NCBI GenBank assembly: GCA_018830645.1 | Contig: JAHJSA010000013.1 | Coordinates: forward strand, 62,001 to 126,000 | DNA: 64,000 nt | Source of the DNA: Actinomycetota bacterium | GTDB taxonomy: Bacteria > Actinomycetota > Thermoleophilia > RBG-16-64-13 | Reading direction: 5' to 3' | Shown: positions 1 to 64,000 of the stretch, piece by piece | How positions within the stretch are numbered: position 1 is the stretch's first letter | Layout of the letters: each line of letters begins with the position of its first letter | Program-made: the position numbers and the translations under genes | Notes under the pieces: generated by a model | Seen by the model: only the letters and a program-made list of their open reading frames with translations | Told to the model about the DNA's origin: nothing | Databases searched by the model: none

Positions 1-321
1 CGTCACCCGATCCCGCTGTACGAATCCGCACTCGGTCTTCTGCTGCTTGCCGCTGGGCTCATCCTACTGAGACGGCGCACAGCACCCGGTATCACAGCGC
101 TGGTCGTGGGCCTGGGGTACCTGGTCGGCCGCTCCCTGCTGGACCTTCTCCGCGCGGGGAGCGTCGAGGCGATCGCGGGGACTGATCCCCGCTTCTTGGG
201 TGAGTTCACACTGACCCAGGGCGTGGCGCTTCTCGCGGTCCCTGGGTTGGCGGGCCTTCTTGTGTGGGTGCTGCGAGGGCGTGCCCATTCCAGCCCGCTT
301 CGGTCTCGACTCAACCGCTGA
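1..321 (+). CDS. lgt: Prolipoprotein diacylglyceryl transferase-like protein, C-terminal part
   Basis: The gene is open from the window edge and ends with TGA at 319-321, so only about 106 C-terminal residues are visible. They begin RHPIPLYES, which matches the H-P-x-x-L-Y-E motif of Lgt, followed by a hydrophobic helix, the GLGYLVGRSLLD segment corresponding to the conserved Y/R helix, a LGEFTLTQG segment in the place of the usual 'LTxGQ' region, and a final membrane helix with a basic tail. Lgt moves a diacylglyceryl group from phosphatidylglycerol to the lipobox cysteine of prelipoproteins in the membrane. Two lipobox proteins are predicted elsewhere in the window. It could be an Lgt-like paralogue; the N-terminal part is needed to decide. 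Confidence 0.65.
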   Translation, partial: RHPIPLYESALGLLLLAAGLILLRRRTAPGITALVVGLGYLVGRSLLDLLRAGSVEAIAGTDPRFLGEFTLTQGVALLAVPGLAGLLVWVLRGRAHSSPLRSRLNR

Positions 322-375
322 CGCTCACTGCCTCATGCAACGATCCTCGCAGACGACCCAACGAAGGAGGTGATC

Positions 376-444
376 ATGAAGCGGTTCACCATTCCACGGG
401 TTGCCCATTGCAGCGAGGGCTGCTCAGCACGGTCCTGGGCATGA
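376..444 (+). CDS. Possible 22-residue Cys-containing peptide
   Basis: An ATG at 376 sits just after a near-perfect ribosome binding site (AAGGAGGTGATC, 364-375). The short frame ends with TGA at 442-444. The peptide starts MKRFTIPRVAH and ends CSEGCSARSWA, with two cysteines separated by three residues. It lies between the Lgt-like gene and a strong hairpin at 470-514, so it would be the last message of the upstream unit. No family is recognised. The ribosome binding site and terminator support translation; the short length and lack of homology argue for caution. It could instead be a leader peptide. Confidence 0.4.
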   Translation: MKRFTIPRVAHCSEGCSARSWA

Positions 445-469
445 CCTGAAACTGCCGCCTTCTTTCTCC

Positions 470-514
470 CGAAGCGTTGGAGGGGTGCTGTCTGGGCACC
501 CCTCCTACGCTTCG
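470..514. terminator. Long inverted repeat, probable bidirectional terminator
   Basis: Arms 470-488 and 496-514 form a 19-bp stem with a single mismatch around a 7-base loop. The left arm reads CGAAGCGTTGGAGGGGTGC. It lies between the plus-strand peptide gene and the convergent NfeD-like gene. There is no strong T run, but the stem is very stable. Confidence 0.7.
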
Positions 515-551
515 CCCATGCTCGACCGCGACGGGTGCGTCACGGTGATCC

Positions 552-899
552 CTACAGGGGTGGCCCCACTATCAGCCGGTTGCCCACGATCTCTGTGATC
601 ACCACGCTTTCGCCCGGCTGCGGCGAGCCGCCGGTGAAGCCGACGGCCTGGGCAGTCCATAGTTCACCGCGCAGATGCAGCAGCAGTCCTCCTGGGCCAA
701 CGCGTCTCACACTGGCGTGGGCACCCAGCAACGCCTCCTTTCCCGTGACCACGGTGCGACGCATCGCCCGGATGATGGCTCCGTAGAGCAGAGCGGTTGC
801 AGCGGCGATCACGAAGTAGGCCGCGAGCGCCTCCGGGAGCGGAAGCACCAAGAAGACTGCCAGGCCTGCGATCGGCGTGAGGAGTACGAGATGGCACAT
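552..899 (-). CDS. NfeD-like membrane protein with OB-fold domain
   Basis: With the ATG at 899 the protein has 115 residues. Two hydrophobic helices near the N terminus (VLLTPIAGLAVFLVLPL and AAYFVIAAATALLYGAI) are followed by a soluble domain starting TGKEALLGAHASVRR and ending VITEIVGNRLIVGPPL. This is the pattern of the C-terminal OB-fold of NfeD proteins, which usually carry a TGxxGLxGxxG-like start. NfeD proteins associate with membrane proteases or stomatins in lipid domains; no partner gene is adjacent here. The gene directly follows the Rieske gene on the same strand (stop at 904), so the two are probably co-transcribed. A GTG at 941 would add 14 residues and overlap the Rieske gene. 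Confidence 0.6.
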   Translation of the reverse strand: MCHLVLLTPIAGLAVFLVLPLPEALAAYFVIAAATALLYGAIIRAMRRTVVTGKEALLGAHASVRRVGPGGLLLHLRGELWTAQAVGFTGGSPQPGESVVITEIVGNRLIVGPPL

Positions 900-903
900 G
901 AGT

Positions 904-1365
904 CTAGGCCGGGCTCCAGCCTTCGACCCAGATCTCTTCACCCTGCACCGCGACCTTCAACGCAGGCAGGGGGCTTGGGGGAGGACCTGCGAGCACCTCG
1001 CCGGTGGGGGAGAAGACGCCTGCATGACATGGGCAGAAGAAACGCGTGTTGTCGGGTTCCCAGGTGATGATGCAGCCGAGATGCGTACACACGCGCGAGA
1101 GACCGGCGTAGGTGCCATCCTCGAGTTGCAGTAGGGAGCAGGGGGTTTCCTGGTACTCGAAGTCGACCGTGTCGCCGAGAGGGGTCAGTTGGCCCGTCGA
1201 TGCAACGCGCACACGTGCGGCGACTTCGGCCTTGGCCCTGGGAAATGCGTAGCGCACGATCGGCGCAAGAAGACCGACTGCAGCGAAGGCGCCCGTAAGA
1301 CTGAGCACCATCACCAGAAAATCGCGACGTGTTATCGGGCCGGCCGGCTCTCCGCGCGGCTCCAT
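904..1365 (-). CDS. Rieske 2Fe-2S protein with twin-arginine membrane anchor
   Basis: The 153-residue protein starts at the ATG at 1365, with GAGGTG a few bases upstream. An N-terminal twin-arginine segment (ITRRDFLVMVLSLTG) leads into one membrane helix, the usual export route for folded Rieske proteins. The cluster-binding motifs CTHLGC and CPCHAG are both present, giving two Cys and two His ligands, with a short loop before the second motif as in QcrA/PetC-type proteins. It probably carries electrons on the outer face of the membrane. No cytochrome b gene is adjacent, so its complex partner is unknown. The next gene on the strand is NfeD-like. Confidence 0.85.
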   Translation of the reverse strand: MEPRGEPAGPITRRDFLVMVLSLTGAFAAVGLLAPIVRYAFPRAKAEVAARVRVASTGQLTPLGDTVDFEYQETPCSLLQLEDGTYAGLSRVCTHLGCIITWEPDNTRFFCPCHAGVFSPTGEVLAGPPPSPLPALKVAVQGEEIWVEGWSPA

Positions 1366-1645
1366 GGATGCACCTCTCGGTTGCTTCTGAGAGACTTGTC
1401 TCTTTCCAGAATAGGCTAGGGGGGTATGCGGAACAAGCATCAACGCGGTCTTGTGGGCACATCATTACGTCATCTTCACAAGACGAGCGCGAAACCACGT
1501 TCGAACTTCCAGCGGCATGGCCCGGTCTTTACGTGTCTTTGACATGAGCGATGGATACTGAGGGCGGCGCCGCGCCTCGAGCCGTGACGAACGCGGCTGT
1601 GGGTTCCAGGAATCCGGCCATCGACGGATCAGCATCGGAGGATTC

Positions 1646-2425
1646 ATGACCGTACCAGCATCGCCCTCTCGTCATAGCCGCAGCCGTAGGAGGTGGCGTC
1701 GTCGTCTGGCAAACTTGCTCATGCTCGCCGGCTTGGGCGTAGTGCTCTATCTGCCGGGCACGTGGGGCTTCACGTGGTGGCAACAGGGGTCCCTGGCCGG
1801 TGAGCTGGCCGGGGCCTACCCGGCGTTGGCCGAATCCACCCCGGAGGAGTACTTCGTCAAGGAAGACATGACTCTCCTGCGGGCCGAGCAAGGAGGGCTC
1901 GCAAAGGCGGGCTTGGAAGCCGAATCTCTCAGCCGTCGGAAGGCTCTGCGACAGGCCTCCTTGGATTTCTCCGCGTCACTGCAAGGGAAGACGGGGGAGC
2001 CTTTTGGCCGGCTCGTGATTCCCAGGATCGGCCTTGATGTGGTGATGATCGAGGGGATAGGCACGGGCGACCTCCGAAAGGGGCCTGGTCACTGGCCGGA
2101 AACACCCGCACCCGGCGCGGGGGGCAACTTCATCATTTCCGGGCATCGAACCACGTACGGCGCACCCTTCTTCAAGCTGAACGAATTGGAGCCCGGAGAC
2201 GAGATCCAAGTCTTGCTCCCCTATGCGGCGGTCGTCTACAAGGTCTACCGGACGATCATCGTGCTCCCCACGGAGGTCGAGGTGGTGGCGCAACGTGGGG
2301 TCGACGAGATCTCACTCACCACCTGCGAGCCCATCTACAGCGCAAGTCGACGCCTCATCGTTCAGGCCGAGCTCAGTGCCTTCAGACTCGTGGGACCGGG
2401 CGGCGACTCCCTGACAGGCTCCTAG
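1646..2425 (+). CDS. Class E-like sortase
   Basis: This 259-residue protein has a short basic N terminus (SRSRRRWRRR) and one membrane helix (NLLMLAGLGVVLYLPG), then an extracellular catalytic domain. The catalytic His lies in ISGHRTTYGAPF, the Cys in SLTTCEPIYS, and the Arg in SRRLIV. The SGHRTTYG form and the TTCEP sequence fit the sortase E group common in Actinobacteria, which anchors LPxTG- or LAxTG-type proteins to peptidoglycan. The ATG at 1646 has CGGAGG upstream. No sortase substrate is recognised in the window, so it may be a housekeeping enzyme acting on distant gene products. Confidence 0.88.
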   Translation: MTVPASPSRHSRSRRRWRRRLANLLMLAGLGVVLYLPGTWGFTWWQQGSLAGELAGAYPALAESTPEEYFVKEDMTLLRAEQGGLAKAGLEAESLSRRKALRQASLDFSASLQGKTGEPFGRLVIPRIGLDVVMIEGIGTGDLRKGPGHWPETPAPGAGGNFIISGHRTTYGAPFFKLNELEPGDEIQVLLPYAAVVYKVYRTIIVLPTEVEVVAQRGVDEISLTTCEPIYSASRRLIVQAELSAFRLVGPGGDSLTGS

Positions 2426-2647
2426 CCGCGGGCCAGCGCTGCAGGAGTTCTTGCAGCGGAGCGGTCGGTATGAGACGGGCTGGTCCCTGTATCTGCGCGC
2501 GACGCCTCAGGAGCGCAAGTACGGCACCGCTGTCTACCACCGGCAGCCGGCTCACAACGCTCGGGATCCCTCGAGAACGTGATCCGCTTCACCATCCGCT
2601 TCACTGTGCGCGACCTCAGCATCGGTGGAGGGAGACAGATGGAGCAG

Positions 2648-2675
2648 TTGACATCGGCCCGCCCAATGGTATGCT
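2648..2675 (+). promoter_or_regulatory. Probable sigma-70 promoter of the importer/CODH operon
   Basis: TTGACA (2648-2653) and TATGCT (2670-2675) are separated by 16 bases, about 70 bases before the ATG of the substrate-binding protein gene. The rest of 2426-2646 shows no convincing gene; it holds GC-rich sequence without a recognised motif. Confidence 0.55.
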
Positions 2676-2746
2676 CCCGGGAATGGTGACAATTCGGATA
2701 AGCTTACTCATATTTGTTCATCGTACAGAGTCGGAGGGATGCGGGA

Positions 2747-4018
2747 ATGAGCGCGAGAGCAATCACACGACGGCAACTGCTCAAGCTGGCCGGAGTCTCC
2801 GGCCTTGGCCTCAGCGGCCTCGGCTGGGTCGCGGGGTGCGCGGCCGATGACACGCCCGGCACCACGGCGCCGGGAACAACCGACGGGTCGCCGGCGCAGA
2901 CGACAGCGGTCACGGGAGACGGGGCCCGGCTCCCCGCGGTGAAGATCGGCTACATCCCAATCACCGACGCCACCCCGCTCCTGATCGCGCACGCGAACGG
3001 TTACTTCGAAGATGAGGGCCTCGAGGTGGAGCAGCCCACCCTCATCAGGGGGTGGTCCGCGCTGGCGGAGGCCTTCCAGGCGGGCACGTTCAACCTTACC
3101 CACCTGCTGATCCCGATCCCGATCTACCTTCGGTACGCGCGCAACTTCCCCGTGAAGGTGGTCGCCTGGAACCACATGAACAATTCTGCCGTGACCGTGA
3201 GCGATAAGGGACCCATCCGCAGCACGGCCGACTTGGGCGGCAAGCAGATCGCAGTACCGTACTGGTACTCCATGCACAACGTCATCCTGCAGATGGTGCT
3301 GCGCTCTCACGGGCTCCGCCCGGTCATCCAGGATCAGAAGGCTCCTCTGACCGCCGATCAGACCAACCTGCTGGTCATGGCTCCGCCGGATATGCCCACG
3401 GCCTTGAGCGCGGGCGCGATCGACGGCTATATAGTGGCCGAACCATTCAATGCCGCAGGCGAGGTGCTCGCGGGAGGCCGGGTGATCCGTTTCACGGGGG
3501 ACGTATGGCAGAACCACCCGTGCTGCGTCGCGGTGCTGCACGAAAGCGACGTGCGCGAGCGGCGGGAGTGGAGTCAGAAAGCCGTCAATGCTCTGGTCCG
3601 TGCCGAGCGCTGGTCTGGGGAGAACAAGGAGGAGGCGGCGCGAATACTCTCGAAGGAGGGCGGCGGCTACCTGCCGTTCGAAGAGAAGATCATCCTCCGC
3701 TCCATGACCAAGTACGACCTGGAGACCTATGGCGTCTCCGGGGGCACGGGAGCCATCCGGCATCCCGAGTGGGAGGCGGCGCGGATCGCCTTCGAGCCCT
3801 ACCAGTTCCGCTCGGCCACGAAGCGCATCGTTCAGGAGCTGAAGCAGACCGTACTCGAAGGGGACACGACCTTCCTCCAAAGCCTGTCGCCGGAGCACGT
3901 GGCCGACGATCTCATGGACTACGAGCTGGTGAAGAAGGCACTGGCGGCAAACGGGGGTCTGGCCGCGTTCGACGGCGCCTATCCGGACTTCGAGCGGGAC
4001 GAGGTGATCGAGGTATGA
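2747..4018 (+). CDS. ABC transporter substrate-binding lipoprotein, nitrate/sulfonate/taurine type
   Basis: The ATG at 2747 (preceded by GGAGGG) gives 423 residues. The N terminus carries a twin-arginine motif (ITRRQLLKLAG) and a lipobox ending GWVAGC, followed by a Thr/Gly-rich linker, so it is an exported lipoprotein. The mature part matches the NMT1/SsuA-like fold: KIGYIPITDATPLLIAHANG at its start, and a long two-lobed periplasmic-binding domain. Such proteins bind nitrate, bicarbonate, sulfonates or pyrimidine precursors; the ligand here cannot be read from the sequence. It begins a four-gene overlapping operon ending in a CO dehydrogenase, which hints that the import serves that enzyme or its pathway. 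Confidence 0.85.
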   Translation: MSARAITRRQLLKLAGVSGLGLSGLGWVAGCAADDTPGTTAPGTTDGSPAQTTAVTGDGARLPAVKIGYIPITDATPLLIAHANGYFEDEGLEVEQPTLIRGWSALAEAFQAGTFNLTHLLIPIPIYLRYARNFPVKVVAWNHMNNSAVTVSDKGPIRSTADLGGKQIAVPYWYSMHNVILQMVLRSHGLRPVIQDQKAPLTADQTNLLVMAPPDMPTALSAGAIDGYIVAEPFNAAGEVLAGGRVIRFTGDVWQNHPCCVAVLHESDVRERREWSQKAVNALVRAERWSGENKEEAARILSKEGGGYLPFEEKIILRSMTKYDLETYGVSGGTGAIRHPEWEAARIAFEPYQFRSATKRIVQELKQTVLEGDTTFLQSLSPEHVADDLMDYELVKKALAANGGLAAFDGAYPDFERDEVIEV

Positions 4019-4827
4019 GCACCGCTCCCGTCGCCGCGCGGCGGATCGTGGGGACACAGTGGAGATCGTGGAAACCTCGTCTCGGCGACGTCGGTCTGAA
4101 ACTGCTCGGCGTCTTGGCCTTCCTCTCCTTGTGGCAGGCGGCAACGAGCGCGGGACTGCTGGGTGAAGCCTTCGGGGCGGACTTCGGACCGGTGCGGGGT
4201 CTGCGCGCACTCGGCCGGTTAGCGGCCTCCGGCGTGCTCGTCGAGCAGTCGTCGGCTTCCCTCGGCCGCCTGGGGTTGGGCCTGGGGATCGCCGTGCTCA
4301 TCGGAGCGCCTTTGGGGGTGCTCGTGGGCTATTCGCGACCCCTCGACGCGGCCACCAGCGTGGTCTTCCAGTTCCTACGCATGACCTCGCCGTTGGCGTT
4401 GGTGCCGGTGGCTCTGGTGGCGTTCGGTGTTGGGTCCCGGCCCGTCGTCTTCTTGGTGGCGTTCGCCGCGCTGTGGCCCGTCCTGCTCTCGACGGCGCAC
4501 GGCGTGAGCCGCGTGAGTCCCATCTGGAAACGGGTGGTGCGCGGTTTCGGCGGGGGCGACCGGGCCGTCGTGCGGAGGGTCATAATCCCGGCCACCGTGC
4601 CCGATCTCCTTCAGGGCGTGCGTCTGGCTCTTGGCGTGTCCTGGGTGGTGATCGTGCCGGCCGAGATGCTTGGAGTCGATTCGGGCCTGGGGTACCAGAT
4701 ACTCGACGCCCGGGACCGCTTCGCCTACGACGAACTGGTGGCCACCATCCTCGCAATCGGGCTGCTCGGGTATCTCACGGACCTGGCTCTGCGGTGGCTC
4801 AAGGAGAGGTACTCGTGGAGCGTGTGA
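4015..4827 (+). CDS. ABC transporter permease, SsuC/TauC type
   Basis: The start codon overlaps the previous stop (ATGA at 4015-4018). The protein has 270 residues with about six membrane helices and the BPD_transp_1 signature region near VIIPATVPDLLQGVRLALGV, where the EAA-like loop would contact the ATPase. It forms the membrane channel of the importer with the binding protein upstream and the ATPase downstream. The stop overlaps the start of the ATPase gene. Confidence 0.87.
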   Translation: MSTAPVAARRIVGTQWRSWKPRLGDVGLKLLGVLAFLSLWQAATSAGLLGEAFGADFGPVRGLRALGRLAASGVLVEQSSASLGRLGLGLGIAVLIGAPLGVLVGYSRPLDAATSVVFQFLRMTSPLALVPVALVAFGVGSRPVVFLVAFAALWPVLLSTAHGVSRVSPIWKRVVRGFGGGDRAVVRRVIIPATVPDLLQGVRLALGVSWVVIVPAEMLGVDSGLGYQILDARDRFAYDELVATILAIGLLGYLTDLALRWLKERYSWSV

Positions 4828-5699
4828 GACAGGCTCCGGAGCGCGACGGCGCGGATCAGCGCACCTCGCGGCCCGCGCCGAGCGGAGCCGGACAGGTCGG
4901 CGTGCGCCGGACCGTCCTCGGTGACGCGATCATCGTCGTCGACGGGGCCGGCCGCACGTTCGGACGTGGGAACACGTCCGTGGAGGCGCTGTCCGCCACC
5001 ACCCTCGAGGTGTACGAAGGTGAGTTCTTCTGCTTGGTCGGTCCATCCGGCTGTGGGAAGAGTACGCTCCTCAACCTGATCGCGGGGTTCGACCAGCCCG
5101 ACACAGGGCGGGTGCTGGTGCACGGTCGACCGGTCACAGGGCCCGACCCGCGCCGGCTGCTCGTGTTTCAGGACTACGGACTCCTCCCGTGGCGCTCTGC
5201 CATCGGGAACGTTGAGCTGGGCCTGGAGATAGCGGGGATCCCGCGCGAGGCGAGAAGATCCCGAGCCCGCGCCCTGCTCGAGCGCATGGGCCTGGGTGCG
5301 TTCGAGGAGAAGAAACCGCACGAACTCTCGGGCGGAATGCGGCAGCGCGTGAACATCGCCCGCTCCCTGGCTGTGGACCCCGACATCCTGCTCATGGACG
5401 AGCCGTTCGGCGCCGTGGACGCGCTTACCCGGATGGGACTGCAGGCCGATCTCCTTGAACTGCATCGAGCGGGGGGCAAGACCGTGGTCCTCGTGACGCA
5501 CGACATTGAGGAAGCCATCTACCTGGGGGACAGGGTCGCGGTGATGAGCGAACGGCCAGGTGCCATCCGAGCGACCGTCACGGTGGACCTCGCCTGGCCG
5601 CGGGACCGCACCTCCGCCGAGTTCACCCACCTGCGTGAGGTGATACTCGAGCACTTCCGTTTGGTGCCGGAACGCTGTGCACCCGAGTATTCGATCTGA
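4815..5699 (+). CDS. ABC transporter ATP-binding protein, SsuB/TauB type
   Basis: The GTG at 4815 lies eight bases after AAGGAG and within the end of the permease gene. The 294-residue protein has Walker A (GPSGCGKST), the Q-loop (FQDYGLLPWR), the signature (LSGGMRQR), Walker B (ILLMDEPFGAVD) and the switch His (VTHDIEEA). The LPWR Q-loop is typical of the nitrate/taurine importer ATPases. The first 35 residues are a poorly conserved polar extension. It energises the importer formed with the two upstream genes. Confidence 0.88.
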   Translation: MERVRQAPERDGADQRTSRPAPSGAGQVGVRRTVLGDAIIVVDGAGRTFGRGNTSVEALSATTLEVYEGEFFCLVGPSGCGKSTLLNLIAGFDQPDTGRVLVHGRPVTGPDPRRLLVFQDYGLLPWRSAIGNVELGLEIAGIPREARRSRARALLERMGLGAFEEKKPHELSGGMRQRVNIARSLAVDPDILLMDEPFGAVDALTRMGLQADLLELHRAGGKTVVLVTHDIEEAIYLGDRVAVMSERPGAIRATVTVDLAWPRDRTSAEFTHLREVILEHFRLVPERCAPEYSI

Positions 5700-5709
5700 G
5701 GAGAGGCAC

Positions 5710-7674
5710 GTGCGCTATCCCTACCCCAAGCTGAACACCGAGATGCCCGACCGGGCGGACGTCCTTCGTCTCACCCCTTCGGCGGCCCTCCCACCCCTGG
5801 CGGAGCACATGGCCTCGCTCGACCTCCCCAGCTACCTGGATCGGTCGGACGCTCAGCAGCGACTCTGCTCCTGGGGCCTCGACGGCACGTGCTGCCGCCG
5901 GTGCCTGTGGGGACCCTGCCGGGTGACCGACTCCAACCCGGGCATCTGCGGGGCGGGCCCGGCACAGGTGGTCATGGGCAACCATCTCCGCATGGTGGCC
6001 GCCGCGGCCGCGGCCCACGGATCGCACGCCCGCGCGCGGCTGGAGACGATCCTCGCGATCACGGAAGGGCGCGAGGAGGGGCCGTTGCGTGGGATGGACC
6101 GGGTGCGATGGCTGGCGGAACGCTTGGACGTGCCGCTGAGCTCGAGCGGGGCGGAAAGATCCGATCTCGAGGTGGCGCGGGACGTCGCTCTCGTCCTGTA
6201 CGACGATCTCTCCAAGGCCCGGCCCGGACCCATGCGCCTATTGCACGCCTGCGCTCCGCAAGAACGCGTGGAAACCTGGCGCGAGCTCGGCGTGCTCCCC
6301 ACCTCCACCATGGCCGAGGTGTTCGAGAGCCTGCATCGGACGACCCTCGGAACGGACTCCGACTGGCGGAACACGGCCCTCCAGGAACTGCGGCTCGCTG
6401 TGGCCTTCTTCTGGGGAGCCGTGGCGCCGGCCAGCTTCGCTTCGGAGATCCTCTACGGCCGGCCCTCGCCGACGTCGGGCGAGGTGGGGTTCGGCATGCT
6501 GGCACGCGGCAGCGGAGTCAAACTGGCGGTGCACGGACATCTCCCCGTTGCCGCGGAGGCACTCCTGGCCGCCGCCGAGGAGCCGGAGATGCTCGCGGAG
6601 GCCGCGGCGGCAGGTGCCGACGGTTTCGATTTCTACGGTATCTGCTGCTCGGGCCAGGAATTGCTGGCGAGGCACGGAGTACCCTCGGTCACGGGCATCC
6701 TGGGACAGGAATTCGCCCTGGCCACCGGGGCCCTGGACGCCCTGGTGGTGGATCTGCAGTGCGTTCTTCCGGCCATCATGCCGGTGGCTCGGGAAAAGGG
6801 CACGATCGTGGTGACCACGCACGATTCGAACCGGCTGGAAGGCGCCGTGCACATGCCCGCCGAGCCGGGGACGCTCCCGCAGGCGGCCCGGAAGATCCTT
6901 GGGCTGGCCTGCGACGCGCATCGTCGCCGTGTGGGAACGGTCATGTGCGTTCCCGCCGTGACGGCACCCGCGAGAGGCGGATTCGACGACGAGACCATCC
7001 TCGAGGCTTTTGGTGGAGCGGGCGAGCTGCTGGCTCTACTCCGCCGGGGCGACATCATCGGGCTGGCCACCCTGGTCTCGTGCAACACACCCAAGGTGCC
7101 CTTCGAGCGCTCGAACGTGGTGCTGGCGAAGGAGCTTCTGCGCCGAGGGGTGCTCGTCACCACCACGGGGTGCGCGGCGCACGCCTTGCTGGACGCCGGG
7201 CTTACGGCCGACGCGGCCCGCGAGCTGTGTGCCCCCAGCCTGCGCGCCGCCCTTGAGCGGGCCGGGCTGCCGCCCGTCATCCCGGTTGGTGCCTGCGTGG
7301 ACAACACGCGCACGATGTTCCTGTGGCTTAGGCTCGCGGAGGCCGCAGGCACGTCGCTCTCGGCGCTTCCCCTGTTCTACGTGGGCGCCGAGCCGGGCAA
7401 CGAGAAGGCGCTCGGGATGGGCATGGCGTTCCTCGCTCACGGCGTGAACGTGCTCTCCGGGTTCCCCATCCCAGTGCCCGTGCCGTCGGCGGAGCAGGTC
7501 CCGGGCGGTGCGGCCGACGACATGAGGCGGGTGGCGAATCCGGTGGCCGATTTCTTCAGCGGCGAGACGGTTTCGATCATGGGGGCACGCATCATGGTGG
7601 AGCCGGCGCCCGAGCTGGCGGCGGGGGCCATACACATGGACTTCAGGCGCAAGCGGTGGGCCCTGGGTTGGTAG
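5710..7674 (+). CDS. cooS: Anaerobic Ni-Fe carbon monoxide dehydrogenase catalytic subunit
   Basis: The GTG at 5710, with GAGGAGAGG upstream, gives 654 residues, close to the usual CooS length. Near residues 53-80 the pattern C-x7-CC-x2-C-x4-C-x9-C (CSWGLDGTCCRRCLWGPC) supplies the D- and B-cluster cysteines. Candidate C-cluster ligands follow in order: the His in VHGHLP, CCSGQE, VDLQCVLP, SCNTPK, TTGCAA and GACVDNTR; the catalytic Lys lies in EPGNEKALG. These motifs indicate an active enzyme that interconverts CO and CO2. The electron carrier CooF, the Ni-insertase CooC and the acetyl-CoA synthase subunits are absent next to it. Instead the gene ends an ABC-importer operon. Sequence at key motifs (CSGQE rather than the common CTGNE) points to a divergent CODH clade. 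Confidence 0.93.
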   Translation: MRYPYPKLNTEMPDRADVLRLTPSAALPPLAEHMASLDLPSYLDRSDAQQRLCSWGLDGTCCRRCLWGPCRVTDSNPGICGAGPAQVVMGNHLRMVAAAAAAHGSHARARLETILAITEGREEGPLRGMDRVRWLAERLDVPLSSSGAERSDLEVARDVALVLYDDLSKARPGPMRLLHACAPQERVETWRELGVLPTSTMAEVFESLHRTTLGTDSDWRNTALQELRLAVAFFWGAVAPASFASEILYGRPSPTSGEVGFGMLARGSGVKLAVHGHLPVAAEALLAAAEEPEMLAEAAAAGADGFDFYGICCSGQELLARHGVPSVTGILGQEFALATGALDALVVDLQCVLPAIMPVAREKGTIVVTTHDSNRLEGAVHMPAEPGTLPQAARKILGLACDAHRRRVGTVMCVPAVTAPARGGFDDETILEAFGGAGELLALLRRGDIIGLATLVSCNTPKVPFERSNVVLAKELLRRGVLVTTTGCAAHALLDAGLTADAARELCAPSLRAALERAGLPPVIPVGACVDNTRTMFLWLRLAEAAGTSLSALPLFYVGAEPGNEKALGMGMAFLAHGVNVLSGFPIPVPVPSAEQVPGGAADDMRRVANPVADFFSGETVSIMGARIMVEPAPELAAGAIHMDFRRKRWALGW

Positions 7675-7812
7675 CCGGGCTGGTAACCGGGAAGGTTGCG
7701 TCACGCGCCGATCCGGTTGGACGGAGCGATCGTGCTCCTCGGCCTAGTCTGCCTCGTGGTACTGAGTGTGTACGCTCTGCTGTAGGCCAGCCTCTCGGAT
7801 CGGACCCGGCTC

Positions 7813-8313
7813 TCAGAGTCCTTGGAGGTACTCGATCAAGGCATCGACTTGAGCGTCGTTCACGCCCCAGCGAGGCATTGGCGACTCCAACTTGCCGCCA
7901 TCGGGATCGACTCCGTCGCGGAGCGCTCGGGCGAAGCTGTCCCGATCGAAGGGCGGGTGCGGGGTCTCGCCTTCCGTGTGCTCCATCTCCGTCGATGTGA
8001 GCGTGCTCCACCGGATGTCAGGCGCTTCGAAGCTCCCCATCATCATCATCATGTTCACGCGTCCGCCTCTGCCGTCGGTGCCGTGGCAGTCCGCACAGCC
8101 GAGTCTGGAGCCGCCCATCATCCCGATCGAACCCCGGCGGGGAACCGCCCGGCCGCCGGCTGTACCGTAGAGGAAGATCTCCGCGCCCAATGATTCGGCG
8201 GCGGGCCTGAAGACAAGCGACCCGGTGCCGGCGCTGTACACGACGAACACCGCTGCCAGCCCGATCAGCCCCGCGGCGATGAAGACCACACCAACGTAGA
8301 ATGAGTTCTTCAC
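7813..8313 (-). CDS. Membrane-anchored monoheme cytochrome c
   Basis: The 166-residue protein has one N-terminal membrane helix (VGVVFIAAGLIGLAAVFVVY) and a single heme-binding motif CADCHG about residue 73. A later MPRWG segment could supply the axial Met (PMPRWG). The C terminus DAQVDALIEYLQGL is the usual last helix of class I cytochromes c. An uncommon run of five Met follows the heme motif (VNMMMMMGSF), encoded by five ATG triplets. It lies in an operon after the SHOCT gene and near cytochrome c maturation genes, so it probably carries electrons outside the membrane. Confidence 0.85.
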   Translation of the reverse strand: MKNSFYVGVVFIAAGLIGLAAVFVVYSAGTGSLVFRPAAESLGAEIFLYGTAGGRAVPRRGSIGMMGGSRLGCADCHGTDGRGGRVNMMMMMGSFEAPDIRWSTLTSTEMEHTEGETPHPPFDRDSFARALRDGVDPDGGKLESPMPRWGVNDAQVDALIEYLQGL

Positions 8314-8320
8314 TTCGGCC

Positions 8321-8593
8321 TCATCCGGTCAGGTCGCTCTTGCGGATCATGAACTCCTCGCGGTCGATCTCGCCCCGCGCGTACCGCTCTTCGAGCACGG
8401 CAAGGGCCGCCGACTGTGGCGCGGCCTTGGGCGGATATTCCGCGCCTGGAGGCGGGCTGGCGACCCGAGGTTCGCCCGAGTCTCCCCGCCCTCGCGCCAC
8501 GAGCACGATGCCTACTACGATCAGAGCTAGGAAGACCAGGGTAAGCACGATGCCTACCCAACCGTACCCACCACCTCCGAAACCGGTCATCAT
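8321..8593 (-). CDS. SHOCT-domain membrane protein
   Basis: The 90-residue protein has a Gly-rich start, one membrane helix (IVLTLVFLALIVVGIVLVA), a Pro/Ala-rich linker and a C-terminal SHOCT motif (LEERYARGEIDREEFMIRK). SHOCT is a short oligomerisation module found at protein ends, often near export or metal-response genes. It is immediately upstream of the cytochrome c gene on the same strand (7-base gap) and would share the promoter region that contains the palindrome at 8785-8801. Two adjacent ATG codons (8593 and 8590) are possible starts. Confidence 0.8.
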   Translation of the reverse strand: MMTGFGGGGYGWVGIVLTLVFLALIVVGIVLVARGRGDSGEPRVASPPPGAEYPPKAAPQSAALAVLEERYARGEIDREEFMIRKSDLTG

Positions 8594-8784
8594 CGGTCAT
8601 CCCTCCCCGGATTGTGAGTACGCCGCATCCAACGCGGTCTGCCGCACCGTACCCCACCTGCGAGAATCGACACGTTGTCCACCCGCTGCGGTGCGAGGAG
8701 GAGGCGAGTCGCCCGCATGACCCAGGCGACTTGGCGAGCGGTGGGCGGAGTTCCTCTTGCGGTGATGCACGTCAGCGTTATAGT

Positions 8785-8801
8785 ATACCCCCTGGGGGTA
8801 T
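8785..8801. promoter_or_regulatory. Perfect CsoR-like palindrome
   Basis: ATACCCCCTGGGGGTAT is a perfect 17-bp palindrome between the divergent SHOCT/cytochrome c genes and the ABC exporter genes. The ATACCCC/GGGGTAT arrangement is like the known sites of CsoR/RcnR-family copper or nickel sensors. No such regulator gene lies in the window, so the binding protein is inferred. Confidence 0.55.
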
Positions 8802-8855
8802 GAGTATACGAATCCGGCGTGCGTTGGCTGATCTCTAGTGTGGGGGACGGGCTTC

Positions 8856-9569
8856 ATGGATGGGACGTCGACAGAAGAACGACTCGGGACCGCTGGGTTC
8901 GCGAACGACGCCCACGTCGCGGGCCCGCCGCTCCTCGCCGCCTGCGGCATCACCAAAGCCTACCACCGTGGACGTTGGCCGCGACGGGGCCAGAATCGTG
9001 TGCTCAAAGGGGTGCACATGGAACTGCGTCGCGGCGAGATCGTCGGCCTGGTGGGTGAGAACGGCTCGGGGAAGAGCACTTTGATGAAGATCCTCGTTGG
9101 GGCTCTTGACCGTGATGGAGGCTCCGTGGACCGGACCGGCCGAGTGGGCTTCTGCCCGCAGGATCCAGTCTTGTACGAACGACTTACCTGCAATGAGCAT
9201 TTCGAGTTGTTCGCCCGGGCCTACGGCATGTAGCCGGACCTACTAGAGCGATCACGAACGAAGATCTACGAGGCACTCGGCTTCGATTCGTGGGGAGACA
9301 CTCGTGTGGAGGAACTCTCCGGAGGCACGCGGGCCAAGCTCAGCCTGGTACTAGCCTTGCTCCCAGACCCGGACATCCTGCTGCTCGACGAACCATGCGC
9401 CGGCTTCGACTGGGATACGTATCAGCGGTTCTGGGAACTCACGGCCGAACGGCGGGCCGCAGGCCGTGGACTCCTCATCATCAGTCATTTCATCGCGGAC
9501 GAGGAGCGCTTCGACAGAGTGCTACACCTCGTTGGCGGCGTCATAGACAGCGGGGTGGTCAAGCCATGA
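8856..9569 (+). pseudogene. ABC exporter ATP-binding protein gene with an in-frame TAG
   Basis: The reading frame is continuous from the ATG at 8856 to TGA at 9567-9569 except for one TAG at 9231-9233. Before it lie Walker A (GENGSGKST) and the Q-loop (GFCPQDP); after it lie the signature (VEELSGGTRAKLS), Walker B (DILLLDEPCAGFD) and the switch His (IISHF). Homologous sequence resumes directly after the stop (PDLLERSRTKIYEALGF), so this is a point change, not a frameshift. Intact, the protein would have 237 residues. It overlaps the downstream permease gene by ATGA. Translation could restart at GTG 9306, but that product lacks Walker A. A sequencing error, a recent inactivation or readthrough all remain possible. 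Confidence 0.7.
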
Positions 9570-10762
9570 CCGGGTTGCTCACCGCCGACTACGTGCGTGA
9601 GTACGCACGGCGCCCGATCAGTCTCGTCCTCCTCGTATTGATCCCTATCATCTTCGTGATCATGGCCGGCGGAGCCCTCGCCGACGTCTATCTCGGTCTG
9701 GGTTCGGCCGTGGGCGCCCTGGTGCGTAGCGAAGTCAATGGCTCCCTGCTCATCGTCTTCATCTGGCTCTTCGACCTCTTCCTGGGCCCGGCCATGGGCT
9801 CAGGGGGAGACACGATGATCACCCGCGTGTTCCCCACACACTTCCCGACCCTGGTGATGCTGAACACGCCCTCGGGCTATGCCGGACCTCTGGGCGACGT
9901 GGGGATGGGACTGGCGTGGGTCGCCGGCTCCCTACTCGTGGCGACGATCCTTCTGGTGCGTAGCACTAGGCCTGCCGTCGAGAGGGAGGCACGGACACTG
10001 GGCGGGTGGCGCCGAACGGGGACGGCGCTCCGCTTTGGCTTCACCGAGTATCGACGGAACACAGCGTTGTGGGTACTGCTCGTGTTCCTCCCGGTGGCCT
10101 TCATCACCTTGAGCTTCTACGTGACACCGTCCACCCCGTCCCCCGTCGAAGTGACCAGCGGCGGCCGCGCCCAGCTGGTCATGCTGCCCATGGCCGAGAT
10201 ACACGGGGCCATCATGGTGCCCATCACCGCGGCCTTCCTGACGGGCCTGGCCGGGCTGTTCGTGGTTGTGGGCTCAGCCGAGGCGGACCGGCGCCTCGTT
10301 CTGGCGGGCTTCCGCACGCGTGAGGTGCTGACCGCACGCGTGGCGATCATCGCCGCCGCCGGCCTGCTCACCACCGGGGTGTCTCTGGCGGTGACGGCCT
10401 ACGACTTCACCCCCGCGGCCTGGCTGCCGTTCGCCGGCGCCAACCTCCTGGTGGCCCTCACCTACGGCATGATCGGGGTGTTGGTGGGGCCCCTGGTGGG
10501 TCGATTGGGTGGGCTCTACGTGATGTTCCTCATCCCCTTCTTGGATGTGGGCCTGGCGCAGAACGTCATGTTCTCCGCCGCCCCGCCCTCATGGGCGCGC
10601 TTTGCGCCCGGGTATGGCGCAGTGCGGGTGCTGGTGGATGGTGCCTTCACCGCCGACTTCGACGAGACCCGCAGCCTGCTGCCGGCCCTTGCCTGGCTCG
10701 CGGCCATCACCGCGGCGGCGCTGGTGGTCTTCCATCGCTTGGCCCGTCCAAGGGTGGGGTGA
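9566..10762 (+). CDS. ABC-2 type exporter permease
   Basis: The 398-residue protein has an N-terminal helix after a short cytoplasmic start (ISLVLLVLIPIIFVIMAGGAL), a large extracytoplasmic loop, and further helices in the C-terminal half, as in ABC-2 permeases. Between residues 165 and 180 a second unit begins (FTEYRRNTALWVLLVFLPVAFITL), so the protein may be an internal duplication of a half permease. Its ATG overlaps the stop of the damaged ATPase gene, so its function depends on whether that gene works. The CsoR-like site upstream of the pair suggests metal-responsive expression. The exported substrate is unknown. Confidence 0.75.
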   Translation: MTGLLTADYVREYARRPISLVLLVLIPIIFVIMAGGALADVYLGLGSAVGALVRSEVNGSLLIVFIWLFDLFLGPAMGSGGDTMITRVFPTHFPTLVMLNTPSGYAGPLGDVGMGLAWVAGSLLVATILLVRSTRPAVEREARTLGGWRRTGTALRFGFTEYRRNTALWVLLVFLPVAFITLSFYVTPSTPSPVEVTSGGRAQLVMLPMAEIHGAIMVPITAAFLTGLAGLFVVVGSAEADRRLVLAGFRTREVLTARVAIIAAAGLLTTGVSLAVTAYDFTPAAWLPFAGANLLVALTYGMIGVLVGPLVGRLGGLYVMFLIPFLDVGLAQNVMFSAAPPSWARFAPGYGAVRVLVDGAFTADFDETRSLLPALAWLAAITAAALVVFHRLARPRVG

Positions 10763-10871
10763 TCCAGCGGCCCGGTCGCACACGAGAGAACGGCTTCGGT
10801 GTCCGGCGCACGCTCCTGAGGGCGCCCGGTTCGAAAGACGTATGCCGGTCCTATACCGCGGGTGGCCGCTC

Positions 10872-11573
10872 CTAGTTCTTCGGCGTCACCGTGCTCATGT
10901 TCTCATCGACCACGTTCTCATCCTTGTAAGCTCTCGGTATCCACGCTTCCAAGTCGGCCGCTGGGACGAAGACGGTGTCTCCCCTGATCTCGGCGGTCAA
11001 CTCCTCTGGTGGGTAGTCGAAGCACCCGCCTCCGATGCCGAGCAAGGTGCTCAGCTCCCAGCGTGTGAAACAGACATCGCACACGAGGATGTTGCCCTCG
11101 AAGTGGAACAGGGTGGACCGGCAGGGCTCGCAGAAGGAGGTGGCGACGACAAGCTTTCCACTGGGCGCGATATAGGCCAGTACCGGGAGGATGTTCCCGC
11201 CGGCCGCCATCTGATAGCCCTCCGGCATGGGATTCGTGCGGTTGTAGACTGCTCCGACGATGTAGTCCTGCTTCAGGTCGGCGAGCGGGATACTCATCCC
11301 CTCGTCTGTCTGGGTGGCTGTGTCCAACGTCACCATATCCACCTGGTACGCCGGATAGCGCACGTCGGCCATCACGATCACGCCGCCGACTTGCCTGGAT
11401 ACCTGCCAGCGCTGGTAGCCGATGAAGCCGCCGAACGCAAGGACCGCAACCGCAATCCCGATGACCACGAGCTTCCGGACGGGGAAGCGGCCCGCGTCCT
11501 CGAAGCGCTGACGTTTGATCTCGAGGTTGTCCAGTACTCGTTCCTCTTCAGAAGCATCAGTGACGCTGGTCAC
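10872..11573 (-). CDS. DUF2318-like membrane protein with Cys-pair domain
   Basis: The GTG at 11573 overlaps the preceding stop (GTGA), giving 233 residues. After about 40 polar residues there is one membrane helix (LVVIGIAVAVLAFGGFIGY). The external domain carries ATSFCEPCRSTLF, then LVCDVCFTRWEL and GIGGGCFDYPPEEL, the C-x2-C / C-x2-C / GGC pattern of DUF2318 domains, which are thought to bind metal or an Fe-S cluster. The gene is the last of the cytochrome c maturation operon, so a role in metal or heme handling outside the membrane is plausible but not shown. Confidence 0.6.
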   Translation of the reverse strand: MTSVTDASEEERVLDNLEIKRQRFEDAGRFPVRKLVVIGIAVAVLAFGGFIGYQRWQVSRQVGGVIVMADVRYPAYQVDMVTLDTATQTDEGMSIPLADLKQDYIVGAVYNRTNPMPEGYQMAAGGNILPVLAYIAPSGKLVVATSFCEPCRSTLFHFEGNILVCDVCFTRWELSTLLGIGGGCFDYPPEELTAEIRGDTVFVPAADLEAWIPRAYKDENVVDENMSTVTPKN

Positions 11574-12058
11574 GCGACCACCGCCGCTCCGCACGTGGCA
11601 CAGAATCGGTGGGCGGGTGACACGAAGGCTCCGCATTCGCCGCATGGAGCTTCATGGCCGCCATCATCACTCGACTGCATGGCCTCGTCATCGTGTGCCC
11701 ATTCACGTATCAGAGCATGGGAACCGCTCTCGGACTCGATGCCTCGTCCGGCTCGGTCGGTTGCACCGGTGAGATCGTCCTCCCGGTACTCCTCGATGGC
11801 ATCGATCAACTCGAGGGCGTCCGTCCGGTAGCGGGCGTCCAGCTCGCGGAAATCCTCTTCGGACAACTTGCCGGTGCGAAAGTCGAACTCGAGCTCCTTG
11901 ATAGCCGAGAAGGTCGATTCCTTCCTGCGGTGTAGTTCGTCCAGGTCCTCCGACAGATCGAGATCCTCGTCCTCCTCGCGCGGCGGCGTGAGCAACGGGT
12001 AGGCGACGAAGGCGACTGCGAGTAGGGCGAGTATCACTTTTATGAACACTTCGGGCAC
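11570..12058 (-). CDS. CcmI-like membrane protein with zinc ribbon
   Basis: The 162-residue protein has one N-terminal membrane helix (VILALLAVAFVAYPLL), an acidic coil, and the segment STFSAIKELEFDFRTGKLSEEDF, which is typical of short CcmI-type cytochrome c biogenesis proteins. It ends in a zinc ribbon (CGECGAFVSPAHRFCATCG). In system II-like maturation operons such proteins help present apocytochrome c to the heme lyase. The neighbours CcmH and CcmF on the same strand support that role. Its stop overlaps the start of the DUF2318-like gene. Confidence 0.65.
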   Translation of the reverse strand: MPEVFIKVILALLAVAFVAYPLLTPPREEDEDLDLSEDLDELHRRKESTFSAIKELEFDFRTGKLSEEDFRELDARYRTDALELIDAIEEYREDDLTGATDRAGRGIESESGSHALIREWAHDDEAMQSSDDGGHEAPCGECGAFVSPAHRFCATCGAAVVA

Positions 12059-12117
12059 AGCGGCTCCTTATCACGACGAGATGCCCGCGCATGGGGTGGC
12101 GGGCCGGAACGGGTGGC

Positions 12118-12633
12118 TCAGTCGAACTTGCGCAGCTCGTCTTCCAGTCTTCGCAATCGAGAACTGTCGATCGCGAGTGCCGGAACCCCGTCACCGATGG
12201 CAGCCGGGTCGTCTTCAGACGGTCTGGCCCACAGACGGGCCAAGAAGTAGATCGCTACTCCTCCGACTACCATGACGACGAATGGGGTCACCCAGGCGGC
12301 GACGTTGAAGCCGCGCTTCGTGGGGGCCGACAAGGCCTGTTCCCCGTACTGGGACACGTAGTACTGCACGAGTTCTTCGGGGGTCTTTCCGTTTGCCAGT
12401 TGTTGGGCGATGAAGAGCTTCGCGGGTACGCCCCAGCCACACTCCTGGTGTGGACAGTTGGTCAGCACCGCCCCGCAACCGCATTGGCACATGATCGCGT
12501 CGGACACCGACGAGGTTGGAGGCACGGCAGCCGCGGGTGCGGCTGACAGCATGAGGGCCATCGCCGCGAGACCTAGTAGCAGCGCCGCCCGATCCAGCCG
12601 GGAGCGCCTGTGTCGACGTGCATCAGATCTCAT
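12118..12633 (-). CDS. ccmH: Cytochrome c biogenesis protein CcmH
   Basis: The 171-residue protein has an N-terminal signal anchor, then the redox motif region DAIMCQCGCGAVLTNC followed by CGWG, and a C-terminal membrane helix (VAAWVTPFVVMVVGGVAIYFLARL). The text GKTPEELVQYYVSQYGEQAL is typical of CcmH. It reduces the heme-binding cysteines of apocytochromes c outside the membrane. The CQCGC form, with more cysteines than the classical RCxxCQ, is common in anaerobic lineages. The start overlaps the end of the CcmF gene by 11 bases. Confidence 0.88.
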   Translation of the reverse strand: MRSDARRHRRSRLDRAALLLGLAAMALMLSAAPAAAVPPTSSVSDAIMCQCGCGAVLTNCPHQECGWGVPAKLFIAQQLANGKTPEELVQYYVSQYGEQALSAPTKRGFNVAAWVTPFVVMVVGGVAIYFLARLWARPSEDDPAAIGDGVPALAIDSSRLRRLEDELRKFD

Positions 12634-14626
12634 CGAGCCTCGCCTGCCTCTCGTACCGAGCGGCCAGCCGAAGGGAGTCTCGTCGGTCCGGCCAGATGGC
12701 TACGATGCCGCCGATCACCATCACTATGCCGCCGATCCACAGCCAGCTCACGAGTGGATTGATGTTGACTTCCATGTTCACTTGGCCCGTCTCGGGCGAG
12801 TAGTCCAAGAGCATCAGGTACACGTCTCTGCCAAGCGTGGATTGCCGATCGATACGGGTCCACGGCTGGTCCTTCTTGAAGTAGTACTCACGCACCGGGT
12901 ACGCGAGGCCGAGGTCGCGACCGTTCTCCTTCACGTTGAAGGTGGCACGGCCCACGCTCTTCTCGCTGGTGTTGTAGTTCTCCATCGACACGTACGTGAG
13001 CTCGTACGAGCCCACCGTCATCGATTGCCCTTCCGTGAGAGTCTGCGTCTGCTCCTGCTTGAAACCGTAGGAACCGGTCACACCGATGAGCAGCAATACC
13101 ACTCCCACGTGGACGATGTAGCCGCCGTATCGGCGCTTGTTCCTCCAGGTGAGGGAGCCGAGTGCCCTCACGATGTTCTCGCCGGCCATGTCTCGCCGTA
13201 CCAGAGCGCCGCGGCCGAATTCGAGGGCCACCGAGGCGACAACGAAGGCGGCGAGGCTAAAGCTGATGACAGCGTAGATGTGATCCCCGATCCCGAACGC
13301 GACAAGCGCGATCGCTGTGACCACTCCCACCGCCGCCGGGTACATGAAGTTCTTACGCAGGTTCGCGAACGTGGCTCGACGCCACGCGATGAGAGGGCAC
13401 ACTCCCGTGACGAACATGAGCACGAGACCGATGGGCGTCATCACCTGGTCGAAGAAGGGTGGGCCGACGGTCACCTTGTTTCCTGTGACCGCCTCACTGA
13501 TGATGGGGAACAGCACCCCCCAGAGTATGGTGAAGGCCATCCCCACGAGAATCAGGTTGTTCAACAAGAAGCTCGATTCTCGAGAGAGGAAGCTGTCGAG
13601 TTCGTTTCGTGACCTGAGAAGCTCGAGACGACTGAAGAGCAGGTTCAACGAGAGGATCAGTATCAGGCCCAGGAATCCTAGGAAGAATGGGCCCAGGCTA
13701 CTCTGTCCAAAGCTGTGGACGGAACTGATGATTCCGGAGCGCGTCAAGAACGTGCCGAAGATGGTCAACGCGAAGGTGAAGATGATCAGGACGATGTTCC
13801 ACACCTTGAGCATGTCCTTCTTCTCTTGGATCATGACGGAGTGCAGGAACGCTGTACCCGTCAGCCATGGTAGGAATGATGCGTTCTCCACTGGATCCCA
13901 TGCCCAATAGCCTCCCCATCCCAGTGTGACGTATGCCCACCACGCCCCCACGATGTTCCCTATGGTGAGGAAGATCCAGGCGACGATGGTCCAGCGCCGG
14001 GTGGTCCGGATCCACTGGTCGCCGAGTCGTTTGGTGATGAGGGCCCCCATGGCGAACGCGAAAGGTATGCTGAATCCCACGTAGCCGAGGTATGTCGTGA
14101 CAGGATGAAAGACCATCCCCGGGTTCTCGAGCATGGGATTCAGCCCCGCGCCATTTGCGGGTGGCGCGCCGGGGATCATCGCGAACGGGTTGGACCCGTG
14201 CGAGGTCGTGAGGATCAGGGAGAAGAAGAGACTCACGGTCATCAGCACTGAGGTGACATAGGGGAGGATCTCGCGGTTCTTGCGCCGGTTCTGGTACACG
14301 ACGATCGCCGTGTAGATTCCCAGGAGTGCCACCCACAGAAGCATCGAGCCCGCGTTGCCGGCCCAGAAGGCGGAGATGGTGTAGAACCACGTGAGTTCCA
14401 GAGACGTGTAGCTGGCGACGTACTCGTTCCCGAAGTCACGGGTCAATAGCGCGTAGAGGAGCGCCACGCTCGCTATGACCGTCGCCGCGGCGAACGCGTA
14501 GCACGCGTTCTCCGCGCTCCTCGCCCACTCCTTCTGTCCGGTCCTGGCGGCCACGACGGGAGCCACCACCCCGTAGGCGGAGATCAGGACCGCGAGCAGG
14601 AGTGCGGTGTAGCCGACTTGATTCAT
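12623..14626 (-). CDS. ccmF: Cytochrome c heme lyase CcmF
   Basis: This 667-residue multi-spanning protein has the tryptophan-rich heme-binding WWD motif (WGGYWAWDPVENASFLPW) and conserved His residues around it, such as LTGTAFLHSV. The length and the C-terminal external domain ending with a further helix match CcmF/NrfE. It attaches heme to the CxxCH motif of apocytochromes with CcmH. No CcmA, B, C, D or E genes are in the window, so heme delivery must be encoded elsewhere. Substrates include the monoheme cytochrome at 7813-8313. Confidence 0.92.
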   Translation of the reverse strand: MNQVGYTALLLAVLISAYGVVAPVVAARTGQKEWARSAENACYAFAAATVIASVALLYALLTRDFGNEYVASYTSLELTWFYTISAFWAGNAGSMLLWVALLGIYTAIVVYQNRRKNREILPYVTSVLMTVSLFFSLILTTSHGSNPFAMIPGAPPANGAGLNPMLENPGMVFHPVTTYLGYVGFSIPFAFAMGALITKRLGDQWIRTTRRWTIVAWIFLTIGNIVGAWWAYVTLGWGGYWAWDPVENASFLPWLTGTAFLHSVMIQEKKDMLKVWNIVLIIFTFALTIFGTFLTRSGIISSVHSFGQSSLGPFFLGFLGLILILSLNLLFSRLELLRSRNELDSFLSRESSFLLNNLILVGMAFTILWGVLFPIISEAVTGNKVTVGPPFFDQVMTPIGLVLMFVTGVCPLIAWRRATFANLRKNFMYPAAVGVVTAIALVAFGIGDHIYAVISFSLAAFVVASVALEFGRGALVRRDMAGENIVRALGSLTWRNKRRYGGYIVHVGVVLLLIGVTGSYGFKQEQTQTLTEGQSMTVGSYELTYVSMENYNTSEKSVGRATFNVKENGRDLGLAYPVREYYFKKDQPWTRIDRQSTLGRDVYLMLLDYSPETGQVNMEVNINPLVSWLWIGGIVMVIGGIVAIWPDRRDSLRLAARYERQARLDEI

Positions 14627-14703
14627 CTGTGGTTATCCTCCGTACTTGTCTTCGGGCGTGTTGGTTGCCGTGGGGGAGCGACGCTTTGTGACGGCCCGCT
14701 CTC

Positions 14704-15369
14704 TCAGCCCGCAGCCGCCGCCGAGCGGGCGTTCCCAAGCAGTTCCGCAACGACTGCCTCGGCAACCGCCGGATCGACCGCGATCCAGTACAGGTCGCTG
14801 CCGACAAGGAAGTAGTAGTGCTTCTGTCCCATTCCGTCGAGCGCATACCCTTCCACATCGTCCCAGCGCATCGGGCGTAGGCCCTCGAACGGTGAGTTGC
14901 CCTCAGAGATTCGATCGGTCATCCGCTCGAACAGGGTACGGGCGTCTTCCGCGCGGGCTGCACGACTGATCCAGAGAGTCGCGTCGGCCATGCCGGACCC
15001 ACTCACGGAGCCGTATGTGGCCGTCCACGCGGCCTCGAGGCCGGCACCGAGGCTCTTGCCGTGCAGCTGCTCCACCTGAGCTCGAGCCTCGTCCCCCTTT
15101 GCCAGGTCCGCGAGAGGCAGGCCGCCCAGCGTGGGCGGCACCATCTCATCGTTCGAAATAGTCCTCGCGGAAGCTCCGCCCTCGGAACCCGCTGCGGCAG
15201 TGGAGCCCAGGCTTTCGGAGGGCGAGCCAGGGGCGCCCTCCGACATGACCATGCCTTCCATGGGGACACCCTCAGCGTGCGGATTCAGCACATTCCCATA
15301 GAAGGACCACGCACCCGCGAGGACTAGGACGAGCGCGAACGCCCCGCTCATCACATGCCGTGGCCTCAC
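14704..15369 (-). CDS. Membrane-anchored protein of unknown function, Met/His-rich stalk
   Basis: The likely start is GTG 15369 or ATG 15351, giving about 221 residues; an earlier ATG at 15489 would overlap the preceding gene by 90 bases. One membrane helix (GAFALVLVLAGAWSFYG) is followed by a short Met/His segment (NPHAEGVPMEGMVMSEG) that could bind copper, a Ser/Ala-rich linker, and a C-terminal domain of about 120 residues ending in VAELLGNARSAAAAG. The family is not recognised. Its place between CcmF and the exported unknown protein suggests a role in cytochrome or metal handling. Confidence 0.55.
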   Translation of the reverse strand: MRPRHVMSGAFALVLVLAGAWSFYGNVLNPHAEGVPMEGMVMSEGAPGSPSESLGSTAAAGSEGGASARTISNDEMVPPTLGGLPLADLAKGDEARAQVEQLHGKSLGAGLEAAWTATYGSVSGSGMADATLWISRAARAEDARTLFERMTDRISEGNSPFEGLRPMRWDDVEGYALDGMGQKHYYFLVGSDLYWIAVDPAVAEAVVAELLGNARSAAAAG

Positions 15370-15397
15370 GACCGCGTCCCGATCCCCTGGCTCATGT

Positions 15398-16456
15398 TCA
15401 GCTCTGTTCCTCTCCGCACTCAGGGCAGAATCTATCGACGCGGCGGATTCCAGAGCCACACGAGGTGCAGAACTTCGTGTCGGAGACATTCCCGCGGGAG
15501 CCCTTGCCGGACTTCCCGCCGCTGCGCGCGCGCTCGGTCCCCGATGCCCGCTCCGCGTTCAGTTTCGGTCGGGCACTCTGGGGGCGAGCCGAGCTTCTGG
15601 CGGCACCGCCACGCCGACCGGAGGAGGCCGGAGCGGGACGCATCACCTTGTAGCCGCCGATCACCAGCGTGCCGAAGGCAAGCGTGGCCAGCACCGCGAA
15701 CAGCGCAGTGTTGGTGCTGCTGGAGCCGCCTGTGGTGGGGGCACCGGATGGCGCTGCACCGTTGTCCTTGGGTTTGACGGACGGGTTGACGTCGGGCTTG
15801 GAGTACGAGACCTTCACCGAGAGAGGCTCATTCATGGGGAGATCCGCGTAATCCTGCAAGTGATAGGCAAGCCCTTCAGAATCCTTGCTGGTTTTGGGGA
15901 GAGGCGGGTCGACTGTGAAACCGGACGAGCGCAGTGGCTCCTGCACTTCGATCGTCGTGTTGGCCACGGAGAACCCCGGGCGATACTGGAAGTCGAACGC
16001 GCGCTCAGGCGTGCCCGCCGAGAAGGCGTCGTAGTAGTACTCGAGGAAGATCGTCTTCTGGGCCTCGACCTCGTAGGTCAGAGCCTGGTAGTCGCCCATG
16101 TCGGCCAGTTGGTATGGCTTGCACGAGTGGCCGCCGCCGGAGTCGACTTCACACGCCATGCCGATCTCGGCGCCTTTGGGTATGTTGAAGGTCACGTCCG
16201 CAGGTAGTTGCACGTTCGGGTCGAGCTCGGCTTGGTTGATGACGAGCACTCGGGGGTCGTCGTATTCGGGCCACACCGAGACCTTCATCTGTGTCGCTGA
16301 GAGCTCGGCGGCCCAGGCTTGGGTGGTGAAGGCGGTCAGCATCAGCATCGACGCCGCGAGAGCCGCGATGCCGTAGAGGAGCAGTCGTGCAAGATCCCGG
16401 CCGACCTCCGCCACGGCCGCCCCCCGGTGACGATTCCTCAGTACTTGCGTGTGCAT
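15398..16456 (-). CDS. Exported membrane protein with C-terminal zinc ribbon, unknown function
   Basis: The 352-residue protein has a signal sequence ending TTQAWAAE, an external domain of about 180 residues that looks beta-rich, a Ser/Thr/Gly linker, one membrane helix (ALFAVLATLAFGTLVIGGY), a basic cytoplasmic stretch and a C-terminal zinc ribbon (CTSCGSGIRRVDRFCPECG). The external domain has two Cys (ACEVDSGGGHSC) that may form a disulfide. It is the first gene of the minus-strand cytochrome c maturation group. The TACTAC-N5-GTAGTA dyad at 16599-16615 lies upstream, so its expression may respond to the same signal as the YHS gene. Confidence 0.6.
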   Translation of the reverse strand: MHTQVLRNRHRGAAVAEVGRDLARLLLYGIAALAASMLMLTAFTTQAWAAELSATQMKVSVWPEYDDPRVLVINQAELDPNVQLPADVTFNIPKGAEIGMACEVDSGGGHSCKPYQLADMGDYQALTYEVEAQKTIFLEYYYDAFSAGTPERAFDFQYRPGFSVANTTIEVQEPLRSSGFTVDPPLPKTSKDSEGLAYHLQDYADLPMNEPLSVKVSYSKPDVNPSVKPKDNGAAPSGAPTTGGSSSTNTALFAVLATLAFGTLVIGGYKVMRPAPASSGRRGGAARSSARPQSARPKLNAERASGTERARSGGKSGKGSRGNVSDTKFCTSCGSGIRRVDRFCPECGEEQS

Positions 16457-16598
16457 GCAACTCCCCTTCTGGTATGGGAATCCGGCACCCGGCCCGCAGG
16501 GTCTGCGTGTACAGACAAGACCGCCTCGGCGCCTCGTACTAGCGCCACAGAGGTCGCGACCTCGCTTGTGAAGATCCGGGCATGACTCGTTGTGAACC

Positions 16599-16615
16599 TA
16601 CTACTCCGTGTAGTA
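16599..16615. promoter_or_regulatory. TACTAC-N5-GTAGTA dyad, copy 1
   Basis: TACTACTCCGTGTAGTA lies within a longer inverted repeat (16597-16617) about 140 bases upstream of the minus-strand gene that ends at 15398. The same arrangement occurs at 22137-22153. BlaI/CopY-family repressors bind dyads of this general shape; that assignment is inferred. Confidence 0.5.
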
Positions 16616-16750
16616 GGAAGCAACGCATCGTGCTGCTCTTTACGTTCTCTTTACACCCGATGGCGATCGGGCGCGCGTGGGGAGGTGGCATGATGGTGAA
16701 TCAAGCTACGGCCTGGGTGAGTCGGGCGACGGCCGCGAAGGGATCGGAGC

Positions 16751-17125
16751 TTACTCGACGATCAGACGTCCGCGGAACATCCCCATCTGGCACTGGAAGC
16801 CGAACTCGCCCACCTTCTCGGGCGTGAACTCGATGGGCACCACTGTGCCCTCAGGGAGTCGTGCAGAGCGGTCGAAATCAGGGAAGAGCACCATCTCGCT
16901 GCACGAGGCGGACTCCTGGCGATTGAAGTTCAAGCGGACCGGTCGCCCGCGCTTCACCACGATCGTATCCGGCGTGTAGCCGCCCTTCACCACCACTGTG
17001 AGCTCCTGCACTCCGTCCACGCTCGCCGCCTTCACCCCGCCTGAGGAGCTCAGCCAGAAGTACCACACCACGAGGGCCCCCAGCCCCAACCCACCTGCGA
17101 TCACCACGATATCCAGGAGACTCAT
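16751..17125 (-). CDS. Membrane-anchored cupredoxin
   Basis: The 124-residue protein has one N-terminal membrane helix ([22 protein letters not shown]) and a cupredoxin domain. Candidate copper ligands are the Cys and Met in [11 protein letters not shown] and the Cys and Met in [12 protein letters not shown]. Cupredoxins with this FxCxMGM ending often sit next to copper ATPases and are thought to pass copper to or from them. The ATG at 17125 overlaps the CopA stop, so the two are translated from one message. Confidence 0.8.
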
Positions 17126-19683
17126 GCCGTCACCCCTCCCGCTCGGGCGTCGCCCACGGCGGGCGCGGCTACCATCCGAGGTTCGAAGAGCCGAAGCCGG
17201 TTCGCGTTGGTGACCACCGTCACCGAACTGAAGGCCATCGCAGCTCCCGCGATCATCGGTGAGAGAAGAGCCCCGAAGACCGGGTAGAGGATGCCCGCCG
17301 CCACCGGAATCCCGGCAACGTTGTAGATGAACGCCCCGAACAGGTTCTGCTTGATGTTCCGCATGGTCGCCCGCGACACCTCCACTGCCGTCACCACGCC
17401 CCGTAGGCTGCCGGTGATGAGAGTGATATCCGATGCTTCGATGGCGACGTCCGTGCCGGTCCCGATGGCCATGCCCACATCCGCCTGGGCAAGCGCGGGG
17501 GCGTCGTTGATACCATCGCCCACCATCGCCACTTTCTTGCCCTCCGCCTGAAGCAGGTGGATCTGGTGCGCCTTGTCCTTGGGCAGCACCTCGGCCAAGA
17601 CCCGGGATATGCCCACCTCGCGGGCGATGGCTTCAGCCGTCCGCCGATTGTCCCCGGTGATCATGATCACCTCGAGGCCCATCTCCTGCAGTCGCTTGAT
17701 GGCCACACGGGAATCTTCTTTCACCGTGTCGGCAACTGCGACGATGCCCGCCGCTCGACCGTCGACCACGGCGAACATAGGTGTCTTGCCCTGGTCCGCC
17801 AGCGTGCTCGCCCGCGCCTCGAGGTCCCCCAGATCCACGCCGAGTTGCCGCATGTAGGCCAGGTTGCCCAGCTGTACCGAGCGACCCTCCACCCGGGCGG
17901 TCACCCCGTGCCCGGGCACCGCTTCGAACTCGTCCGGGTCGACCAGCTCGTGACCTCGGTCGCGGGCGCCTTCCACGATCGCCTGCGCCAGCGGGTGTTC
18001 CGAACTCCTCTCCACCGAGGCCGCGAGTCGTACGAGATCCGTCTCAGGGAAGTCGTTCCAGGTGACCACGTCGGTGAGTGACGGTTTGCCCAGAGTGATC
18101 GTGCCGGTCTTGTCGAGTACCACGGCGCTCAGACCTTGGGCCTGCTGCAGCGCCTCTCCATTGCGGATCAAGATGCCCTTCTCGGCCGCCTTGCCCACGC
18201 CCACCATGAGGGACATAGGGGTGGCCAGGCCCAGCGCGCATGGGCAGGCGATGATCAGTACGGTGACCGCCACTACAAGAGCGTATGTGACGGACGGGTC
18301 GGGCCCGGCGACGAACCACACCACAAATGCGGCGATCGCTATCAGCATGACCGCGGGTACGAAGTAGCCGGCGACCACATCCACGAGACGCTGGATGGGT
18401 GCCTTCGACCCCTGCGCTTCCTGCACCATGCGCACGATCTGGGCGAGCGCGGTGTCTTTGCCGACCTTCGTGGCGCGGAAGCGGAAAGAGCCCGTCTTGT
18501 TGATGGTGGCCCCGATCACCTGATCGCCCTCCACCTTCTCCACCGGGATGGGCTCTCCGGTGATCATCGATTCGTCGACGGACGAATGGCCGCCCGCGAC
18601 CACGCCGTCCACGGGGATCTTCTCACCAGGCCGTACCAGGACGAGGTCGTCCACCAGCACCTCTTCAACCGGGACGTCGACCTCAGCACCGTCGCGGATC
18701 ACCCGGGCCGTCTTTGGCTGGAGACCCATAAGCTTCTTGATGGCCTCCGACGAGCGCCCCTTGGCCCGCAGTTCCAGCACTTGGCCGAGTACCACCAAAG
18801 CCACGACCACGCCCACGACGTCGAAGAAGGGCTCCGCGGTGCCTTCGGGGAAGAGCTGAGGCACCGCGATGGCCACGACCGAGTAGATCCACGCGGCACC
18901 CACACCCAACGCGATCAGAGTGTTCATATCGGCCGAGCGGTGCCGGAACGCGAACCACGCGCCCGTAAAGAAATGGTTGCCCGAGTAGAGCATCACCGGC
19001 AGCACTGCCACCGCCGTGAACGCCCAGATCATGCGGATGGTCTCCGCCGATAGCGACTTCAAGCCGGGAACGTACGCGGGATAGCCGAGAATCATGACCG
19101 GCACGGCGATCACGGCCGCCACGATGAACTTGGAGCGAAGACATCGGTACTCCCGGTCGCGCTCCCGCGCCGCCGCGTCTTCGGTTTCTTCGCCCTCTAC
19201 GGGCTTTGCGGTAGCCGCGTGGTGCTCGTGCGGCATAGCCGCCGCCGCCCCGGCACCGCTCTCGCGCACCCTGTATCCGGCCGACTCCACGGCGATCCTG
19301 AGCTCCCCCGGAGCGACCTGCGCCGGACGGTAGTCCACGACCACCTCTTCGTTCGCCAGGCTCACCTCCGCCGACTGGACCCCCGGCAGAGCGCGTACGG
19401 CGCCCTCGATCTTGGTGACGCAGCTGGCGCAATGTAGCCCCTCGACGCTCAGATGCACCCGCGCCAAACCCACGTCGAACCCGGCCGCCCGAATCGATTC
19501 CACCAAGGTCGCCACGGGAGCCGTCTCCGGATCGTGCGTCACGAACGCCCGTTCGGAGACCGCGTTGACGCGCGCCTTCGCCACACCTGGTAGCTCACCA
19601 AGGGCCCGTTCGATCCGGGTTGCGCACTCGTCGCAGTGGATGCCGATGATCGGCAGTTCCAGTTCTCGGTGCCGTCCCATCAT
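17122..19683 (-). CDS. copA: Copper-translocating P1B-type ATPase
   Basis: The 853-residue protein has two N-terminal metal-binding domains ([12 protein letters not shown] and [12 protein letters not shown]), the transmembrane CPC motif ([10 protein letters not shown]), the phosphorylated Asp (DKTGT), the phosphatase motif (TGEPIPVEK) and the hinge [16 protein letters not shown]. The CPC motif with paired CxxC domains is the pattern of Cu(+)-exporting CopA. A His-containing stretch ([11 protein letters not shown]) lies between the second metal domain and the first helix. Regulation by a copper sensor is suggested by the inverted repeat at 19770-19834 upstream. Confidence 0.93.
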
Positions 19684-19769
19684 GTCTCCCTCTGGCCGCC
19701 TGCGGCGGTCGCGGTCACCTTCTCTGGGGGCGCAGGCGGAGTGGCTGGCGCGAGGTGTCTTCTGCCACT

Positions 19770-19834
19770 ATACCCCCACCCCCTATCAGAATCAATGGAA
19801 GCGAGCTGCCGGGTGCGGTAGGGGGTGGGGGTAT
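19770..19834. promoter_or_regulatory. Inverted repeat of two CsoR-like half sites between copA and a polyferredoxin gene
   Basis: ATACCCCCACCCCCTA at 19770-19785 is repeated in exact inverted orientation at 19819-19834, with 33 bases between. The arms resemble the CsoR-type site at 8785-8801. They flank the start region of copA on one side and the polyferredoxin gene on the other, so one sensor could act on both promoters. Confidence 0.5.
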
Positions 19835-19865
19835 GTCTGTGGTCACGTATACTGATTGCATCCTC

Positions 19866-22007
19866 ATGGCACAAGGGAGCAGGCGTGAAGTTTCTAGACC
19901 CGGCTCGGGCGACGTGACAGACGGCGGGCGCCTTCGGCCCTGCCGGCTCCTCTTCGCCCTCGTCACGATCGCGGTGCTCGCTCTTCTCGGACCGGGTGCC
20001 GGGTCGGCCGCTGCCGAAGTCGAAGGCGCCCCATCATCCACGAGCACCCCCGCCTTCCCGCAATTGTCGCTTGAGCCGGAAGATATCGGGCTCGTCGTAG
20101 ACGGTGTCGCCTACCCACTCCTGGCGATCCAGGGCCACCTAGACTTCACGCGCAGGCAGGCGCTGGCGGCCGGTGACGCGAGGGGCTTCTACGAGTGGGG
20201 CGAGATCATCCATCTGTACGATACGGCGGCCGAGCGGGTCTTGGCAGCGCGGGCGGCCTGGGATGCAGGATTCCGGGTGACTCCTCAGGATCGCGTTGAC
20301 TTCGCCGCCCACACAGTTGATGGCGCCCCGGGATACCTCGAGGAGCTCTACGGCGGCTGGCGCAGCGTCTTCGACTGGGACGCCGATCTTCAGATCCTTA
20401 TGAAGAAATGGATGGTCTACGTCACCCACGGCGATCGGGACGTGAGTTGGACCCGGGCGGGCACCTTGATGAGCGCCGACCGCGCGGAGTTCGAGGCGTG
20501 GGACGCCTGGTATCTGCCGGTGCGCCGGATCGCAGTGCTGGTCGCCTACCCCGAGCGCCTCGAGCGAGGGGGGGAGGCGGCCCCGCGCTTCGGCGTGGTT
20601 CTTGTGGTGTTCGCCGGCGCCGCCATGCTGGGGGTCTGGCTGCGTTCCCTCGCCCGCGGCCCCGGCGGGGGCAATCTACTCGTGCGCCGGCCCTGGATCG
20701 ACGGCCTCGTACGGCGGCGTATCTACCCTGAAGGCGTCCAGATCGGGGTGCTGGCCGTCTTCCTTCTGATGATGTGGGCGCTCGCGCTCGGTCCGTCCCT
20801 GTCGCACCGCAACCTCGGCTCGGTCTACCTTTGGATCCTGTGGTGGCCCCTCGTGCCCTTCCTGCTGTTCTTCAGCGCGCGCTCGTGGTGCGCGGTGTGC
20901 CCCATCGCGACCCTGGGCGACCTCGCGCAACGGGTGCCCGGTTTCGGGAGGCGCCGGACGCCTCGCTGGTTGGCGGTCAGCGGCATCTGGGTGATCGAAG
21001 GCACGTTCCTGGCCATCACCTGGTTCGACCGTTCGGTGGGTCTGGTGGACTCGGTCCGCCTCACCTTCACCGCCCTCCTCCTCCTGACCGGGCTGGCGCT
21101 CACCGTGTCCGTCGTGTATCGCCGCCGCACGTTCTGCCGTCACCTGTGCTTCTTCGGGGCGTTGGCAGGCAACTACAGCATGGCCTCGGTCGTAGAGCTC
21201 CGTCCCGACGGTCCGACCTGTCGTGGGTGCGCGCGCGAAGCCTGCCTACGTGACGAGGCAGCCTCCCTCCCCGACGCCTGTCCCATGTTGGAGCGACCTC
21301 GAGCCCTCGCCGAGAACAGGGAGTGCAACTTCTGTCTCAAGTGCCTGCGCACGTGCGAGCGGCGCTCACTCGCCCTCCGGGTGCGTCATCCGCTGCGGGA
21401 ATTGGCCACCGTCCGAAATCCCAAGATGGCCGTGGCCGGTCTCGCGGCGGTCTTGGTGGGGGTCGTGGCTGTGCAGAATCTCGGCATGCTGCAGGCGGCC
21501 GGCACCCTCGAGAGATGGCTGAGCGACACCACCGGTCTCGGCCGGCAGGCCCAGGCCTCAGTGATCTACCTGACGGCCCTCCTCCTCCCGCTCGCCCTGC
21601 TCCTGCTTGCTGCGCGGGGCGACATGACTCGTGCGGCCTTGTTCGGCTACGCGCTCATCCCGCTCGATCTCGGAGCCCACGCCGCTCACAACCTTCTCCA
21701 CATGCTTGGTGAAGGCAAGTCGGTGTGGTGGGTGACGGCACGCCTTCTCGGGCTGAGCTCTCCCTTGGACATCCCCGGCGGGCACCCTGGAGGAAGCATG
21801 GGGGCGGCGCTGCTCGATGCCCCGACGATCAAGGTGTTGCAGATCTCTTTGCTGCTCCTGGCCGCCTGGGGGAGCTTCGCTGTGGCACGACGCATGCGCG
21901 GCCGCCTGGGCGATCTCGGCTCGACGCTGCCGCTCTACGGTCTCCTGCTGGTGCTGCTGGGCCTGAATCTGTGGCTGTTCTCCGTGCCGATGGCCTTGCG
22001 CCACTAG
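19866..22007 (+). CDS. Multi-spanning NapH/CcoG-like polyferredoxin with extra N-terminal domain
   Basis: With the ATG at 19866 the protein has 713 residues; ATG 19833 is also possible. A signal or anchor helix is followed by an external domain of about 250 residues with no recognised family (LVVDGVAYPLLAIQGH near its start). Then come about nine membrane helices with the CAVCPIATLGDL motif of NapH-like proteins, and Fe-S motifs RTFCRHLCFFGAL, CRGCAREAC and CNFCLKCLRTC, the last two arranged like a ferredoxin domain. Such proteins pass electrons across the membrane; CcoG reduces copper for oxidase assembly. The adjacent copA and shared operator suggest a copper-related role. Confidence 0.7.
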   Translation: MAQGSRREVSRPGSGDVTDGGRLRPCRLLFALVTIAVLALLGPGAGSAAAEVEGAPSSTSTPAFPQLSLEPEDIGLVVDGVAYPLLAIQGHLDFTRRQALAAGDARGFYEWGEIIHLYDTAAERVLAARAAWDAGFRVTPQDRVDFAAHTVDGAPGYLEELYGGWRSVFDWDADLQILMKKWMVYVTHGDRDVSWTRAGTLMSADRAEFEAWDAWYLPVRRIAVLVAYPERLERGGEAAPRFGVVLVVFAGAAMLGVWLRSLARGPGGGNLLVRRPWIDGLVRRRIYPEGVQIGVLAVFLLMMWALALGPSLSHRNLGSVYLWILWWPLVPFLLFFSARSWCAVCPIATLGDLAQRVPGFGRRRTPRWLAVSGIWVIEGTFLAITWFDRSVGLVDSVRLTFTALLLLTGLALTVSVVYRRRTFCRHLCFFGALAGNYSMASVVELRPDGPTCRGCAREACLRDEAASLPDACPMLERPRALAENRECNFCLKCLRTCERRSLALRVRHPLRELATVRNPKMAVAGLAAVLVGVVAVQNLGMLQAAGTLERWLSDTTGLGRQAQASVIYLTALLLPLALLLLAARGDMTRAALFGYALIPLDLGAHAAHNLLHMLGEGKSVWWVTARLLGLSSPLDIPGGHPGGSMGAALLDAPTIKVLQISLLLLAAWGSFAVARRMRGRLGDLGSTLPLYGLLLVLLGLNLWLFSVPMALRH

Positions 22008-22136
22008 CTCTCGCAGGGTCGTCCACCCCTGGCGTATTCGCGCACTCGCGCGCGCCTCGGCGCCTCGATCAAACCCCCCGGGAGGGCGATCGAGCGTTAA
22101 GGCTCTGTAAAGCCGGCCGTTCCGCGCTTCCAGAAT

Positions 22137-22153
22137 TACTACGTCGTGTAGTA
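22137..22153. promoter_or_regulatory. TACTAC-N5-GTAGTA dyad, copy 2
   Basis: TACTACGTCGTGTAGTA lies 58 bases upstream of the YHS-domain gene. It matches copy 1 at 16599-16615 in both half sites and spacing. A repressor bound here would cover the promoter. Confidence 0.5.
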
Positions 22154-22210
22154 GTATGGGCCGCGCGTGTTTCACGCTTGACCTTGGAGGATCGTTCTCA
22201 AGGAGATGGC

Positions 22211-22750
22211 ATGCTGAGAGAAGACAGCAACATCATGTGCTTGGACCGCAAGTCGCCCGGCGTGATCTGTGACAGCTACTTCAGGCAGCTCGTCTTGGTT
22301 GCTTCGCACGGAGATGACTGGGCACGCAGACTCTTCGTCCGGACGAACGGCCGGGTGCTCGGCGGATACACAGGATACATGCTCCACCTGTCGGCGGAGC
22401 ACCTCCGGGTCGCTTTTTCCGACGCGCTGGTCGCTCAGCGGGGTTCGTGGCCCGAAACGCTGATGGGCTACCGCCTTGCCGTTCCAGTTCGCCTACCGTA
22501 TCGACGCTCCGATGCCTGGGCCTTCTGGGAAGGGTTGGTGGACTATCGGCCCACGGGTCTCGCCGTCGACCCCGTGTGCGACATGTTCGTCGACCCGGAC
22601 ACCGCGCCGTACCTGATGCGCGACGGCGCTCGGATGGTGTACTTCTGCTGCCCTCGGTGCTTGGCCGGCTACGTACCGGCCGACCCGGACGCCGCCCAGG
22701 TCCGCAGGCTCCATTTCAATCAGGACCAGGAGTTGCCGACGAGCGCGTGA
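22211..22750 (+). CDS. Protein with C-terminal YHS-like metal domain
   Basis: The ATG at 22211 follows AAGGAGAT and gives 179 residues. The first 110 residues show no recognised family. The C-terminal part (DPVCDMFVDPDTAPYLMRDG, then MVYFCCPRCLAGY) fits the YHS domain, in which a DPVCxM motif and a later Cys-rich turn bind metal; such domains occur in heavy-metal ATPases and related proteins. The position after copA and the polyferredoxin gene and the upstream dyad suggest a copper-responsive accessory protein. Confidence 0.65.
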   Translation: MLREDSNIMCLDRKSPGVICDSYFRQLVLVASHGDDWARRLFVRTNGRVLGGYTGYMLHLSAEHLRVAFSDALVAQRGSWPETLMGYRLAVPVRLPYRRSDAWAFWEGLVDYRPTGLAVDPVCDMFVDPDTAPYLMRDGARMVYFCCPRCLAGYVPADPDAAQVRRLHFNQDQELPTSA

Positions 22751-22873
22751 AGCGTTCCGGTTCCGCGAGGAACTCGTCGCGGCAGTCGCGCGCGCCCGTC
22801 CCAAACCGCCGCCTTCGCCATGTCCCGCGCGGGGTATCATGAGCCGCGCGAACCGGCAGAGGAGGTGGTGGTC

Positions 22874-23374
22874 ATGGAGCGGAAGGTACGCGCCGCGCAG
22901 AACGTGAGCCGCATGTGCCTGGTGTGCGGCGTGGAGAACCCCTCGGGGCTGGGGGCGCGGTTCTTGGAACTCGAGGGCGGGGAACTCGCCGGTGTCTTCC
23001 GGCCTCGCCCGGAGCACCAGGGCTACCCCGGGCGACTCCACGGCGGCATCGCCTCGACCATCCTCGACGAGACCATCGGCCGGGCCATCAACATCGTGGA
23101 GCCCGGCACCTGGGGAGTCACGGTGGAGCTCACTGTGCGCTACCGTGCACCGGTGCCGCTCGACGGTGAGGTGAGGGCCGTCGGCCGCATCACAGAGGAC
23201 TCCCGAAAGCTGTTCAGGGGGACGGGCGAGATCGTGCTCGACGACGGCACCGTGGCGGTGGAAGCGTCGGGCCGCTACCTCAGGATGCCCATAGAACTCA
23301 TCGCCGGAGACGACTTCGACGGCTCGCAGTGGATCGAAGACGAAAGGCCGCTGCTCGAGATCCTCGACCTCTGA
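22874..23374 (+). CDS. PaaI-family hotdog-fold thioesterase
   Basis: The ATG at 22874 has GGAGG upstream and gives 166 residues. The hotdog motif HGGIASTILDETIGRA, with its likely catalytic Asp/Glu, and the NPSGLGARF start place it in the PaaI-like acyl-CoA thioesterase group. The segment VTVELTVRYRAPVP is the usual central strand. A CLVC pair precedes the fold (RMCLVCGVENP). Substrate is unknown. It is not clearly part of an operon; the damaged peroxiredoxin gene runs convergently. Confidence 0.85.
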   Translation: MERKVRAAQNVSRMCLVCGVENPSGLGARFLELEGGELAGVFRPRPEHQGYPGRLHGGIASTILDETIGRAINIVEPGTWGVTVELTVRYRAPVPLDGEVRAVGRITEDSRKLFRGTGEIVLDDGTVAVEASGRYLRMPIELIAGDDFDGSQWIEDERPLLEILDL

Positions 23375-23431
23375 CCCGGCGTCCTTACCGGGGCTCCGCA
23401 CTCGGGAGGTGCGCACCCGTCGCCGCGGGGG

Positions 23432-23629
23432 CTGGCTCAGCGAGTCGATGAGCGACAGGATCTCGCTGGTGGGTGGGATGTCTGTCATGTTGTGCCCGTA
23501 GTGCACGAAACGCACCATGCCCTCCTTGTCCACCAAGACCTGCGCGGGCAGACGGCCGAACTTGAACAGCTTCACCTGCTGCTCGAGGGTGAAGTCCGGT
23601 GCAGGCATGCCCAGTTCGACTTTCGACAC
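23432..23629 (-). pseudogene. Peroxiredoxin remnant with internal deletion
   Basis: The frame begins with a peroxiredoxin N terminus (MSKVELGMPAPDFTLEQQ) and, after two residues, continues with what is normally the C-terminal third (FKFGRLPAQVLVDKEGMVRF, then HNMTDIPPTSEILSLIDSL). About 90 residues that should contain the peroxidatic Cys are missing. The frame then has no stop and runs on antisense through the thioesterase gene, so the normal end is also lost. Both features mark a decayed gene. Confidence 0.75.
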
Positions 23630-23694
23630 GTGTGCTCCTCCTTCGGGGTGGCGGATCTAGCGCGGCGAAGCGTCCGTGCGCAGGGTCGGAGATA

Positions 23695-24159
23695 TCAGAA
23701 CAGGCTGAGCCCTCGGGTCACGGCCTCGGAGAGACCCCAGACCACCCCGAACGCGATGGTCACCCCGATCGCCACGCCCACGAAGGCCCGACGCCACTCG
23801 ATGCCCAGCAGCCACGCGGCCGCCGTGCCGGCGTAGGCTCCGGTACCGGGCAGTGGTACCGCCACGAACAGTGTCAGTCCCAACAGCCCGTACTTATCCG
23901 TCAGTGGGTGCGCTTTTGCCCGCGCCTTTTCCAGCTTGCGATGGAGCCAGCTGTCCTCGGGGATGTGCCGGTATACCCACGACAGGATGAAATAGGTGGG
24001 GAAGAAGAGCAGGATGTTCGCAATCAGAATGAGGGGCAGGTAGGCGCGGTCCGCCTGCTGGATGGCCCAAGGGATGGCCCCCCGCAACTCTATCCACGGA
24101 ACCATCGAGACCACCACGTACTTCACGTAGGGTGGTAGTCCCGCGAGCAGCTCGAGCAT
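23695..24159 (-). CDS. Small multidrug export family membrane protein
   Basis: The 154-residue protein has three or four membrane helices and the conserved beginning VVVSMVPWIELRGAIPWA of the COG2426/Sm_multidrug_ex family, including the ELRGAIP motif. The later PLPGTGAYAGTAAAWLLG motif is also typical. Despite the family name, transport of drugs is not well established. No operon partner is evident. Confidence 0.78.
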   Translation of the reverse strand: MLELLAGLPPYVKYVVVSMVPWIELRGAIPWAIQQADRAYLPLILIANILLFFPTYFILSWVYRHIPEDSWLHRKLEKARAKAHPLTDKYGLLGLTLFVAVPLPGTGAYAGTAAAWLLGIEWRRAFVGVAIGVTIAFGVVWGLSEAVTRGLSLF

Positions 24160-24289
24160 CGTAGTGGTCTCCCGGTGGCTGTGGTCAGACAGGGTCGAGG
24201 TGAGGCGAGGTCGTAGTCAGGCAGGGCCGCTTCCTCGCCGGTGAGGGCAGGCGCATATACTAGTGCACTTCGGCGCGATCGGCCTCTTT

Positions 24290-25228
24290 CTATCGGCGCG
24301 AGCCGTCATGCGCGCCCGGGTGGTCCTCATCGGGGGCGCCGGTGGGGGCGGGATCTGGCGGCGCCGGTAGGAAGGGCTGGTACATCAGGAGGGCGTGGTT
24401 CTCAGCGACCATGACGTCTGTCACCAGGGTTCCGCACGCGTCGAACTCGCGGCGGCACAGCACGTTGTGTCGCAGGTAGGTCCCGGGGCCTCCCTGGGAG
24501 AAGCGGTGCTCCCCTTCGTACACCTCGTAGCGTCCGAGGAAGGGCTCCGCGCAGGTCCATCCGCCTTCCAGATGGGTGGCGGTGACGCACAACCCGAGGC
24601 GCCAGGGGAACTGGGTGCGGTTCTCGATCTGCAGGTCGAGGGCGGGCCAGGCGCAGGTGGCGCCGCTGCCGAAAGGCTGCGTGCGATCGGCGTCGGGGAA
24701 CACGTCGTAGCTGTGCCGCCAGCGTTCGGTCACGGTGAGAGGCGTGTGTAGAGTCATCCAGTACGCAAGGTTCGTGAGCTGGCAGAGGCCCCCACCCACC
24801 CCGGCTGCGACGCGCCCGTGGTCCAGCACCATGCCGTCCAGGAACCCGCGCCGATAGGTGGGCTTTCCTACCTGCCGCCAGAAGGAGAGACGTCGGCCCG
24901 GTTCGATCACCAAGCCGTCGAGTCGTGACACGGCCAGTCTCAGATTCACCACCTTGTTCCGTTGCAGTCTCAGGTCGAGCCCGGGAAGGGTACGGATGAG
25001 AGGTGTGGCGTGGCGCGCGACGGCGTGCGGAAAACGCTCGGCAGGGGCGGGGCGTACGCGGAAGTCGAGGCCCGGCGCGCGCCACTGGAGCTCGCGACGC
25101 GCGCGGCGGACGGCGGGGCCGAGGAGGAAGCGGGCGAAGGCGGCCGGAGACCGCCTGTAGGCGAAGCGACGCCGAGCGACGCCATCCGTGCCCCGACCCC
25201 TTCGCTGTGTGCGAGCGCCGGCCCTCAT
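24290..25228 (-). CDS. VanW family protein
   Basis: The ATG at 25228 overlaps the stop of the preceding FAD protein gene (ATGA), giving 312 residues. The VanW domain is clear: FWRQVGKPTYRRGFLDG, then GVGGGLCQLTNLAYWM, and ENRTQFPWRLG. The N-terminal 80 residues are basic. VanW proteins accompany some vancomycin-resistance and cell-surface genes but have no firm biochemical role; several conserved Cys, His and Gly residues suggest an enzyme. It shares an operon with the flavin reductase-like gene. Confidence 0.82.
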   Translation of the reverse strand: MRAGARTQRRGRGTDGVARRRFAYRRSPAAFARFLLGPAVRRARRELQWRAPGLDFRVRPAPAERFPHAVARHATPLIRTLPGLDLRLQRNKVVNLRLAVSRLDGLVIEPGRRLSFWRQVGKPTYRRGFLDGMVLDHGRVAAGVGGGLCQLTNLAYWMTLHTPLTVTERWRHSYDVFPDADRTQPFGSGATCAWPALDLQIENRTQFPWRLGLCVTATHLEGGWTCAEPFLGRYEVYEGEHRFSQGGPGTYLRHNVLCRREFDACGTLVTDVMVAENHALLMYQPFLPAPPDPAPTGAPDEDHPGAHDGSRR

Positions 25229-26442
25229 GTGCGCATGATAGCTCCTCGGGAGCGCGAAGTGGTCACGCCGATCCCCAGAGGCAATTCGGCCGATGGGTCC
25301 GGGAACGAGCCGTCTCCGAAGAAGAGGTGTCGGGCCGCCAGACGGAGGGGCAGCACCCGCAGCGCGAGGCACATCGCTTCGATGAGCCTGGGGTCGTCGA
25401 GCGAGTCATAGAGCTTCCGCATCGCCAGTCTCGACACGAAGCGTGGACGGAAGTTGCCGCCTCGGTACTCGGCGAGCGTCGGCGCGCCCCCGGGGGTGAG
25501 GTGGTCCACGATGACCTCGGCGGCCGTGGCCGTGAGCCGCAGGCAGGGGTCGAGTCCGCCGGCGGTGAGCGGGGACGGGGCTCCCGCCGCGTCGCCCACC
25601 AGGAGCCCCCTGGTCGATGCCAGTCGCTCGAGTATGCCGCCCACCGGGATCGCTCCAGCCCGACGCTCGGGCGAGGAGGCACGAGTCAGGGCGTGCCGGG
25701 ATGCGATCAATCCTTCGCCGGCGAGCAGCTCTCCTGCCAGCTCGCGCACTCCGCGGAGGGCACGGTCGGGGTCGAACCGGGACGGGTGACCACCCGTACC
25801 CACGTGTAGCTCGTGGCCGTCGTGAGCCGCCCAGGCTATGTAGCCGGGCGCCAGCTGTGGGTCGAGCATGACGTGCAACCGGGGCGGGCCCTGCACGTCG
25901 ATGCCCCGGAACACCTCCTCCACGCCCACGATCCAATCACGGTTCCGGTCGAGCTCGAGGTGACGCGCCGCCGTCGAGAACGTACCGTCGGCCCCCACGA
26001 CGAACCGGGTGCGCAGGAGACGGTGGGCGCCCTCCGGGTCCGTCAGCTTCACGAGTGTCGAGGTGCGGAGGAACTCGAGCCCCTCGAAGCGGCACCCCGG
26101 CGCCCACTCGGCTCCCGCTTGGCGCGCGCGACGTAGCTCGTACTCGTATAAGGGAGCCATGCGACCGATCCTGAACTCGTCGCGCGGGCTCTCGAGCTTC
26201 AGCGGCCTTCGTGCGGGCGAGTAGAGGGTGACGTGACGTACGGCCGGCCCCAGGCACTCCGGGGGCAGCCTGAAGCTCGCAAGCGTCCGCCTCACGAAGA
26301 TGCCGGTGGTGTGTACGCCTCGCCCGAGGTCCGTCTTGCGGTCCGCCAGCAGCACCGAGAGCCCCGATTCCGCCAGGAGCCGGGCCATCCGCAGGCCCGA
26401 CAAACCAGCGCCTACTACCACCACATCGTGCTGTTCCGTCAT
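25225..26442 (-). CDS. FAD-dependent oxidoreductase, geranylgeranyl reductase family
   Basis: The ATG at 26442 gives 405 residues. The FAD-binding motif is at the N terminus (DVVVVGAGLSGLRMARLLAES), followed by the ribose-binding acid in LLADRKTD. The GLLVGDAAGAPSPLTAGGLD segment is the second FAD motif of this family. Members reduce isoprenoid chains or oxidise various lipids. Here it is co-transcribed with a VanW protein gene, so a cell-envelope lipid is possible as substrate, but this is a guess. The CAAAGAACTTCA box at 26537-26548 upstream may be its operator. Confidence 0.78.
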   Translation of the reverse strand: MTEQHDVVVVGAGLSGLRMARLLAESGLSVLLADRKTDLGRGVHTTGIFVRRTLASFRLPPECLGPAVRHVTLYSPARRPLKLESPRDEFRIGRMAPLYEYELRRARQAGAEWAPGCRFEGLEFLRTSTLVKLTDPEGAHRLLRTRFVVGADGTFSTAARHLELDRNRDWIVGVEEVFRGIDVQGPPRLHVMLDPQLAPGYIAWAAHDGHELHVGTGGHPSRFDPDRALRGVRELAGELLAGEGLIASRHALTRASSPERRAGAIPVGGILERLASTRGLLVGDAAGAPSPLTAGGLDPCLRLTATAAEVIVDHLTPGGAPTLAEYRGGNFRPRFVSRLAMRKLYDSLDDPRLIEAMCLALRVLPLRLAARHLFFGDGSFPDPSAELPLGIGVTTSRSRGAIMRT

Positions 26443-26536
26443 CGCGTCCTTCTTCCCGGGGTGTGCCCCTGGGGGTCTTTCGGCTGCGCCGACCTCAAGT
26501 CGTGCGCTCTGGACAGCGCTGCGCGCCGCGCTATCC

Positions 26537-26548
26537 TGAAGTTCTTTG
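26537..26548 (-). promoter_or_regulatory. Shared box CAAAGAACTTCA
   Basis: On the minus strand this 12-mer matches CAAAGTACTTGA at 27780-27791 at 10 of 12 positions. It lies about 95 bases before the FAD oxidoreductase start. The stretch 26443-26699 otherwise shows no gene. Confidence 0.35.
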
Positions 26549-26699
26549 TAATGTAAAGTATGATCCACGGCTTACCCCTCTCTGAGCTTCGGGTTTCGTT
26601 GTTGCGCGCCGCCGGGACTCAGCGGCAACGGGTCTCAGCGGTACCGGGTTTCAGGGGTACCGGTGTCCGAGGCACGTTGGCCGCGCGCGGGCCGACGCG

Positions 26700-27119
26700 T
26701 CAGTCTCTGCGCACCGCGCTGATGATCGCTTCCATGTGGGCGAGGTATCGCTCGAGGGCGTCGCGCCCTGACTTCGTGAGGCGGTACTCAGTCTTCGGCG
26801 TGCGCCCCTCGAACGACTTGTGGCAGGTGAGGTAGCCACCTTCCTCCAACTTGCGGGCGTGCACGCTCAGATTGCCGTCTGTGGCGTCGAGGAGTCGGCG
26901 GAGCTCCGTGAATGTGAGCGAGTCGTTCACCGCGAGTGCGCTCACGATGCCAAGGCGTACTCGTTCGTGGATGAGGCGGTCGAGTTCCTGAGGCCCGCCC
27001 GCCGCGAGACCGCCGAGGACGCGCTCCAAAGACCTCCGAGGTGTGGGCGCGGCCGCATGAGCGTCGGCAGGCGTCGAGCCGGGCGTGTCCGATTTCGCCC
27101 CCACCCTCTGCCTAGCCAC
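26700..27119 (-). CDS. Winged-helix transcriptional regulator
   Basis: The GTG at 27119 overlaps the end of the upstream membrane-protein gene, giving 139 residues. Residues 45-135 form a winged helix: RVRLGIVSALAVNDSLTF, the recognition helix region ATDGNLSVHARKLEEGGY, and a wing with KTEYRLTKSGRDAL. This is the ArsR/MarR-like domain often paired with a membrane protein gene, and it likely controls its own operon through the box at 27780-27791. The first 40 residues are a disordered extension. The signal it senses is unknown. Confidence 0.78.
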   Translation of the reverse strand: MARQRVGAKSDTPGSTPADAHAAAPTPRRSLERVLGGLAAGGPQELDRLIHERVRLGIVSALAVNDSLTFTELRRLLDATDGNLSVHARKLEEGGYLTCHKSFEGRTPKTEYRLTKSGRDALERYLAHMEAIISAVRRD

Positions 27120-27747
27120 CGTATCGCCTCGCGATGATGAGCCCGAAGGCCACGTGAAGTCCACCGAACCCCATGGCCAGCAGAGGGTCGTGCCAGTCGA
27201 TAGGAGCGAACGCTGCCACGGCCCCGAGAGCCATGAAGCAGCCGCCCATCACCGGCACCGGCCGCACCGAGAAGACGCCGGCCGATAGCACGCCCGCTCC
27301 GTAGAGCAGTAGCCATATTGGCGGCAGCAGTTCGTAGAGGTCGGCCTGCACGAGTATCGCGGATATGAGGAAGCCGGCTACGAGTGCGGGAGAGAGGGCG
27401 AGCACGAACTTGCGTCCGGGAGCGGCGTGGAGGGGGGACCCCGCCCTGCGCGACTTACGGAGCATCGCTCCGGCCCCGATCGAGGTCGCCACAAGGGCGG
27501 CGCTCACCCACACGACAAGCCACGCTCGCGCGTCGGTCTGCAGGGAACCCACGACCGCCGCAGCAAGACCGGCGACACCCATCCCGACGCCGCCCCAGCC
27601 CGGCACCGCGGTGAACGAGCCCGCCCGTGACATGGTGTGCCTTATGAAACGAAGGTTGTCCATGGCGTGATCGTGCAGGGCCGTGGGAGCGGGCAACGAG
27701 TCTCGTGCCCTGTCGGTCTGGGAGAGTGGTGCCGGAGGGGTGCTCAT
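27112..27747 (-). CDS. Multi-spanning membrane protein paired with regulator
   Basis: The ATG at 27747 gives 211 residues with a polar start, the segment HDHAMDNLRFIRHTMSRAG and six predicted membrane helices. The LRFIRHTMxRAxxFTAVPGWG motif recurs in proteins encoded next to winged-helix regulators of this type; no function is known. It is the first gene of the two-gene operon, and its ATG lies almost exactly at the predicted transcription start (promoter elements at 27754-27783). Confidence 0.7.
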   Translation of the reverse strand: MSTPPAPLSQTDRARDSLPAPTALHDHAMDNLRFIRHTMSRAGSFTAVPGWGGVGMGVAGLAAAVVGSLQTDARAWLVVWVSAALVATSIGAGAMLRKSRRAGSPLHAAPGRKFVLALSPALVAGFLISAILVQADLYELLPPIWLLLYGAGVLSAGVFSVRPVPVMGGCFMALGAVAAFAPIDWHDPLLAMGFGGLHVAFGLIIARRYGG

Positions 27748-27753
27748 TCGCTC

Positions 27754-27791
27754 ACCATAGCCGGTCACCGTCTCCTCTGTCAAGTACTTTG
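27754..27791 (-). promoter_or_regulatory. Promoter with overlapping regulator box
   Basis: On the minus strand, TTGACA (27783-27778) and TATGGT (27759-27754) are 18 bases apart. The ATG at 27747 would lie at about +1, so the message may be leaderless. The box CAAAGTACTTGA (27780-27791) overlaps the -35 element. Confidence 0.5.
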
Positions 27792-27887
27792 CGGGAGAGA
27801 GTCGTGACGCCCACCCCCCGCCCACCCCGCGTGGTGGGACGGCGTCCACCCATAGTCACGCTCTCGTTCCCGGGTATGATGCTTACG

Positions 27888-28829
27888 ATGGCGTATAAGG
27901 TCGTCGACATATACAAAGACCTGCCGCGCACGAATTGCGGCGATTGTGGCAAGGGCTCCTGCTTCGCCTTCGCGACGGCGGTCTACCTTGAGGCCTTCCC
28001 GTTGGAGCAATGCCCCCATCTGGAATCGGCCCCACGGGGGGAGATGGAAGCCAAGCTCGATGCAAGCCGGGAGACGGGAGCCAGCAGACGCCCGAGTTCG
28101 AGTGAGCAGGCTCTCCGGAGTCTGCTGGCGGCGATGGCCGAGGCCGACTTCGCCGAGTCGGCTTCTGCGGCCGGCGCCGAGTACGTGCCGGGGCGCGCAC
28201 CGGGCGACGGGGAGGCCGTGATCGTGCGCTTCCTCGACGGGGTGTACCGCTTCACCAGGCTCGATGTGACAGCCGAGACCGGCGACCCACCCACGGTGTG
28301 GGTGAAGATCCTCCTTCTGATCTACCTCACCCGTGCCGCGGAGAGAACTGGGGACGGCCGCGGGGAGGAAGCGGCCGCGGGCGCGCAGGGAATCGCTGTC
28401 GGCGCCGCGGGAGCCGGGGCCGTGGGCGCCAGCGCCGCGGGAGACGCGGAGGGGGCCGTGGCCGCCACGTGGGTGGGCTACCGGGACCTGCCGAACACCG
28501 TGAGCAAAGCTCAGACCTTCGAAGCGTGTGTGGCCCGTATCGCTGAGCGGTTCGCCGATGCGGGGCCGGCGCTCGAGACGGCGGTCGCCGCAATCGGGGG
28601 GCGCGTGGTCGACGCGGGGCCCGCGGACCTGGCCTTCAGGATCGACGTCCTTCCGCGAGTGCCCATGCTCTTGCTGTTCTGGTGCTCGGAGGAAGACTTC
28701 CCTGCCCACGCGTCGTTGCTCCTTGATCGATCCGCGCTTGACTACCTCGATCAGGAGGCTTTGGTGTTCGCGGCCGAGGCGTTGGCGGGTCGCCTGCTCG
28801 GAGAGGATCTGAGCGAGTTGGTGGGGTGA
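27888..28829 (+). CDS. DUF3786 protein with N-terminal Fe-S motif
   Basis: The ATG at 27888 gives 313 residues. The N terminus (IYKDLPRTNCGDCGKGSCFAF, then EQCPHL) carries the C-x2-C-x4-C...C motif of the small 4Fe-4S domain also found in the corrinoid Fe-S protein of acetyl-CoA synthesis. The rest matches the DUF3786 pattern, with a domain around YRFTRLDVTAETGD and a C-terminal part ending LSELVG. An Ala/Gly-rich linker of about 35 residues splits the DUF3786 region, unlike most family members. DUF3786 proteins occur mostly in anaerobes with C1 metabolism; their function is unknown. Confidence 0.72.
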   Translation: MAYKVVDIYKDLPRTNCGDCGKGSCFAFATAVYLEAFPLEQCPHLESAPRGEMEAKLDASRETGASRRPSSSEQALRSLLAAMAEADFAESASAAGAEYVPGRAPGDGEAVIVRFLDGVYRFTRLDVTAETGDPPTVWVKILLLIYLTRAAERTGDGRGEEAAAGAQGIAVGAAGAGAVGASAAGDAEGAVAATWVGYRDLPNTVSKAQTFEACVARIAERFADAGPALETAVAAIGGRVVDAGPADLAFRIDVLPRVPMLLLFWCSEEDFPAHASLLLDRSALDYLDQEALVFAAEALAGRLLGEDLSELVG

Positions 28830-29029
28830 GGCGAGCTGGTGGCGGGCGCCGGGCTATTGGCGTGAGCCGAGCTGGCGCCGGGCGCCGACCCACTGTCGGT
28901 GCCCCGCGTGAGCTTCCTATCTCGTCTGACGATCAGTTGGTTTCGCGCGCCGGCTTCATGGCTGTTGGCCCGTGACGTTTCCGAGGGCAGAGAGGTATTG
29001 AACTTCTCCGACTGGCAGCACCTGTCGCG

Positions 29030-29362
29030 GTGCTGGTTGCGACGCTCCTCGTTGCCGCGGGATGTGCCCAGTCGAGCGGCACGTCCCAGAAGACAGATCC
29101 GGTCTCCGGCAGCGCCGCAGTCCAGGTGGCCATGGTCGATTCGAGTTTCGAACCGGAAACGGTGACCGTCAAGGTGGGCCAGTCGGTCACCTGGGTCAAC
29201 GAGGACTCGGTCAGCCACGACGCGACAGCCGATGACGGGTCATGGAGGACCGAGATATCCAATCAAGGTGGCTCGGTCACCCTGATGTTCGACACTCCGG
29301 GTATATACCCCTACATCTGTACACTCCACCCTGCGATGAAGGGTACGGTGATCGGTGAGTGA
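29030..29362 (+). CDS. Plastocyanin-like copper lipoprotein
   Basis: The domain from residue 30 on is a cupredoxin: SFEPETVTVKVGQSVTWVNE, the first copper His in SVSHDAT, and the Cys, His and Met ligands in YICTLHPAMKG. A lipobox (LLVAAGC) precedes it, so it is a membrane-attached external electron carrier. From the GTG at 29030 the signal peptide is short and lacks a positive charge; in-frame sequence reaches back to 28976 without ATG, GTG or TTG, and an ATT at 28997 would give a better signal. The true start is therefore uncertain. It is convergent with the dehalogenase-like gene. Confidence 0.85.
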   Translation: MLVATLLVAAGCAQSSGTSQKTDPVSGSAAVQVAMVDSSFEPETVTVKVGQSVTWVNEDSVSHDATADDGSWRTEISNQGGSVTLMFDTPGIYPYICTLHPAMKGTVIGE

Positions 29363-29471
29363 CAGACGCGTTCGCGCGGAGGCCCGCCGAAGCGGGCCTC
29401 ACCTGCGCGCCGATGCGCACGGTCGTTCCCGGCGCACGGGCCTTCGGGGGGCGCGCTCGACGCGGGCGCTC

Positions 29472-30632
29472 TTAGCGCGCGCGTACTCGGCCGTCGATCT
29501 CCTCCATGTCGAACCACCATTTGCGGCTCGGGTCGGGCCTGCCGTAGCCGAGGATGTCGTCCATCCAGATCAGGCCGCGCCGGGCCACGCTCGAGCGGGC
29601 GGCCAGGTCTGACGCCACCGAGTGGTACCAGGTGTCGGCCTTGTTCCAGGGGCACACCTTGATGCATCGCCCACAGCTCGAGCCGCGGGCATTGGTGGTG
29701 CGGAAGCGCGTGCACGACTCGGTATCGTTCCTCCACATCTCGTAGCCGTTGTACAAGCTTTTCCCACCTTCAGTGATCGAACTGGAGGGGCACTCCCGCG
29801 CGCACTTCTTGCAGGCGGCACAGAACTGCTGCAGGCCGAAGTCGATGGGCTTGTCGGGCTGTAAGGGTAGGTCGGTGGTCACGACCCCGGCTTTGAAGCG
29901 GGGGCCCATGAAGGGATGGAGCACGATCCCCCCGATGCGGCACACTTCGCCCAGGCCGGCCATGAGCAGTATCGGTGGCACCGCCACCTTGTAGTCCATG
30001 GAGTGGTGGGCTCGGGCGGAGTAGCCGAGCCGGCGGATGTAGTCGGCCAACATGCAGGCGATGAAGCCCGAGCCCGTGTAGGCGCGGAAGCTCTGGGAGT
30101 TGCTGAACCAGTCGCGCCCCGTGCTCGCGGCGAATGACTCGTAGCCCTGGTCGATGAGGATGGCGATGGCGTGCGTGTGTCCCAAGTCCACCGGGTCGCC
30201 GTTCTTATCGATCGAGTAGGGCGCGTAGGGCGGGAGTTCGCAGACGCCCACGTCGTCCGCCCGCATGTAGACCGCTGCCTGCTTCATGTGGCGGGCCATC
30301 ATCAACGGGTCGTCGGGAAGGGGCGCGCGCTCCGGAGCGACAGGGCCGTCCACCACGGCCACCAGATGCTTCTGCATCGCGAGCATCGCTCCCGAGAACG
30401 GGTACTTCTCCACGAACCGCGTGCGTTCGCGCTGTGGCCCCGGGCCGTAGTCGCCTCGAAGCGCCCGGTTGAAGCCGTGCTCGCGCTCGTCGAAGCGGGC
30501 CACGTCACCCGTGATCCTGCTGGTGGGTCGGTCCACCCGGCGGAGCCGATGCGAAGCGTAGCGTTGGTTGAGACTGTCTCGACGGAGACCGTCGGGGATC
30601 GTGAGCTGTCCGATGCTCTTGATGCCCACCAA
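29472..30632 (-). CDS. Reductive-dehalogenase-like Fe-S protein, cytoplasmic
   Basis: The 386-residue protein has two C-terminal ferredoxin motifs: FCAACKKCARECPSSSIT and, after about 40 residues, CGRCIKVCPWNK. This arrangement, with a conserved upstream region around LPPYAPYSIDKNGD and YSARAHHSMDYKVA, matches the RdhA family and related corrinoid Fe-S reductases. No twin-arginine signal and no RdhB anchor gene are present, so the protein should be cytoplasmic, like the catabolic or respiratory-independent members. The substrate is unknown; it may not be a halogenated compound. Epoxyqueuosine reductase is a relative, but the RdhA-type middle region fits better. Confidence 0.72.
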   Translation of the reverse strand: MVGIKSIGQLTIPDGLRRDSLNQRYASHRLRRVDRPTSRITGDVARFDEREHGFNRALRGDYGPGPQRERTRFVEKYPFSGAMLAMQKHLVAVVDGPVAPERAPLPDDPLMMARHMKQAAVYMRADDVGVCELPPYAPYSIDKNGDPVDLGHTHAIAILIDQGYESFAASTGRDWFSNSQSFRAYTGSGFIACMLADYIRRLGYSARAHHSMDYKVAVPPILLMAGLGEVCRIGGIVLHPFMGPRFKAGVVTTDLPLQPDKPIDFGLQQFCAACKKCARECPSSSITEGGKSLYNGYEMWRNDTESCTRFRTTNARGSSCGRCIKVCPWNKADTWYHSVASDLAARSSVARRGLIWMDDILGYGRPDPSRKWWFDMEEIDGRVRAR

Positions 30633-31044
30633 GGTCCCCCCTCATTGCCGAGCGCCCTCGCGCCCCATGACGTGAACACGAACCACGGTATCAGGCGTCA
30701 TGGTGCCTACCAAGCTACATCGGCCACGAGGAACTTGACGCTCGGTAGGCCGTCGGTGACCACGTCCGTCGCGGTGCCGTCTCCGGGCCCGTCGTGCCCG
30801 TGGCGGTGCCCGTCGTCAGAGGAGGGCGGTCCGGAAGCTCCGCGCGCTTGACCGAGTCGGGCGCGCGCTGTTATGTTCATCGGGCTGCTCGGCCGGCCAC
30901 TGCTCCGTATTGGGTGGGTTGGCGGTTCGCGGACGGAAGTGAGGGCGCTTCCCACCACGCGAGTGCGTGGATGGGAGTGTCCTCTTTTCGTACGCCGGCA
31001 GGGCGGAGAGCGGCAAACGACCCGGCACCGAGAAGGGGGAATGT
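30633..31044. other. Intergenic stretch with promoter and an uncertain His-rich frame
   Basis: This 412-base gap separates the divergent dehalogenase-like and alcohol dehydrogenase genes. A plus-strand promoter is at 30848-30876. On the minus strand an open frame from ATG 30877 to 30707 would encode 56 residues with a DDGHRHGHDG cluster, 75 bases upstream of the dehalogenase-like gene. It has no clear ribosome binding site or homology, so it is not called as a gene. Confidence 0.3.
30848..30876 (+). promoter_or_regulatory. Promoter of the alcohol dehydrogenase group
   Basis: TTGACC (30848-30853) and TTATGT (30871-30876) are 17 bases apart. The leader before the ATG at 31045 would be about 160 bases; no operator of the CAGACGTCTG type is seen there. 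Confidence 0.5.
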
Positions 31045-32154
31045 ATGAAGATCAAGGCAGCGGTACTGAGGGAAGTGAACAAGGGCTACAGCTTCGAAGA
31101 GCTGGAGCTGGCGCCGCCCCAGGCGGGAGAAGTCCTGGTCAAGTACGCCTACACGGGCTTCTGCCACAGCGACCTGAGTGTGGCCAAGGGCCGCATCGGT
31201 ATCGCCCTGCCCCTCGTGGCCGGCCACGAGGCCGCGGGCGTCGTGGAGGCTGTGGGGCCCGGTGTCACCCGGGTGAAGGTAGGCGACCACGTGGCCAGCA
31301 CCTGGATGATCCCCTGCGGGGACTGTCCCGAGTGCCGTGGTGGGCTGGGGAACGTGTGCACGGGCAACTTCCCCCACTTCCTGGCGGGCACGATGCTCGA
31401 CGGTACCACCCGTCTCAGCGACGCCAAGGGCAACCCGGTGCTCCACGGCAACTTCGTATCTGGGTTCTCCGACTACACTGTCGTGCCTGAGACCGGAGTG
31501 GTCGCCATCCGGAAAGACATGCCTCTGGACTGGGCCGCCCTCATGAGTTGCTGTATCCCGACCGGGTGGGGTTCGGTGTCGAAGCTCGCCAATGTACAGC
31601 CGGGCCACAAGGTGGGCGTCTGGGGCATGGGCGGCGTTGGCCTCAACATCCTGAGGGCCGCCAAGATGCGCCAGGCGAACCCTATCATCGCGGTGGACCT
31701 CGAGGAATCGCGGCGTGAGCTGGCCATGGAGCTTGGGGCCACCCACTTCATCTGTAGCTCCAAAGACGACCCGGTCCCCATGATCCAAGACCTCACCGGC
31801 GGCGGCTTGGACATCGCGTTCGAAGCCATCGGAGACAAAGGGGCGATCGTGCAGGCATGGTGGTCTCTCGCCATGGCGGGGCGCCTCATGGTCATCGGGG
31901 TCATGCCGCAGGATCAAGTGGCCGAGATGCCGCTGACCTTCATGCCGCTTCAGCAGAAGTCCATCATCGGCGGGCTCTACGGGTCGATCTCCACGCACGA
32001 CGACATCCCCAAGCTCTGCGACCTCGCGGTGACGGGGGAGATGAAGCTCGATAGGATCATCGAGGGCAAGTTCAAGCTGGAGCAACTCAATGATATCGCC
32101 GAGAAGATGGAGAAGCGTCAGCTTGGCGGACGTTGGGTCTGCGAGTGGGACTGA
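31045..32154 (+). CDS. Zinc alcohol dehydrogenase of the NDMA/mycofactocin-dependent type
   Basis: The ATG at 31045 gives 369 residues. The catalytic zinc ligands lie in GFCHSDLS and AGHEAAG, the structural zinc ligands in PCGDCPECRGGLGNVC, and the nucleotide site in GVWGMGGVGLN. The segments LDGTTRLSD, SDYTVVPETGVV and SCCIPTGWGSV closely follow the NDMA-dependent alcohol dehydrogenase group. Members of that group hold NAD tightly and use mycofactocin as external electron acceptor (known for mycobacteria and relatives). The mycofactocin locus 15 kb downstream supports that use here, but a normal NAD-dependent enzyme cannot be excluded. The alcohol substrate is unknown. Confidence 0.78.
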   Translation: MKIKAAVLREVNKGYSFEELELAPPQAGEVLVKYAYTGFCHSDLSVAKGRIGIALPLVAGHEAAGVVEAVGPGVTRVKVGDHVASTWMIPCGDCPECRGGLGNVCTGNFPHFLAGTMLDGTTRLSDAKGNPVLHGNFVSGFSDYTVVPETGVVAIRKDMPLDWAALMSCCIPTGWGSVSKLANVQPGHKVGVWGMGGVGLNILRAAKMRQANPIIAVDLEESRRELAMELGATHFICSSKDDPVPMIQDLTGGGLDIAFEAIGDKGAIVQAWWSLAMAGRLMVIGVMPQDQVAEMPLTFMPLQQKSIIGGLYGSISTHDDIPKLCDLAVTGEMKLDRIIEGKFKLEQLNDIAEKMEKRQLGGRWVCEWD

Positions 32155-32217
32155 TCTGACGGGAGAAGGGGGGCGGCGACGAAGGACGGGCACCCTGCGC
32201 CGCCGTTCCCACAGTAC

Positions 32218-33207
32218 ATGAATCCACGGGTCTGCATCATCGGGGGCGGCGGCACGGTAGGGTCGGCCGCCGCCTTCCGCCTCGCTGCGCTCGGCATCGC
32301 GGAAGAAGTGGTGCTGCTCGACGCGCGCGCGAACATGGCCCAGAGCCATGCTATGGACCTCGAGCAGGCGGCGAGCGTCATGGCGGGCACCGGAGTGCGG
32401 GCCGGCACGTGGGAGGATCTGGCGGGCGCTGGGATCGTGATCTTCGCCGCCGGCCTCCCCGAGCGTAACGTCGCGTCTCGCGATGAGTACCTCGCGGGGA
32501 ACCTGTCCATCGTGCGTGAGGCGGCCGGGCACGTGGCCTCCCTTTGCCCGGATGCGGTGGTGATCGTGGCCACCAACCCGGTGGATGTCTTCACTGCCGC
32601 GTTCGCCAAGCTCACGGGGATAGACGACCGCCACGTCCTGGGGTACTCGTTGAACGACACACTGCGACTCCGATGGGCGGTCGCTCGGGTTCTGGGCGAG
32701 TCCGCGCGCGACGTGGAGGCCCTCGTGCTCGGGGAGCATGGAGAGATGCAGGTGCCGCTGTTCGACCGTATCTCCGTTCGGGGACGACCCGTCGTCCTGA
32801 CCGCGGGACAGGAACGAGAGGCGGACGTATCCATCCGGAGCTGGTTCACCACGTACCAAGGGCTGAACAGCGGCAGGACCTCGGGCTGGACCTCGGCCGT
32901 GGGTCTCGCCACCGTCGTCGGGGCGATCGTCGAGGGAGGTTCGGAGATACTCCCCGCCTCGGCGGTCCTGCACGGGGAATACGGGGTCACGGGCGTGAGC
33001 CTGGGTGTGCCCGTGCGGTTAGGGTCGCGGGGCGTGGAAGAGGTTGTCGAACTTCCCTTGACCGCCGCCCAATCGAGTGCGTTCCACGCCGCCGCCCGCA
33101 AGATCGGGGAGCTTCTGGACGGGGTGATGGGAACAGTCGGCGGGCAGGGAGGCGAATCCTCCGCCCTCGGCGAGGCGGCGGACGCCGGCCGAAAGGGCGG
33201 GGTGTAG
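32218..33207 (+). CDS. Lactate/malate dehydrogenase family protein
   Basis: The 329-residue protein has the Rossmann motif GGGGTVGSAAAFRL, the ribose-binding Asp (VVLLDARAN), the conserved IVATNPVDVFT and the catalytic His in LGEHGEMQVPLFD. The substrate loop around FAAGLPERNVASR lacks the two arginines typical of malate dehydrogenase in a clear form, so the 2-hydroxy acid used is uncertain. The C terminus has an added Gly-rich tail. It follows the alcohol dehydrogenase gene by 63 bases and precedes the ketopantoate-reductase-like gene by 4 bases, so the three form one probable operon. Confidence 0.8.
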   Translation: MNPRVCIIGGGGTVGSAAAFRLAALGIAEEVVLLDARANMAQSHAMDLEQAASVMAGTGVRAGTWEDLAGAGIVIFAAGLPERNVASRDEYLAGNLSIVREAAGHVASLCPDAVVIVATNPVDVFTAAFAKLTGIDDRHVLGYSLNDTLRLRWAVARVLGESARDVEALVLGEHGEMQVPLFDRISVRGRPVVLTAGQEREADVSIRSWFTTYQGLNSGRTSGWTSAVGLATVVGAIVEGGSEILPASAVLHGEYGVTGVSLGVPVRLGSRGVEEVVELPLTAAQSSAFHAAARKIGELLDGVMGTVGGQGGESSALGEAADAGRKGGV

Positions 33208-33211
33208 GCCT

Positions 33212-34159
33212 ATGCGTATCCTGGTCCTGGGAGCGGGCGCCATGGGGTGCCTCTTCGGCGGCCTGTTGCATCGGGCCGGGCACGACGTCACGCTGATCGA
33301 CGTGTCCGTTGCACAGATCGCGGCCATCAACGAAGCGGGTCTCATCTTGGAGCGGGGCGGCGAAACGCTCACTTTGCGGATACCGGCTGCCCTTGCGGCC
33401 GATGTCGGCGTGGCGCCCGAACTGGTCGTTCTTTTCACCAAGACCCTGCATTCGGAGGCCGCGCTGGAGTCGATCCGAGGCTTGATCGCTGATGACACCA
33501 TCCTCCTGTCGCTTCAGAACGGGCTGGGCAACGAGGAGGTGATGGCACGCTTCGTGCCCCGGGCCCGCATCGTCCAGGGAGTCACAACGTTCCCGGCGGA
33601 CCTCGTGGCGCCGGGTCACGTCCATTCCGTGGGTTTCGGCCATTCTCAGATCATGAGTCTCGACGGCCTCGTCACCCCTCGGCTCGAGAGCATCCGCGTG
33701 GCCTTGGATGACGCCGGTCTCGAGTGCGAGATCTCGCCGGAGGTCGCCACCGCCATCTGGGAGAAGGTCGCCTTCAACGCCGCGCTCAACACGCTGACGG
33801 CGGTCACGAGGCTGCGCATCGGCTCTATTGCCGATTCGCCGGAAGCCACAGATCTGGCCCGCCGTGTGGCGGAGGAGGTGGTGGAGGTGGCCAACCGCAA
33901 GGGCATCGGCGCGCGCAAGGAGGTCGTGCTGGCCACGATAGCGGGGGCGCTCGCGGAGCACCGCGAGCATCAGCCCTCCATGCTGCAGGATGTGCTGGCA
34001 GGGCGCCGCACCGAGGTGGGCTCACTGAACGGAGCCGTGGTGCGTGAGGCGGAGGCCATCGGCCTCCGCGTACCGTTCACCGAGGCCCTGTACCTCTTGG
34101 TACGCACTCTGGAAGCGGCGATTCCGGGGGATTCCGCGGCGCGTCTGGATCGTCCGTGA
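33212..34159 (+). CDS. Ketopantoate reductase (PanE/ApbA) family protein
   Basis: The 315-residue protein has the N-terminal NADP site MRILVLGAGAMGCLFGGLL and the family motifs SLQNGLGNEE and IWEKVAFNAALNTLTAVTR, where the Lys is the usual catalytic residue. The C-terminal part (EHQPSMLQDVLAGRRTEV, LNGAVV) is typical. PanE reduces 2-dehydropantoate for coenzyme A, but catabolic paralogues are common; this one sits in a dehydrogenase operon, which favours reduction or oxidation of another branched 2-oxo/2-hydroxy acid. Confidence 0.82.
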   Translation: MRILVLGAGAMGCLFGGLLHRAGHDVTLIDVSVAQIAAINEAGLILERGGETLTLRIPAALAADVGVAPELVVLFTKTLHSEAALESIRGLIADDTILLSLQNGLGNEEVMARFVPRARIVQGVTTFPADLVAPGHVHSVGFGHSQIMSLDGLVTPRLESIRVALDDAGLECEISPEVATAIWEKVAFNAALNTLTAVTRLRIGSIADSPEATDLARRVAEEVVEVANRKGIGARKEVVLATIAGALAEHREHQPSMLQDVLAGRRTEVGSLNGAVVREAEAIGLRVPFTEALYLLVRTLEAAIPGDSAARLDRP

Positions 34160-34171
34160 GGGCGTGGACTC

Positions 34172-34200
34172 TTGACTTCCGCGATACCTCCTGCTAGTTT
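34172..34200 (+). promoter_or_regulatory. Promoter of the VOC-transketolase operon
   Basis: TTGACT (34172-34177) and TAGTTT (34195-34200) are 17 bases apart, 180 bases upstream of the VOC gene. The predicted start of transcription falls in the operator pair at 34206-34232. Confidence 0.5.
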
Positions 34201-34205
34201 GCGGC

Positions 34206-34232
34206 CAGACGTCATGTACGCACAGACGTCTG
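34206..34232. promoter_or_regulatory. Two CAGACGTCTG-type operator boxes
   Basis: CAGACGTCAT (34206-34215) and the perfect palindrome CAGACGTCTG (34223-34232) are centred 17 bases apart. Related boxes lie at 46615, 56678 and 56801. The FCD-type GntR regulator encoded at 55825-56541 is the likely binder. Confidence 0.55.
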
Positions 34233-34269
34233 ACTTCGATGGTCGGGGAGTAGGCCGTCGGTGGGGGGT

Positions 34270-34318
34270 AATGGTGCTTCCCGATGCGATTCTCGCATTG
34301 TGGGAGGGCCATTTTTTT
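34270..34318 (+). terminator. Intrinsic terminator inside the operon leader
   Basis: AATGG (34270-34274) pairs with CCATT (34309-34313); inside it TCCC pairs with GGGA and ATGCGA with TCGCAT around a TTC loop. Seven T residues follow directly (34312-34318). It lies between the promoter at 34172 and the VOC gene at 34379, so it could act as an attenuator of the operon. Confidence 0.6.
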
Positions 34319-34378
34319 GTTCTCTTGGAAGGGGGATCGCGCGTTGGGATCTAGGTGCACCCGGCGGAAGGAGGAGCG

Positions 34379-34852
34379 ATGATGCACGGAGTGGATACTT
34401 CGGCATACGGGGTCCAGCCTCACCACGTGGGAGTGGTGGTGAGCGACATTGAAGCAGCCATCACCCACTTCGAGGCCCTTGGTTTCGGCCCGTTCAAGTT
34501 CAGCGACGAGGCCCGCACCTTCACCATCGACTTTGCGGGTGAGTATCGCGGGGAGCCGGCCGAGTGGAGCGTGACCATCAGCAACGCCAAGATGGGTGAT
34601 GTCGAGTTCGAGCTCCTACAGCCAAGCGGGGGTCCCTCGGCCCTGCGGGAGACTCTCGACGCGCACGGCGAGGGGATCCACCACATCGGCTTCATCACCG
34701 ACGATATACACCGCGACATCGCCGATCAGACTGCGCGTGGGGCCAAGATCTGGACCATGTCGCTTCGGGACGATGCCCCGAGCTTCCTGTTCTTCGAGCC
34801 GAGCACGGTCGGCGGCGTGGCCATAGAGTTGCGGACGGCGGGGGCCGACTGA
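34379..34852 (+). CDS. VOC-superfamily protein (glyoxalase/methylmalonyl-CoA epimerase-like)
   Basis: The ATG at 34379 follows GGAGGAG and gives 157 residues. Two VOC half-repeats are visible: HHVGVVVSDIEAAITHFEAL near the start and GIHHIGFITDDIHRDI in the middle, with metal-binding His in each and Glu in VEFELLQPSGG and VAIELRTAG. The pattern is close to methylmalonyl-CoA epimerase and glyoxalase, but substrate prediction is not safe. It is the first gene after the regulated promoter and leader terminator; the dehydrogenase gene begins one base before its stop ends. Confidence 0.75.
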   Translation: MMHGVDTSAYGVQPHHVGVVVSDIEAAITHFEALGFGPFKFSDEARTFTIDFAGEYRGEPAEWSVTISNAKMGDVEFELLQPSGGPSALRETLDAHGEGIHHIGFITDDIHRDIADQTARGAKIWTMSLRDDAPSFLFFEPSTVGGVAIELRTAGAD

Positions 34853-35880
34853 TGAAGGCCGCCGTGCAGTACGGCCCCAAGGACCTGAGGGTCGAGGACG
34901 TGGCCGAGCCTGTCTGCGGCTCCGGCGAGATCAAGGTGAAGATCGACTACTGCGGGGTGTGCGGCACCGACCTCGAGATCTACGAAGGTCGGTTCGGTCT
35001 CATGTACACGGAGGGGTGGCCCAAGGGCCCCAAGATAGAGGGGCACGAGGCGGCCGGAAGCATCGTCGAGGTGGGCCCCGGGACACGCCAAGGCTACCAA
35101 GTGGGCCAGAGGGTGGCCATGAACTTCCGCTCTTCGTGCGGGGCCTGCTACTACTGCCGCGACGGGCGCGAGCACTTCTGCGAACACGCGACGATGTCGG
35201 GCGGCTCTTTCGCCGAGTACGCGCTCTACCATGAGAGTGCGATCCACGTGCTCCCCGATGACGTGAGCACCCGGAAGGGAACTCTCCTCGAGCCTCTCAC
35301 GGTAGCCATGCACGTCACCGACCAAGCCGCGATCAAGCCCGGGGCCACGGTCGCCGTGTCCGGCGCAGGTACGATCGGGCTGCTGTCTCTGATGTTGGCG
35401 TTGCGGTCCGGGGCATCCACGGTGCTGGTCTCGGAGCCGGTGGAATCCAAGCGCCGGCTTGCCAAGGAGCTTGGCGCCACCGTGACGGTGGACCCGCTGA
35501 ATGAGGACGTGGGCGCGGTGGGCCGGGCTGCGACCGGGGGCAGGGGGTTCGACTCAGTCATCGAGATCAGCGGGAACCTGCGGGCCGCCCAGACCGCGCT
35601 GACTCTGGCCGACAGGTGCGGCACGATCGTGCTCGCCGGTGTGTACCCCCACGAGGAGACCATCCCGCTCAGCCCGTTCGATCTCTACGCCTCCGAGCTC
35701 ACCATCCGCTCGGCGATGGTTTCGCCGTACCTCTTCCCGCGCGCCGTGAACCTGCTCAGCCGGCTTGACGTGGAGCCCTTGATCTCGGCCACCTACCCGC
35801 TCGAGCACATAGTGGACGCGTTCGAGAACCATAGGGGCGGGAACGCTGTCAAGACACTCATCCAGCCTGGGCTTGCCTGA
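34852..35880 (+). CDS. Zinc-dependent polyol-type dehydrogenase
   Basis: The 342-residue medium-chain dehydrogenase has zinc ligands in CGVCGTDLE and EGHEAAG, structural zinc ligands in SCGACYYCRDGREHFC, and the nucleotide motif VSGAGTIGLLSL, followed by SEPVESKRR with an acidic residue after the second strand, which favours NAD. The sequence is closest to sorbitol/threonine/butanediol dehydrogenases. With a split transketolase downstream, a sugar-alcohol or keto-polyol pathway is plausible. The start overlaps the VOC stop by one base. Confidence 0.82.
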   Translation: MKAAVQYGPKDLRVEDVAEPVCGSGEIKVKIDYCGVCGTDLEIYEGRFGLMYTEGWPKGPKIEGHEAAGSIVEVGPGTRQGYQVGQRVAMNFRSSCGACYYCRDGREHFCEHATMSGGSFAEYALYHESAIHVLPDDVSTRKGTLLEPLTVAMHVTDQAAIKPGATVAVSGAGTIGLLSLMLALRSGASTVLVSEPVESKRRLAKELGATVTVDPLNEDVGAVGRAATGGRGFDSVIEISGNLRAAQTALTLADRCGTIVLAGVYPHEETIPLSPFDLYASELTIRSAMVSPYLFPRAVNLLSRLDVEPLISATYPLEHIVDAFENHRGGNAVKTLIQPGLA

Positions 35881-35919
35881 GATGGCGGCCGGCCGGCGAT
35901 ATCGGGGAAGGGGGTAGGG

Positions 35920-36123
35920 GTGACCGAGACCATCAACTGTGGGCACTGTCAGATGCTCCTCTATTTTGGCGAGGAGTTGAAACGGCGCCTCTACATGCGG
36001 GCGATCCCGTCGGAAGAAACGGTGCTCGGGTTCTACGGCGACACGTGTCCCCGATGCGGAGGCGCTCTCTCCATGGAGACCGTGAGAGTGGCTACCGAGG
36101 GGAGGGCCACGCATGGCTCATAA
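35920..36123 (+). CDS. Small zinc-ribbon protein
   Basis: The GTG at 35920 gives 67 residues with two Cys pairs, INCGHCQM and DTCPRCGG, spaced as in a zinc ribbon. No family name is recognised. Its end overlaps the start of the transketolase N-terminal subunit gene, so it is translated with it. Such small ribbons sometimes accompany enzyme subunits as assembly or regulatory parts. Confidence 0.6.
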   Translation: MTETINCGHCQMLLYFGEELKRRLYMRAIPSEETVLGFYGDTCPRCGGALSMETVRVATEGRATHGS

Positions 36124-37015
36124 CGACGCCCTCGTAGCTGAGCTGGAAGCCAAGTCGAACAAACTGCGGAGTCACTGCTTCACCCAGTTCTGCACCTTCG
36201 AGCAGGGTCATGCCGGCGGCACGATGTCGGTCGTGGACGTGGTGACGGCCTTGTATCTGCATCACATCAAGTTCGACCCGAAAGATCCCGATTGGCCAGA
36301 GCGCGACCGCGTGGTCATGTCGAAGGCGCACTGCTGTGAGGCCATCTACGCGGCGCTCGTGGAGCTGGGGGTCTACCCCGAGGAGACGCTGGGCACATAC
36401 TATTGCTACGGCTCGCCGTTCCAAGGTCACGCCGACCGCTGGTCTACCGCCGGCATCGATTACTCCGGCGGTTCCCTCGGACAAGGGCTCTCCTTCGCGG
36501 CCGGCATGGCCTACGCCGAGAAGCTCAAGATGATCCTCAAGCCGCCCAGCGCGGAAGAGACGTTCCTCCCCCGCTACATCAAGCGCTTCGATCCGGCCTA
36601 CCGCTCGTACTGCATCCTCGGCGACGGTGAGCTGCACGAAGGCCAGGTGTGGGAAGCCGCGATGTTCGCCAACAAGTTCAAGTTGGACAACCTCATCGCC
36701 ATCGTCGACTACAACAAGTGGAGCCTCGACGGCCCTACGAACGACGTGATGCCCATCGAGCCGCTGATGGACAAGTGGAAGGCCTTCGGCTGGTGGGTCA
36801 CCGAGATCGACGGGCACGACATGGGGCAGATCCTCGACGCGCTCGACCTCAGCAACCGCATGTACGGCGACAACAGGCCGAAGTGCATCATCGCCCATAC
36901 AGTCAAGGGCTACGGGGTGTCCCACTGGGAGACCCGGCGCATGCACCTGGGTCGCGGCGAAGAGATGATGAAAGGCGTGCGGGAAGGACGGGAGAAGTAT
37001 GGCGACGTACGGTAA
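36113..37015 (+). CDS. Transketolase-like N-terminal (thiamine diphosphate) subunit
   Basis: The 300-residue protein carries the thiamine diphosphate motif GDGELHEGQVWEAAMFANKFKL ending near IVDYNKWSLDG, and upstream GGSLGQGLSFAAGMA and HYAxG-like GHAGGTM sequence (EQGHAGGTMSVVDVVTALY). It corresponds to the first half of transketolase. Its partner begins 16 bases before its end. Split transketolases act in pentose pathways and in several sugar or sulfosugar catabolic routes. The substrate is not visible from sequence. Confidence 0.87.
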   Translation: MAHNDALVAELEAKSNKLRSHCFTQFCTFEQGHAGGTMSVVDVVTALYLHHIKFDPKDPDWPERDRVVMSKAHCCEAIYAALVELGVYPEETLGTYYCYGSPFQGHADRWSTAGIDYSGGSLGQGLSFAAGMAYAEKLKMILKPPSAEETFLPRYIKRFDPAYRSYCILGDGELHEGQVWEAAMFANKFKLDNLIAIVDYNKWSLDGPTNDVMPIEPLMDKWKAFGWWVTEIDGHDMGQILDALDLSNRMYGDNRPKCIIAHTVKGYGVSHWETRRMHLGRGEEMMKGVREGREKYGDVR

Positions 37016-37991
37016 GCACATCCAGATCGGCGAGCCCGTCCTCCCGGCCAAGGGCATCGAGAAGGCCCTCAAGGCAGCCGCCCAGAAGGACCCGCGCATC
37101 CTCCCCGTGCTGGAGGACATGGGCTTCCCCGGCATCGATTGGTGGACCGAGAACTACCCGGAGCGCATGGTAGAGGTGGGCATCGCCGAGCAGAACGGGG
37201 CGGTCGTTGCAGCCGCGCTCGCGGCTGAAGGGTTCGTCCCCGTTATCTACAGCTTCCTGTTCGCCAACATCGGCCGGGCCCTCAACCAGGTGCGCCAGAG
37301 CATCCTCGTCGACCGCTTCAACGTGAAGTTCATCGGGCGCGAAGGCGCGTGGGGCGAGGTGGGCATCTCGCACAACACCATAGAAGGCGTGGGCTACAGC
37401 CGAGTGCTCCCCAACTTGGTGATCATGAACCCGTCTGATGTAGTAGAGGCGGAGAAGGCCACCGAGGCCATGCTCCAATACCACGGGCCGGTCCTGCTGC
37501 GGCAGGAGTCCAGCCCCACGCCGCTGCGGGTGTTCACCGACGACTACCCCTTCAACATCGGCAAGGCCTACTGGGTCAAGGAAGGTTCAGACGCCACTAT
37601 CATCGCCACCGGCTACATGCTGACCGAAGCCATCGCGGCCATCGACCTGCTCGAGGCCGAAGGGCTGGACGTGGGAATCCTCAACATGTGCACGCTCAAG
37701 CCTCTCGACGTCACCGCTATCGTCGAAGCGTCCGAGCGGTCGGGGGCGATCGTCACCGCCGAGAATGCCAGCATCATCGGTGGCCTGGGAGAAGGCGTGG
37801 CGGCGGCGCTTGCCGAGAACCTCCCCGCGCCCATGGTGCGAGTGGGCATCGAAGATGAGTTCAGCCAATCGGGGCTTATCACTCCCGAGCGGGACGATCT
37901 CAAGATACACTTCGGATTGCGGGCGGAGGATCTGGTGGTGTCGGTGAAGGAGTGCATCGCCAAGAAAACGAGACTCCGGTGCCGCGACTAG
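36999..37991 (+). CDS. Transketolase-like C-terminal subunit
   Basis: The 330-residue protein has the pyrimidine-binding domain (GIAEQNGAVVAAALAAEG with the catalytic Glu in IAEQN) and the C-terminal transketolase domain (EGLDVGILNMCTLKPLDV and VTAENASIIGGLGEGVA). Together with the preceding gene it forms a complete enzyme. The message probably continues after it to the ABC transporter genes, although a 130-base gap follows. Confidence 0.87.
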   Translation: MATYGKHIQIGEPVLPAKGIEKALKAAAQKDPRILPVLEDMGFPGIDWWTENYPERMVEVGIAEQNGAVVAAALAAEGFVPVIYSFLFANIGRALNQVRQSILVDRFNVKFIGREGAWGEVGISHNTIEGVGYSRVLPNLVIMNPSDVVEAEKATEAMLQYHGPVLLRQESSPTPLRVFTDDYPFNIGKAYWVKEGSDATIIATGYMLTEAIAAIDLLEAEGLDVGILNMCTLKPLDVTAIVEASERSGAIVTAENASIIGGLGEGVAAALAENLPAPMVRVGIEDEFSQSGLITPERDDLKIHFGLRAEDLVVSVKECIAKKTRLRCRD

Positions 37992-38121
37992 GTGGCGGGG
38001 GACTCCGCCGTCCATCTCACGAAGACGTTGGGTGCTATCAGGGGGTGGCTATGAAATGAATGAAGTACGGTTCTTCACGCGCGTTCCCACGCCTTTCGTT
38101 ACACACTTCAAAGGGGGTTTC

Positions 38122-39447
38122 GTGAAACACAGAAGACTTCTTCTCATCGGGGCGGCACTCATGGTGCTCGCTCTCGTCGCCGTATCGCTGGCGGCATGCG
38201 GTTCCACCACGACCACGACCGCGGCACCGGCAACGACCGACACGACCGCCGCAACGACCGACACCACCGCCGCAGGCGTTGAGATGGGCGATGACATCGT
38301 CATAGGCGCCATCAACTCATTGACCGGCTCGAACGTGCTGACCGGCCAAGAGGAGAAATGGGCGCAAGAGAAGGCTGCCGCGGACATCAACGCCAAGGGC
38401 GGTATCAAGCTCGCCGACGGCAAGATGCACAATGTCGTGCTGAAGTACTACGACGACAAGAGCCAGCCCACCGAGGGCGCCTCGGCCATGGAGAAGATGA
38501 TCAAGACCGACGGCATCAAGATCGCCCTGAGCTCGAACATCACTCCGGTCAACCAGGCGGCAGCGCAGGTGGCCGAGAAGTACGAGGCCTACTACCACAT
38601 CACGTCCAGCTGGACGGACGAAGCCAGCCCGGACGGATCGTTCCCGGGATTCATCGGCGGCATGGATCTTAAGTGGGCCACCGACATGTTCGAGTCGGCC
38701 GGCGATGCCGGCCTCGTGGCCATCGGCGGGGTCAATGCGATGGATGAGGCCGACCGTCCGACCAAGTTCGCCGTCATGACGGAGAACACGCCGGACGGCG
38801 TTGGTTTCGGCGACGGCACCAAGGCCGGTCTCGAGGCGCAGGGTTGGGAAGTCGTGTCGTACGAGAAGTTCGTCGAGGGCAACAAGGACTTCTCCTCGAT
38901 CATCCTGAAGTTCAAGGAAGCGGGCGTCGACGGGGTGGTCACCCTGATCGCTCCCACCGACGGCATCACGTTCGTCAAGCAGATGAAAGAGCAGAACTGG
39001 GCGCCGAAGTACCTGTTCGGGTACAAGGGGTTCTGGCCCGTCGACTTCTACGCGGGTCTCGGTGATGACGCGGACTACATCGGCTACGACGGCTTCTGGT
39101 CGGAGACCTTGCCGTACCCGTATGCCAAGGAGCTGGGCCAGGCCTTCCAGGATGACCACAACGGCAATACGTCCAACAGCGTGGGCCTCTACTACGCCGC
39201 GGCGCAGATCCTGTTCATGGCCATCGAGAGGGCCGGATCGACCGACCCCGGCGCCGTGAGGGACGAGGTCTTCAACGGCAGCTTCCCCGGCACCACGATG
39301 GGCGACATCACGTACAACGACCAAGGCATCGCCGACATCCCGTTCCTCGCGTTCCAATGGGCCGCAGGTGGGGAGCGCGTGGTGCTCTACCCGACGGAAG
39401 TCGCCACCGGCAAGACGGTGACGTTCGTTCCCTGGGACGAGAGGTAG
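38122..39447 (+). CDS. ABC transporter substrate-binding lipoprotein, branched-chain amino acid type
   Basis: The GTG at 38122 follows AAAGGGGG and gives 441 residues. The signal peptide ends at the lipobox LAAC, followed by a Thr/Ala-rich linker (TTTTTAAPATTDTTAATTDT). The mature part has the LivJ/LivK fold: IVIGAINSLTGSNVLTGQEE at the start and long domains ending VTFVPWDER. Proteins of this type bind amino acids, amides, urea or aromatic compounds; the following corrinoid methyltransferase genes hint at a methylated ligand. It begins the transporter gene group. Confidence 0.87.
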   Translation: MKHRRLLLIGAALMVLALVAVSLAACGSTTTTTAAPATTDTTAATTDTTAAGVEMGDDIVIGAINSLTGSNVLTGQEEKWAQEKAAADINAKGGIKLADGKMHNVVLKYYDDKSQPTEGASAMEKMIKTDGIKIALSSNITPVNQAAAQVAEKYEAYYHITSSWTDEASPDGSFPGFIGGMDLKWATDMFESAGDAGLVAIGGVNAMDEADRPTKFAVMTENTPDGVGFGDGTKAGLEAQGWEVVSYEKFVEGNKDFSSIILKFKEAGVDGVVTLIAPTDGITFVKQMKEQNWAPKYLFGYKGFWPVDFYAGLGDDADYIGYDGFWSETLPYPYAKELGQAFQDDHNGNTSNSVGLYYAAAQILFMAIERAGSTDPGAVRDEVFNGSFPGTTMGDITYNDQGIADIPFLAFQWAAGGERVVLYPTEVATGKTVTFVPWDER

Positions 39448-39473
39448 ACGGCAGCCAGACTGTCGGAAGCACA

Positions 39474-39504
39474 CCCACCCTCCTCGACGTTCGGGGAGGG
39501 TGGG
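39474..39504 (+). terminator. Hairpin after the binding-protein gene
   Basis: CCCACCCTCC (39474-39483) pairs with GGAGGGTGGG (39495-39504). There is no T run. It may act as a partial terminator that favours the binding protein over the downstream transporter genes. Confidence 0.5.
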
Positions 39505-39660
39505 AAGTCTCGCACCGCCGGAGTATCAATGCAGAAGTAGGCTGCATGGGCAGCCCACCGATGGGTGTCCACATGTCCTAAGACGTCGGACCGCGGGGTA
39601 TGGAATCGTGATGCACGATGCAGATCAGCCGAGGGGTCATATGCTAGGCGGTAGTCCATC

Positions 39661-40401
39661 ATGATGGCTGTCGGCGCGCCTCTTCTTACGCTGAGCGGAG
39701 TCTCGAAGCACTTCGGAGGTCTGCAGGTCATCAACGACCTGGATTTCGTCGTGCACGAGACCGAGACCGTGGGGCTCATAGGTCCCAACGGGGCCGGCAA
39801 GAGCACGGTGTTCAATCTCATCACCTCCATCTACCAGCCTGATCGCGGCAGCATCACGTTCAAGGGAACCGAGATCACAGGCCTGGCGCCTCACAAGATC
39901 TGTCACATGGGCATATCCCGCACGTACCAGCTTGTGAGGGCGTTCCTCAAGATGACGGTGATGCAGAACGTCATGACGGCGGCCGTCTATGGCGTGAAGC
40001 ATCACGAACAAAGTCCCAAGCAGCGCGCCGCCGAGGCTCTCGAGTTGGTCGAGTTGTCTCACAAGCGCGACGTCAACGCGGCGCACTTGACCCTGTCGGA
40101 CAGACGCTTGCTCGAGATAGCCATGGGCTTGTCGTCGATGCCGAGTCTGATCTTGCTCGATGAACCGATGGCGGGCCTCACCGAAGTCGAGATCCAGCAC
40201 CTGCTCGAGGTGATCGGGACGACGCGAGACGAGCGGAGCTTCTCCATCCTGTGGATCGAGCACAAAGTGGACGCGGTTCTGGATTTCTGTGACCGCGTGG
40301 GTGTTATCGACTACGGCGTCAAGATCGCCGACGGCTGTCCCGACGACGTGGCCTGCGACGCGAAGGTCATCGAGGCGTACTTAGGAGAACCAGTTGCTTG
40401 A
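39661..40401 (+). CDS. livG: ABC transporter ATP-binding protein, LivG type
   Basis: The 246-residue protein has Walker A (GPNGAGKST), Walker B (LILLDEPMAGLT) and the switch His (WIEHKVDAVLDFCDRV). The signature region reads HLTLSDRRLLEIAMG, so the usual Gly of the LSxGQ/LSYGD motif is replaced by Ser, a departure worth noting. The length and C-terminal extension are those of LivG. A second ATG at 39664 is an alternative start. It overlaps the LivF gene by eight bases. Confidence 0.86.
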   Translation: MMAVGAPLLTLSGVSKHFGGLQVINDLDFVVHETETVGLIGPNGAGKSTVFNLITSIYQPDRGSITFKGTEITGLAPHKICHMGISRTYQLVRAFLKMTVMQNVMTAAVYGVKHHEQSPKQRAAEALELVELSHKRDVNAAHLTLSDRRLLEIAMGLSSMPSLILLDEPMAGLTEVEIQHLLEVIGTTRDERSFSILWIEHKVDAVLDFCDRVGVIDYGVKIADGCPDDVACDAKVIEAYLGEPVA

Positions 40402-41113
40402 AGTCAAAGAACTGAGTGTCGCCTACGGGGATGTGCGGGCCCTGTGGGACGTCTCCCTGGAGGTCGAGGAAGGGTCCATTGTGGCCCTCGTCGGAGCCAA
40501 CGGCGCCGGGAAGACCACTCTACTGAAAGCCATTTCGGGCCTTCTTCGCCCCACCAACGGGCGGATCCTCTTCGAGGACGAAGACCTAGTCAATCTGAGC
40601 ACGAAGCACCGCGTCGACCGAGGCATCGTCATGGTGCCGGAAGGGCGCCGACTCTTCCAGACCCTCACCGTGCTCGAGAATCTGAGGCTGGGCGCATATC
40701 TGCCGAAGGCGAGGGCCGTCTTTGACGACTCCCTCGAGAGGGTTTTCACGCTGTTCCCGCTACTCAAGGCTCGGATGAACGGCAAGGCTGGCCTGATGAG
40801 CGGCGGCGAGCAGCAGATGCTGGCGATTGGGCGCGCCGTCATGGCTCGGCCACGGCTTGTGATGATCGACGAAGCGTCGCTTGGCCTCAGCCCCATCCTG
40901 ACGAGGACGATCTTCGATCTGATCGTCGCGCTCAACGAGCAGGGCACCACCGTCCTCCTTGTCGAACAGAACATCCACATGGCTCTCAAGATCTGCAACA
41001 AGGCCTACGTGATGAAGACGGGCCACATGGTGTTGAGCGGCACGGGGGAAGAGTTGCTGGCCAACGATGACGTGCGCAAGGCCTATGTGGGCGAGAGGGG
41101 GAGCAGGCTGTAA
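40394..41113 (+). CDS. livF: ABC transporter ATP-binding protein, LivF type
   Basis: The TTG at 40394 (AGGAGAAC upstream) gives 239 residues. Walker A (GANGAGKTT), the signature (LMSGGEQQMLAIGRAVM), Walker B (LVMIDEASLGLSP) and the His (VEQNIHMAL, family-typical) are all present. The PEGRRLFQTLTVLENLRLG segment is diagnostic of LivF. It forms the second nucleotide-binding subunit of the importer. Confidence 0.88.
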   Translation: MLEVKELSVAYGDVRALWDVSLEVEEGSIVALVGANGAGKTTLLKAISGLLRPTNGRILFEDEDLVNLSTKHRVDRGIVMVPEGRRLFQTLTVLENLRLGAYLPKARAVFDDSLERVFTLFPLLKARMNGKAGLMSGGEQQMLAIGRAVMARPRLVMIDEASLGLSPILTRTIFDLIVALNEQGTTVLLVEQNIHMALKICNKAYVMKTGHMVLSGTGEELLANDDVRKAYVGERGSRL

Positions 41114-41994
41114 TGGGCTCTCTGGCACAGATCCTGGTCAATGGCATACTCCTGGGGTCCATGTACGGGATCGCCGCCATCGGCCTCAGCCTCATCTTCG
41201 GCACGATGAGGATCATCTTCCTCGCTCAAGGAACGATGATCGTCCTCTTCGCTTACTTGACCTACTGGTCGTTCGAGAAGGCCGGGATCGATCCGTACCT
41301 GTCCCTGTTTACCGTGATACCCCTAGCTTTCGTGGTGGGGTTGGGTCTGTTCTATCTCTTGTTCCGGAAGGCTGCGGCACTGGAGGACAAGAACGTCTCG
41401 TTGCTGCTCGCGGTGGGTCTGATGTACCTGGTCGACAACTTGATCTTGAAGATCTGGGGGGCCACTCCGCGTGGGATCAACCTCTCGTATTCAGGGGCCG
41501 TCCTGGTGATCGGGGAGATCAGGATCTCGTGGCTGCGTTTTGCCCTCCTAGGGCTCGCGCTTGCGTCTGCTCTCGTCGTGTACCTGTTCCTCAAGAAGAC
41601 GCGGGTGGGCACGGCGGTACGGGCGGCCTCCGAGGACATGGAGGCTACGACGCTCCAGGGCATCAACTCCGTGTGGGTGTGCGCGATCAGCTTCGCCATC
41701 GGGATCGCCCTGGCGGGGGTGGCCGGTGTCGGTATGGCGACGGTGTACTCGTTCGATTATCAGTTCGGCTTCATCTTCGCCATCAAGGCCCTGGTCGCTC
41801 TCGCTCTTGGGGGCATCGGTAACGTGTTCGGTGCTCTGGCCGGGGGTCTTCTTCTCGGGATCATCGAGAATCTCGCCGCCTACTACATAGGCATCGCCTG
41901 GATCGAAGTGGCCTCGTACGGGGTCTTCATGTTGGTGCTGATCTTCCTGCCTCAGGGCTTGTTCGGCAGACGAGGGCTGGTGAAGAAGGTATGA
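41113..41994 (+). CDS. livH: ABC transporter permease, LivH type
   Basis: The ATG at 41113 overlaps the LivF stop by one base. The 293-residue protein has about eight membrane helices, the typical start ILVNGILLGSMYGIAAIGLSLIFG and the cytoplasmic loop RVGTAVRAASEDMEATTLQGI that contacts the ATPases. It is one of two permeases of the importer. Confidence 0.88.
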   Translation: MGSLAQILVNGILLGSMYGIAAIGLSLIFGTMRIIFLAQGTMIVLFAYLTYWSFEKAGIDPYLSLFTVIPLAFVVGLGLFYLLFRKAAALEDKNVSLLLAVGLMYLVDNLILKIWGATPRGINLSYSGAVLVIGEIRISWLRFALLGLALASALVVYLFLKKTRVGTAVRAASEDMEATTLQGINSVWVCAISFAIGIALAGVAGVGMATVYSFDYQFGFIFAIKALVALALGGIGNVFGALAGGLLLGIIENLAAYYIGIAWIEVASYGVFMLVLIFLPQGLFGRRGLVKKV

Positions 41995-41995
41995 G

Positions 41996-43042
41996 GTGGG
42001 GAGCGACCTTGGAATCGATGGCGCGGATATGAAGCTACTGTCGGAAACCGACAGGCCGGACAAGCGGAAGCTGGTCTGGGCGGGCTTCTCGGCCCTGGCG
42101 GTCTTGTTCTTCGCGACCCTGCCCTTCTACTACGATGTCCACAACGGGCAGTTCGGAGTCTTCTTCTTCAATGTCTTCGTGTACGTGATCGTCGCCCAGG
42201 GGTGGAATCTGGTGAGCGGGTACACGGGCCAGATCAGTCTGGGCCAGAACGCCTTCTTCGGCATCGGGGCCTACACCATGGCGCTCCTGTGGTTCAACGA
42301 TGTCACCAAGACGGGGTACTACTTCGACCCCGTCCTGATGATCCTCGCCGGGGTGGCGCCGTTCATCCTTGCCGTCCTGGTCGGTGTGCCTCTCTTGTCT
42401 CGTCTACGGGGAGACTACTTCGCCTTCGGCACCCTGGGGATGGGCATGATCGTGACAGTCCTCTTCATCAATGGAGGCATGTTCACCGGTGGCGCTGAGG
42501 GCCGGATGCTGGTGCCGAAGATGCCCGAAGGCGCGGTGTTCAACCTGCGAACACACTATTGGGTGGCTCTTCTGGTAGCGGTTCTTGCGACCCTGGTGGT
42601 CTACGCTTTGACTACTTCCAGGATCGGGCTTGCCTTGCGGGCCATCAAGGAAGATGAGGTCTCCGCCGCATCGCACGGTGTGAACGTACTGAAGTACAAG
42701 GTCATGGCCTTCGCCGTGGGAGCGGCCATGGCAGGGGTGGCCGGCAGCATCTACGGCTACTACCTCCTCCAGGTGACGCCCTCGAACGTGCTCACGTCGA
42801 ACTGGCTGTTCCTACCGATCCTCATGGTCGTGCTCGGGGGCACCGGAACGATCCTTGGCCCATGGCTCGGTGCGTTCTTGATCTATCTCATATCCTGGTA
42901 CGGAGACTCGTACTTCGCGGGCTACCACCCCATCATCTCTGGGGTCGTCATCATATTGGTCATGCTGTTCCTACCGTCCGGCCTGATGGGATTGGGCCAG
43001 AAGCTGCCGGGCTTGGGGAGAAGGGGTCGCGGTTCCGGATAG
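41996..43042 (+). CDS. livM: ABC transporter permease, LivM type
   Basis: Starting at GTG 41996 the protein has 348 residues; ATG 42029 is an alternative. The motif NLVSGYTGQISLGQNAFFGIGAY and the loop SRIGLALRAIKEDEVSAASHGV are typical of LivM. It pairs with the LivH-type subunit. After its stop there are about 150 bases without a gene before the corrinoid protein. Confidence 0.88.
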   Translation: MGSDLGIDGADMKLLSETDRPDKRKLVWAGFSALAVLFFATLPFYYDVHNGQFGVFFFNVFVYVIVAQGWNLVSGYTGQISLGQNAFFGIGAYTMALLWFNDVTKTGYYFDPVLMILAGVAPFILAVLVGVPLLSRLRGDYFAFGTLGMGMIVTVLFINGGMFTGGAEGRMLVPKMPEGAVFNLRTHYWVALLVAVLATLVVYALTTSRIGLALRAIKEDEVSAASHGVNVLKYKVMAFAVGAAMAGVAGSIYGYYLLQVTPSNVLTSNWLFLPILMVVLGGTGTILGPWLGAFLIYLISWYGDSYFAGYHPIISGVVIILVMLFLPSGLMGLGQKLPGLGRRGRGSG

Positions 43043-43126
43043 GGCTACCGACCAACGGTTCTTCCGCACCGCTGAACCCGGCGGCGCGGGATGACCCCTA
43101 GGCGGGCGACCCGGTGTAGCGCCCCG

Positions 43127-43155
43127 GCTCCACAACTCGATCTTCGAGGTGGAGC
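43127..43155 (+). promoter_or_regulatory. Intercistronic hairpin before the corrinoid protein gene
   Basis: GCTCCAC (43127-43133) pairs with GTGGAGC (43149-43155), with an inner CTCGA/TCGAG stem and a TCT loop. It lies 38 bases before the ATG. It could stabilise the downstream message or terminate part of the transcription from the transporter genes. Confidence 0.5.
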
Positions 43156-43193
43156 AGGGATGTCTCTGTCAAGTGACGAGGGAGGGCGTACCT

Positions 43194-43823
43194 ATGGCAC
43201 ATGAGTTGGTCGATGCGTTGGTGGGGATGAGACAGAAGGATGCTCTCCGGATCGTCGAGGAGATGCTCGATCGTGGGGAGGATCCCCAGTCCGTTCTCGA
43301 CCTCGGACAAGAAGCCATGCAGATCGTGGGCGACAAGTTCGAGGAAGGTAGCTTCTTCCTTCCCGAGTTGATGATGTCGGGGGAGATGCTGAAGATGGTC
43401 GCGGCGATCATCAAGCCCAGGCTGGCTGAGCAGGCCACCGAGAAGGCCAAGATCGGCACGGTCGTCCTTGGTACGGTGCGCGGCGATATCCACGACATCG
43501 GCAAGGACATCGTCGGCTTCGTGCTCGACATGAACGGCTTCAAGGTAGTCGACTTGGGCATCAACGTGGCCGAGGAAGCGTTCGTCGAGGCCGTGAAGGA
43601 GCATCAGCCGCAGGTCCTCGCGCTCTCGGGTTTCCTCTCTCTCGCGTTCGACTCGATGAAGTCCACGGTCGACCAAGTACGCGCGGCCGGTTTCGATCCG
43701 AAAGTGATCATCGGCGGCGGGCAGATAGACGACACTGTGCGCGCCTACACCAGCGCGGACGCCTACGGTGGCGACGCCATGGCCGCGGTGGCCTTCGCCA
43801 AGCAGACTGCAGGAGTGAGTTGA
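43194..43823 (+). CDS. Corrinoid (B12-binding) protein of a methyltransferase system
   Basis: The ATG at 43194 has GGAGGG upstream and gives 209 residues. The N-terminal helical cap domain (residues 1-85) is followed by the cobalamin-binding domain with the base-off motif D-x-H-x-x-G (GDIHDIGKDIV) and the later VIIGGGQIDD loop. This is the MtaC/MtbC/MtmC-like carrier that holds the methyl group between two methyltransferases. The methyltransferase encoded next (URO-D type) is the likely partner. No corrinoid reactivating protein lies in the window. Confidence 0.92.
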   Translation: MAHELVDALVGMRQKDALRIVEEMLDRGEDPQSVLDLGQEAMQIVGDKFEEGSFFLPELMMSGEMLKMVAAIIKPRLAEQATEKAKIGTVVLGTVRGDIHDIGKDIVGFVLDMNGFKVVDLGINVAEEAFVEAVKEHQPQVLALSGFLSLAFDSMKSTVDQVRAAGFDPKVIIGGGQIDDTVRAYTSADAYGGDAMAAVAFAKQTAGVS

Positions 43824-43884
43824 CAAGGCAGACAAGTAAGAGGCAGAGCGGAACGCTTGTCTCGACTGGAACTGGAGGATGCGC

Positions 43885-45228
43885 ATGAACGCTGACGAGA
43901 AGTCCTGGTCCCAACTCACGCCGGATGAGAAGCTCGAACAGCGCTGGAAGGCGTTCGTCGAGGCTCCCATCGACTTCGTTAGCCCGGAGGCCGAAGCGGC
44001 CTACCGTGCGAGGGCTACGCGTCTACAAAAGGCCACTCTTCTCCAAGGCACGCCGGACAGAGTCCCCGTGACGCCTCTCACGCACTACTATCCCGGGCGG
44101 AGCCAGGGCCTGACACCGTACGAAGCCATGACCGACTACCAGCGGGCCGCGGATGCCTGGCTCCAATCGAACCTCGACCTCCAGCCCGACGCCATGATGG
44201 GGCCGCTCTTCGCAGCCATCCCGGCCCGGGCCTACGAGATCCTCGATGTGAAGATCATGAGTTGGCCGGGACACGGGGCCCCCATGGAAGGCGGCTTCCA
44301 GTACAACGAGACCGAGTGGATGCATGCCGACGAATACGATCTGCTCATGGACGACCCGACGGACTTCTTCCTTCACGTCTACATGCCCCGCGTCGCCGGT
44401 GGGCTGGAAGGGCTGGCCGGTCTCGTCTCTCCGCAGGACATGATCGAGATAGTCACCGGGCCTGCCTATTGGATGCGTTGGGCCAGTCCCGAGGTGCAGG
44501 AGTCTCTCGAGAAGCTCGCGGCGGCCGGGCGCGAGGCCCAGGCGTGGGGCGGCGCGATGTTCCCGATGCTCGGTCGTATGGTGGCCGAAGGGTTCCCGGG
44601 CCCGGTCGGAGCCATGTCCAAAGCTCCGTTCGACATCCTGAGCGACACCCTGAGGGGCACTCGCGGTCTCATCATGGACATGTTCAATCAGCCGGATACC
44701 GTGCTCGAAGCCTGTGACCGGCTCGTTTCCTTCGCCGTCAAGTGGGTGACCAGAAGGGCGACCCCACACAGTCCTCCGTGTGTGTTCATCCCGCTGCACA
44801 AGGGCGCCGACGGCTTCATGAGCGACGAGCAGTTCAAGACGTTCTACTGGCCGAGCCTGCGCAAGGTGATGCTGGGGCTCATCGAGGAGGGCTTCGTGCC
44901 GTGTCCGTTCGCCGAGGGCGGCTACAACGACCGACTCGAGGTCATTCGCGACCTGCCGCCGGGCCGGACTGCCTGGCACTTCGACCGCACCGACATGCGT
45001 CGGGCGAAAGAGGCCATGGGCGGCATAGCCTGCATCGAAGGCAATGTGCCTCCTTCGCTCCTGAACCTGGGCACCCCCGACGAGGTGACGGCCTACTGTC
45101 GCGATCTGATCGAGGCGGTCGCTCCAGGAGGCGGCTTCATCCTCGATGGCGGCTCCGTGATCGATGAAGCCAAGGTCGAGAACATGCACGCAATGGTTCG
45201 AGCGGCTCATGAGTACGGCGTCTACTAG
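43885..45228 (+). CDS. URO-D family corrinoid methyltransferase
   Basis: The ATG at 43885 lies six bases after GGAGG and gives 447 residues; ATG 43879 is less well placed. The protein matches the uroporphyrinogen decarboxylase-like methyltransferase group (MtaA, MtbA, CmuA and O-demethylase relatives): HYYPGRSQGLTPYEAMTDY near the start, and PCPFAEGGYNDRLEVIRDLP and SVIDEAKVENMHAMV at the end. Cys and His in the C-terminal part (PPCVFIPLH, PCPFAEGG) could hold zinc. It should move a methyl group to or from the preceding corrinoid protein. The methyl donor is unknown; a compound imported by the adjacent transporter is the simplest guess. Confidence 0.82.
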   Translation: MNADEKSWSQLTPDEKLEQRWKAFVEAPIDFVSPEAEAAYRARATRLQKATLLQGTPDRVPVTPLTHYYPGRSQGLTPYEAMTDYQRAADAWLQSNLDLQPDAMMGPLFAAIPARAYEILDVKIMSWPGHGAPMEGGFQYNETEWMHADEYDLLMDDPTDFFLHVYMPRVAGGLEGLAGLVSPQDMIEIVTGPAYWMRWASPEVQESLEKLAAAGREAQAWGGAMFPMLGRMVAEGFPGPVGAMSKAPFDILSDTLRGTRGLIMDMFNQPDTVLEACDRLVSFAVKWVTRRATPHSPPCVFIPLHKGADGFMSDEQFKTFYWPSLRKVMLGLIEEGFVPCPFAEGGYNDRLEVIRDLPPGRTAWHFDRTDMRRAKEAMGGIACIEGNVPPSLLNLGTPDEVTAYCRDLIEAVAPGGGFILDGGSVIDEAKVENMHAMVRAAHEYGVY

Positions 45229-45259
45229 ACGGCTCGAGCAAGAAGCGTAGACCGCGAAT

Positions 45260-45296
45260 GAGGCCGTGAGGGCGGAACACGCGCCCTCACGGCCTC
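45260..45296. terminator. Bidirectional terminator between convergent operons
   Basis: GAGGCCGTGAGGGCG (45260-45274) pairs perfectly with CGCCCTCACGGCCTC (45282-45296), a 15-bp stem between the methyltransferase gene and the convergent SDR gene. Confidence 0.75.
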
Positions 45297-45353
45297 GGCT
45301 GTGAGCGGAACTCCCTCCGGCGGTCTTCCGGAGGCACGGACGGGGTCGTCGGC

Positions 45354-46118
45354 TCAGGCCAGCTGGAAGCCGCCGTCCACGTAGTAGGAGGCCCCAGTAC
45401 AGTAGCTGCTCTCGTCGCAGGCGAGGAAGAGCATGAGGTTGGCGACCTCCTCCGGCGTGCCGTAGCGCCCCATGAGGGATGAGGCGTGCAACTGGGCGGC
45501 GCCCTTGGCCGGGTCGTCGGGCGAGAACGTCCGCTCGAGCTGGTGGATCATGGGGGTCTCGATGGTTCCGGGGAGCACCGCGTTGACGCGGATACCGGCA
45601 GCCGCGTACTCGACGGCCGCCGTGCGCATGATGCCCTGTACCGCGTGTTTCGTCGCGCTGTAGGCCACGTTCCCCGGCTTGCCGCCCGTCCCCCCCGCCG
45701 ACGACGTCAGGATGACGCTTCCTCCGCCGCGTTCAACCATACGGGGTAGCCCGTACTTCAGGGTGTAGAACACCGAGGTGAGGTTGACGTCTAAGACCCG
45801 CCTGAAGGTGTCGATGGGGTATCCCGCGATGTCGGACACGGTGCCCCAGATACCCGCGTTCGGCAAGAGCACGTCGATGCCGCCGTACCGCTCGACGGCC
45901 GCCGCCAGCATCGCTTCCACCTGGGCGGGGTCGGTGACGTCGGCCGCGAACCCGCTCACCCGAGGGCTGGCCGCAGCGACGACCTCATCGAGCGCGGCTT
46001 GATCGAGGTCGACGGCGAGCACACTCGCCCCCTCCTCCGCGAACCGCTTGGTGGTCGCAAGACCGAGGCCCGATGCCGCACCGGTGATGACGGCTACCTT
46101 CTGCTCGAGGCGTCCCAT
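45354..46118 (-). CDS. Short-chain dehydrogenase/reductase
   Basis: The 254-residue protein has the NAD motif TGAASGLGLATTK, the acid after the second strand (LAVDLDQA, favouring NAD), NAGIWG, the catalytic Ser in VILTSSAGG and the YSATK motif. It belongs to the classical SDRs and resembles 3-oxoacyl reductases and alcohol dehydrogenases of that type. It is co-transcribed with the small protein gene upstream from a promoter carrying the CAGACGTCTG box, so it belongs to the putative GntR regulon. Some SDRs use mycofactocin; the insertion typical of those is not evident here. Confidence 0.86.
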   Translation of the reverse strand: MGRLEQKVAVITGAASGLGLATTKRFAEEGASVLAVDLDQAALDEVVAAASPRVSGFAADVTDPAQVEAMLAAAVERYGGIDVLLPNAGIWGTVSDIAGYPIDTFRRVLDVNLTSVFYTLKYGLPRMVERGGGSVILTSSAGGTGGKPGNVAYSATKHAVQGIMRTAAVEYAAAGIRVNAVLPGTIETPMIHQLERTFSPDDPAKGAAQLHASSLMGRYGTPEEVANLMLFLACDESSYCTGASYYVDGGFQLA

Positions 46119-46166
46119 GAGTCGATCCCTTCTATCGGGTGCGTCCCAGTGCGTATGCGTCCGCCG

Positions 46167-46529
46167 CTAGCGCCGGAAACCGCTTTCGAGTACGAGATAG
46201 CGGGGCGAGAGCCTCGCCATGGGTTCCTTCAGTTTGGCCAGCTCCGCCTCGGGTCCGCAGACCTCGAAGCGGGCCATGTCGCAGTGCTGCATGAGTTCGT
46301 CGAGCAGCGGCCCGAGGTGTTGTGCGTGGTGGAGCAGCCCGTCGGCGTCGGCGTAGCCCTCGCGGCAGTAGGCCTCATCGCCTTCGTAGCTGAAGCCGTA
46401 GTAGAGGCATTTGGGCTCGGACTTCGTCTCAGCCACCATCTGCTCGGCAACGGCTTTGAACTCGGCCATCTTGCCCTCGTGGATCTTGAAATAGGGCTGG
46501 ATCGTGCAGCAGGTGTCGTCGGTCGCCAT
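46167..46529 (-). CDS. ABM/dimeric alpha-beta barrel-like small protein
   Basis: The ATG at 46529 gives 120 residues. The pattern CCTIQPYFKIHEGKMAEF, EPKCLYYGFSYEGDEAYCRE, then GLLHHAQHLGPLLDELMQHC resembles antibiotic-biosynthesis-monooxygenase (ABM) type ferredoxin-like folds. Function is unknown; several of these act as small oxygenases, others bind aromatic ligands. It is the first gene of the minus-strand operon with the SDR gene. Confidence 0.6.
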   Translation of the reverse strand: MATDDTCCTIQPYFKIHEGKMAEFKAVAEQMVAETKSEPKCLYYGFSYEGDEAYCREGYADADGLLHHAQHLGPLLDELMQHCDMARFEVCGPEAELAKLKEPMARLSPRYLVLESGFRR

Positions 46530-46614
46530 GTGTCCCCTCCTCGAATTGGTTCCCCTGCGTGAATCTTCTCGCACTCTCGCCGTCAACGGAAGGGCGGAGC
46601 GCCCTTCTTATGGA

Positions 46615-46624
46615 CAGACGTCTG
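46615..46624. promoter_or_regulatory. CAGACGTCTG operator box at the SDR operon promoter
   Basis: The perfect palindrome lies on the minus strand directly after a TTGACT -35-like element and before TAAGAA, so a bound repressor would block the promoter of the genes at 46529-45354. It is also about 100 bases upstream of the mftA promoter. Confidence 0.5.
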
Positions 46625-46719
46625 AAGTCAAGTCGCTCGGGCGTGGACCAGTGGTCACCTCATCGCCGCAGGCAACCTCCGAACACGTGGCGCATCGCGG
46701 CGGCGTATTTCGCGCGCGG

Positions 46720-46748
46720 TTGACGTCGCCACGGGTGGTCGGTATCGT
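46720..46748 (+). promoter_or_regulatory. Promoter of the mycofactocin locus
   Basis: TTGACG (46720-46725) and TATCGT (46743-46748) are 17 bases apart, 77 bases before the mftA ATG. No operator box is seen between it and mftA. Confidence 0.5.
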
Positions 46749-46825
46749 GCTGGAACCGCCCGCCGCCAGCTGCCCCCGTGCCGGTGGGGTACACTCTTGG
46801 CAACTCGACCCATGGAGGATCTGCG

Positions 46826-46945
46826 ATGACACCGAGCGAAAGCGAGTCTCGCCCCGAAGACCTCTCGGCCGATGACGGCCCCGAGATCATCGACGAGATA
46901 GAAGTGGAAGACCTGGCGGTCGACGGCATCTGCGGCGTGTACTAG
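46826..46945 (+). CDS. mftA: Mycofactocin precursor peptide MftA
   Basis: The ATG at 46826 follows GGAGG and gives 39 residues. The peptide is acidic in its leader part and ends EDLAVDGICGVY. The last residues, Val-Tyr after CG, are those that MftC decarboxylates and cross-links to form the mycofactocin core; the DG(M/I)CGVY ending is diagnostic. The usual Met before Cys is replaced by Ile. It is followed after 26 bases by mftB. The peptide was found by reading the frame; it is too short for many gene finders. Confidence 0.93.
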   Translation: MTPSESESRPEDLSADDGPEIIDEIEVEDLAVDGICGVY

Positions 46946-46971
46946 CGGCACATGAGTACCTGAGGTCGCGG

Positions 46972-47220
46972 ATGAAGACCTATCACCTGTCTCCCTGGGC
47001 CCGTGCGCGCCAGGAACGGTTCGGGCTTCTCTTCTACGATACCCGTAGCACCACCATGACCTTCGTGCGCTCGGGCGACCGTCTCGTCGCCCCCCCGTTC
47101 GACGATCGCGCCCGGCCCTTGCGGGTCGTGACGCGCTCGCCGGCCGAGGAGCTTCGCGTGACCCGCGTGCTCGACGGTCTCGAGGCCAAAGGACTTGTCG
47201 TTGCCGCAGAACCTGAGTAG
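46972..47220 (+). CDS. mftB: Mycofactocin peptide-binding protein MftB
   Basis: The 82-residue protein starts at ATG 46972 and matches MftB: LSPWARARQERFGLLFYDTR, a PqqD-like RiPP recognition fold, ending VLDGLEAKGLVV. MftB binds the MftA leader and delivers it to MftC. The end overlaps the mftC start by 26 bases. Confidence 0.88.
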   Translation: MKTYHLSPWARARQERFGLLFYDTRSTTMTFVRSGDRLVAPPFDDRARPLRVVTRSPAEELRVTRVLDGLEAKGLVVAAEPE

Positions 47221-48271
47221 CGAGCGCCTGGCGGCGCCGGTCAACGTCACCTGGGAGATCACGGACCGCTGCAACCTCGGATGCCGGCACTGCCTGTCCG
47301 CAGATCTGCGGCGTGGGAGCGGGGGGGAGCTCGATCGGCGACGTTGCGAAGCGCTGATCGATGAGTTGGCGGCGCTGCAGGTGTTCCAGATCAACTTCGG
47401 CGGCGGCGAGCCCTTCCTGCGCCCGGACTTCATGGATATCCTCCGCTACGCGCAGACGAAGGGCATCGTCACGTGCGTGAGCACCAACGGAACGATGCTC
47501 ACGCCGGAGCTGGTGGACGAACTCGTGGGCATGGAACTGCTCTTTCTGCAGGTGAGCCTGGATGGAGCCCAGGCCGCGACGAACGACGCCATCCGAGGTG
47601 AGGGCACCTTCGAACGGATCCTGGAGGGTGTGTCGCTGCTCTCCCGATGTTCGTTCCCCGATCTGAGCCTCAACATGGTGGTCACCAGCGTGAACTTCGA
47701 AGAGATCGGAGAGTTCCACCGGTTGGCCGGCTCGTTCGGGGCGCGCACGCGCCTCTCCCGCTTCCGTCCCTCGGGCGACGGGTCGCGCGTGTGGGATCGA
47801 TACCGGTTGAGCCGGGAACAACTCGCCTGGTTGTCCGGCTTCTTGGGAGAGAACCCGGGGATCCTCACCGGCGACTCCTTCTTCTCTCTCACAAACGCCG
47901 ACCGCCGGACGCAGGGGCTGCGCACCTGCGGTGCGGCCCGCATGACCTGTGCCGTAGGCCCCGACGGAAGCGTTTTCCCCTGTGCCTTCCTTTGCGACCC
48001 GGCTTTCCTGGCCGGGAACGTCGTGGAGGAATCCCTCGGCGCCATCTTCGAGCACGCCCCCATCATGCAGACGCTCCGAGATCTCGAAGTCGAGCCCTGC
48101 CGGACGTGCGACCGGTTCGCGTTGTGTAACGGCGGGTGTCCCGCGGTGGCCTACTTCGTCACCGATTCCCTGGGTCTGCCCGATCCTGAGTGTCTGCGCG
48201 TGGCGCTGCCTCGAGCGGGCGGCGCTCTGCCGGAGCACTCGCCGGCCCCCGAGCGCGCGGAGGTTGCGTGA
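47195..48271 (+). CDS. mftC: Mycofactocin radical SAM maturase MftC
   Basis: The frame can start at TTG 47195 or TTG 47201, within the end of mftB, giving up to 358 residues. The radical SAM cluster motif is C-x3-C-x2-C (TDRCNLGCRHCLSADL). The C-terminal auxiliary cluster region has the Cys pattern LRTCGAARMTCAVGPDGSVFPC followed by CRTCDRFALCNGGCPA, as in SPASM proteins. MftC decarboxylates the C-terminal Tyr of MftA and forms the Val-Tyr cross-link. Its stop overlaps the next ATG by one base. Confidence 0.92.
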   Translation: MSLPQNLSSERLAAPVNVTWEITDRCNLGCRHCLSADLRRGSGGELDRRRCEALIDELAALQVFQINFGGGEPFLRPDFMDILRYAQTKGIVTCVSTNGTMLTPELVDELVGMELLFLQVSLDGAQAATNDAIRGEGTFERILEGVSLLSRCSFPDLSLNMVVTSVNFEEIGEFHRLAGSFGARTRLSRFRPSGDGSRVWDRYRLSREQLAWLSGFLGENPGILTGDSFFSLTNADRRTQGLRTCGAARMTCAVGPDGSVFPCAFLCDPAFLAGNVVEESLGAIFEHAPIMQTLRDLEVEPCRTCDRFALCNGGCPAVAYFVTDSLGLPDPECLRVALPRAGGALPEHSPAPERAEVA

Positions 48272-50220
48272 TGCAGTTCCCCCTCTTGTTCTCTCCGCTG
48301 CGCATCGGCCGGGTCGAGGTGCCCAACCGGATCTCGTTCTCGGCGCACCTCACCAACCTGGCGGAGCACGGTCTGCCCACCGACCGACTCACTCACTACC
48401 TCGCCGCCCGCGCCCGGGGGGGCGCCGGCCTCATCATCACCGAGGAGCAGTCGGTGCACCCCACCGACCGGGCCTACGAGCACCTCATCGAGGCCTTCCT
48501 TCCGGAGGTCGTGGCGGAGTACCGAAAGCTAACCCGGGCTGTGCACGAGTTCGACACGCGCATCTTCGCCCAGCTGAACCACAACGGGCAGCAGTGCAGC
48601 GGTCATCTCTCTCGGCTGCCGGTGTGGGCGCCCTCGGCCGTGCCCGATGTCCTGTACCGGGAAGTGCCCAAGGTCATGGAGCCCGAGGACATCGCCGAGG
48701 TGATCGAGTACTTCCAGCGCTCCGCGGTGCACGTGCGCGAAGGGGGCTTCGACGGCGTGGAACTGCAGTTCGGACACAGCTCTCTGGCCCGGCAGTTCAT
48801 GTCGCCCCTCACCAACTACCGCGACGACGAGTACGGGGGCGACGCGGAGAAGCGGCTGCGTTTTCCGCTGGAGCTGGTCGCTGCTGTGCGCGGGGCGCTC
48901 GGCTCGGACTACACGTTGGGCGTGCGCCTCTGCGCCGACGAATTGATCCCGGGCGGACTCACCCTCGACGACGCCAAGGTGATCGCCCAGCGGATGGAAG
49001 CCACCGGTCACCTTGACTTCATCAACCTCACCCTCTCCACCTTCTACAACCTCTACCTGGTGGGCGGCACCATGCATCTGCCCCTGGGGTATACGGTGCC
49101 GCTCGCGGCCGGCGTCAAGGAAGCAGTCTCTCTGCCGGTGTTCGCCACCGGCCGCATCAACGACCCGGCCCTGGCCGAACGGGTGCTGGCCGACGGCCAG
49201 GCCGACATGATCGGCGTGGTGCGCGGGCAGATCGCCGACCCCGACTTCGCGCGCAAGGCTCGGGACGGTCGAACCGACGACATCCGCTACTGCATCGCCT
49301 GCAATCAGAACTGTTACGGCCGAGTGGGACTCAACCGCTCCATCGGCTGTGTGCAGAACCCAGCGGTGGGCGCGGAGGCCGCCGAGGGCGAGCGCCTGCT
49401 CAAGCCCACGCGGAACCGCAAGCGCGTGATGGTGGTGGGTGGCGGTCCAGCCGGTATGTGGGCCGCGAAAGTCGCGGCGCTGCGGGGGCATGACGTCACC
49501 CTGTACGAGAAGGGCGACGAATTGGGTGGTCAGGTGCTGATCGCCGCCAAGGGAGCCGGTCGCGACGAGTTCGGCGTGATCGTGCGGAACGAACGCAACC
49601 AGCTTGAGCGGGCGGGCGTGTCGGTGGTCCTCGACACCGAGGTGACGCTGGAACTTGTGGCCGAGGTCAGGCCCGCCGCGGTCATCGTGGCCACGGGGTC
49701 CCGGCCGAAGACCTGCCCGGTCGCCGGAGGCGACGGGCCGGACGTGGTGAACGTCTGGCAGGTGCTGCGCGACGAGGTGACCCTGGGGGAGCGGGTGGCG
49801 CTGATCGACTACGACGGGCACCACCAGGCCACGGCGACCGCCGAGGCGCTCGCCGACCGCGGCAAGACCGTGCACGTGGTGACCTCCAGCCTGTTCGTAG
49901 GCTCGGAGTTGGGCCCCTCCCAAGACCTCTACCTCTCGCGCCAGCGCCTCCTGCAGAAGGGAGTGGCTTTCACCCCCGACTTCGCGGTCATGGAGATCAA
50001 GGGCACCGAGATCCACGGCTTCAATGTGTACTCCAACGAGTGGGACGTCCTCAGCCCCTACGACAGCGTGGTGACCGCCATGGGCAACGACGCCGACGAC
50101 TCCCTCTACTTCGCCCTGAAGGGAGTGGTGCCCGAGCTCTACCGGGTGGGCGACTGCGTGGCGCCCCGCAAGGTGGATATGGCCATCCTCGAGGGGTACG
50201 CGGCCGGCAAGCGGGTATGA
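48271..50220 (+). CDS. Mycofactocin-associated OYE/FadH-type flavin Fe-S oxidoreductase
   Basis: The ATG at 48271 gives 649 residues. The N-terminal half is an FMN barrel of the old yellow enzyme family (FSPLRIGRVEVPNRISFSAH, FAQLNHNGQQCSG, HSSLARQFMSPLTNYRDDEYGG). Next come the 4Fe-4S cysteines (CIACNQNCYGR and GCVQNP), then an FAD/NAD domain (VMVVGGGPAGMWAAKVAALR). This is the layout of 2,4-dienoyl-CoA reductase (FadH), trimethylamine dehydrogenase and the OYE-type enzymes known to accompany mycofactocin genes. It is translated with mftC and the ETF genes. Reduction of mycofactocin or of a substrate with electrons from ETF is plausible; neither is shown by the sequence. Confidence 0.85.
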   Translation: MQFPLLFSPLRIGRVEVPNRISFSAHLTNLAEHGLPTDRLTHYLAARARGGAGLIITEEQSVHPTDRAYEHLIEAFLPEVVAEYRKLTRAVHEFDTRIFAQLNHNGQQCSGHLSRLPVWAPSAVPDVLYREVPKVMEPEDIAEVIEYFQRSAVHVREGGFDGVELQFGHSSLARQFMSPLTNYRDDEYGGDAEKRLRFPLELVAAVRGALGSDYTLGVRLCADELIPGGLTLDDAKVIAQRMEATGHLDFINLTLSTFYNLYLVGGTMHLPLGYTVPLAAGVKEAVSLPVFATGRINDPALAERVLADGQADMIGVVRGQIADPDFARKARDGRTDDIRYCIACNQNCYGRVGLNRSIGCVQNPAVGAEAAEGERLLKPTRNRKRVMVVGGGPAGMWAAKVAALRGHDVTLYEKGDELGGQVLIAAKGAGRDEFGVIVRNERNQLERAGVSVVLDTEVTLELVAEVRPAAVIVATGSRPKTCPVAGGDGPDVVNVWQVLRDEVTLGERVALIDYDGHHQATATAEALADRGKTVHVVTSSLFVGSELGPSQDLYLSRQRLLQKGVAFTPDFAVMEIKGTEIHGFNVYSNEWDVLSPYDSVVTAMGNDADDSLYFALKGVVPELYRVGDCVAPRKVDMAILEGYAAGKRV

Positions 50221-51299
50221 GCGGCGGCGCGAACGTCCTGGCGGTGCTCGTGCCCGGGGTCGAGGGGCGCGACGACGCCTCCGCCGTGCTCCTGGCCGAG
50301 GCAGGGCGTGTCGCCCATGCACTGGGCGGCGAGGTGACCGCCGTGGGGCTGGGGCCCGGCGGTGGCGACCCTTCTGGCTCGGGCGGTCCTTTCGATGTCG
50401 AGCCGTGCGTGCGGACGCTGGCCGCCCATGTGGGTGCGCTGCGACCCCGCACTGTCCTGATGCTCGACGGCGACCTGAGCCGTGAGCTCGCCCCCCGCCT
50501 GGCTCTGGCGTGCGGCAGCTCCGCGCTCGTCGGCTGCACGGGGGTCGCCGTCATGGACGGCGCCGTGACCTACTCGAAACCGGCGTACGGCGGCTGGCTC
50601 GAGGAAGAGCTGACCTACGCCGCGGGGTCTCTCGAGGTGGTGACACTCGACCGAGGAGCTCTTTCACTCGCGGCGCCCGGCGCGACGGACGCCTCGACGG
50701 ACGCCTCGACGGATGTCTCAACGGACGCCTCGACGGCGGGGGCGCCGGTCACGATGCTGGAGGTTGGTCGGGGGGCAGGCGCGCGGGCGATCCGTCACGT
50801 CGAGACGCGCCCCCCCGACTACCGCACCGTCGACATCGTGCACGCGAAGCGGATCGTGGCGGTGGGCATGGGAGTGGTCGCCCCGCTGACTCTGTCGGGC
50901 GGCGCGGATGAGGCGGATGGCTTGGATGGGGCTGGCGGTGCGGACGAGTCGGGCGCTGACGGCGAGGGACTGATGGTCTACGTGGAGGAGTTGGCCGCCC
51001 TGCTGGAAGCCTCCATCGCAGCCACCCGTCCGGTCGTGGACGAGGGGCGGCTTCCCAAGGAGCGCCTGGTGGGTCAGACGGGACGTACGGTAGCTCCGGA
51101 ACTCTATCTGGCTCTGGGTATCTCTGGGTCGCCGCACCACGTCGCCGGCATCCAGGGGGCCGAGACCATCCTCGCGGTGGACCGGGACCCCGCCGCCCCC
51201 GTGTTCCAGTTCGCGGACGCCGGCTATGTGGCCGACCTCCATCGGGTCCTGCCCGCACTCATCCGGCGCATCGAGGAGTGGCGCGATGGCCGCGACTGA
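50217..51299 (+). CDS. etfA: Electron transfer flavoprotein alpha subunit
   Basis: The start overlaps the previous stop (ATGA), giving 360 residues. The C-terminal FAD domain is unmistakable: LVGQTGRTVAPELYLALGIS, HHVAGIQGAETILAVDRD, and APVFQFADAGYVADLHRVLP. The N-terminal domain is shorter than usual. Two low-complexity linkers (TDASTDASTDVSTDAST near residue 160, and a Gly/Asp/Ala segment near residue 230) interrupt it; they are unusual for this family. With the beta subunit it should carry single electrons between flavin dehydrogenases and the quinone reductase. Confidence 0.9.
   Translation: MSGGANVLAVLVPGVEGRDDASAVLLAEAGRVAHALGGEVTAVGLGPGGGDPSGSGGPFDVEPCVRTLAAHVGALRPRTVLMLDGDLSRELAPRLALACGSSALVGCTGVAVMDGAVTYSKPAYGGWLEEELTYAAGSLEVVTLDRGALSLAAPGATDASTDASTDVSTDASTAGAPVTMLEVGRGAGARAIRHVETRPPDYRTVDIVHAKRIVAVGMGVVAPLTLSGGADEADGLDGAGGADESGADGEGLMVYVEELAALLEASIAATRPVVDEGRLPKERLVGQTGRTVAPELYLALGISGSPHHVAGIQGAETILAVDRDPAAPVFQFADAGYVADLHRVLPALIRRIEEWRDGRD
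50685..50732 (+). repeat. Four 12-bp tandem repeats in the ETF alpha gene
   Basis: The unit ACGGACGCCTCG occurs four times, with the third copy changed at three positions. It encodes a TDAS repeat and lies in a linker, so copy number may vary without changing the frame. Confidence 0.85.
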
Positions 51300-52587
51300 G
51301 TTCGACGCGGTCGTCGTCGGTGCCGGGCCGGCCGGCTCCATCGCTGCTCTCACTCTCTCGCAGAAGGGCGTCAAGACGCTGCTTCTGGAGCGCGGTGAGC
51401 GCCCGGGCGCCAAGAACATGTTCGGCGGTACCCTGGCCTGGTGTCCCGCGCCGGAGGAGCTAATCCCCGGCTTCTGGGAGAAGGCTCCCTGGGAGCGCGA
51501 GGTGGTCAGGCGGGTGTTGACCGTGGTGGCGGAGACGTCGGCCACATCGATGGTGTTCCGCTCCGACGATGTCGACCGGCCCTTCCGGGGCCGGGTCACT
51601 CTCTTCCGCCCCGCGTTCGACGCGTGGCTGGCCGCCCAGGCGCAGGCGGCCGGGGTCACTGTGGTGTGCGGCTGCACCGTCGAGGGTCTCGTGGTGTGCG
51701 GGGGCCGCGTGTGCGGGGTGCGGGTGGGCGGGTCGGACGGCGTGGTGGAAGCGCCACTGGTCGTAGCGGGCGACGGCGCCCTCTCCTTCCTCGCCCAGGA
51801 AGCGGGTCTCCATGCCGGCGTGCACGCGGAGCAGATGGCTGTGGGGGTCCGCGCGCTCTATGCACTTGAGGAGGACGAGATCGACGGCCGTTTCGGTCTT
51901 GTACGCGGGCAGGGAGCCACCAACGAATACTTGGGCGGCACCGAGGGCGTGCGCGGCGGCGGCTTCGTCTACACCCAGACCGAGAGCCTCTCGGTGGGTC
52001 TCGTGCTCCACCTGGATTCGCTGAAGACCCGCGGGTTCGCTCCCTACGATCTCCTGGAGCGGTTCGTGGGCTCGGTGCACGTGGCACCGCTGCTCCGTGG
52101 GGCTCAGCTCGTGGAGTATTCGGCACATCTTCTGCCCGAAGCGGGCCTGTCTATGGTGCCCCGGCTTTCGACGAGTGGGTTCCTGGTGGCAGGGGACGCC
52201 GGCGGTCTGTGCTACACCAACGGCCTGACCCAGGAGGGCATGAACCTGGCGATGACCTCCGGCCACCTGGCCGGGCTTGTGGGTGCAGAGGCGCTCGAGG
52301 TGGGAGATGTGTCGGCCGCCCGCCTGGCGGCGTACGACCGGCGTCTGCGCGAAAGCTTCGTACTTCGCGACCTGAAGACCTACGATCGGGCGATCAAGCT
52401 CTTGCGGCGCGACCGCTTGTTCTCCGACTACCCCGAGGTGGTGGGGGCGATCATGGAGCAGCTCTACGCGTCCGACGGCGCACCGAAGCGCAGGGTCGGC
52501 TCCATCGCTCGCGGTGCCCTTCGCGACCGCATCCCGATCCGCGAGACGTTGGCCGATCTGATCCGGATAGGGAGGTCGTACCTGTGA
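51286..52587 (+). CDS. fixC: FixC/ETF-quinone oxidoreductase-like flavoprotein
   Basis: The ATG at 51286 overlaps the ETF alpha gene by 14 bases and gives 433 residues. The FAD motif (FDAVVVGAGPAGSIAALTLSQ) is at the N terminus and the second flavin motif is GFLVAGDAGGLCYTNGLTQEG. The RPGAKNMFGG segment matches FixC and ETF-QO. It should take electrons from ETF and, with FixX, pass them to quinone. It is not fused to the Fe-S domain, unlike the mitochondrial enzyme. Confidence 0.88.
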   Translation: MAATEFDAVVVGAGPAGSIAALTLSQKGVKTLLLERGERPGAKNMFGGTLAWCPAPEELIPGFWEKAPWEREVVRRVLTVVAETSATSMVFRSDDVDRPFRGRVTLFRPAFDAWLAAQAQAAGVTVVCGCTVEGLVVCGGRVCGVRVGGSDGVVEAPLVVAGDGALSFLAQEAGLHAGVHAEQMAVGVRALYALEEDEIDGRFGLVRGQGATNEYLGGTEGVRGGGFVYTQTESLSVGLVLHLDSLKTRGFAPYDLLERFVGSVHVAPLLRGAQLVEYSAHLLPEAGLSMVPRLSTSGFLVAGDAGGLCYTNGLTQEGMNLAMTSGHLAGLVGAEALEVGDVSAARLAAYDRRLRESFVLRDLKTYDRAIKLLRRDRLFSDYPEVVGAIMEQLYASDGAPKRRVGSIARGALRDRIPIRETLADLIRIGRSYL

Positions 52588-52859
52588 ATCTTGACGACAT
52601 CTTCGATCTGGTGAGCTATCGCATCCATCCAGAGCCCCACATCGTGGTGGATCACGACACCTGCGCTTCCTGCTCACACCGAGCCTGCACGTTCGCCTGC
52701 CCCGCTCGCTGCTACGAGTGGAACGAGGTGCGGGGTAGGGTGGACTTCGCCTACGAGTCGTGCCTGGAATGCGGCACGTGCCTTCTGGTGTGCGACCTGG
52801 GGGCGTTGGACTGGAACTACCCTGCGGGAGGGTACGGCGTGCGTTTCCGGGCGACGTAG
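52584..52859 (+). CDS. fixX: FixX-like ferredoxin
   Basis: The GTG at 52584 overlaps the FixC stop (GTGA) and gives 91 residues. It has Cys motifs CASCSHRACTFACPARC and CLECGTCLLVC; the spacing is that of FixX, where one 4Fe-4S cluster is retained, and the TFACPARCYEW text is typical. It forms the Fe-S part of the quinone reductase with the preceding flavoprotein. Confidence 0.9.
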   Translation: MNLDDIFDLVSYRIHPEPHIVVDHDTCASCSHRACTFACPARCYEWNEVRGRVDFAYESCLECGTCLLVCDLGALDWNYPAGGYGVRFRAT

Positions 52860-52931
52860 GAGGGTCATGAGGGGTTGCCGCCACAGTCGGCGCCGCGCGC
52901 CGATCGCGTCTTTCGCGAGTGAGGTGCTCTC

Positions 52932-54056
52932 ATGAGGATCCTCGTTCTGCTGGAGTGGGCGGATGATGTGCGCATCCCGCCGTGGAGAGATCCCCGCTCG
53001 GGCCGGGTGCGCCCCGAATGGCAGGTGCCCCGACTGGAGCCGGGCTGCGCGCGGGCACTCGACCTTGCGCTTGAGTTCAAGGCAGCCGCATCCGCCGCTG
53101 AGACCGATACGGCGTCCGACGCCCCCTCCGAATCTGCGGCCGGCCCCGCATCCGGCCCCGCGACCGACACCGCGGCTGATTCCACAACGGACGCTGTGCC
53201 GCGCGCGGCCACCCACGTGGGGGTCGTCGCGCTGACCATCGGCCCCGAGGAGGGCGACTCCCTCCTTCGTGAGGCCCTCGCTCGGGGCTGCGATGAGGTG
53301 GTCCGGGTCTGGTCCGCGGAGTGTTTGGGACTGCATGCCCCGGGCAAGGCGGTGGTCTTGGCGGCTGCGGCCCGCGCCCTGCGCTGCGACTTGGTCTTGG
53401 CCGGCACGTCGAGTCCTACGACAGCGTCCGCACGAGTGGGTGTGCTCGTCGCCGAACATCTGGACGTGCCGAGTGTCACCCAGGCGGTGGAGTTCGCCGC
53501 GACGGGCGAGCCCGCCGCGGCGGCCGATGCGGCGAACGGCAGCCAAGCGGGCACCCCGGGCACCGAGCCCGGCACCGACCCTGTCATACCGGCCGCCGCC
53601 GCCCGCCCCGCCACCGGCTCTGTTCGTGCGGTGAGGGGCCTGGCGGGGGGCTATCGTGAGGTGGTCGAGGTGTCGTTGCCGGCGGTGGTGACGGTGCTCC
53701 CCGGCGAACCGGCCGTGACCTCGGCCCCGCTTCCCGCGGTCCTTCGCGCGCATGCAACCGCGGTCCCCGTGTGGGATCTGGCCGAACTGGGTGTGCCCCT
53801 CGAGCAGGTGCGTCGGGCGGATTGCTCGCTGCGCCACCTGGGTGTGCGCGTCCCCCGGCCGGCCGTGCGGCGCGTGCCCGCCCCCGACCCCACCGACTCG
53901 GCTTTCCGACGCATCGGGGATCTCGTGCGCGGGACCGTTCAGCGACGGGAGGGGCGGGTGGCCAACGGATCTCCCGAAGTCCTGGCCGGCGAGTTGTTCC
54001 AGGCGCTCCGCGACGGAGGTTGGCTGGACCACCTGCGTCAGGAGGAGACGGAGTGA
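52932..54056 (+). CDS. etfB: Electron transfer flavoprotein beta subunit
   Basis: The ATG at 52932 gives 374 residues, over 100 more than usual. Core motifs of ETF beta are present: VALTIGPEEGDSLLREALARGCDEVVRVW, LVLAGTSSPTTASARVGVLVAEHL, and LPAVVTVLPGEPAVTSAPLP. The extra length comes from low-complexity Ala/Thr/Ser/Pro linkers near residues 50-95 and 195-225. Similar linkers occur in the alpha subunit. Its partner is encoded two genes upstream; the order alpha, FixC, FixX, beta is unusual. Its stop overlaps the mftF start. Confidence 0.85.
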   Translation: MRILVLLEWADDVRIPPWRDPRSGRVRPEWQVPRLEPGCARALDLALEFKAAASAAETDTASDAPSESAAGPASGPATDTAADSTTDAVPRAATHVGVVALTIGPEEGDSLLREALARGCDEVVRVWSAECLGLHAPGKAVVLAAAARALRCDLVLAGTSSPTTASARVGVLVAEHLDVPSVTQAVEFAATGEPAAAADAANGSQAGTPGTEPGTDPVIPAAAARPATGSVRAVRGLAGGYREVVEVSLPAVVTVLPGEPAVTSAPLPAVLRAHATAVPVWDLAELGVPLEQVRRADCSLRHLGVRVPRPAVRRVPAPDPTDSAFRRIGDLVRGTVQRREGRVANGSPEVLAGELFQALRDGGWLDHLRQEETE

Positions 54057-55744
54057 TCGAGCCCCGGGAAGCGCCGGTGGGAGCCTCCGCGGCTGAGGCC
54101 TCCCCGGCTGGAGCTTCCCCGACTGAGATCACCCCGGCGGGAGGGGGCACGATCCCGCTCTGTTACCGGCTCCGAGACGGGGTGCGCATCGAGGAGGTCG
54201 CCGCGGGGTGGAGGGCCGTATGCGAACTACCCTTGGCTGTCCTGCGCGTGAACGCCGCGGCTGCCAGGTTGTTGGAGCTGACCAGAGGAGGCTGCGCGGT
54301 GCCGGATCTCGCCGCCGCCCTCTCGGTCGATCAGGAGCGTATCCTCCGGCTGTGCGAACGGTTCCGGGGCCGGGGTCTGCTTGACGTGGGCCTCGTGCCG
54401 GCCGAGACCGTCGCCGGCCCGGCCCTCGGCGGTGTGGACGCGGGCGGTGTGGAAACAGGAGGTGTGGCCGACATCCCGGCCGCCCCACCTTCCGTCACGG
54501 CGATCGTGCCCACGAAGGACCGAGCCGGCGAACTCGACGACTGTCTCACCGCGCTCTTCGCGGTGGATTATCCCCGCGAGAGCCTCGAAGTGATCGTCGT
54601 GGACGACGGGTCCACCGACGGGACCGCGGAGGTGGTGAGCAGGCACCCGTGTGTGTATCTCGCCAACGACCGGAACCGCGGGCAGTCCTACTCCCGCAAC
54701 GCCGGGGCGCGCATCGCCTCGGGAGAGATACTGGCCTTCATCGACAGCGACTGCGTGCCCTCTGTGGAGTGGCTGCGCGACCTCGTACCCTTCTTCTCTT
54801 GGTCGAAGGTAGTGGCGGTGGGCGGCTTCGTCGCGGGCTACCACACCGACTCACGGCTCGATCGGTACGAGCAGGTCGCTTCTTCCCTCAACATGGGGGA
54901 TCGCATGGTACTCATGACCGACGACCGATCCATGTCGTACGTACCTACGTGCAACCTGCTCGTTCGGAGGGATGTCTATCGTGCCGTGGGCGGGCTTCGG
55001 GAGGAGATGCGCGTGGGTGAGGATGTCGATCTGTGCTGGCGACTGCGGGGGGCCGGATGGAACCTGGTCTACTCGCCCACCGGCACAGTGTGGCATCGGC
55101 ATCGCAACCGACTCAGCGAGATGCTCCGCCGGCGCGCGACGTACGGCACGTCAGAGGCACTGCTTCATGGGCTCCATCCCGAGAAGCGCAAGACGATGCC
55201 CGTTCGCCTTCTCCCGTCTTTGTCTTCGGGACTCATCGCCGCCGCGGTGGTGGGGCTCGAACCGCGGTTGCTCCCTCTCGCCTTAGTGCCGCTGGCCGCA
55301 GACGGGGTGCGGGCCACGGTCCGTCTAGCGCGGGAAGACGCGGGGGTCCGTGTGAGCCGGGTGTGGTTCTCGGTGGTCAGGGGCCACCTGTCGTTCCTCT
55401 ACTCCGTGGCATTCCACCTGGTCCGCTACTACCTACTTGTGTTGGTCGCGGCCGGGTTGGTCTTCCCCGGTCTCTGGTTTCTCGCGACGGCCGCGCTACT
55501 CTACGTGGTGGTGGTCGACTTCGCGGCGAAGCGGCCGCGTCTGGCCCTTCCCGTCTTCCTGTGGTTCTCTCTGGCGGAGCATGCGGCATACCAGGTCGGG
55601 GTGATCGCCGGGTGCGTGCGCACGGGTTCCTTCCGCTCCTACCTGCTTCGGTTCACCCGCACCGCTACCCCGGAGCCGGCGGATCGTACCCCCAGATCCG
55701 CGCTTCCCCCGATCTCTCTTCGGAAGGCGCACCCCGGCTCCTAG
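54053..55744 (+). CDS. mftF: Mycofactocin glycosyltransferase MftF
   Basis: The GTG at 54053 overlaps the ETF beta stop and gives 563 residues. A PqqD/MftB-like N-terminal domain (YRLRDGVRIEEVAAGWRAV, LPLAVLRVNAAAARLLELT) is followed by a GT2 domain (VTAIVPTKDRAGELDDCLTA, VIVVDDGSTDGTAEVV, the metal-binding DSD in AFIDSDCVPS) and three membrane stretches near the C terminus (for example YYLLVLVAAGLVFPGLWFLA). MftF adds the oligoglucan chain to the matured cofactor. It is the last gene of the operon, and a hairpin follows. Confidence 0.9.
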   Translation: MIEPREAPVGASAAEASPAGASPTEITPAGGGTIPLCYRLRDGVRIEEVAAGWRAVCELPLAVLRVNAAAARLLELTRGGCAVPDLAAALSVDQERILRLCERFRGRGLLDVGLVPAETVAGPALGGVDAGGVETGGVADIPAAPPSVTAIVPTKDRAGELDDCLTALFAVDYPRESLEVIVVDDGSTDGTAEVVSRHPCVYLANDRNRGQSYSRNAGARIASGEILAFIDSDCVPSVEWLRDLVPFFSWSKVVAVGGFVAGYHTDSRLDRYEQVASSLNMGDRMVLMTDDRSMSYVPTCNLLVRRDVYRAVGGLREEMRVGEDVDLCWRLRGAGWNLVYSPTGTVWHRHRNRLSEMLRRRATYGTSEALLHGLHPEKRKTMPVRLLPSLSSGLIAAAVVGLEPRLLPLALVPLAADGVRATVRLAREDAGVRVSRVWFSVVRGHLSFLYSVAFHLVRYYLLVLVAAGLVFPGLWFLATAALLYVVVVDFAAKRPRLALPVFLWFSLAEHAAYQVGVIAGCVRTGSFRSYLLRFTRTATPEPADRTPRSALPPISLRKAHPGS

Positions 55745-55748
55745 CCCG

Positions 55749-55769
55749 CACCCCCGCGTTGCGGGGGTG
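55749..55769 (+). terminator. Hairpin after mftF
   Basis: CACCCCCGC (55749-55757) pairs with GCGGGGGTG (55761-55769) around a GTT loop, five bases after the mftF stop. It probably ends the mycofactocin message and faces the convergent GntR gene. Confidence 0.65.
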
Positions 55770-55824
55770 TCGCGCGAGCGCGGCCGCAGTGTCACGCGCC
55801 GCGTGGCGTCGAACTCGGTGGGGG

Positions 55825-56541
55825 TTACCCCTCCTGCTCCTGGCGGGCCTGGGCTATGCGCACCTCCATGTTCTGCAGATGTCGAGCCATCTCTTGAGCC
55901 GCGCCGGCGGGGTCGTGCGCGGTGATGCGGTCGCAGATGCGCTCGTGGTCATCAAGGATCTCTTGGAGGGCGCCTTCCTGGGCGATCAGTTCGTTGGTCT
56001 CCTTCTTCATGGAGGTGCGCACGGAGGTGATGATGTCGACGAACACCTCGTTCTTGGCGGCCTCGGCGATACGTAGATGGAAGCCCACGTCCTGCTCGAT
56101 GAAGCGTGCCGGCACACCCATCACGCTTCGCATGCGTTCCAGCTCCTCCCACAGCACTGCTATCTCGTCGTCCTCCGCCCGCGCGGATGCCAGCTCGGCG
56201 GCCCTTGTCTCGATGAGCTTCCGTGCCTCCATCAGCTGCTCCCAGCCGGTGGTGGCCATGCCGAAAGGAGTGGTTGCGGCGAACGAATCGGCGGGATCGG
56301 GCGGCTTCACGAAGGTGCCGCCGTTGTAGCCACGTTTCACGTACAGGAAGCCGGTGAGCTCGAGTACTTTCAAAGCCTCCCGGATGGCGGAGCGACCCAC
56401 GTTGAACTGCTTCGCGAGCTCTGTCTCGCTGGGCAGCTTCTGGTTCGGAAGCAAATTGCCCAGCAGGATCTCACGCTGGATGCTGTTTGCCACTTTCTCG
56501 AAGAAGCGCTCATTCTTGAGCGCTTTGAACATCTTCGCCAT
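55825..56541 (-). CDS. GntR-family transcriptional regulator, FCD subfamily
   Basis: The 238-residue protein has the GntR winged helix near residues 15-80 (NLLPNQKLPSETELAKQFNV and GRSAIREALKVLELTGFLYV), then an FCD ligand domain with the metal-binding residues typical of this group (ERMRSVMGVPARFIEQDVGFH and DIITSVRTSMKKETNELIA, and later DDHERICDRI). FCD regulators respond to organic acids or sugar acids. Its promoter contains a CAGACGTCAG box, suggesting autoregulation, and similar boxes lie at three other promoters in the window. Confidence 0.87.
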   Translation of the reverse strand: MAKMFKALKNERFFEKVANSIQREILLGNLLPNQKLPSETELAKQFNVGRSAIREALKVLELTGFLYVKRGYNGGTFVKPPDPADSFAATTPFGMATTGWEQLMEARKLIETRAAELASARAEDDEIAVLWEELERMRSVMGVPARFIEQDVGFHLRIAEAAKNEVFVDIITSVRTSMKKETNELIAQEGALQEILDDHERICDRITAHDPAGAAQEMARHLQNMEVRIAQARQEQEG

Positions 56542-56677
56542 CGATGGTCACCTGCGCCTTTCGCGCGGTCGCGAGCGTTCCGATGGGACCCCCCAGTGAA
56601 GCTGGACGGGGAGGCTGTCGCTCACGTTTCGCGAGGTCGTTGACAGCTGACGTCCAAGCCGCCTATCATCCTATCCT

Positions 56678-56687
56678 CAGACGTCAG
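56678..56687. promoter_or_regulatory. CAGACGTCAG operator box at the gntR promoter
   Basis: On the minus strand the box lies between TTGACT and TAGGAT (18-base spacing), so it would block transcription of the regulator gene itself. The final G replaces the perfect palindrome's TG ending. Confidence 0.5.
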
Positions 56688-56764
56688 ATGCAGTCAACGT
56701 GCCGGCGACGGGATCGTCCTCGAGGGGATGGGCGGTATGCCGACCGCATAGGACGTCCTTCGGG

Positions 56765-56814
56765 TTGACACGCAGTGTAGTGGCCGCTTATCATCCCTGT
56801 TGTCAGACATTAGA
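56765..56814 (+). promoter_or_regulatory. Promoter and operator of the ligase/POR operon
   Basis: TTGACA (56765-56770) and TTATCA (56788-56793) are 17 bases apart, a near-ideal promoter. The box TGTCAGACATTAGAC (56801-56814 region) covers the predicted transcription start; it is a weaker match to CAGACGTCTG. Confidence 0.55.
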
Positions 56815-56853
56815 CTTCGCCATGCTCACGGACATTCGGGAGGGGGAGAAGCC

Positions 56854-58188
56854 TTGGGGGAAGATTTCCTGAACCGTGGGATGGAGACGATGACTCCGTC
56901 GGAGTTGGTCGCCGTCCAGGAATCCAAGCTGCGGAAGCAGGTGGAGTACGTCTGCGAAGGTTCACCCTTCTACCAGAGGAAGTTCGCCGAGGCCGGACTG
57001 ACCGCGGCCGACGTGGCGACGCTCGAGGGGCTGGCTCGTCTGCCCTTCACGACCAAGGAGGAGCTGCGCGACAGCCAGCTGGCCGATCCACCTCTCGGCA
57101 ACCACGCGGTCGCTCCGATGAGAGAAGTCATCCGGATCCACTCCTCCACCGGCACCACGGGTCGTCCGAGCTACGTGGGCATCACCCACCACGACGCGTT
57201 GGTCTGGAGAGACCTGACCACCCGTTCGCTGTACACCCAGGGAGTGCGCAAGGAGGACATCGTCATCCACGCGGTGGGATTGACCATGTTCGTGGGGGGG
57301 CTGCCCGTCAAGGACGCTACGGAGCACCTTGGGGCAACCCTGGTGCCTATCGGGACAGGCGCGTCTGAGAAGGTGGTGATGGCGCTCCGGTCGCTGCACG
57401 CCAGTGTGCTGCACTGCACCCCCTCCTACGCCGTCTACTTGGCTGAGTATGTGCGTTCCCACTACGGCATGGATCCGAAGGAGCTGGGACTCGAGCGCAT
57501 CATCAGCGGAGCCGAGCCGGGGGCCGGCATTCCCGCTGTTCGCAAGCGCATAGAGAATGACTGGGGAGTCAGACTGACCGAGGGCCTGGGCAACGCCGAC
57601 ATGGCCCCCATCATCTTCGGCGAATGCCCCGAGCAACGCGGCATGCACTTCAACGCCCAGGAGTACATCATCCCCGAGATCATCGATCCGGATTCGGGCG
57701 AACGGCTGGGGATCGAGGAGGGCGTATCGGGGGAGTTGGTCTACACGGCGATCGATCGCGAGTGCTGTCCCCTCCTGCGTTTTCGCACTCGCGACCGGGT
57801 GGTCGTCACGGCCACGTCCTGCGGCTGTGGTCGCACCAGCTTCCAACTGCGCTGTGTGGGCCGCACCGATGACATGCTCATCGTCCTCGGAGTGAACGTG
57901 TTCCCCACCGCGGTCAAGGACATCGTGGCCTCCCTGGTGCCGGAGACCACTGGGGAGATGCAGATCGCCCTCGAGAAGCCGGGGCCGGGGGTGGCCCCGC
58001 CCATGAGGATCATGGTCGAATACGGCGCGGACGTGAGCGACCTGCCGTCGCTGAAGTCCAGACTCGAGGGGCTGCTCAAGGACAGGCTCTCGATTCCAAG
58101 CAAAGTGGAACTGGTGCCCCCCGAGACGCTCCCGCGCTACGACATGAAGGGGCAGCTCGTGCGTAAGCTCTACGAGGAAGCCCGCTAG
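56854..58188 (+). CDS. Phenylacetate-CoA ligase-like AMP-forming enzyme
   Basis: The TTG at 56854, preceded by GGGAGGGGGAG, gives 444 residues and starts with EDFLNRGMETMTPSEL, the usual PaaK N terminus. The nucleotide-binding motif SSTGTTGRPSYVG, the adenylate motif ISGAEPGAG and the C-terminal Lys region (LPRYDMKGQLVRK) are present. PaaK-like enzymes activate aryl acids, but some members activate other acids. The following 2-oxoacid:ferredoxin oxidoreductase genes suggest catabolism of an aromatic or 2-oxo acid. It is probably under the GntR-type operator. Confidence 0.82.
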   Translation: MGEDFLNRGMETMTPSELVAVQESKLRKQVEYVCEGSPFYQRKFAEAGLTAADVATLEGLARLPFTTKEELRDSQLADPPLGNHAVAPMREVIRIHSSTGTTGRPSYVGITHHDALVWRDLTTRSLYTQGVRKEDIVIHAVGLTMFVGGLPVKDATEHLGATLVPIGTGASEKVVMALRSLHASVLHCTPSYAVYLAEYVRSHYGMDPKELGLERIISGAEPGAGIPAVRKRIENDWGVRLTEGLGNADMAPIIFGECPEQRGMHFNAQEYIIPEIIDPDSGERLGIEEGVSGELVYTAIDRECCPLLRFRTRDRVVVTATSCGCGRTSFQLRCVGRTDDMLIVLGVNVFPTAVKDIVASLVPETTGEMQIALEKPGPGVAPPMRIMVEYGADVSDLPSLKSRLEGLLKDRLSIPSKVELVPPETLPRYDMKGQLVRKLYEEAR

Positions 58189-58425
58189 GATCATTACCGA
58201 AGCGGCCGCCCGTACACCGAGTTCGAACAAGTGTGGTCACAGAAGCGGCCGACCGATGAGATAATCTTGAGATACGGCGACCGGCCCGATTCGTGAGCGA
58301 GGGCCGAAGGGGGAGCCCCGTGCTCGACGTCATTGCAGGCCGCCAACTCGTGCGGAGGTGCATCGAAGGTAGGCCTATCGATCGGTCGCCCGTCGTGCTG
58401 CACCTCGGTCTGACGTTGTAGCACT

Positions 58426-59586
58426 GTGACCGTCACCACCGAGACCCGCATGCTCCTCACCGGCAACCACGCCGTCGCCTACGCCGTGATGCTGGCGCGG
58501 CCGGCTGTGGTGCCGGTGTACCCGATCACCCCGCAGACGCCCATCCTCGAGAAGATCAGCGATCTGCAGCTGGCCGGTGAGTTCGAGGTGGACCTCATGA
58601 CCGCCGAGTCCGAGCACTCGGCCATGACAGCCTGCATCACCGCCTCGCTCACGGGCGCCAGGGTGTTCACCGCCACCGCCTCCCAAGGTCTCCTGCTCAT
58701 GCACGAGATGCTGCACTTCGCCTCCGGGGCGCGCACGCCCATCGTCATGATGAACGTGAACCGCACGGTCAGCTCGCCCTGGGGGTTCTGGCCCGATCAG
58801 ACCGACAGCCTCTCGCAGCGGGACACCGGCTGGATCCAGTACTACACCGAGAGCGCGCAGGAGTCTCTCGACACGGTGATCCAGGCCTACCGGGTGGCCG
58901 AGCAGGTGATGTTGCCCACCATGGTGGTGCACGAGGCCTTCTACATCTCACACTCGCTGGAGCCGGTGATCGTACCGGCGCAGGCCGCGGTCGATGCCTA
59001 TCTTCCGCCGTTCGATCCCGCCATCCGGCTCGATCCGGATATCGGCCGGTCGTGGGGCAACCCGGTGAACCAGGAACTCTATTATCGTTTCCGCGAGGCG
59101 GTGGGCGGGTCGATGGACACCGTGCCGGCGCTTGCCGTGGAAGCCGACGCGGAGTACGGCCGCGCCTTCGGGCGCAGCTACGGCATCGTGGAGCGCTACC
59201 GCATGGAGGAGGCCGAGATCGCGATCGTGGCTTTCGGTGCGATGGCCGGGACGGCCCGGGTCGCGGTGGACGCTCTCCGTGCGGCCGGCGTGGCCGCGGG
59301 GTTGGTGAAGCTGAGGTTGTTCCGGCCCTTCCCGATCGAGGCCATGCGCGAGGCGGTGACCGGGGTGCCGAAGTTGGTAGTGATCGAGCGGAACTTCTCC
59401 CCAGGCGCGGGTGGCATCCTTCACCAGGAGCTGAAAGCCGCCCTGTGCGGCATGGACGGCCTGCCCAAGGTGCACGGCTACATGGCCGGCGTGGGCGGGG
59501 TGAACGTCTCACCCAAGCGGATCGAGGAGCTGACGCGCGAGGCTTTGGCCGAGGAGCCCGTTCCACAATCGGTGTGGCGTCGATGA
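58426..59586 (+). CDS. 2-oxoacid:ferredoxin oxidoreductase alpha subunit
   Basis: The GTG at 58426 gives 386 residues. It carries the PorA-type domain (MLLTGNHAVAYAVMLARPAVV, VYPITPQTPI) with the YPITPxT motif, and ends with a PFOR-II domain. Its stop overlaps the beta subunit start (ATGA). In this family the enzyme turns a 2-oxoacid plus CoA into an acyl-CoA, reducing ferredoxin. No gamma subunit is encoded nearby. The gap 58189-58425 shows no clear gene or operator. Confidence 0.85.
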   Translation: MTVTTETRMLLTGNHAVAYAVMLARPAVVPVYPITPQTPILEKISDLQLAGEFEVDLMTAESEHSAMTACITASLTGARVFTATASQGLLLMHEMLHFASGARTPIVMMNVNRTVSSPWGFWPDQTDSLSQRDTGWIQYYTESAQESLDTVIQAYRVAEQVMLPTMVVHEAFYISHSLEPVIVPAQAAVDAYLPPFDPAIRLDPDIGRSWGNPVNQELYYRFREAVGGSMDTVPALAVEADAEYGRAFGRSYGIVERYRMEEAEIAIVAFGAMAGTARVAVDALRAAGVAAGLVKLRLFRPFPIEAMREAVTGVPKLVVIERNFSPGAGGILHQELKAALCGMDGLPKVHGYMAGVGGVNVSPKRIEELTREALAEEPVPQSVWRR

Positions 59587-60470
59587 GAACCAACTACGAG
59601 ATCGATGAGGCCGGCGTCTTCCTCTCGGGGCATCACGCCTGTGCGGGCTGTGGCGAGGCGCTCGCGGTGCGCTACGTCATCAACACGATGGGGTCACGCA
59701 CCATCGCCGTCGTACCTCCCTCGTGCATCGCCATCATCGCCGGTCTGCAGCCCAACAGTTCCATGCACGTGCCCATCGTGCACGGAACCTTGGAGTCCAG
59801 CGCCGCCGCGGCCGCCGGCATCAAGCGGGCGCTCGTGAGCCAGGGGAAGGACGGCGTGAACGTGTTGGTGATGGCCGGCGACGGCGGCACCTACGACATC
59901 GGCTTCCAGGCGCTGTCCGGCGCGGCCGAGCGCAACGAAGACATGGTGTACGTGTGCATGGACAACGAGGGCTACATGAACACCGGCGCCCAGAAGTCCG
60001 GTTCGACGCCACACTTGGCCTCGACGGCCTCCACCCCAGGGGGCAAGCTCACCGGGAAGAAGAACATCGCCGAGATCATGGCGGCTCACCGCATCCCCTA
60101 CGTGGCTACCGCCACCGTAGGCTACCCCGACGACTTGGCGCGCAAGGTGGCCAAAGCGCGTGACATGAAGGGCATGCGCTTCATCGTGGTGCTCACGCCG
60201 TGTATCGACGGATGGGGACTGCCCGAGAATGCGGCGGTGGGTATCTCGCGCTTGGCGGTGGAGACGGGGGTCTTCCCTCTGATCGAGGTCGAGGACGGCG
60301 TGCGCTACACGATCAACCACGGCTCCAAGGGCGTGCCCGTGGAACGATACTTCGAGGGGCAGAAGCGGTTCCGCCACCTGAGCCCCGAGCAGATCGCCCA
60401 ACTCCAAGCCGAGGTGGATGAAGGTTGGAGTCTGCTCCAGTCCCGCGTCGAGTGCGGGCCGACCGGCTAG
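59583..60470 (+). CDS. 2-oxoacid:ferredoxin oxidoreductase beta subunit
   Basis: The 295-residue protein starts in an ATGA overlap. It has Cys residues of a 4Fe-4S cluster (HHACAGCGEAL, then VVPPSC and VLTPC), the thiamine diphosphate motif GDGGTYDIGFQALSGAAERN and VCMDNEGYMNTGAQKS. These are the PorB/VorB-type features. The substrate is not predictable; the ligase upstream favours an aryl 2-oxoacid or a branched-chain acid. It ends three bases before the convergent E2 gene stop. Confidence 0.88.
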   Translation: MRTNYEIDEAGVFLSGHHACAGCGEALAVRYVINTMGSRTIAVVPPSCIAIIAGLQPNSSMHVPIVHGTLESSAAAAAGIKRALVSQGKDGVNVLVMAGDGGTYDIGFQALSGAAERNEDMVYVCMDNEGYMNTGAQKSGSTPHLASTASTPGGKLTGKKNIAEIMAAHRIPYVATATVGYPDDLARKVAKARDMKGMRFIVVLTPCIDGWGLPENAAVGISRLAVETGVFPLIEVEDGVRYTINHGSKGVPVERYFEGQKRFRHLSPEQIAQLQAEVDEGWSLLQSRVECGPTG

Positions 60471-60473
60471 GTT

Positions 60474-61847
60474 CTACGCCAGGATGGCCTCGGGGTCTCC
60501 AAGCCGGTCCAGCAGCGCCTTCAGGAACTCCGCCGCGGGAACTCCATCGACGATCCGGTGATCGAAGGTGAGCGAGAGCCCCACCGTGTGGCGCACCACG
60601 ATCGAGCGGTTGACCGCGATGACATCATCGATCACGCGCCCCACGCCGAGGATGGCCGCCTCGGGTTGGTTGATGATCGGGGTGAACCAGTCAACGGAAC
60701 CGTAGCCGCTCAGGCTGGTCACGGTGAAGGTGCCTCCGCTCACCTCGTCGGGCAGTAGAACGCCCTCGCGCGCACGCCGAGCGAGGTCTTGGAGCTCGCC
60801 GGTGATCTCGACAACCCCCTTCAGGTTCGCGTCCCTGATCACAGGTACGATCAGCCCGTCGGGCACCGACACGGCCACGCCGATGTCGATCTCCCGCCAC
60901 ACGTGGATCTCGTCGCCCGCGAGCGTCGCGTTGATCGCGGGCTGCGTCTCGATGGCCGCCGCGACCGCCTTGACTACGACGGCGGTGACCGACACTTGGT
61001 CGCCGCCGGAACGCCCCTCGTTGACCCGGGTGAGGGATTCGATCAGTTCGTGCACATCGGCCCGCACATGGTGTGTGACCGTGGGCGAGGTGTCGCGACT
61101 CGCGGTCATGTGCTCGCCGATCGTGCGGCGCATCCCGGTGTAGGCGATCGTGCGGCGCACCGTTCGCGTGGTCCGCCCACCCACGTCGGCACCGTGCGTA
61201 GCGGGTGCGACGGCAGCGGGTGCGACGGTCGCTGCGGCGCCCGGTGCGGCGCCGGCTTGGGGCGGAGCCAGGGCGGCGCCAGGCACGCCTGCCTCGTGCG
61301 CCGCCTGCACGTCGTCGATGGTGATGCGGTTCCCCGGGCCCGAGCCGGAGACCGTGGCGAGATCGACGCCGAGTTCCGCCGCGAGCTTCCGCGCGGCGGG
61401 CGACGCGAGGACGCGGGCTCCCGCCTGGGTGGGACGCTCGCCTGCGGGGGTCGCACGTGGCGCGGGCGGGGTGGCGGGTGGGCTCACCGGCGGGACGGCG
61501 GGCGGGACGGCGGGCGGGACGGCGCCGCCGGTGGGTGCGACCTGGGCGCCGAGGGCGTCACCTCCCGGGGAGAACTCCGTGCGCCCCCCGAGTAAGGCTG
61601 TGATGTCCTCGCCGGGCTCCCCGATCACGCCGATCGTCGTCCCGACAGCGACCTCTCCCTCTTCCACCACGATCTTGAGCAGGACGCCGGCTACCTGAGC
61701 CTCCACCTGGTACGTGATCTTCTCCGTGGTGATCTCTACGATGACGTCCCCCACGGCAACCCGCTGCCCCTCATCGGCGACCCAGAGCGCCACGGCTCCC
61801 ACGGTCATAGTGAGGCCGAGCTTGGGCATCACGATCGAAGTAGCCAC
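60474..61847 (-). CDS. Dihydrolipoyl acyltransferase (E2) of a 2-oxoacid/acetoin dehydrogenase complex
   Basis: The 457-residue protein has an N-terminal lipoyl domain with the modified Lys in ITTEKITYQVE, a Pro/Ala-rich linker, a peripheral-subunit-binding domain (VLASPAARKLAAELGVDLAT), a second linker and the catalytic domain with FDHRIVDGVPAAEFLKALL, in which His and Asp are catalytic. Downstream on the same strand nothing follows; upstream are the E1 subunit genes. No E3 (dihydrolipoyl dehydrogenase) gene is in the window. Confidence 0.9.
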   Translation of the reverse strand: MATSIVMPKLGLTMTVGAVALWVADEGQRVAVGDVIVEITTEKITYQVEAQVAGVLLKIVVEEGEVAVGTTIGVIGEPGEDITALLGGRTEFSPGGDALGAQVAPTGGAVPPAVPPAVPPVSPPATPPAPRATPAGERPTQAGARVLASPAARKLAAELGVDLATVSGSGPGNRITIDDVQAAHEAGVPGAALAPPQAGAAPGAAATVAPAAVAPATHGADVGGRTTRTVRRTIAYTGMRRTIGEHMTASRDTSPTVTHHVRADVHELIESLTRVNEGRSGGDQVSVTAVVVKAVAAAIETQPAINATLAGDEIHVWREIDIGVAVSVPDGLIVPVIRDANLKGVVEITGELQDLARRAREGVLLPDEVSGGTFTVTSLSGYGSVDWFTPIINQPEAAILGVGRVIDDVIAVNRSIVVRHTVGLSLTFDHRIVDGVPAAEFLKALLDRLGDPEAILA

Positions 61848-61892
61848 GGTGGTCGTCTCTCCTTGGAGTTCGGTGCGCGTCGTTCGTCGGGC

Positions 61893-62885
61893 CTACATCA
61901 GGTCGAGCACGGCAGCCTTAATCTTCTCGGCGCTGGGCAGGTAGGCGTCTTCCAGCACCGGACTGAACGGCACTGGAGTGTCGGGCGCCGTCACCCGCTT
62001 GATGGGCGAGTCCAGCAGGTCGAAGCCCTCGTCGGCCACGATGGCGGCGATCTCTCCGCCGAACCCTCCGGTCCGCACCGCCTCGTGCACGATTACGAGC
62101 CGATGCGTGTTGGCCACAGACTCGAGGATGGCCTCCTTGTCGAGAGGCACGATCGTGCGCAGGTCGATGACCTCCACGCTGACCCCTTGTTCGGCCAGTA
62201 GCTCGGCCGCCCGTTCTGCCTGGGGGACCATGGCCGACCACGTGACCAACGTGACGTCATCACCCTCCCGCTTGACCGCCGCCTTGCCGATAGGCACGAT
62301 GTACTCGCCCTCCGGCACGTCCCCCGCTATTCCGAGCAGGATTTTGTGCTCAAGGAAGACCACGGGGTTGTTGTCGCGGATGGCGGCGATGATCAGGCCC
62401 TTCGCGTCCGCCGGTGTGCTCGGGGCGACCGTCTTGAGGCCCGGCACGTGCGCGCACCAGGCCTCCAGAGACTGCGAGTGTTGCGCCGCGGCTCTGATGC
62501 CGGCGCCGCACGAGGCTCTGAGGACCATGGGGATCTTGACCTTGCCGCCGAACATGTAGCGGGCCTTGGCTGCCTGGTTCCCGAGCTCATCCATGACGAT
62601 CCCGAGGAAGTCGTCGAACATGATCTCGGCCACCGGTCGCAGGCCGGCCGCCGCCGCGCCCACGGCGTGGCCCACGATCGCCGTCTCCGAGAGCGGCGTA
62701 TCGCGCACTCTCCTCGGACCGAACTCGTCGAGAAGGCCCAGGGTCACACCGAGGCCTCCACCGAACATGCCCACGTCCTCACCCACCACGTAGACGTCGG
62801 GATCGCGCCGCATCTCGACGGCGATGCCGTCGCAGATCGCCTGGGCGTAGGTCATGGTCTTGGTCGAAACGGTGTCAGTTCCCAT
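61893..62885 (-). CDS. 2-oxoacid/acetoin dehydrogenase E1 beta subunit
   Basis: The 330-residue protein has the family start TMTYAQAICDGIAVEMRRDPDVYVVGEDVGMFGG, the ETAIVGHAVGAAAAGLRPV motif and the C-terminal transketolase domain (VSVEVIDLRTIVPLDKEAI). It matches acetoin dehydrogenase AcoB and pyruvate dehydrogenase E1 beta about equally. It works with the alpha subunit encoded 12 bases upstream of its start. Confidence 0.9.
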   Translation of the reverse strand: MGTDTVSTKTMTYAQAICDGIAVEMRRDPDVYVVGEDVGMFGGGLGVTLGLLDEFGPRRVRDTPLSETAIVGHAVGAAAAGLRPVAEIMFDDFLGIVMDELGNQAAKARYMFGGKVKIPMVLRASCGAGIRAAAQHSQSLEAWCAHVPGLKTVAPSTPADAKGLIIAAIRDNNPVVFLEHKILLGIAGDVPEGEYIVPIGKAAVKREGDDVTLVTWSAMVPQAERAAELLAEQGVSVEVIDLRTIVPLDKEAILESVANTHRLVIVHEAVRTGGFGGEIAAIVADEGFDLLDSPIKRVTAPDTPVPFSPVLEDAYLPSAEKIKAAVLDLM

Positions 62886-62897
62886 GCGCCGTCCCCC

Positions 62898-63860
62898 TCA
62901 CTCGCTGTAGACGTCGGTGAGCAGGTCCGCCTCGTCCGGCCACGGGCTCGAGCGGCCGAACTCGATGGCTTCCTCGATCTCCGCCTTGATCTCGGAGGTG
63001 AGGCGCGCGATGGCCTCTTCTGTGGCGAGGCCTTGCTCGATCAGCAATCGAGTTCCGCGCAGGATGGGGTCTTTCGCCATCCACTCCTCGTGCTCGCTTG
63101 GGTCCCGATAGGCGCAGGGGTCGCCGACGAAATGCCCTTGATGTCTCCACGTCTTGCACTCCAGGAGGGTCGGACCGGCGCCTTGCCGCGCCAATGAGAC
63201 GGCCGTCACAGCGGCTTCGTAGACCGCCTCCACGTCGTTGCCATCGACCACGACTCCCGGGATACCGTACGCTGCCCCCCGTTCGGCGACATCGGTGATC
63301 CTCATGTGATCTCGCTGGCAGGTGGAGACGCCGTAGAGGTTATTCTCGCAGACGAAGATGACCGGAAGATCCCACACGGCCGCCATGTTGACGGCCTCGT
63401 GGAACGTGCCTCGATTCGAGGCGGCGTCGCCGAAGAAGCTGACAACCACGCTGTCGGTGCCTCGGTACTGGCACGCCAGGGCGGCGCCGGTGGCGATCGG
63501 GATGCCGCCGCCCACGATGCCGTTGGCGCCCAAGATGCCGAGATCGAGGTCGGCGATGTGCATGGAGCCGCCTTTGCCCCTGCAGTAGCCCGTCGAGCGT
63601 CCGAAGATCTCGGCCATCATCAGACGGATATCGCCGCCCTTCGCGATCAGGTGGCCGTGGCCCCTGTGGGAACTGGCTACCCAGTCGTCGGCGCGAAGCG
63701 CCGCCGTGACCCCCGCCGCGATGGCCTCCTCGCCGAGGTAGAGGTGGAGGAAGCCCGGGAGTTCACCCGCGAGGAACACCTCGTGGGCGCGGTTCTCGAA
63801 CTCGCGGATCTTGACCATGCAGCGGAACACCTGGAGTAGTTGCTCCTGGCTCATCGACAT
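62898..63860 (-). CDS. 2-oxoacid/acetoin dehydrogenase E1 alpha subunit
   Basis: The 320-residue protein has the thiamine motif GDAASNRGTFHEAVNMAAVW ending VCENN, a HRGHGHLIAKGGD segment and GYCRGKGGSMHIAD near residues 85-105. The sequence is nearest to AcoA of acetoin catabolism. The start ATG overlaps the stop of the preceding isochorismatase-like gene. A second ATG at 63854 is also possible. Confidence 0.9.
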   Translation of the reverse strand: MSMSQEQLLQVFRCMVKIREFENRAHEVFLAGELPGFLHLYLGEEAIAAGVTAALRADDWVASSHRGHGHLIAKGGDIRLMMAEIFGRSTGYCRGKGGSMHIADLDLGILGANGIVGGGIPIATGAALACQYRGTDSVVVSFFGDAASNRGTFHEAVNMAAVWDLPVIFVCENNLYGVSTCQRDHMRITDVAERGAAYGIPGVVVDGNDVEAVYEAAVTAVSLARQGAGPTLLECKTWRHQGHFVGDPCAYRDPSEHEEWMAKDPILRGTRLLIEQGLATEEAIARLTSEIKAEIEEAIEFGRSSPWPDEADLLTDVYSE

Positions 63861-64000
63861 GCGTGTCCTCCTTCGTGTTCGGTCCTCGCTGAGAGGGCCT
63901 CCAGCAGCGGTTCGCTGGTGGTGACCCAGCCAAAGAACGTGCTCACGTTGAAGATGGTGGCGTCATGCGCCGTGGGCGGTCCGGCCTGCATGCACGCGTC
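63851..64000 (-). CDS. Isochorismatase-family cysteine hydrolase, C-terminal part
   Basis: The gene runs in from the window edge and ends with TGA at 63851-63853, inside the E1 alpha start. The 49 visible residues (DACMQAGPPTAHDATIFNV, then FFGWVTTSEPLLEAL) match the C-terminal part of isochorismatase-like hydrolases, where an aspartate-alanine-cysteine and a HxAxxxN helix come before the final VTTxExLL. The catalytic Cys region is outside the window, so the exact enzyme is unknown. Confidence 0.55.
   Translation of the reverse strand, partial: DACMQAGPPTAHDATIFNVSTFFGWVTTSEPLLEALSARTEHEGGHACR

Follow-up and report, generated by a model that had tools for sequence, protein, structure and literature searches.

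Why should a nickel CO dehydrogenase (Ni-CODH) homologue be encoded in one operon with an ABC importer? The question is raised by a locus in the window, which is the whole stretch of 64,000 nucleotides analyzed here, lying on contig C97 of an actinobacterial genome (G000; 3.87 Mb, 99.8% complete).

The operon and its host genome

The four genes of the locus are as follows.

2747..4018, + strand: substrate-binding lipoprotein (SBP) of a NitT/TauT-type ABC importer, NMT1_2/SsuA-like (Pfam PF13379, E=2.8e-43)
4015..4827, + strand: ABC permease, BPD_transp_1 (PF00528, E=2.5e-19)
4815..5699, + strand: ABC ATPase, nitrate/taurine/SaoA-like (PF00005, E=1.7e-30)
5710..7674, + strand: CooS, a Ni-CODH homologue of 654 residues assigned to clade B, structural group B-4 (PF03063, E=5e-100; tree and ligand table)

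The SBP and permease genes overlap by 4 bp, the permease and ATPase genes overlap by 13 bp, and a gap of 10 bp separates the ATPase gene from cooS, making a single tight operon (2747-7674). The SBP has 423 amino acid residues with a Tat-like RR motif and a lipobox (VAGC). The start codon of CooS is the GTG at 5710; there is an in-frame GTG upstream at 5677, but the relatives begin at the position equivalent to 5710. The GC3 value is 0.82-0.86 for all four genes. Thus, the codon-position GC supports the four genes as real and, together with the coordinates, agrees with an earlier sequence-only reading, which had described four genes overlapping or ten bases apart and a complete CooS. Since the GC3 values are so similar and the arrangement is conserved in relatives, it is not due to chance.

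Neither CooC nor CooF is encoded at the window locus, and the operon has no other electron carrier. The host genome has three further cooS genes, whose contexts were assigned by sequence motifs: the one on contig C94 belongs to a Wood-Ljungdahl operon that also encodes a CooC-type ATPase (DADPNANLG), the one on C51 adjoins genes for a CooF-like 4Fe-4S protein and an NADH oxidoreductase-like protein, and the one on C74 is found with NuoE/F/G-like genes. Therefore, the cell does encode CooC and CooF, although the window locus has neither, as had been noted from the sequence. The comparison set has one other genome of the genus, and this genome lacks the window-type CooS. Long open frames on C97 (35859-37873; L005 and L006), situated some 24-26 kb upstream of where the window starts, contain two weak hits to the CODH model, both in its C-terminal part.

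Assignment of the CODH homologue to clade B

The residue table and the alignment with relatives revealed that the window CooS lacks none of the ligands of its D, B, and C clusters and none of the equivalents of the catalytic His, Asp, and Lys (C53, C61, C62, C65, C70, C80, H103, D218, H275, C313, C351, C458, C488, C529, and K566), just as the first reading of the motifs had it. The spacing C53-X7-C61-C62 is that of a type II D-cluster. A broken active site was rejected because every ligand is present. With TIGR01702, the NCBIfam equivalog for the CO dehydrogenase catalytic subunit, the window CooS scores 402 bits (E=3.6e-120), under the curated cut-off of 478, and the other three CooS sequences of the host genome score 555-712 bits. 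The C-cluster motif of the window CooS was confirmed to be CCSGQE. The sequence-only reading had contrasted its CSGQE with the common CTGNE; the motif is real, and the change of N to Q, D, E, or L is a clade-wide feature of clade B, but the Ser residue is private to the window and a 97% identical twin. At this site, the 69% and 59% identical relatives have CCTGQE. As the Ser residue is confined to two near-identical copies, CSGQE as a mark of special chemistry was rejected.

These three close relatives are rare finds, namely the twin in an Actinomycetes MAG (G017, the same as L035), the 69% relative in an actinobacterial genome (G076), and the 59% relative in an Anaerolineae MAG (L036), and the importer genes adjoin the CODH gene in all three. 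Among 396 actinobacterial genomes, the CODH profile score falls from 1355 bits directly to about 430 bits. The Firmicutes sequences fall into two groups, a full-length one at 700-817 bits and another at about 500-563 bits, of which most members are His-rich. The clade B loci were gathered by genome search; a contig scan with a single protein yielded close relatives together with a small number of other CODHs, and nothing else.

In a tree of 93 rows, the window group and the Firmicutes B-4 group form a sister pair (SH-aLRT 99), the His-rich groups are in turn the sister of this pair (SH-aLRT 99), and the clade B groups stand apart from the PDB references 6elq, 6t7j, and 6vwy. At the position of the second C-cluster Cys, the His-rich group has Asp, and the window group and the first Firmicutes group have Cys. 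The tree and this Cys pattern match the groups B-1 to B-3 and B-4 of Inoue et al. (PMC6344411), the residue assignment being made by comparing the window residue table with Table 2 of that paper. Thus, by the shape of the tree, the residue table, and the gene context, the window CooS is assigned to clade B, group B-4, in answer to the call of the sequence-only reading for a CooS phylogeny. An ordinary CO oxidizer of clade E/F was rejected by the tree. That reading had also named two findings that would speak for ordinary CO oxidation, a CooC/CooF set elsewhere and a CooS clade of known CO oxidizers; CooC and CooF do occur elsewhere in the genome, but clade B has no known CO oxidizer, and no enzyme of this clade has been characterized to date (eLife 2026, PMC13056359).

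It is known that clade B CODHs accompany NitT/TauT transporters, for which metal (nickel) import has been proposed (Inoue et al. 2019, PMC6344411), and that a NitT/TauT transporter is found in 64% of clade B operons, which lack maturases (eLife 2026, PMC13056359). The pairing of CooS and importer in the window is therefore already known. The same context as in the window group is found in Ruminococcus albus 7, whose conjugative plasmid pRUMAL02 carries SBP-permease-ATPase-cooS (L203:6152-10890) with a homocysteine methyltransferase gene within about 8 kb. At another locus (L129:7525-9297), a clade B CODH is shortened and fused to part of a permease, and the SBP is missing; it may be a decayed copy or an assembly error. 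The exception to the rule of no maturase is L128, where a gene for a CooC/MinD-like P-loop ATPase (8879-9712) immediately precedes the gene for a clade B CODH that branches early.

Linkage to cysteine and methionine genes

What else is encoded beside B-4 CODHs? A cysK gene lies in or directly beside the operon in 14 of the 16 B-4 loci. It adjoins the CODH gene on the same strand at a distance of 17-200 bp in all 12 Firmicutes loci, and it stands at the head of the operon in the 69% actinobacterial relative and the 59% Anaerolineae relative, where the gene order differs. Neither cysK nor a window-type SBP/permease was found within about 8 kb at any of 26 loci of other CODH clades. For cysK, the difference gives p=2e-9 in Fisher's test with the kinship of loci ignored, a value that overstates the linkage since independence of the loci is incomplete (L119 and L121, e.g., are almost identical). 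The rearranged gene orders, together with a CODH identity of only 44-48% between phyla, argue that the linkage has been maintained.

The identity of cysK was confirmed with TIGR01139 (477 and 434 bits), and the neighboring genes for CysE, CysK, homocysteine synthase, and LarE all score above the NCBIfam cut-offs. In another lineage, a homocysteine synthase gene lies directly upstream of the clade B CODH gene. In L119 and L121, genes for sulfite-reductase-like and ThiF-like proteins are divergent from cysK-CODH, and L119 also has a TusA gene. In the His-rich groups, cysK is adjacent in only 3 of 28 loci, all three from one close lineage. The maintained linkage bears on the idea that sulfur and transport genes are mere traveling companions of the CODH homologue, which would itself serve in redox or stress functions in the manner of clade D CODH-V or HCP. 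Clade D CODH-V has no CO activity, and a non-canonical or degenerated function has been suggested for clade B (PMC13056359). However, the linkage has been kept over deep divergence despite the rearranged gene order, and B-4 retains every catalytic residue, unlike clade D; a mere traveler of this kind is quite improbable.

Leader RNAs of some relatives point in the same direction. A SAM riboswitch (87.5 bits) was found just upstream of metY-metY-cysK-CODH-SBP-permease-ATPase in L117. In the His-rich groups, three genomes of close kinship, which lack a strong importer match, have a T-box (110-118 bits) before cysE-cysK-CODH.

L134:4739-4954: cysteine T-box leader before cysE-cysK-cooS
L132:4923-5137: cysteine T-box leader before cysE-cysK-cooS
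L180:11199-11413: cysteine T-box leader before cysE-cysK-cooS

The specifier position of these T-boxes is UGC and the bulge is UGGA, which fits U73 of tRNA-Cys. One control locus of another clade has a T-box, but it lies downstream of the CODH gene.

In the window, no cysK adjoining the operon and no riboswitch was found, and such a cysK is also absent in the 97% twin. The nearest cysK of the host genome is on contig C75 and is 76% identical to the operon-linked cysK of the 69% relative; the genome also encodes a sulfite-reductase-type domain near a second cysK-like gene. Thus, linkage to cysteine or methionine genes and control by Cys or SAM are seen in relatives of the window copy, not in the window copy.

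A sulfite-reductase-type (NIR_SIR) domain is encoded in 22 of the 26 clade B genomes. As the domain model PF01077 is broad and finds a match in 22 genomes only, sulfite reductase as a strict partner was rejected, and the four genomes without the domain mean that a sulfite product cannot be general. The same count bears on another explanation, in which the CODH homologue oxidizes CO in the ordinary way and a different enzyme uses the electrons to reduce a sulfur compound, either imported or cytosolic. The intact catalytic residues of B-4 and the sulfite reductase-like genes of the 22 genomes would fit it. On the other hand, the operon has neither CooF nor another electron carrier, the His-rich groups keep the cysE-cysK context although their second C-cluster Cys is replaced by Asp (PMC6344411), four genomes lack NIR_SIR, and eight clade B genomes lack the importer. 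An electron-supplying CO oxidizer is thus improbable.

The importer with and without the CODH

The importer matches known systems at the family level only; it does not reach the equivalog level as TauABC, SsuABC, or NrtABC. The SBP matches TIGR01728 (SsuA_fam) with E=8.5e-30, under the cut-off; the permease does not reach the equivalog cut-offs of NtrB, SsuC, TauC, and SaoP; and the ATPase is TauB-, NtrCD-, and SaoA-like, all under the cut-offs. The SBPs beside clade B CODHs have S175-x-H177 and C259-C260 as invariant motifs among their conserved residues. The Cys-Cys and Ser-x-His residues are also present in the closest solved structure to the window SBP (Staphylococcus aureus, 3UN6) and in nine SBPs encoded on plasmids of aerobic or oxygen-producing bacteria; in the nitrate transporter NrtC, neither the Cys-Cys pair nor the His of Ser-x-His is present. 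An AlphaFold model of the SBP, built on three sequences, has a pLDDT of 33.

The nine plasmid loci (L204-L212) are from Agrobacterium, Thermomicrobium, Synechococcus (pANL), Deinococcus, Bartonella, Roseomonas, Methylocystis, Marinobacter, and Variovorax. In all nine, as annotated, a protein of the acyl-CoA dehydrogenase family is encoded in or near the operon with the same SBP subfamily; this flavoprotein is weakly related to SfnB and to the desulfurization enzyme DszC. The plasmid loci often also encode a carboxymuconolactone-decarboxylase, an OsmC, or an SCO4226-like protein. In Synechococcus pANL, the importer/flavoprotein set is close to cysK.

The sequence-only reading had called for a survey of importer and CODH co-occurrence. 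The pairing is recurrent beside B-4 CODHs, and the SBP/permease is absent from all 26 control loci, but a strong match to the importer SBP is lacking in eight clade B genomes, those with T-boxes included. An unlinked importer was found in five related genomes of one group with a lone CODH, and in G1604. In view of the eight genomes, importer and CODH are not obligate partners, and the obligate pairing was rejected.

A LarE gene, encoding an ATP-dependent sacrificial sulfur transferase, lies directly downstream of a clade B CODH-ABC set in L197 (11589-12428) and also in L198 and L199, the three genomes being related.

The sequence-only reading had offered that the importer could bring in a cofactor, which amounts to the hypothesis of Inoue et al. 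(2019) that it supplies nickel or a nickel chelate to the CODH homologue. This enzyme would depend on such a supply for want of CooC at its locus, and would in other respects be a CO dehydrogenase of the ordinary or a slow kind. The His-rich extensions of B-1 and B-3 CODHs (PMC6344411), the LarE neighbors (a sulfur transferase for the nickel-pincer cofactor; TIGR00268, 328 bits in L197, by similarity in L198-L199), and the SCO4226-like domain (a nickel-responsive family) adjoining the importer in S. elongatus keep nickel import a real rival, and the invariant His and Cys residues of the SBP would suit it. However, the aerobes pair the same importer with flavoproteins, with no nickel enzyme annotated alongside; cysK, cysE, metY, the SAM riboswitch, and the Cys T-box are left unexplained; and the window CODH, like other B-4 members, has no His-rich tail. 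The comparative evidence fits nickel supply less well, and I regard it as unlikely.

Proposed role in sulfur acquisition

The other suggestion of the sequence-only reading, an enzyme whose substrate is a small molecule but not CO, is favored by cysK, cysE, metY, the SAM riboswitch, the cysteine T-box, and the flavoprotein partner in aerobes. A role of the clade B CODH-importer set in sulfur assimilation is likely from these comparisons; for the window's own copy, I infer it from the relatives. That the four genes form an anaerobic sulfur-acquisition module, in which the CODH homologue reductively cleaves an imported sulfur compound, has in my judgment about an even chance of being right. The sulfur content of the imported compound, the action of the CODH on it, and the type of reaction are each inferred.

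In the proposed mechanism, the lipoprotein, permease, and ATPase would bring a small sulfur-containing compound into the cell, with an organosulfur anion, e.g., a sulfonate, as the most likely one. Low-potential electrons would reach the C-cluster via the B and D clusters of the CODH homologue, and the Ni-Fe-S C-cluster would cleave the compound reductively; in principle, the C-cluster chemistry of CO2 reduction at Ni-Fe could extend to the breaking of a C-S or S-O bond. Ensign is said to have studied the R. rubrum CODH with COS and CS2 in 1995. The product would be sulfide, or sulfite to be reduced further by a sulfite reductase, and cysteine synthase would fix the freed sulfide into cysteine. 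In anaerobes, the CODH homologue may thereby take the place of the oxygen-dependent flavoprotein that stands beside the same importer in aerobes. The broader idea, that clade B Ni-CODHs in general are not CO dehydrogenases but O2-independent organosulfur-cleaving enzymes feeding cysteine synthesis, the anaerobic counterpart of the aerobes' flavoprotein, is possible but should be taken as tentative.

If the sulfur role is true, it would be the first concrete function for clade B, a large branch of Ni-CODHs. It would alter the inference that gut and sediment genomes with cooS are "CO-utilising", and would provide a candidate enzyme with which strict anaerobes could obtain sulfur from compounds whose opening in aerobes depends on oxygen. 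Among the papers searched, none was found that joins clade B CODHs to sulfur starvation or COS chemistry, or that joins cysK, cysE, metY, and the riboswitches with clade B CODHs, suggesting that the sulfur link is new. Overall, the observations of the sequence-only reading were confirmed and its interpretation was partly supported.

Comparison with known systems

The window locus shares with the published clade B Ni-CODHs and their NitT/TauT transporters the clade, the type II D-cluster, the B-4 C-cluster with its His/Lys set, the three transporter families adjoining cooS, and the lack of a maturase at the locus (PMC6344411, PMC13056359). It differs from them in its Actinobacterial/Chloroflexota sub-branch, CCxGQE, and the importer upstream of the CODH. 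Neither the link to cysK, cysE, metY, and riboswitches nor the aerobic flavoprotein counterpart is discussed in PMC6344411 or PMC13056359. In a survey of human gut cooS genes, cysK was found beside a putative Ni-CODH gene, mainly in Megasphaera, as a minor type with no function assigned (Katayama et al. 2024, PMC11338639). In contrast, cysK is near universal in the B-4 loci analyzed here, occurs with the importer, and is under SAM- or Cys-sensing leaders in some relatives.

The SBP, permease, and ATPase families of SaoX-SaoP-SaoA (NCBIfam) are related to those of the window, which fall well short of the equivalog cut-offs (54 of 300, 141 of 295, and 225 of 360 bits, respectively), and no SaoL/SaoC-type partner was seen with the window importer. 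In TauABC-TauD, SsuABC-SsuD, and SfnB-type modules, the genes of a NitT/TauT-class importer accompany that of a single partner enzyme, which releases sulfur for the synthesis of cysteine. The window importer scores below the equivalog or subfamily cut-offs of TauA, TauB, and SsuA, and its partner is a CODH homologue instead of the O2-dependent oxygenase of these aerobic sulfur-source modules.

Follow-up and report, generated by a model that had tools for sequence, protein, structure and literature searches.

A putative protein-controlled attenuator ahead of a VOC operon, with a hexaloop hairpin that recurs in two further leaders

Before RNA polymerase could reach the first gene of the operon studied here, it would have to cross a predicted intrinsic terminator, which raises the question of whether this hairpin acts as a regulated attenuator and, if so, what acts on it. 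The operon lies in a stretch of 64,000 nucleotides (hereafter the window; G000:C97:62001-126000) from a genome of 3.87 Mb, G000. Comparisons drew on a set of 61 genomes, including 18 of the family, and one pattern search covered 399 genomes of the class. Two relatives are referred to throughout: G001, the closest relative compared, belongs to the same genus as G000, and G005 belongs to another genus of the same family.

All genes of the operon are on the forward strand. The first (34379..34852) encodes a protein of the VOC (glyoxalase) superfamily (PF13669, E 1.6e-18), and its ATG at 34379 is preceded by a Shine-Dalgarno-like GGAGGAG (34370..34376) that is kept in G001. It is followed by a zinc alcohol dehydrogenase-type gene (34852..35880), a small open reading frame with two CxxC pairs and no Pfam match (35920..36123; kept in G001 and seven other family genomes), and the N-terminal (36113..37015; PF00456) and C-terminal (36999..37991; PF02779, PF02780) halves of a transketolase. 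Upstream of and co-directional with the operon lie a malate/lactate dehydrogenase-like gene and a ketopantoate-reductase-like (ApbA-like) gene, the latter with its stop at 34159. Together, these genes point to catabolism of the alcohol, aldehyde, and sugar type, along with a branched-chain-type ABC transporter. The set of VOC gene, alcohol dehydrogenase (ADH) gene, small open reading frame, and split transketolase is retained in seven other family genomes, six of which have ABC permease genes ahead of it instead of the ApbA-like gene. Viral contigs were also searched for VOC relatives, and none was confirmed. At 39447-39661 of the window, between a substrate-binding protein gene and ABC genes, a hairpin without a T-tract and a AGACGTCGGAC box are both kept in G001.

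Promoter, boxes, and terminator of the VOC leader

The original prediction placed a promoter at 34172, followed by tandem operator boxes, and both elements are present. The predicted promoter (TTGACT-17-TAGTTT; 34172..34200, forward strand) has its -35 hexamer at 34172-34177 and its -10 hexamer, TAGTTT, at 34195-34200; in G001 and G005, the two hexamers are retained at the same distance from each other. A consensus promoter scanner did not report it, as TAGTTT matches TATAAT at 3 of 6 positions and falls below the threshold, so that the promoter call rests on this conservation. Two operator-like boxes follow on the same strand: box 1, CAGACGTC, at the predicted transcription start (34206..34213; kept in G001, absent in G005), and box 2, CAGACGTCTG (34223..34232). 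They are copies of each other, 17 bases apart. The CAGACGTC part of box 2 is kept in both relatives; since the palindrome of this box (TCTG) reads TCAG in each of them, CAGACGTC is its only constant part.

G000 contains 9 exact matches to the pattern CAGACGTCWGA, spread over 8 places, 4 of which fall within 42 kb of contig C97 (34223, 46615, and 56678 of the window; C97:138276), where the boxes adjoin promoter-like sequences or gene starts as judged by eye. Allowing one mismatch gave 83 matches against 70 for a reversed-pattern control; as this is not far above the control, the case for these boxes lies in their clustering and not in their count. The CAGACGTCWGA-like boxes on C97 probably form a local regulon, and a DNA-binding regulator probably sets initiation while the leader sets elongation. 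At other promoters or gene starts on C97, such boxes stand at 46615 and 56678 of the window and at about 1524 and 12377 of locus L153; the genes found there are small monooxygenase-like (by eye), AMP-binding, SDR, and epimerase genes.

The stem and seven T residues predicted at 34270-34318, ahead of the first gene, were likewise confirmed. On the forward strand, the hairpin occupies 34270-34313 and the T-tract 34312-34318. Folding 34268-34320 gives -27.2 kcal/mol, where shuffled versions average -12.2 (z -5.4) and none of 200 does as well; z is also about -5.4 in G001, where the stem is unchanged and the two differences in the terminator both fall in the loop. A fold of the leader RNA from 34207 to 34378 gave z -2.84, with 1 of 200 shuffles as good. 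A consensus terminator scanner picked up the inner part of the hairpin only, among 4 terminator-like sites called in 6 kb, where 2.5 were expected. Between the promoter and the terminator lies hairpin B (34236..34261, forward strand), with a 9-bp stem and an 8-base loop, folding at -13.3 kcal/mol; in G001, one U-G pair of its stem has become U-A, and the other changes are confined to the loop.

From the -35 hexamer to the T-tract, 139 of 148 columns are identical in G000 and G001 (five segments summed); from 34318 to the gene, 38 of 48 are, with gaps making up 3 of the differing columns. Between the same genomes, third codon positions agree at 62.8% in the VOC gene and 72.7% in the ApbA-like gene, and four other intergenic stretches are 61% to 81% conserved. 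Another short stretch between genes, 34 bases further along the operon (from the ADH gene to the small open reading frame), is as conserved as the leader (37/39). An operon start behind 34318 had been named as the outcome that would speak against the original prediction; no promoter was seen there by eye or in two consensus scans, one of which would also overlook weak promoters. The prediction had recognised no known riboswitch, and Rfam agrees, with 0 gathering hits in the 64-kb window and just two chance-level hits (E 1.6 and E 4) on 34160-34420.

A DNA search with the leader across the 61 genomes aligned G001 over nearly the whole query and G005 over its first 55 bases; the remaining matches were short and weak (best E 0.0025). 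ABC permease genes precede the VOC orthologues in G012, G015, G017, G011, G002, and G006, and for this reason no comparable leader is found in these six genomes. G005 has the same two upstream genes as G000, then the same promoter and one box, after which a different leader follows, with an extra alcohol dehydrogenase gene ahead of the VOC gene. This leader contains neither a U-tract hairpin (by the scan described below) nor the hairpin X of the next section, folds no better than shuffled sequences, and belongs to a genome without an ANTAR gene.

Hairpin X in the VOC, ADH, and AOR leaders

In folds of growing prefixes of the VOC leader, the 5' arm of the terminator first pairs with an upstream G-run, and the full terminator wins later. 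The early hairpin, X (34264..34281, forward strand; GGGGGU[AAUGGU]GCUUCC, with the loop in brackets), has the 5' arm of the terminator as its 3' arm, and is proposed as an antiterminator from these folds, this overlap, and its recurrence. X folds at about -9 kcal/mol against -27 to -34 kcal/mol for the leader terminators, so that the terminator should win without a bound factor. The energy competition is not exceptional in itself, as equally good competitors arise among shuffled upstream stretches, 72 of 300 for G000 and 38 of 300 for G001.

X is found in two further leaders. One of them, which spans 30848-31045 of the window, comprises a predicted promoter (TTGACC-18-TATGTT, 30848..30877; kept in G001), X (30935..30952; GGAAGU[GAGGGC]GCUUCC), and a terminator hairpin (30941..30988; -34.0 kcal/mol), and is followed by an alcohol dehydrogenase gene (31045..32154, start codon inferred), all on the forward strand. 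Its T-tract has only four T residues in G000, which is why the scans overlooked it, and seven in G001. The third X copy of G001 precedes an alcohol dehydrogenase gene and is thus the counterpart of the copy at 30935. The other leader (L153:7822-7968, on C97 outside the window), 37 kb from the VOC leader, runs from the ANTAR gene to an aldehyde ferredoxin oxidoreductase (AOR) gene. It holds the strongest U-tract hairpin of the scan (L153:7866-7908), whose 5' half is near-identical to that of the VOC terminator and whose 3' half is different, and its X (GGAAGU[GAAGGC]GCUUCC) begins at the predicted transcription start. In G001, all three X leaders lie on one contig.

The general form of X is GGRRGU-RANGGY-GCUUCC. 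G at loop position 4 (G4) is present in all three leaders, and A at position 1 (A1) in the VOC leader only, with G in the AOR and ADH leaders; loop bases 1 and 6 can pair (A-U or G-C), leaving a tetraloop. In all three leaders of both genomes, X overlaps the 5' arm of the terminator. X and this arm are what the leaders have in common, as the 3' arms differ yet still pair, and the 3' half of the AOR terminator differs even between G000 and G001 with pairing retained. An antiterminator would be expected to constrain the 5' half in this way, over and above the pairing of the terminator. Over the 23 bases around X, the two genomes agree at 23/23 in two leaders and at 21/23 in the third. All 7 pairs of X hold in every row, with one two-sided change; covariation is weak, since 4 distinct rows are too few for it and 123 of 500 shuffles reach the score.

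The complete list of exact matches to the 18-mer GGRRGTRANGGYGCTTCC comprises 3 in G000 and 3 in G001, which are the leaders described here, and 2 in the other 59 genomes, one in G011 and one in G045. A search with a 16-mer of the terminator 5' half, tolerating at most one mismatch, gave two exact hits in G000, both in leader terminators, and two exact ones among the matches listed for the other 60 genomes, in the VOC leader of G001 and in G026. The pattern of X followed by T5 was found at 7 places in the 399 class genomes (2 in G000, 3 in G001, and 1 each in G106 and G267). Less favourably for X, in a laxer scan 4 of 86 U-tract hairpins had an overlapping G4 hexaloop (the VOC and AOR leaders, and L154 and L269 in G000), compared with 55 of 4300 when the upstream bases were shuffled.

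A mobile repeat was rejected: the leaders share no more than X and the 5' arm of the terminator, with different flanks and 3' arms, and the three places are orthologous in G001. In G011, the exact X (G011:C152:7202-7219, minus strand; L353) has a hairpin and TTTT behind it, with an SDR-like gene about 280 bases further on.

The ANTAR regulator and known antitermination systems

A profile search found a single ANTAR protein in G000 (67.5 bits against a cut-off of 27.3). This receiver-ANTAR response regulator (C97:133072-133668) is encoded 37 kb from the VOC leader, with the gene for a FIST-HisKA_2 kinase before it and the AOR leader directly after it. G001 also has one ANTAR protein, the same regulator at 91% identity, and the C-terminal half of the kinase is present there (88% over 502 residues, in the stretch examined). 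The other 16 family genomes, some of them incomplete, gave no ANTAR match, which leaves G000 and G001 as the only 2 of 18 in the family; outside the family, 17 of 43 genomes had a match. Since the X leaders come from two genomes of one genus, the co-occurrence of X and ANTAR counts as a single event. The best solved relatives of the regulator are Rv1626 and EutV. By hand count on the alignment, 2 of the 8 RNA-contacting residues of EutV are identical (K143, M172), 3 are similar (K147 to R, Y164 to F, R177 to K), and 3 are changed (R168 to Q, N173 to D, R175 to N); the F and Q at the positions of Y164 and R168 are also found in Rv1626.

In the eut leaders, AGCAANGRRGCUY lies in the 5' part of the terminators, and eutP requires two hairpins, with the first (P1) and A1 both needed (PMC3369931). 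X resembles the second hairpin (P2) of EutV targets, and a count by hand has it matching this consensus at 10 of 13 positions in all three leaders. The EutV-RNA structure has one hexaloop contacted, with G4 as the sole base-specific contact and A1 uncontacted (PMC8934654), and an X that keeps G4 but not A1 fits these contacts. The same paper redefines the minimal ANTAR motif as a single hexaloop and urges work on single-hexaloop targets (PMC8934654). A P1 with A1 and G4 (at least 3 pairs) was found before X in none of the three leaders; in the AOR leader there is no room for one, as X stands at the predicted transcription start. G4-only hairpins kept in both genomes lie over the predicted -10 in the AOR leader, 3 bases before X in the ADH leader, and far upstream in the VOC leader. 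Dual A1/G4 hexaloops (at least 5 pairs per stem) followed by a T-run were also looked for on each strand of the window and of three flanking pieces, with 0 matches.

The locus resembles EutV/EutW of Enterococcus faecalis in that a receiver-ANTAR regulator is encoded next to a histidine kinase, one catabolic region contains several leaders, the 5' part of the terminators can form a G4 hexaloop hairpin, and the 13-base core is similar (PMC3369931, PMC8934654). Unlike in eut, there is no P1 here, A1 is in one of three loops, the loop-closing pair is U-G and not C-G, the kinase has a FIST domain, and CAGACGTC boxes stand at the VOC operon promoter. NasR/nasF of Klebsiella oxytoca likewise combines an ANTAR protein with a hexaloop hairpin overlapping a leader terminator (PMC7496416). 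NasR carries a NIT domain that senses nitrate, favours a pair of hairpins over a single one (about 1 uM versus about 12 uM), and prefers a C-G loop-closing pair, whereas X has U-G (PMC7496416). The known actinobacterial ANTAR-target RNAs are, similarly, high-GC leaders near catabolic genes; they are defined as dual stem-loops with a linker of 2-25 bases, and few are at terminators, whereas all three X copies are (PMC8164766). Among open-access titles and abstracts, none was found that describes such a single-hexaloop leader set; subscription papers and preprints fell outside this search. Judged by its sequence, X is probably a single-hexaloop variant of ANTAR antitermination rather than a proven member. 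The three leaders are likely to work like an ANTAR antiterminator, and calling them canonical ANTAR targets is not supported.

Proposed mechanism and competing readings

In the mechanism we propose, RNA polymerase would start at the promoter with the CAGACGTC boxes and stop by default at the T7 terminator about 110 bases on. In the emerging RNA, X could form first and occupy the 5' arm of the terminator, and a protein holding X would block the terminator, so that the operon is read. X would be the probable on/off switch, with the genes read only when the signal is present. The likely protein is the only ANTAR response regulator of the genome, which the FIST/HisKA_2 kinase from the preceding gene would activate and which would act on three leaders (VOC operon, ADH gene, AOR gene), much as EutV does on several eut leaders.

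That the VOC leader is a regulated attenuator with X as its antiterminator appears quite probable. We consider it reasonably likely that the ANTAR protein is the factor acting on X, and we lean towards the whole explanation, a protein-controlled attenuator with the ANTAR regulator acting on three leaders. The attenuator idea of the original prediction is thus supported by the sequence and could be extended from one leader to three; X, its copy at 30935, and the ANTAR gene had no part in that prediction. More tentatively, and with somewhat less than even confidence, we suggest a natural single-hexaloop ANTAR regulon without the recruitment hairpin P1 or a fixed A1, in which a FIST kinase and a receiver-ANTAR regulator serve at least three leaders in a region of alcohol/aldehyde catabolism and a DNA-binding regulator acts at CAGACGTC. 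The single-hexaloop question becomes directly testable here, as both genomes have three leaders that share one conserved hexaloop hairpin and lie near a sole ANTAR gene.

An ordinary, unregulated terminator could end transcription of the malate/lactate dehydrogenase-like and ketopantoate-reductase-like genes, or insulate the operon. The hairpin is the first terminator seen after the ApbA-like stop at 34159, the genes are co-directional, and G005 manages without the hairpin. However, the hairpin lies 110 bases past that stop, a conserved promoter precedes it, none can be seen from there to the VOC gene, and a plain terminator needs neither the shared 5' half nor X, all of which makes this reading improbable. 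It is also unlikely that the attenuator is controlled by another RNA-binding protein that recognises X, with the nearby ANTAR gene a coincidence: one of the three leaders comes after the only ANTAR gene, which, within the family, occurs in the same two genomes only. In favour of another protein, the X loop and P1 fall short of the full ANTAR rules, and G011, which has one X with a hairpin and T4, gave no ANTAR protein match.

A riboswitch, with the terminator controlled through small-molecule binding to hairpin B and its neighbours, would agree with the conservation of B and its one pair-keeping change, and other leaders of G000 are riboswitches. With no Rfam match in the window or the leader, no B seen in the ADH and AOR leaders, and almost no RNA before X in the latter, we regard it as very improbable; as for the RNA sensor that the original prediction had raised, a protein-binding hairpin is likelier than a ligand-binding aptamer. 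Very little weight is also given to leader-peptide attenuation, or to a free small RNA that would end at the T-tract after about 110 bases. Open frames cross the VOC leader, but by eye none is kept between G000 and G001, as a loop insertion shifts the frame and the ATG at 34214 is GTG in G001. A promoter and a terminator would yield a discrete RNA, but three leaders with only X in common are unlike one small RNA. The plain terminator, the aptamer, the leader peptide, and the free small RNA were each rejected on these points.

Elsewhere in the genome, a scan of 1.69 Mb of G000 (84 pieces, with home-made gene calls) found 35 U-tract hairpins, 15 of them outside genes, and 9 of these 15 sit at most 150 bases ahead of a co-directional gene. 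Rfam, run on 7 pieces, placed riboswitches directly before two of these hairpins. One is a cobalamin riboswitch (L268:3942-4128; 31.8 bits against a cut-off of 31.5) with a U-tract terminator and a gene resembling that of a corrinoid activation protein; the other is a c-di-GMP-I riboswitch (L293:2140-2257) with a terminator, ahead of a pilin-like gene. Given the leader positions and the Rfam riboswitches, a strong U-tract hairpin before a gene is often regulatory in G000. The VOC leader resembles these two attenuators in having a U-tract terminator in the leader before a co-directional gene, but they have a known upstream aptamer, and it matches none. At L161:3040-2992 (minus strand), a U-tract hairpin with no Rfam match lies 29 bases before a gene, near a TATACT box, and is possibly a further attenuator.
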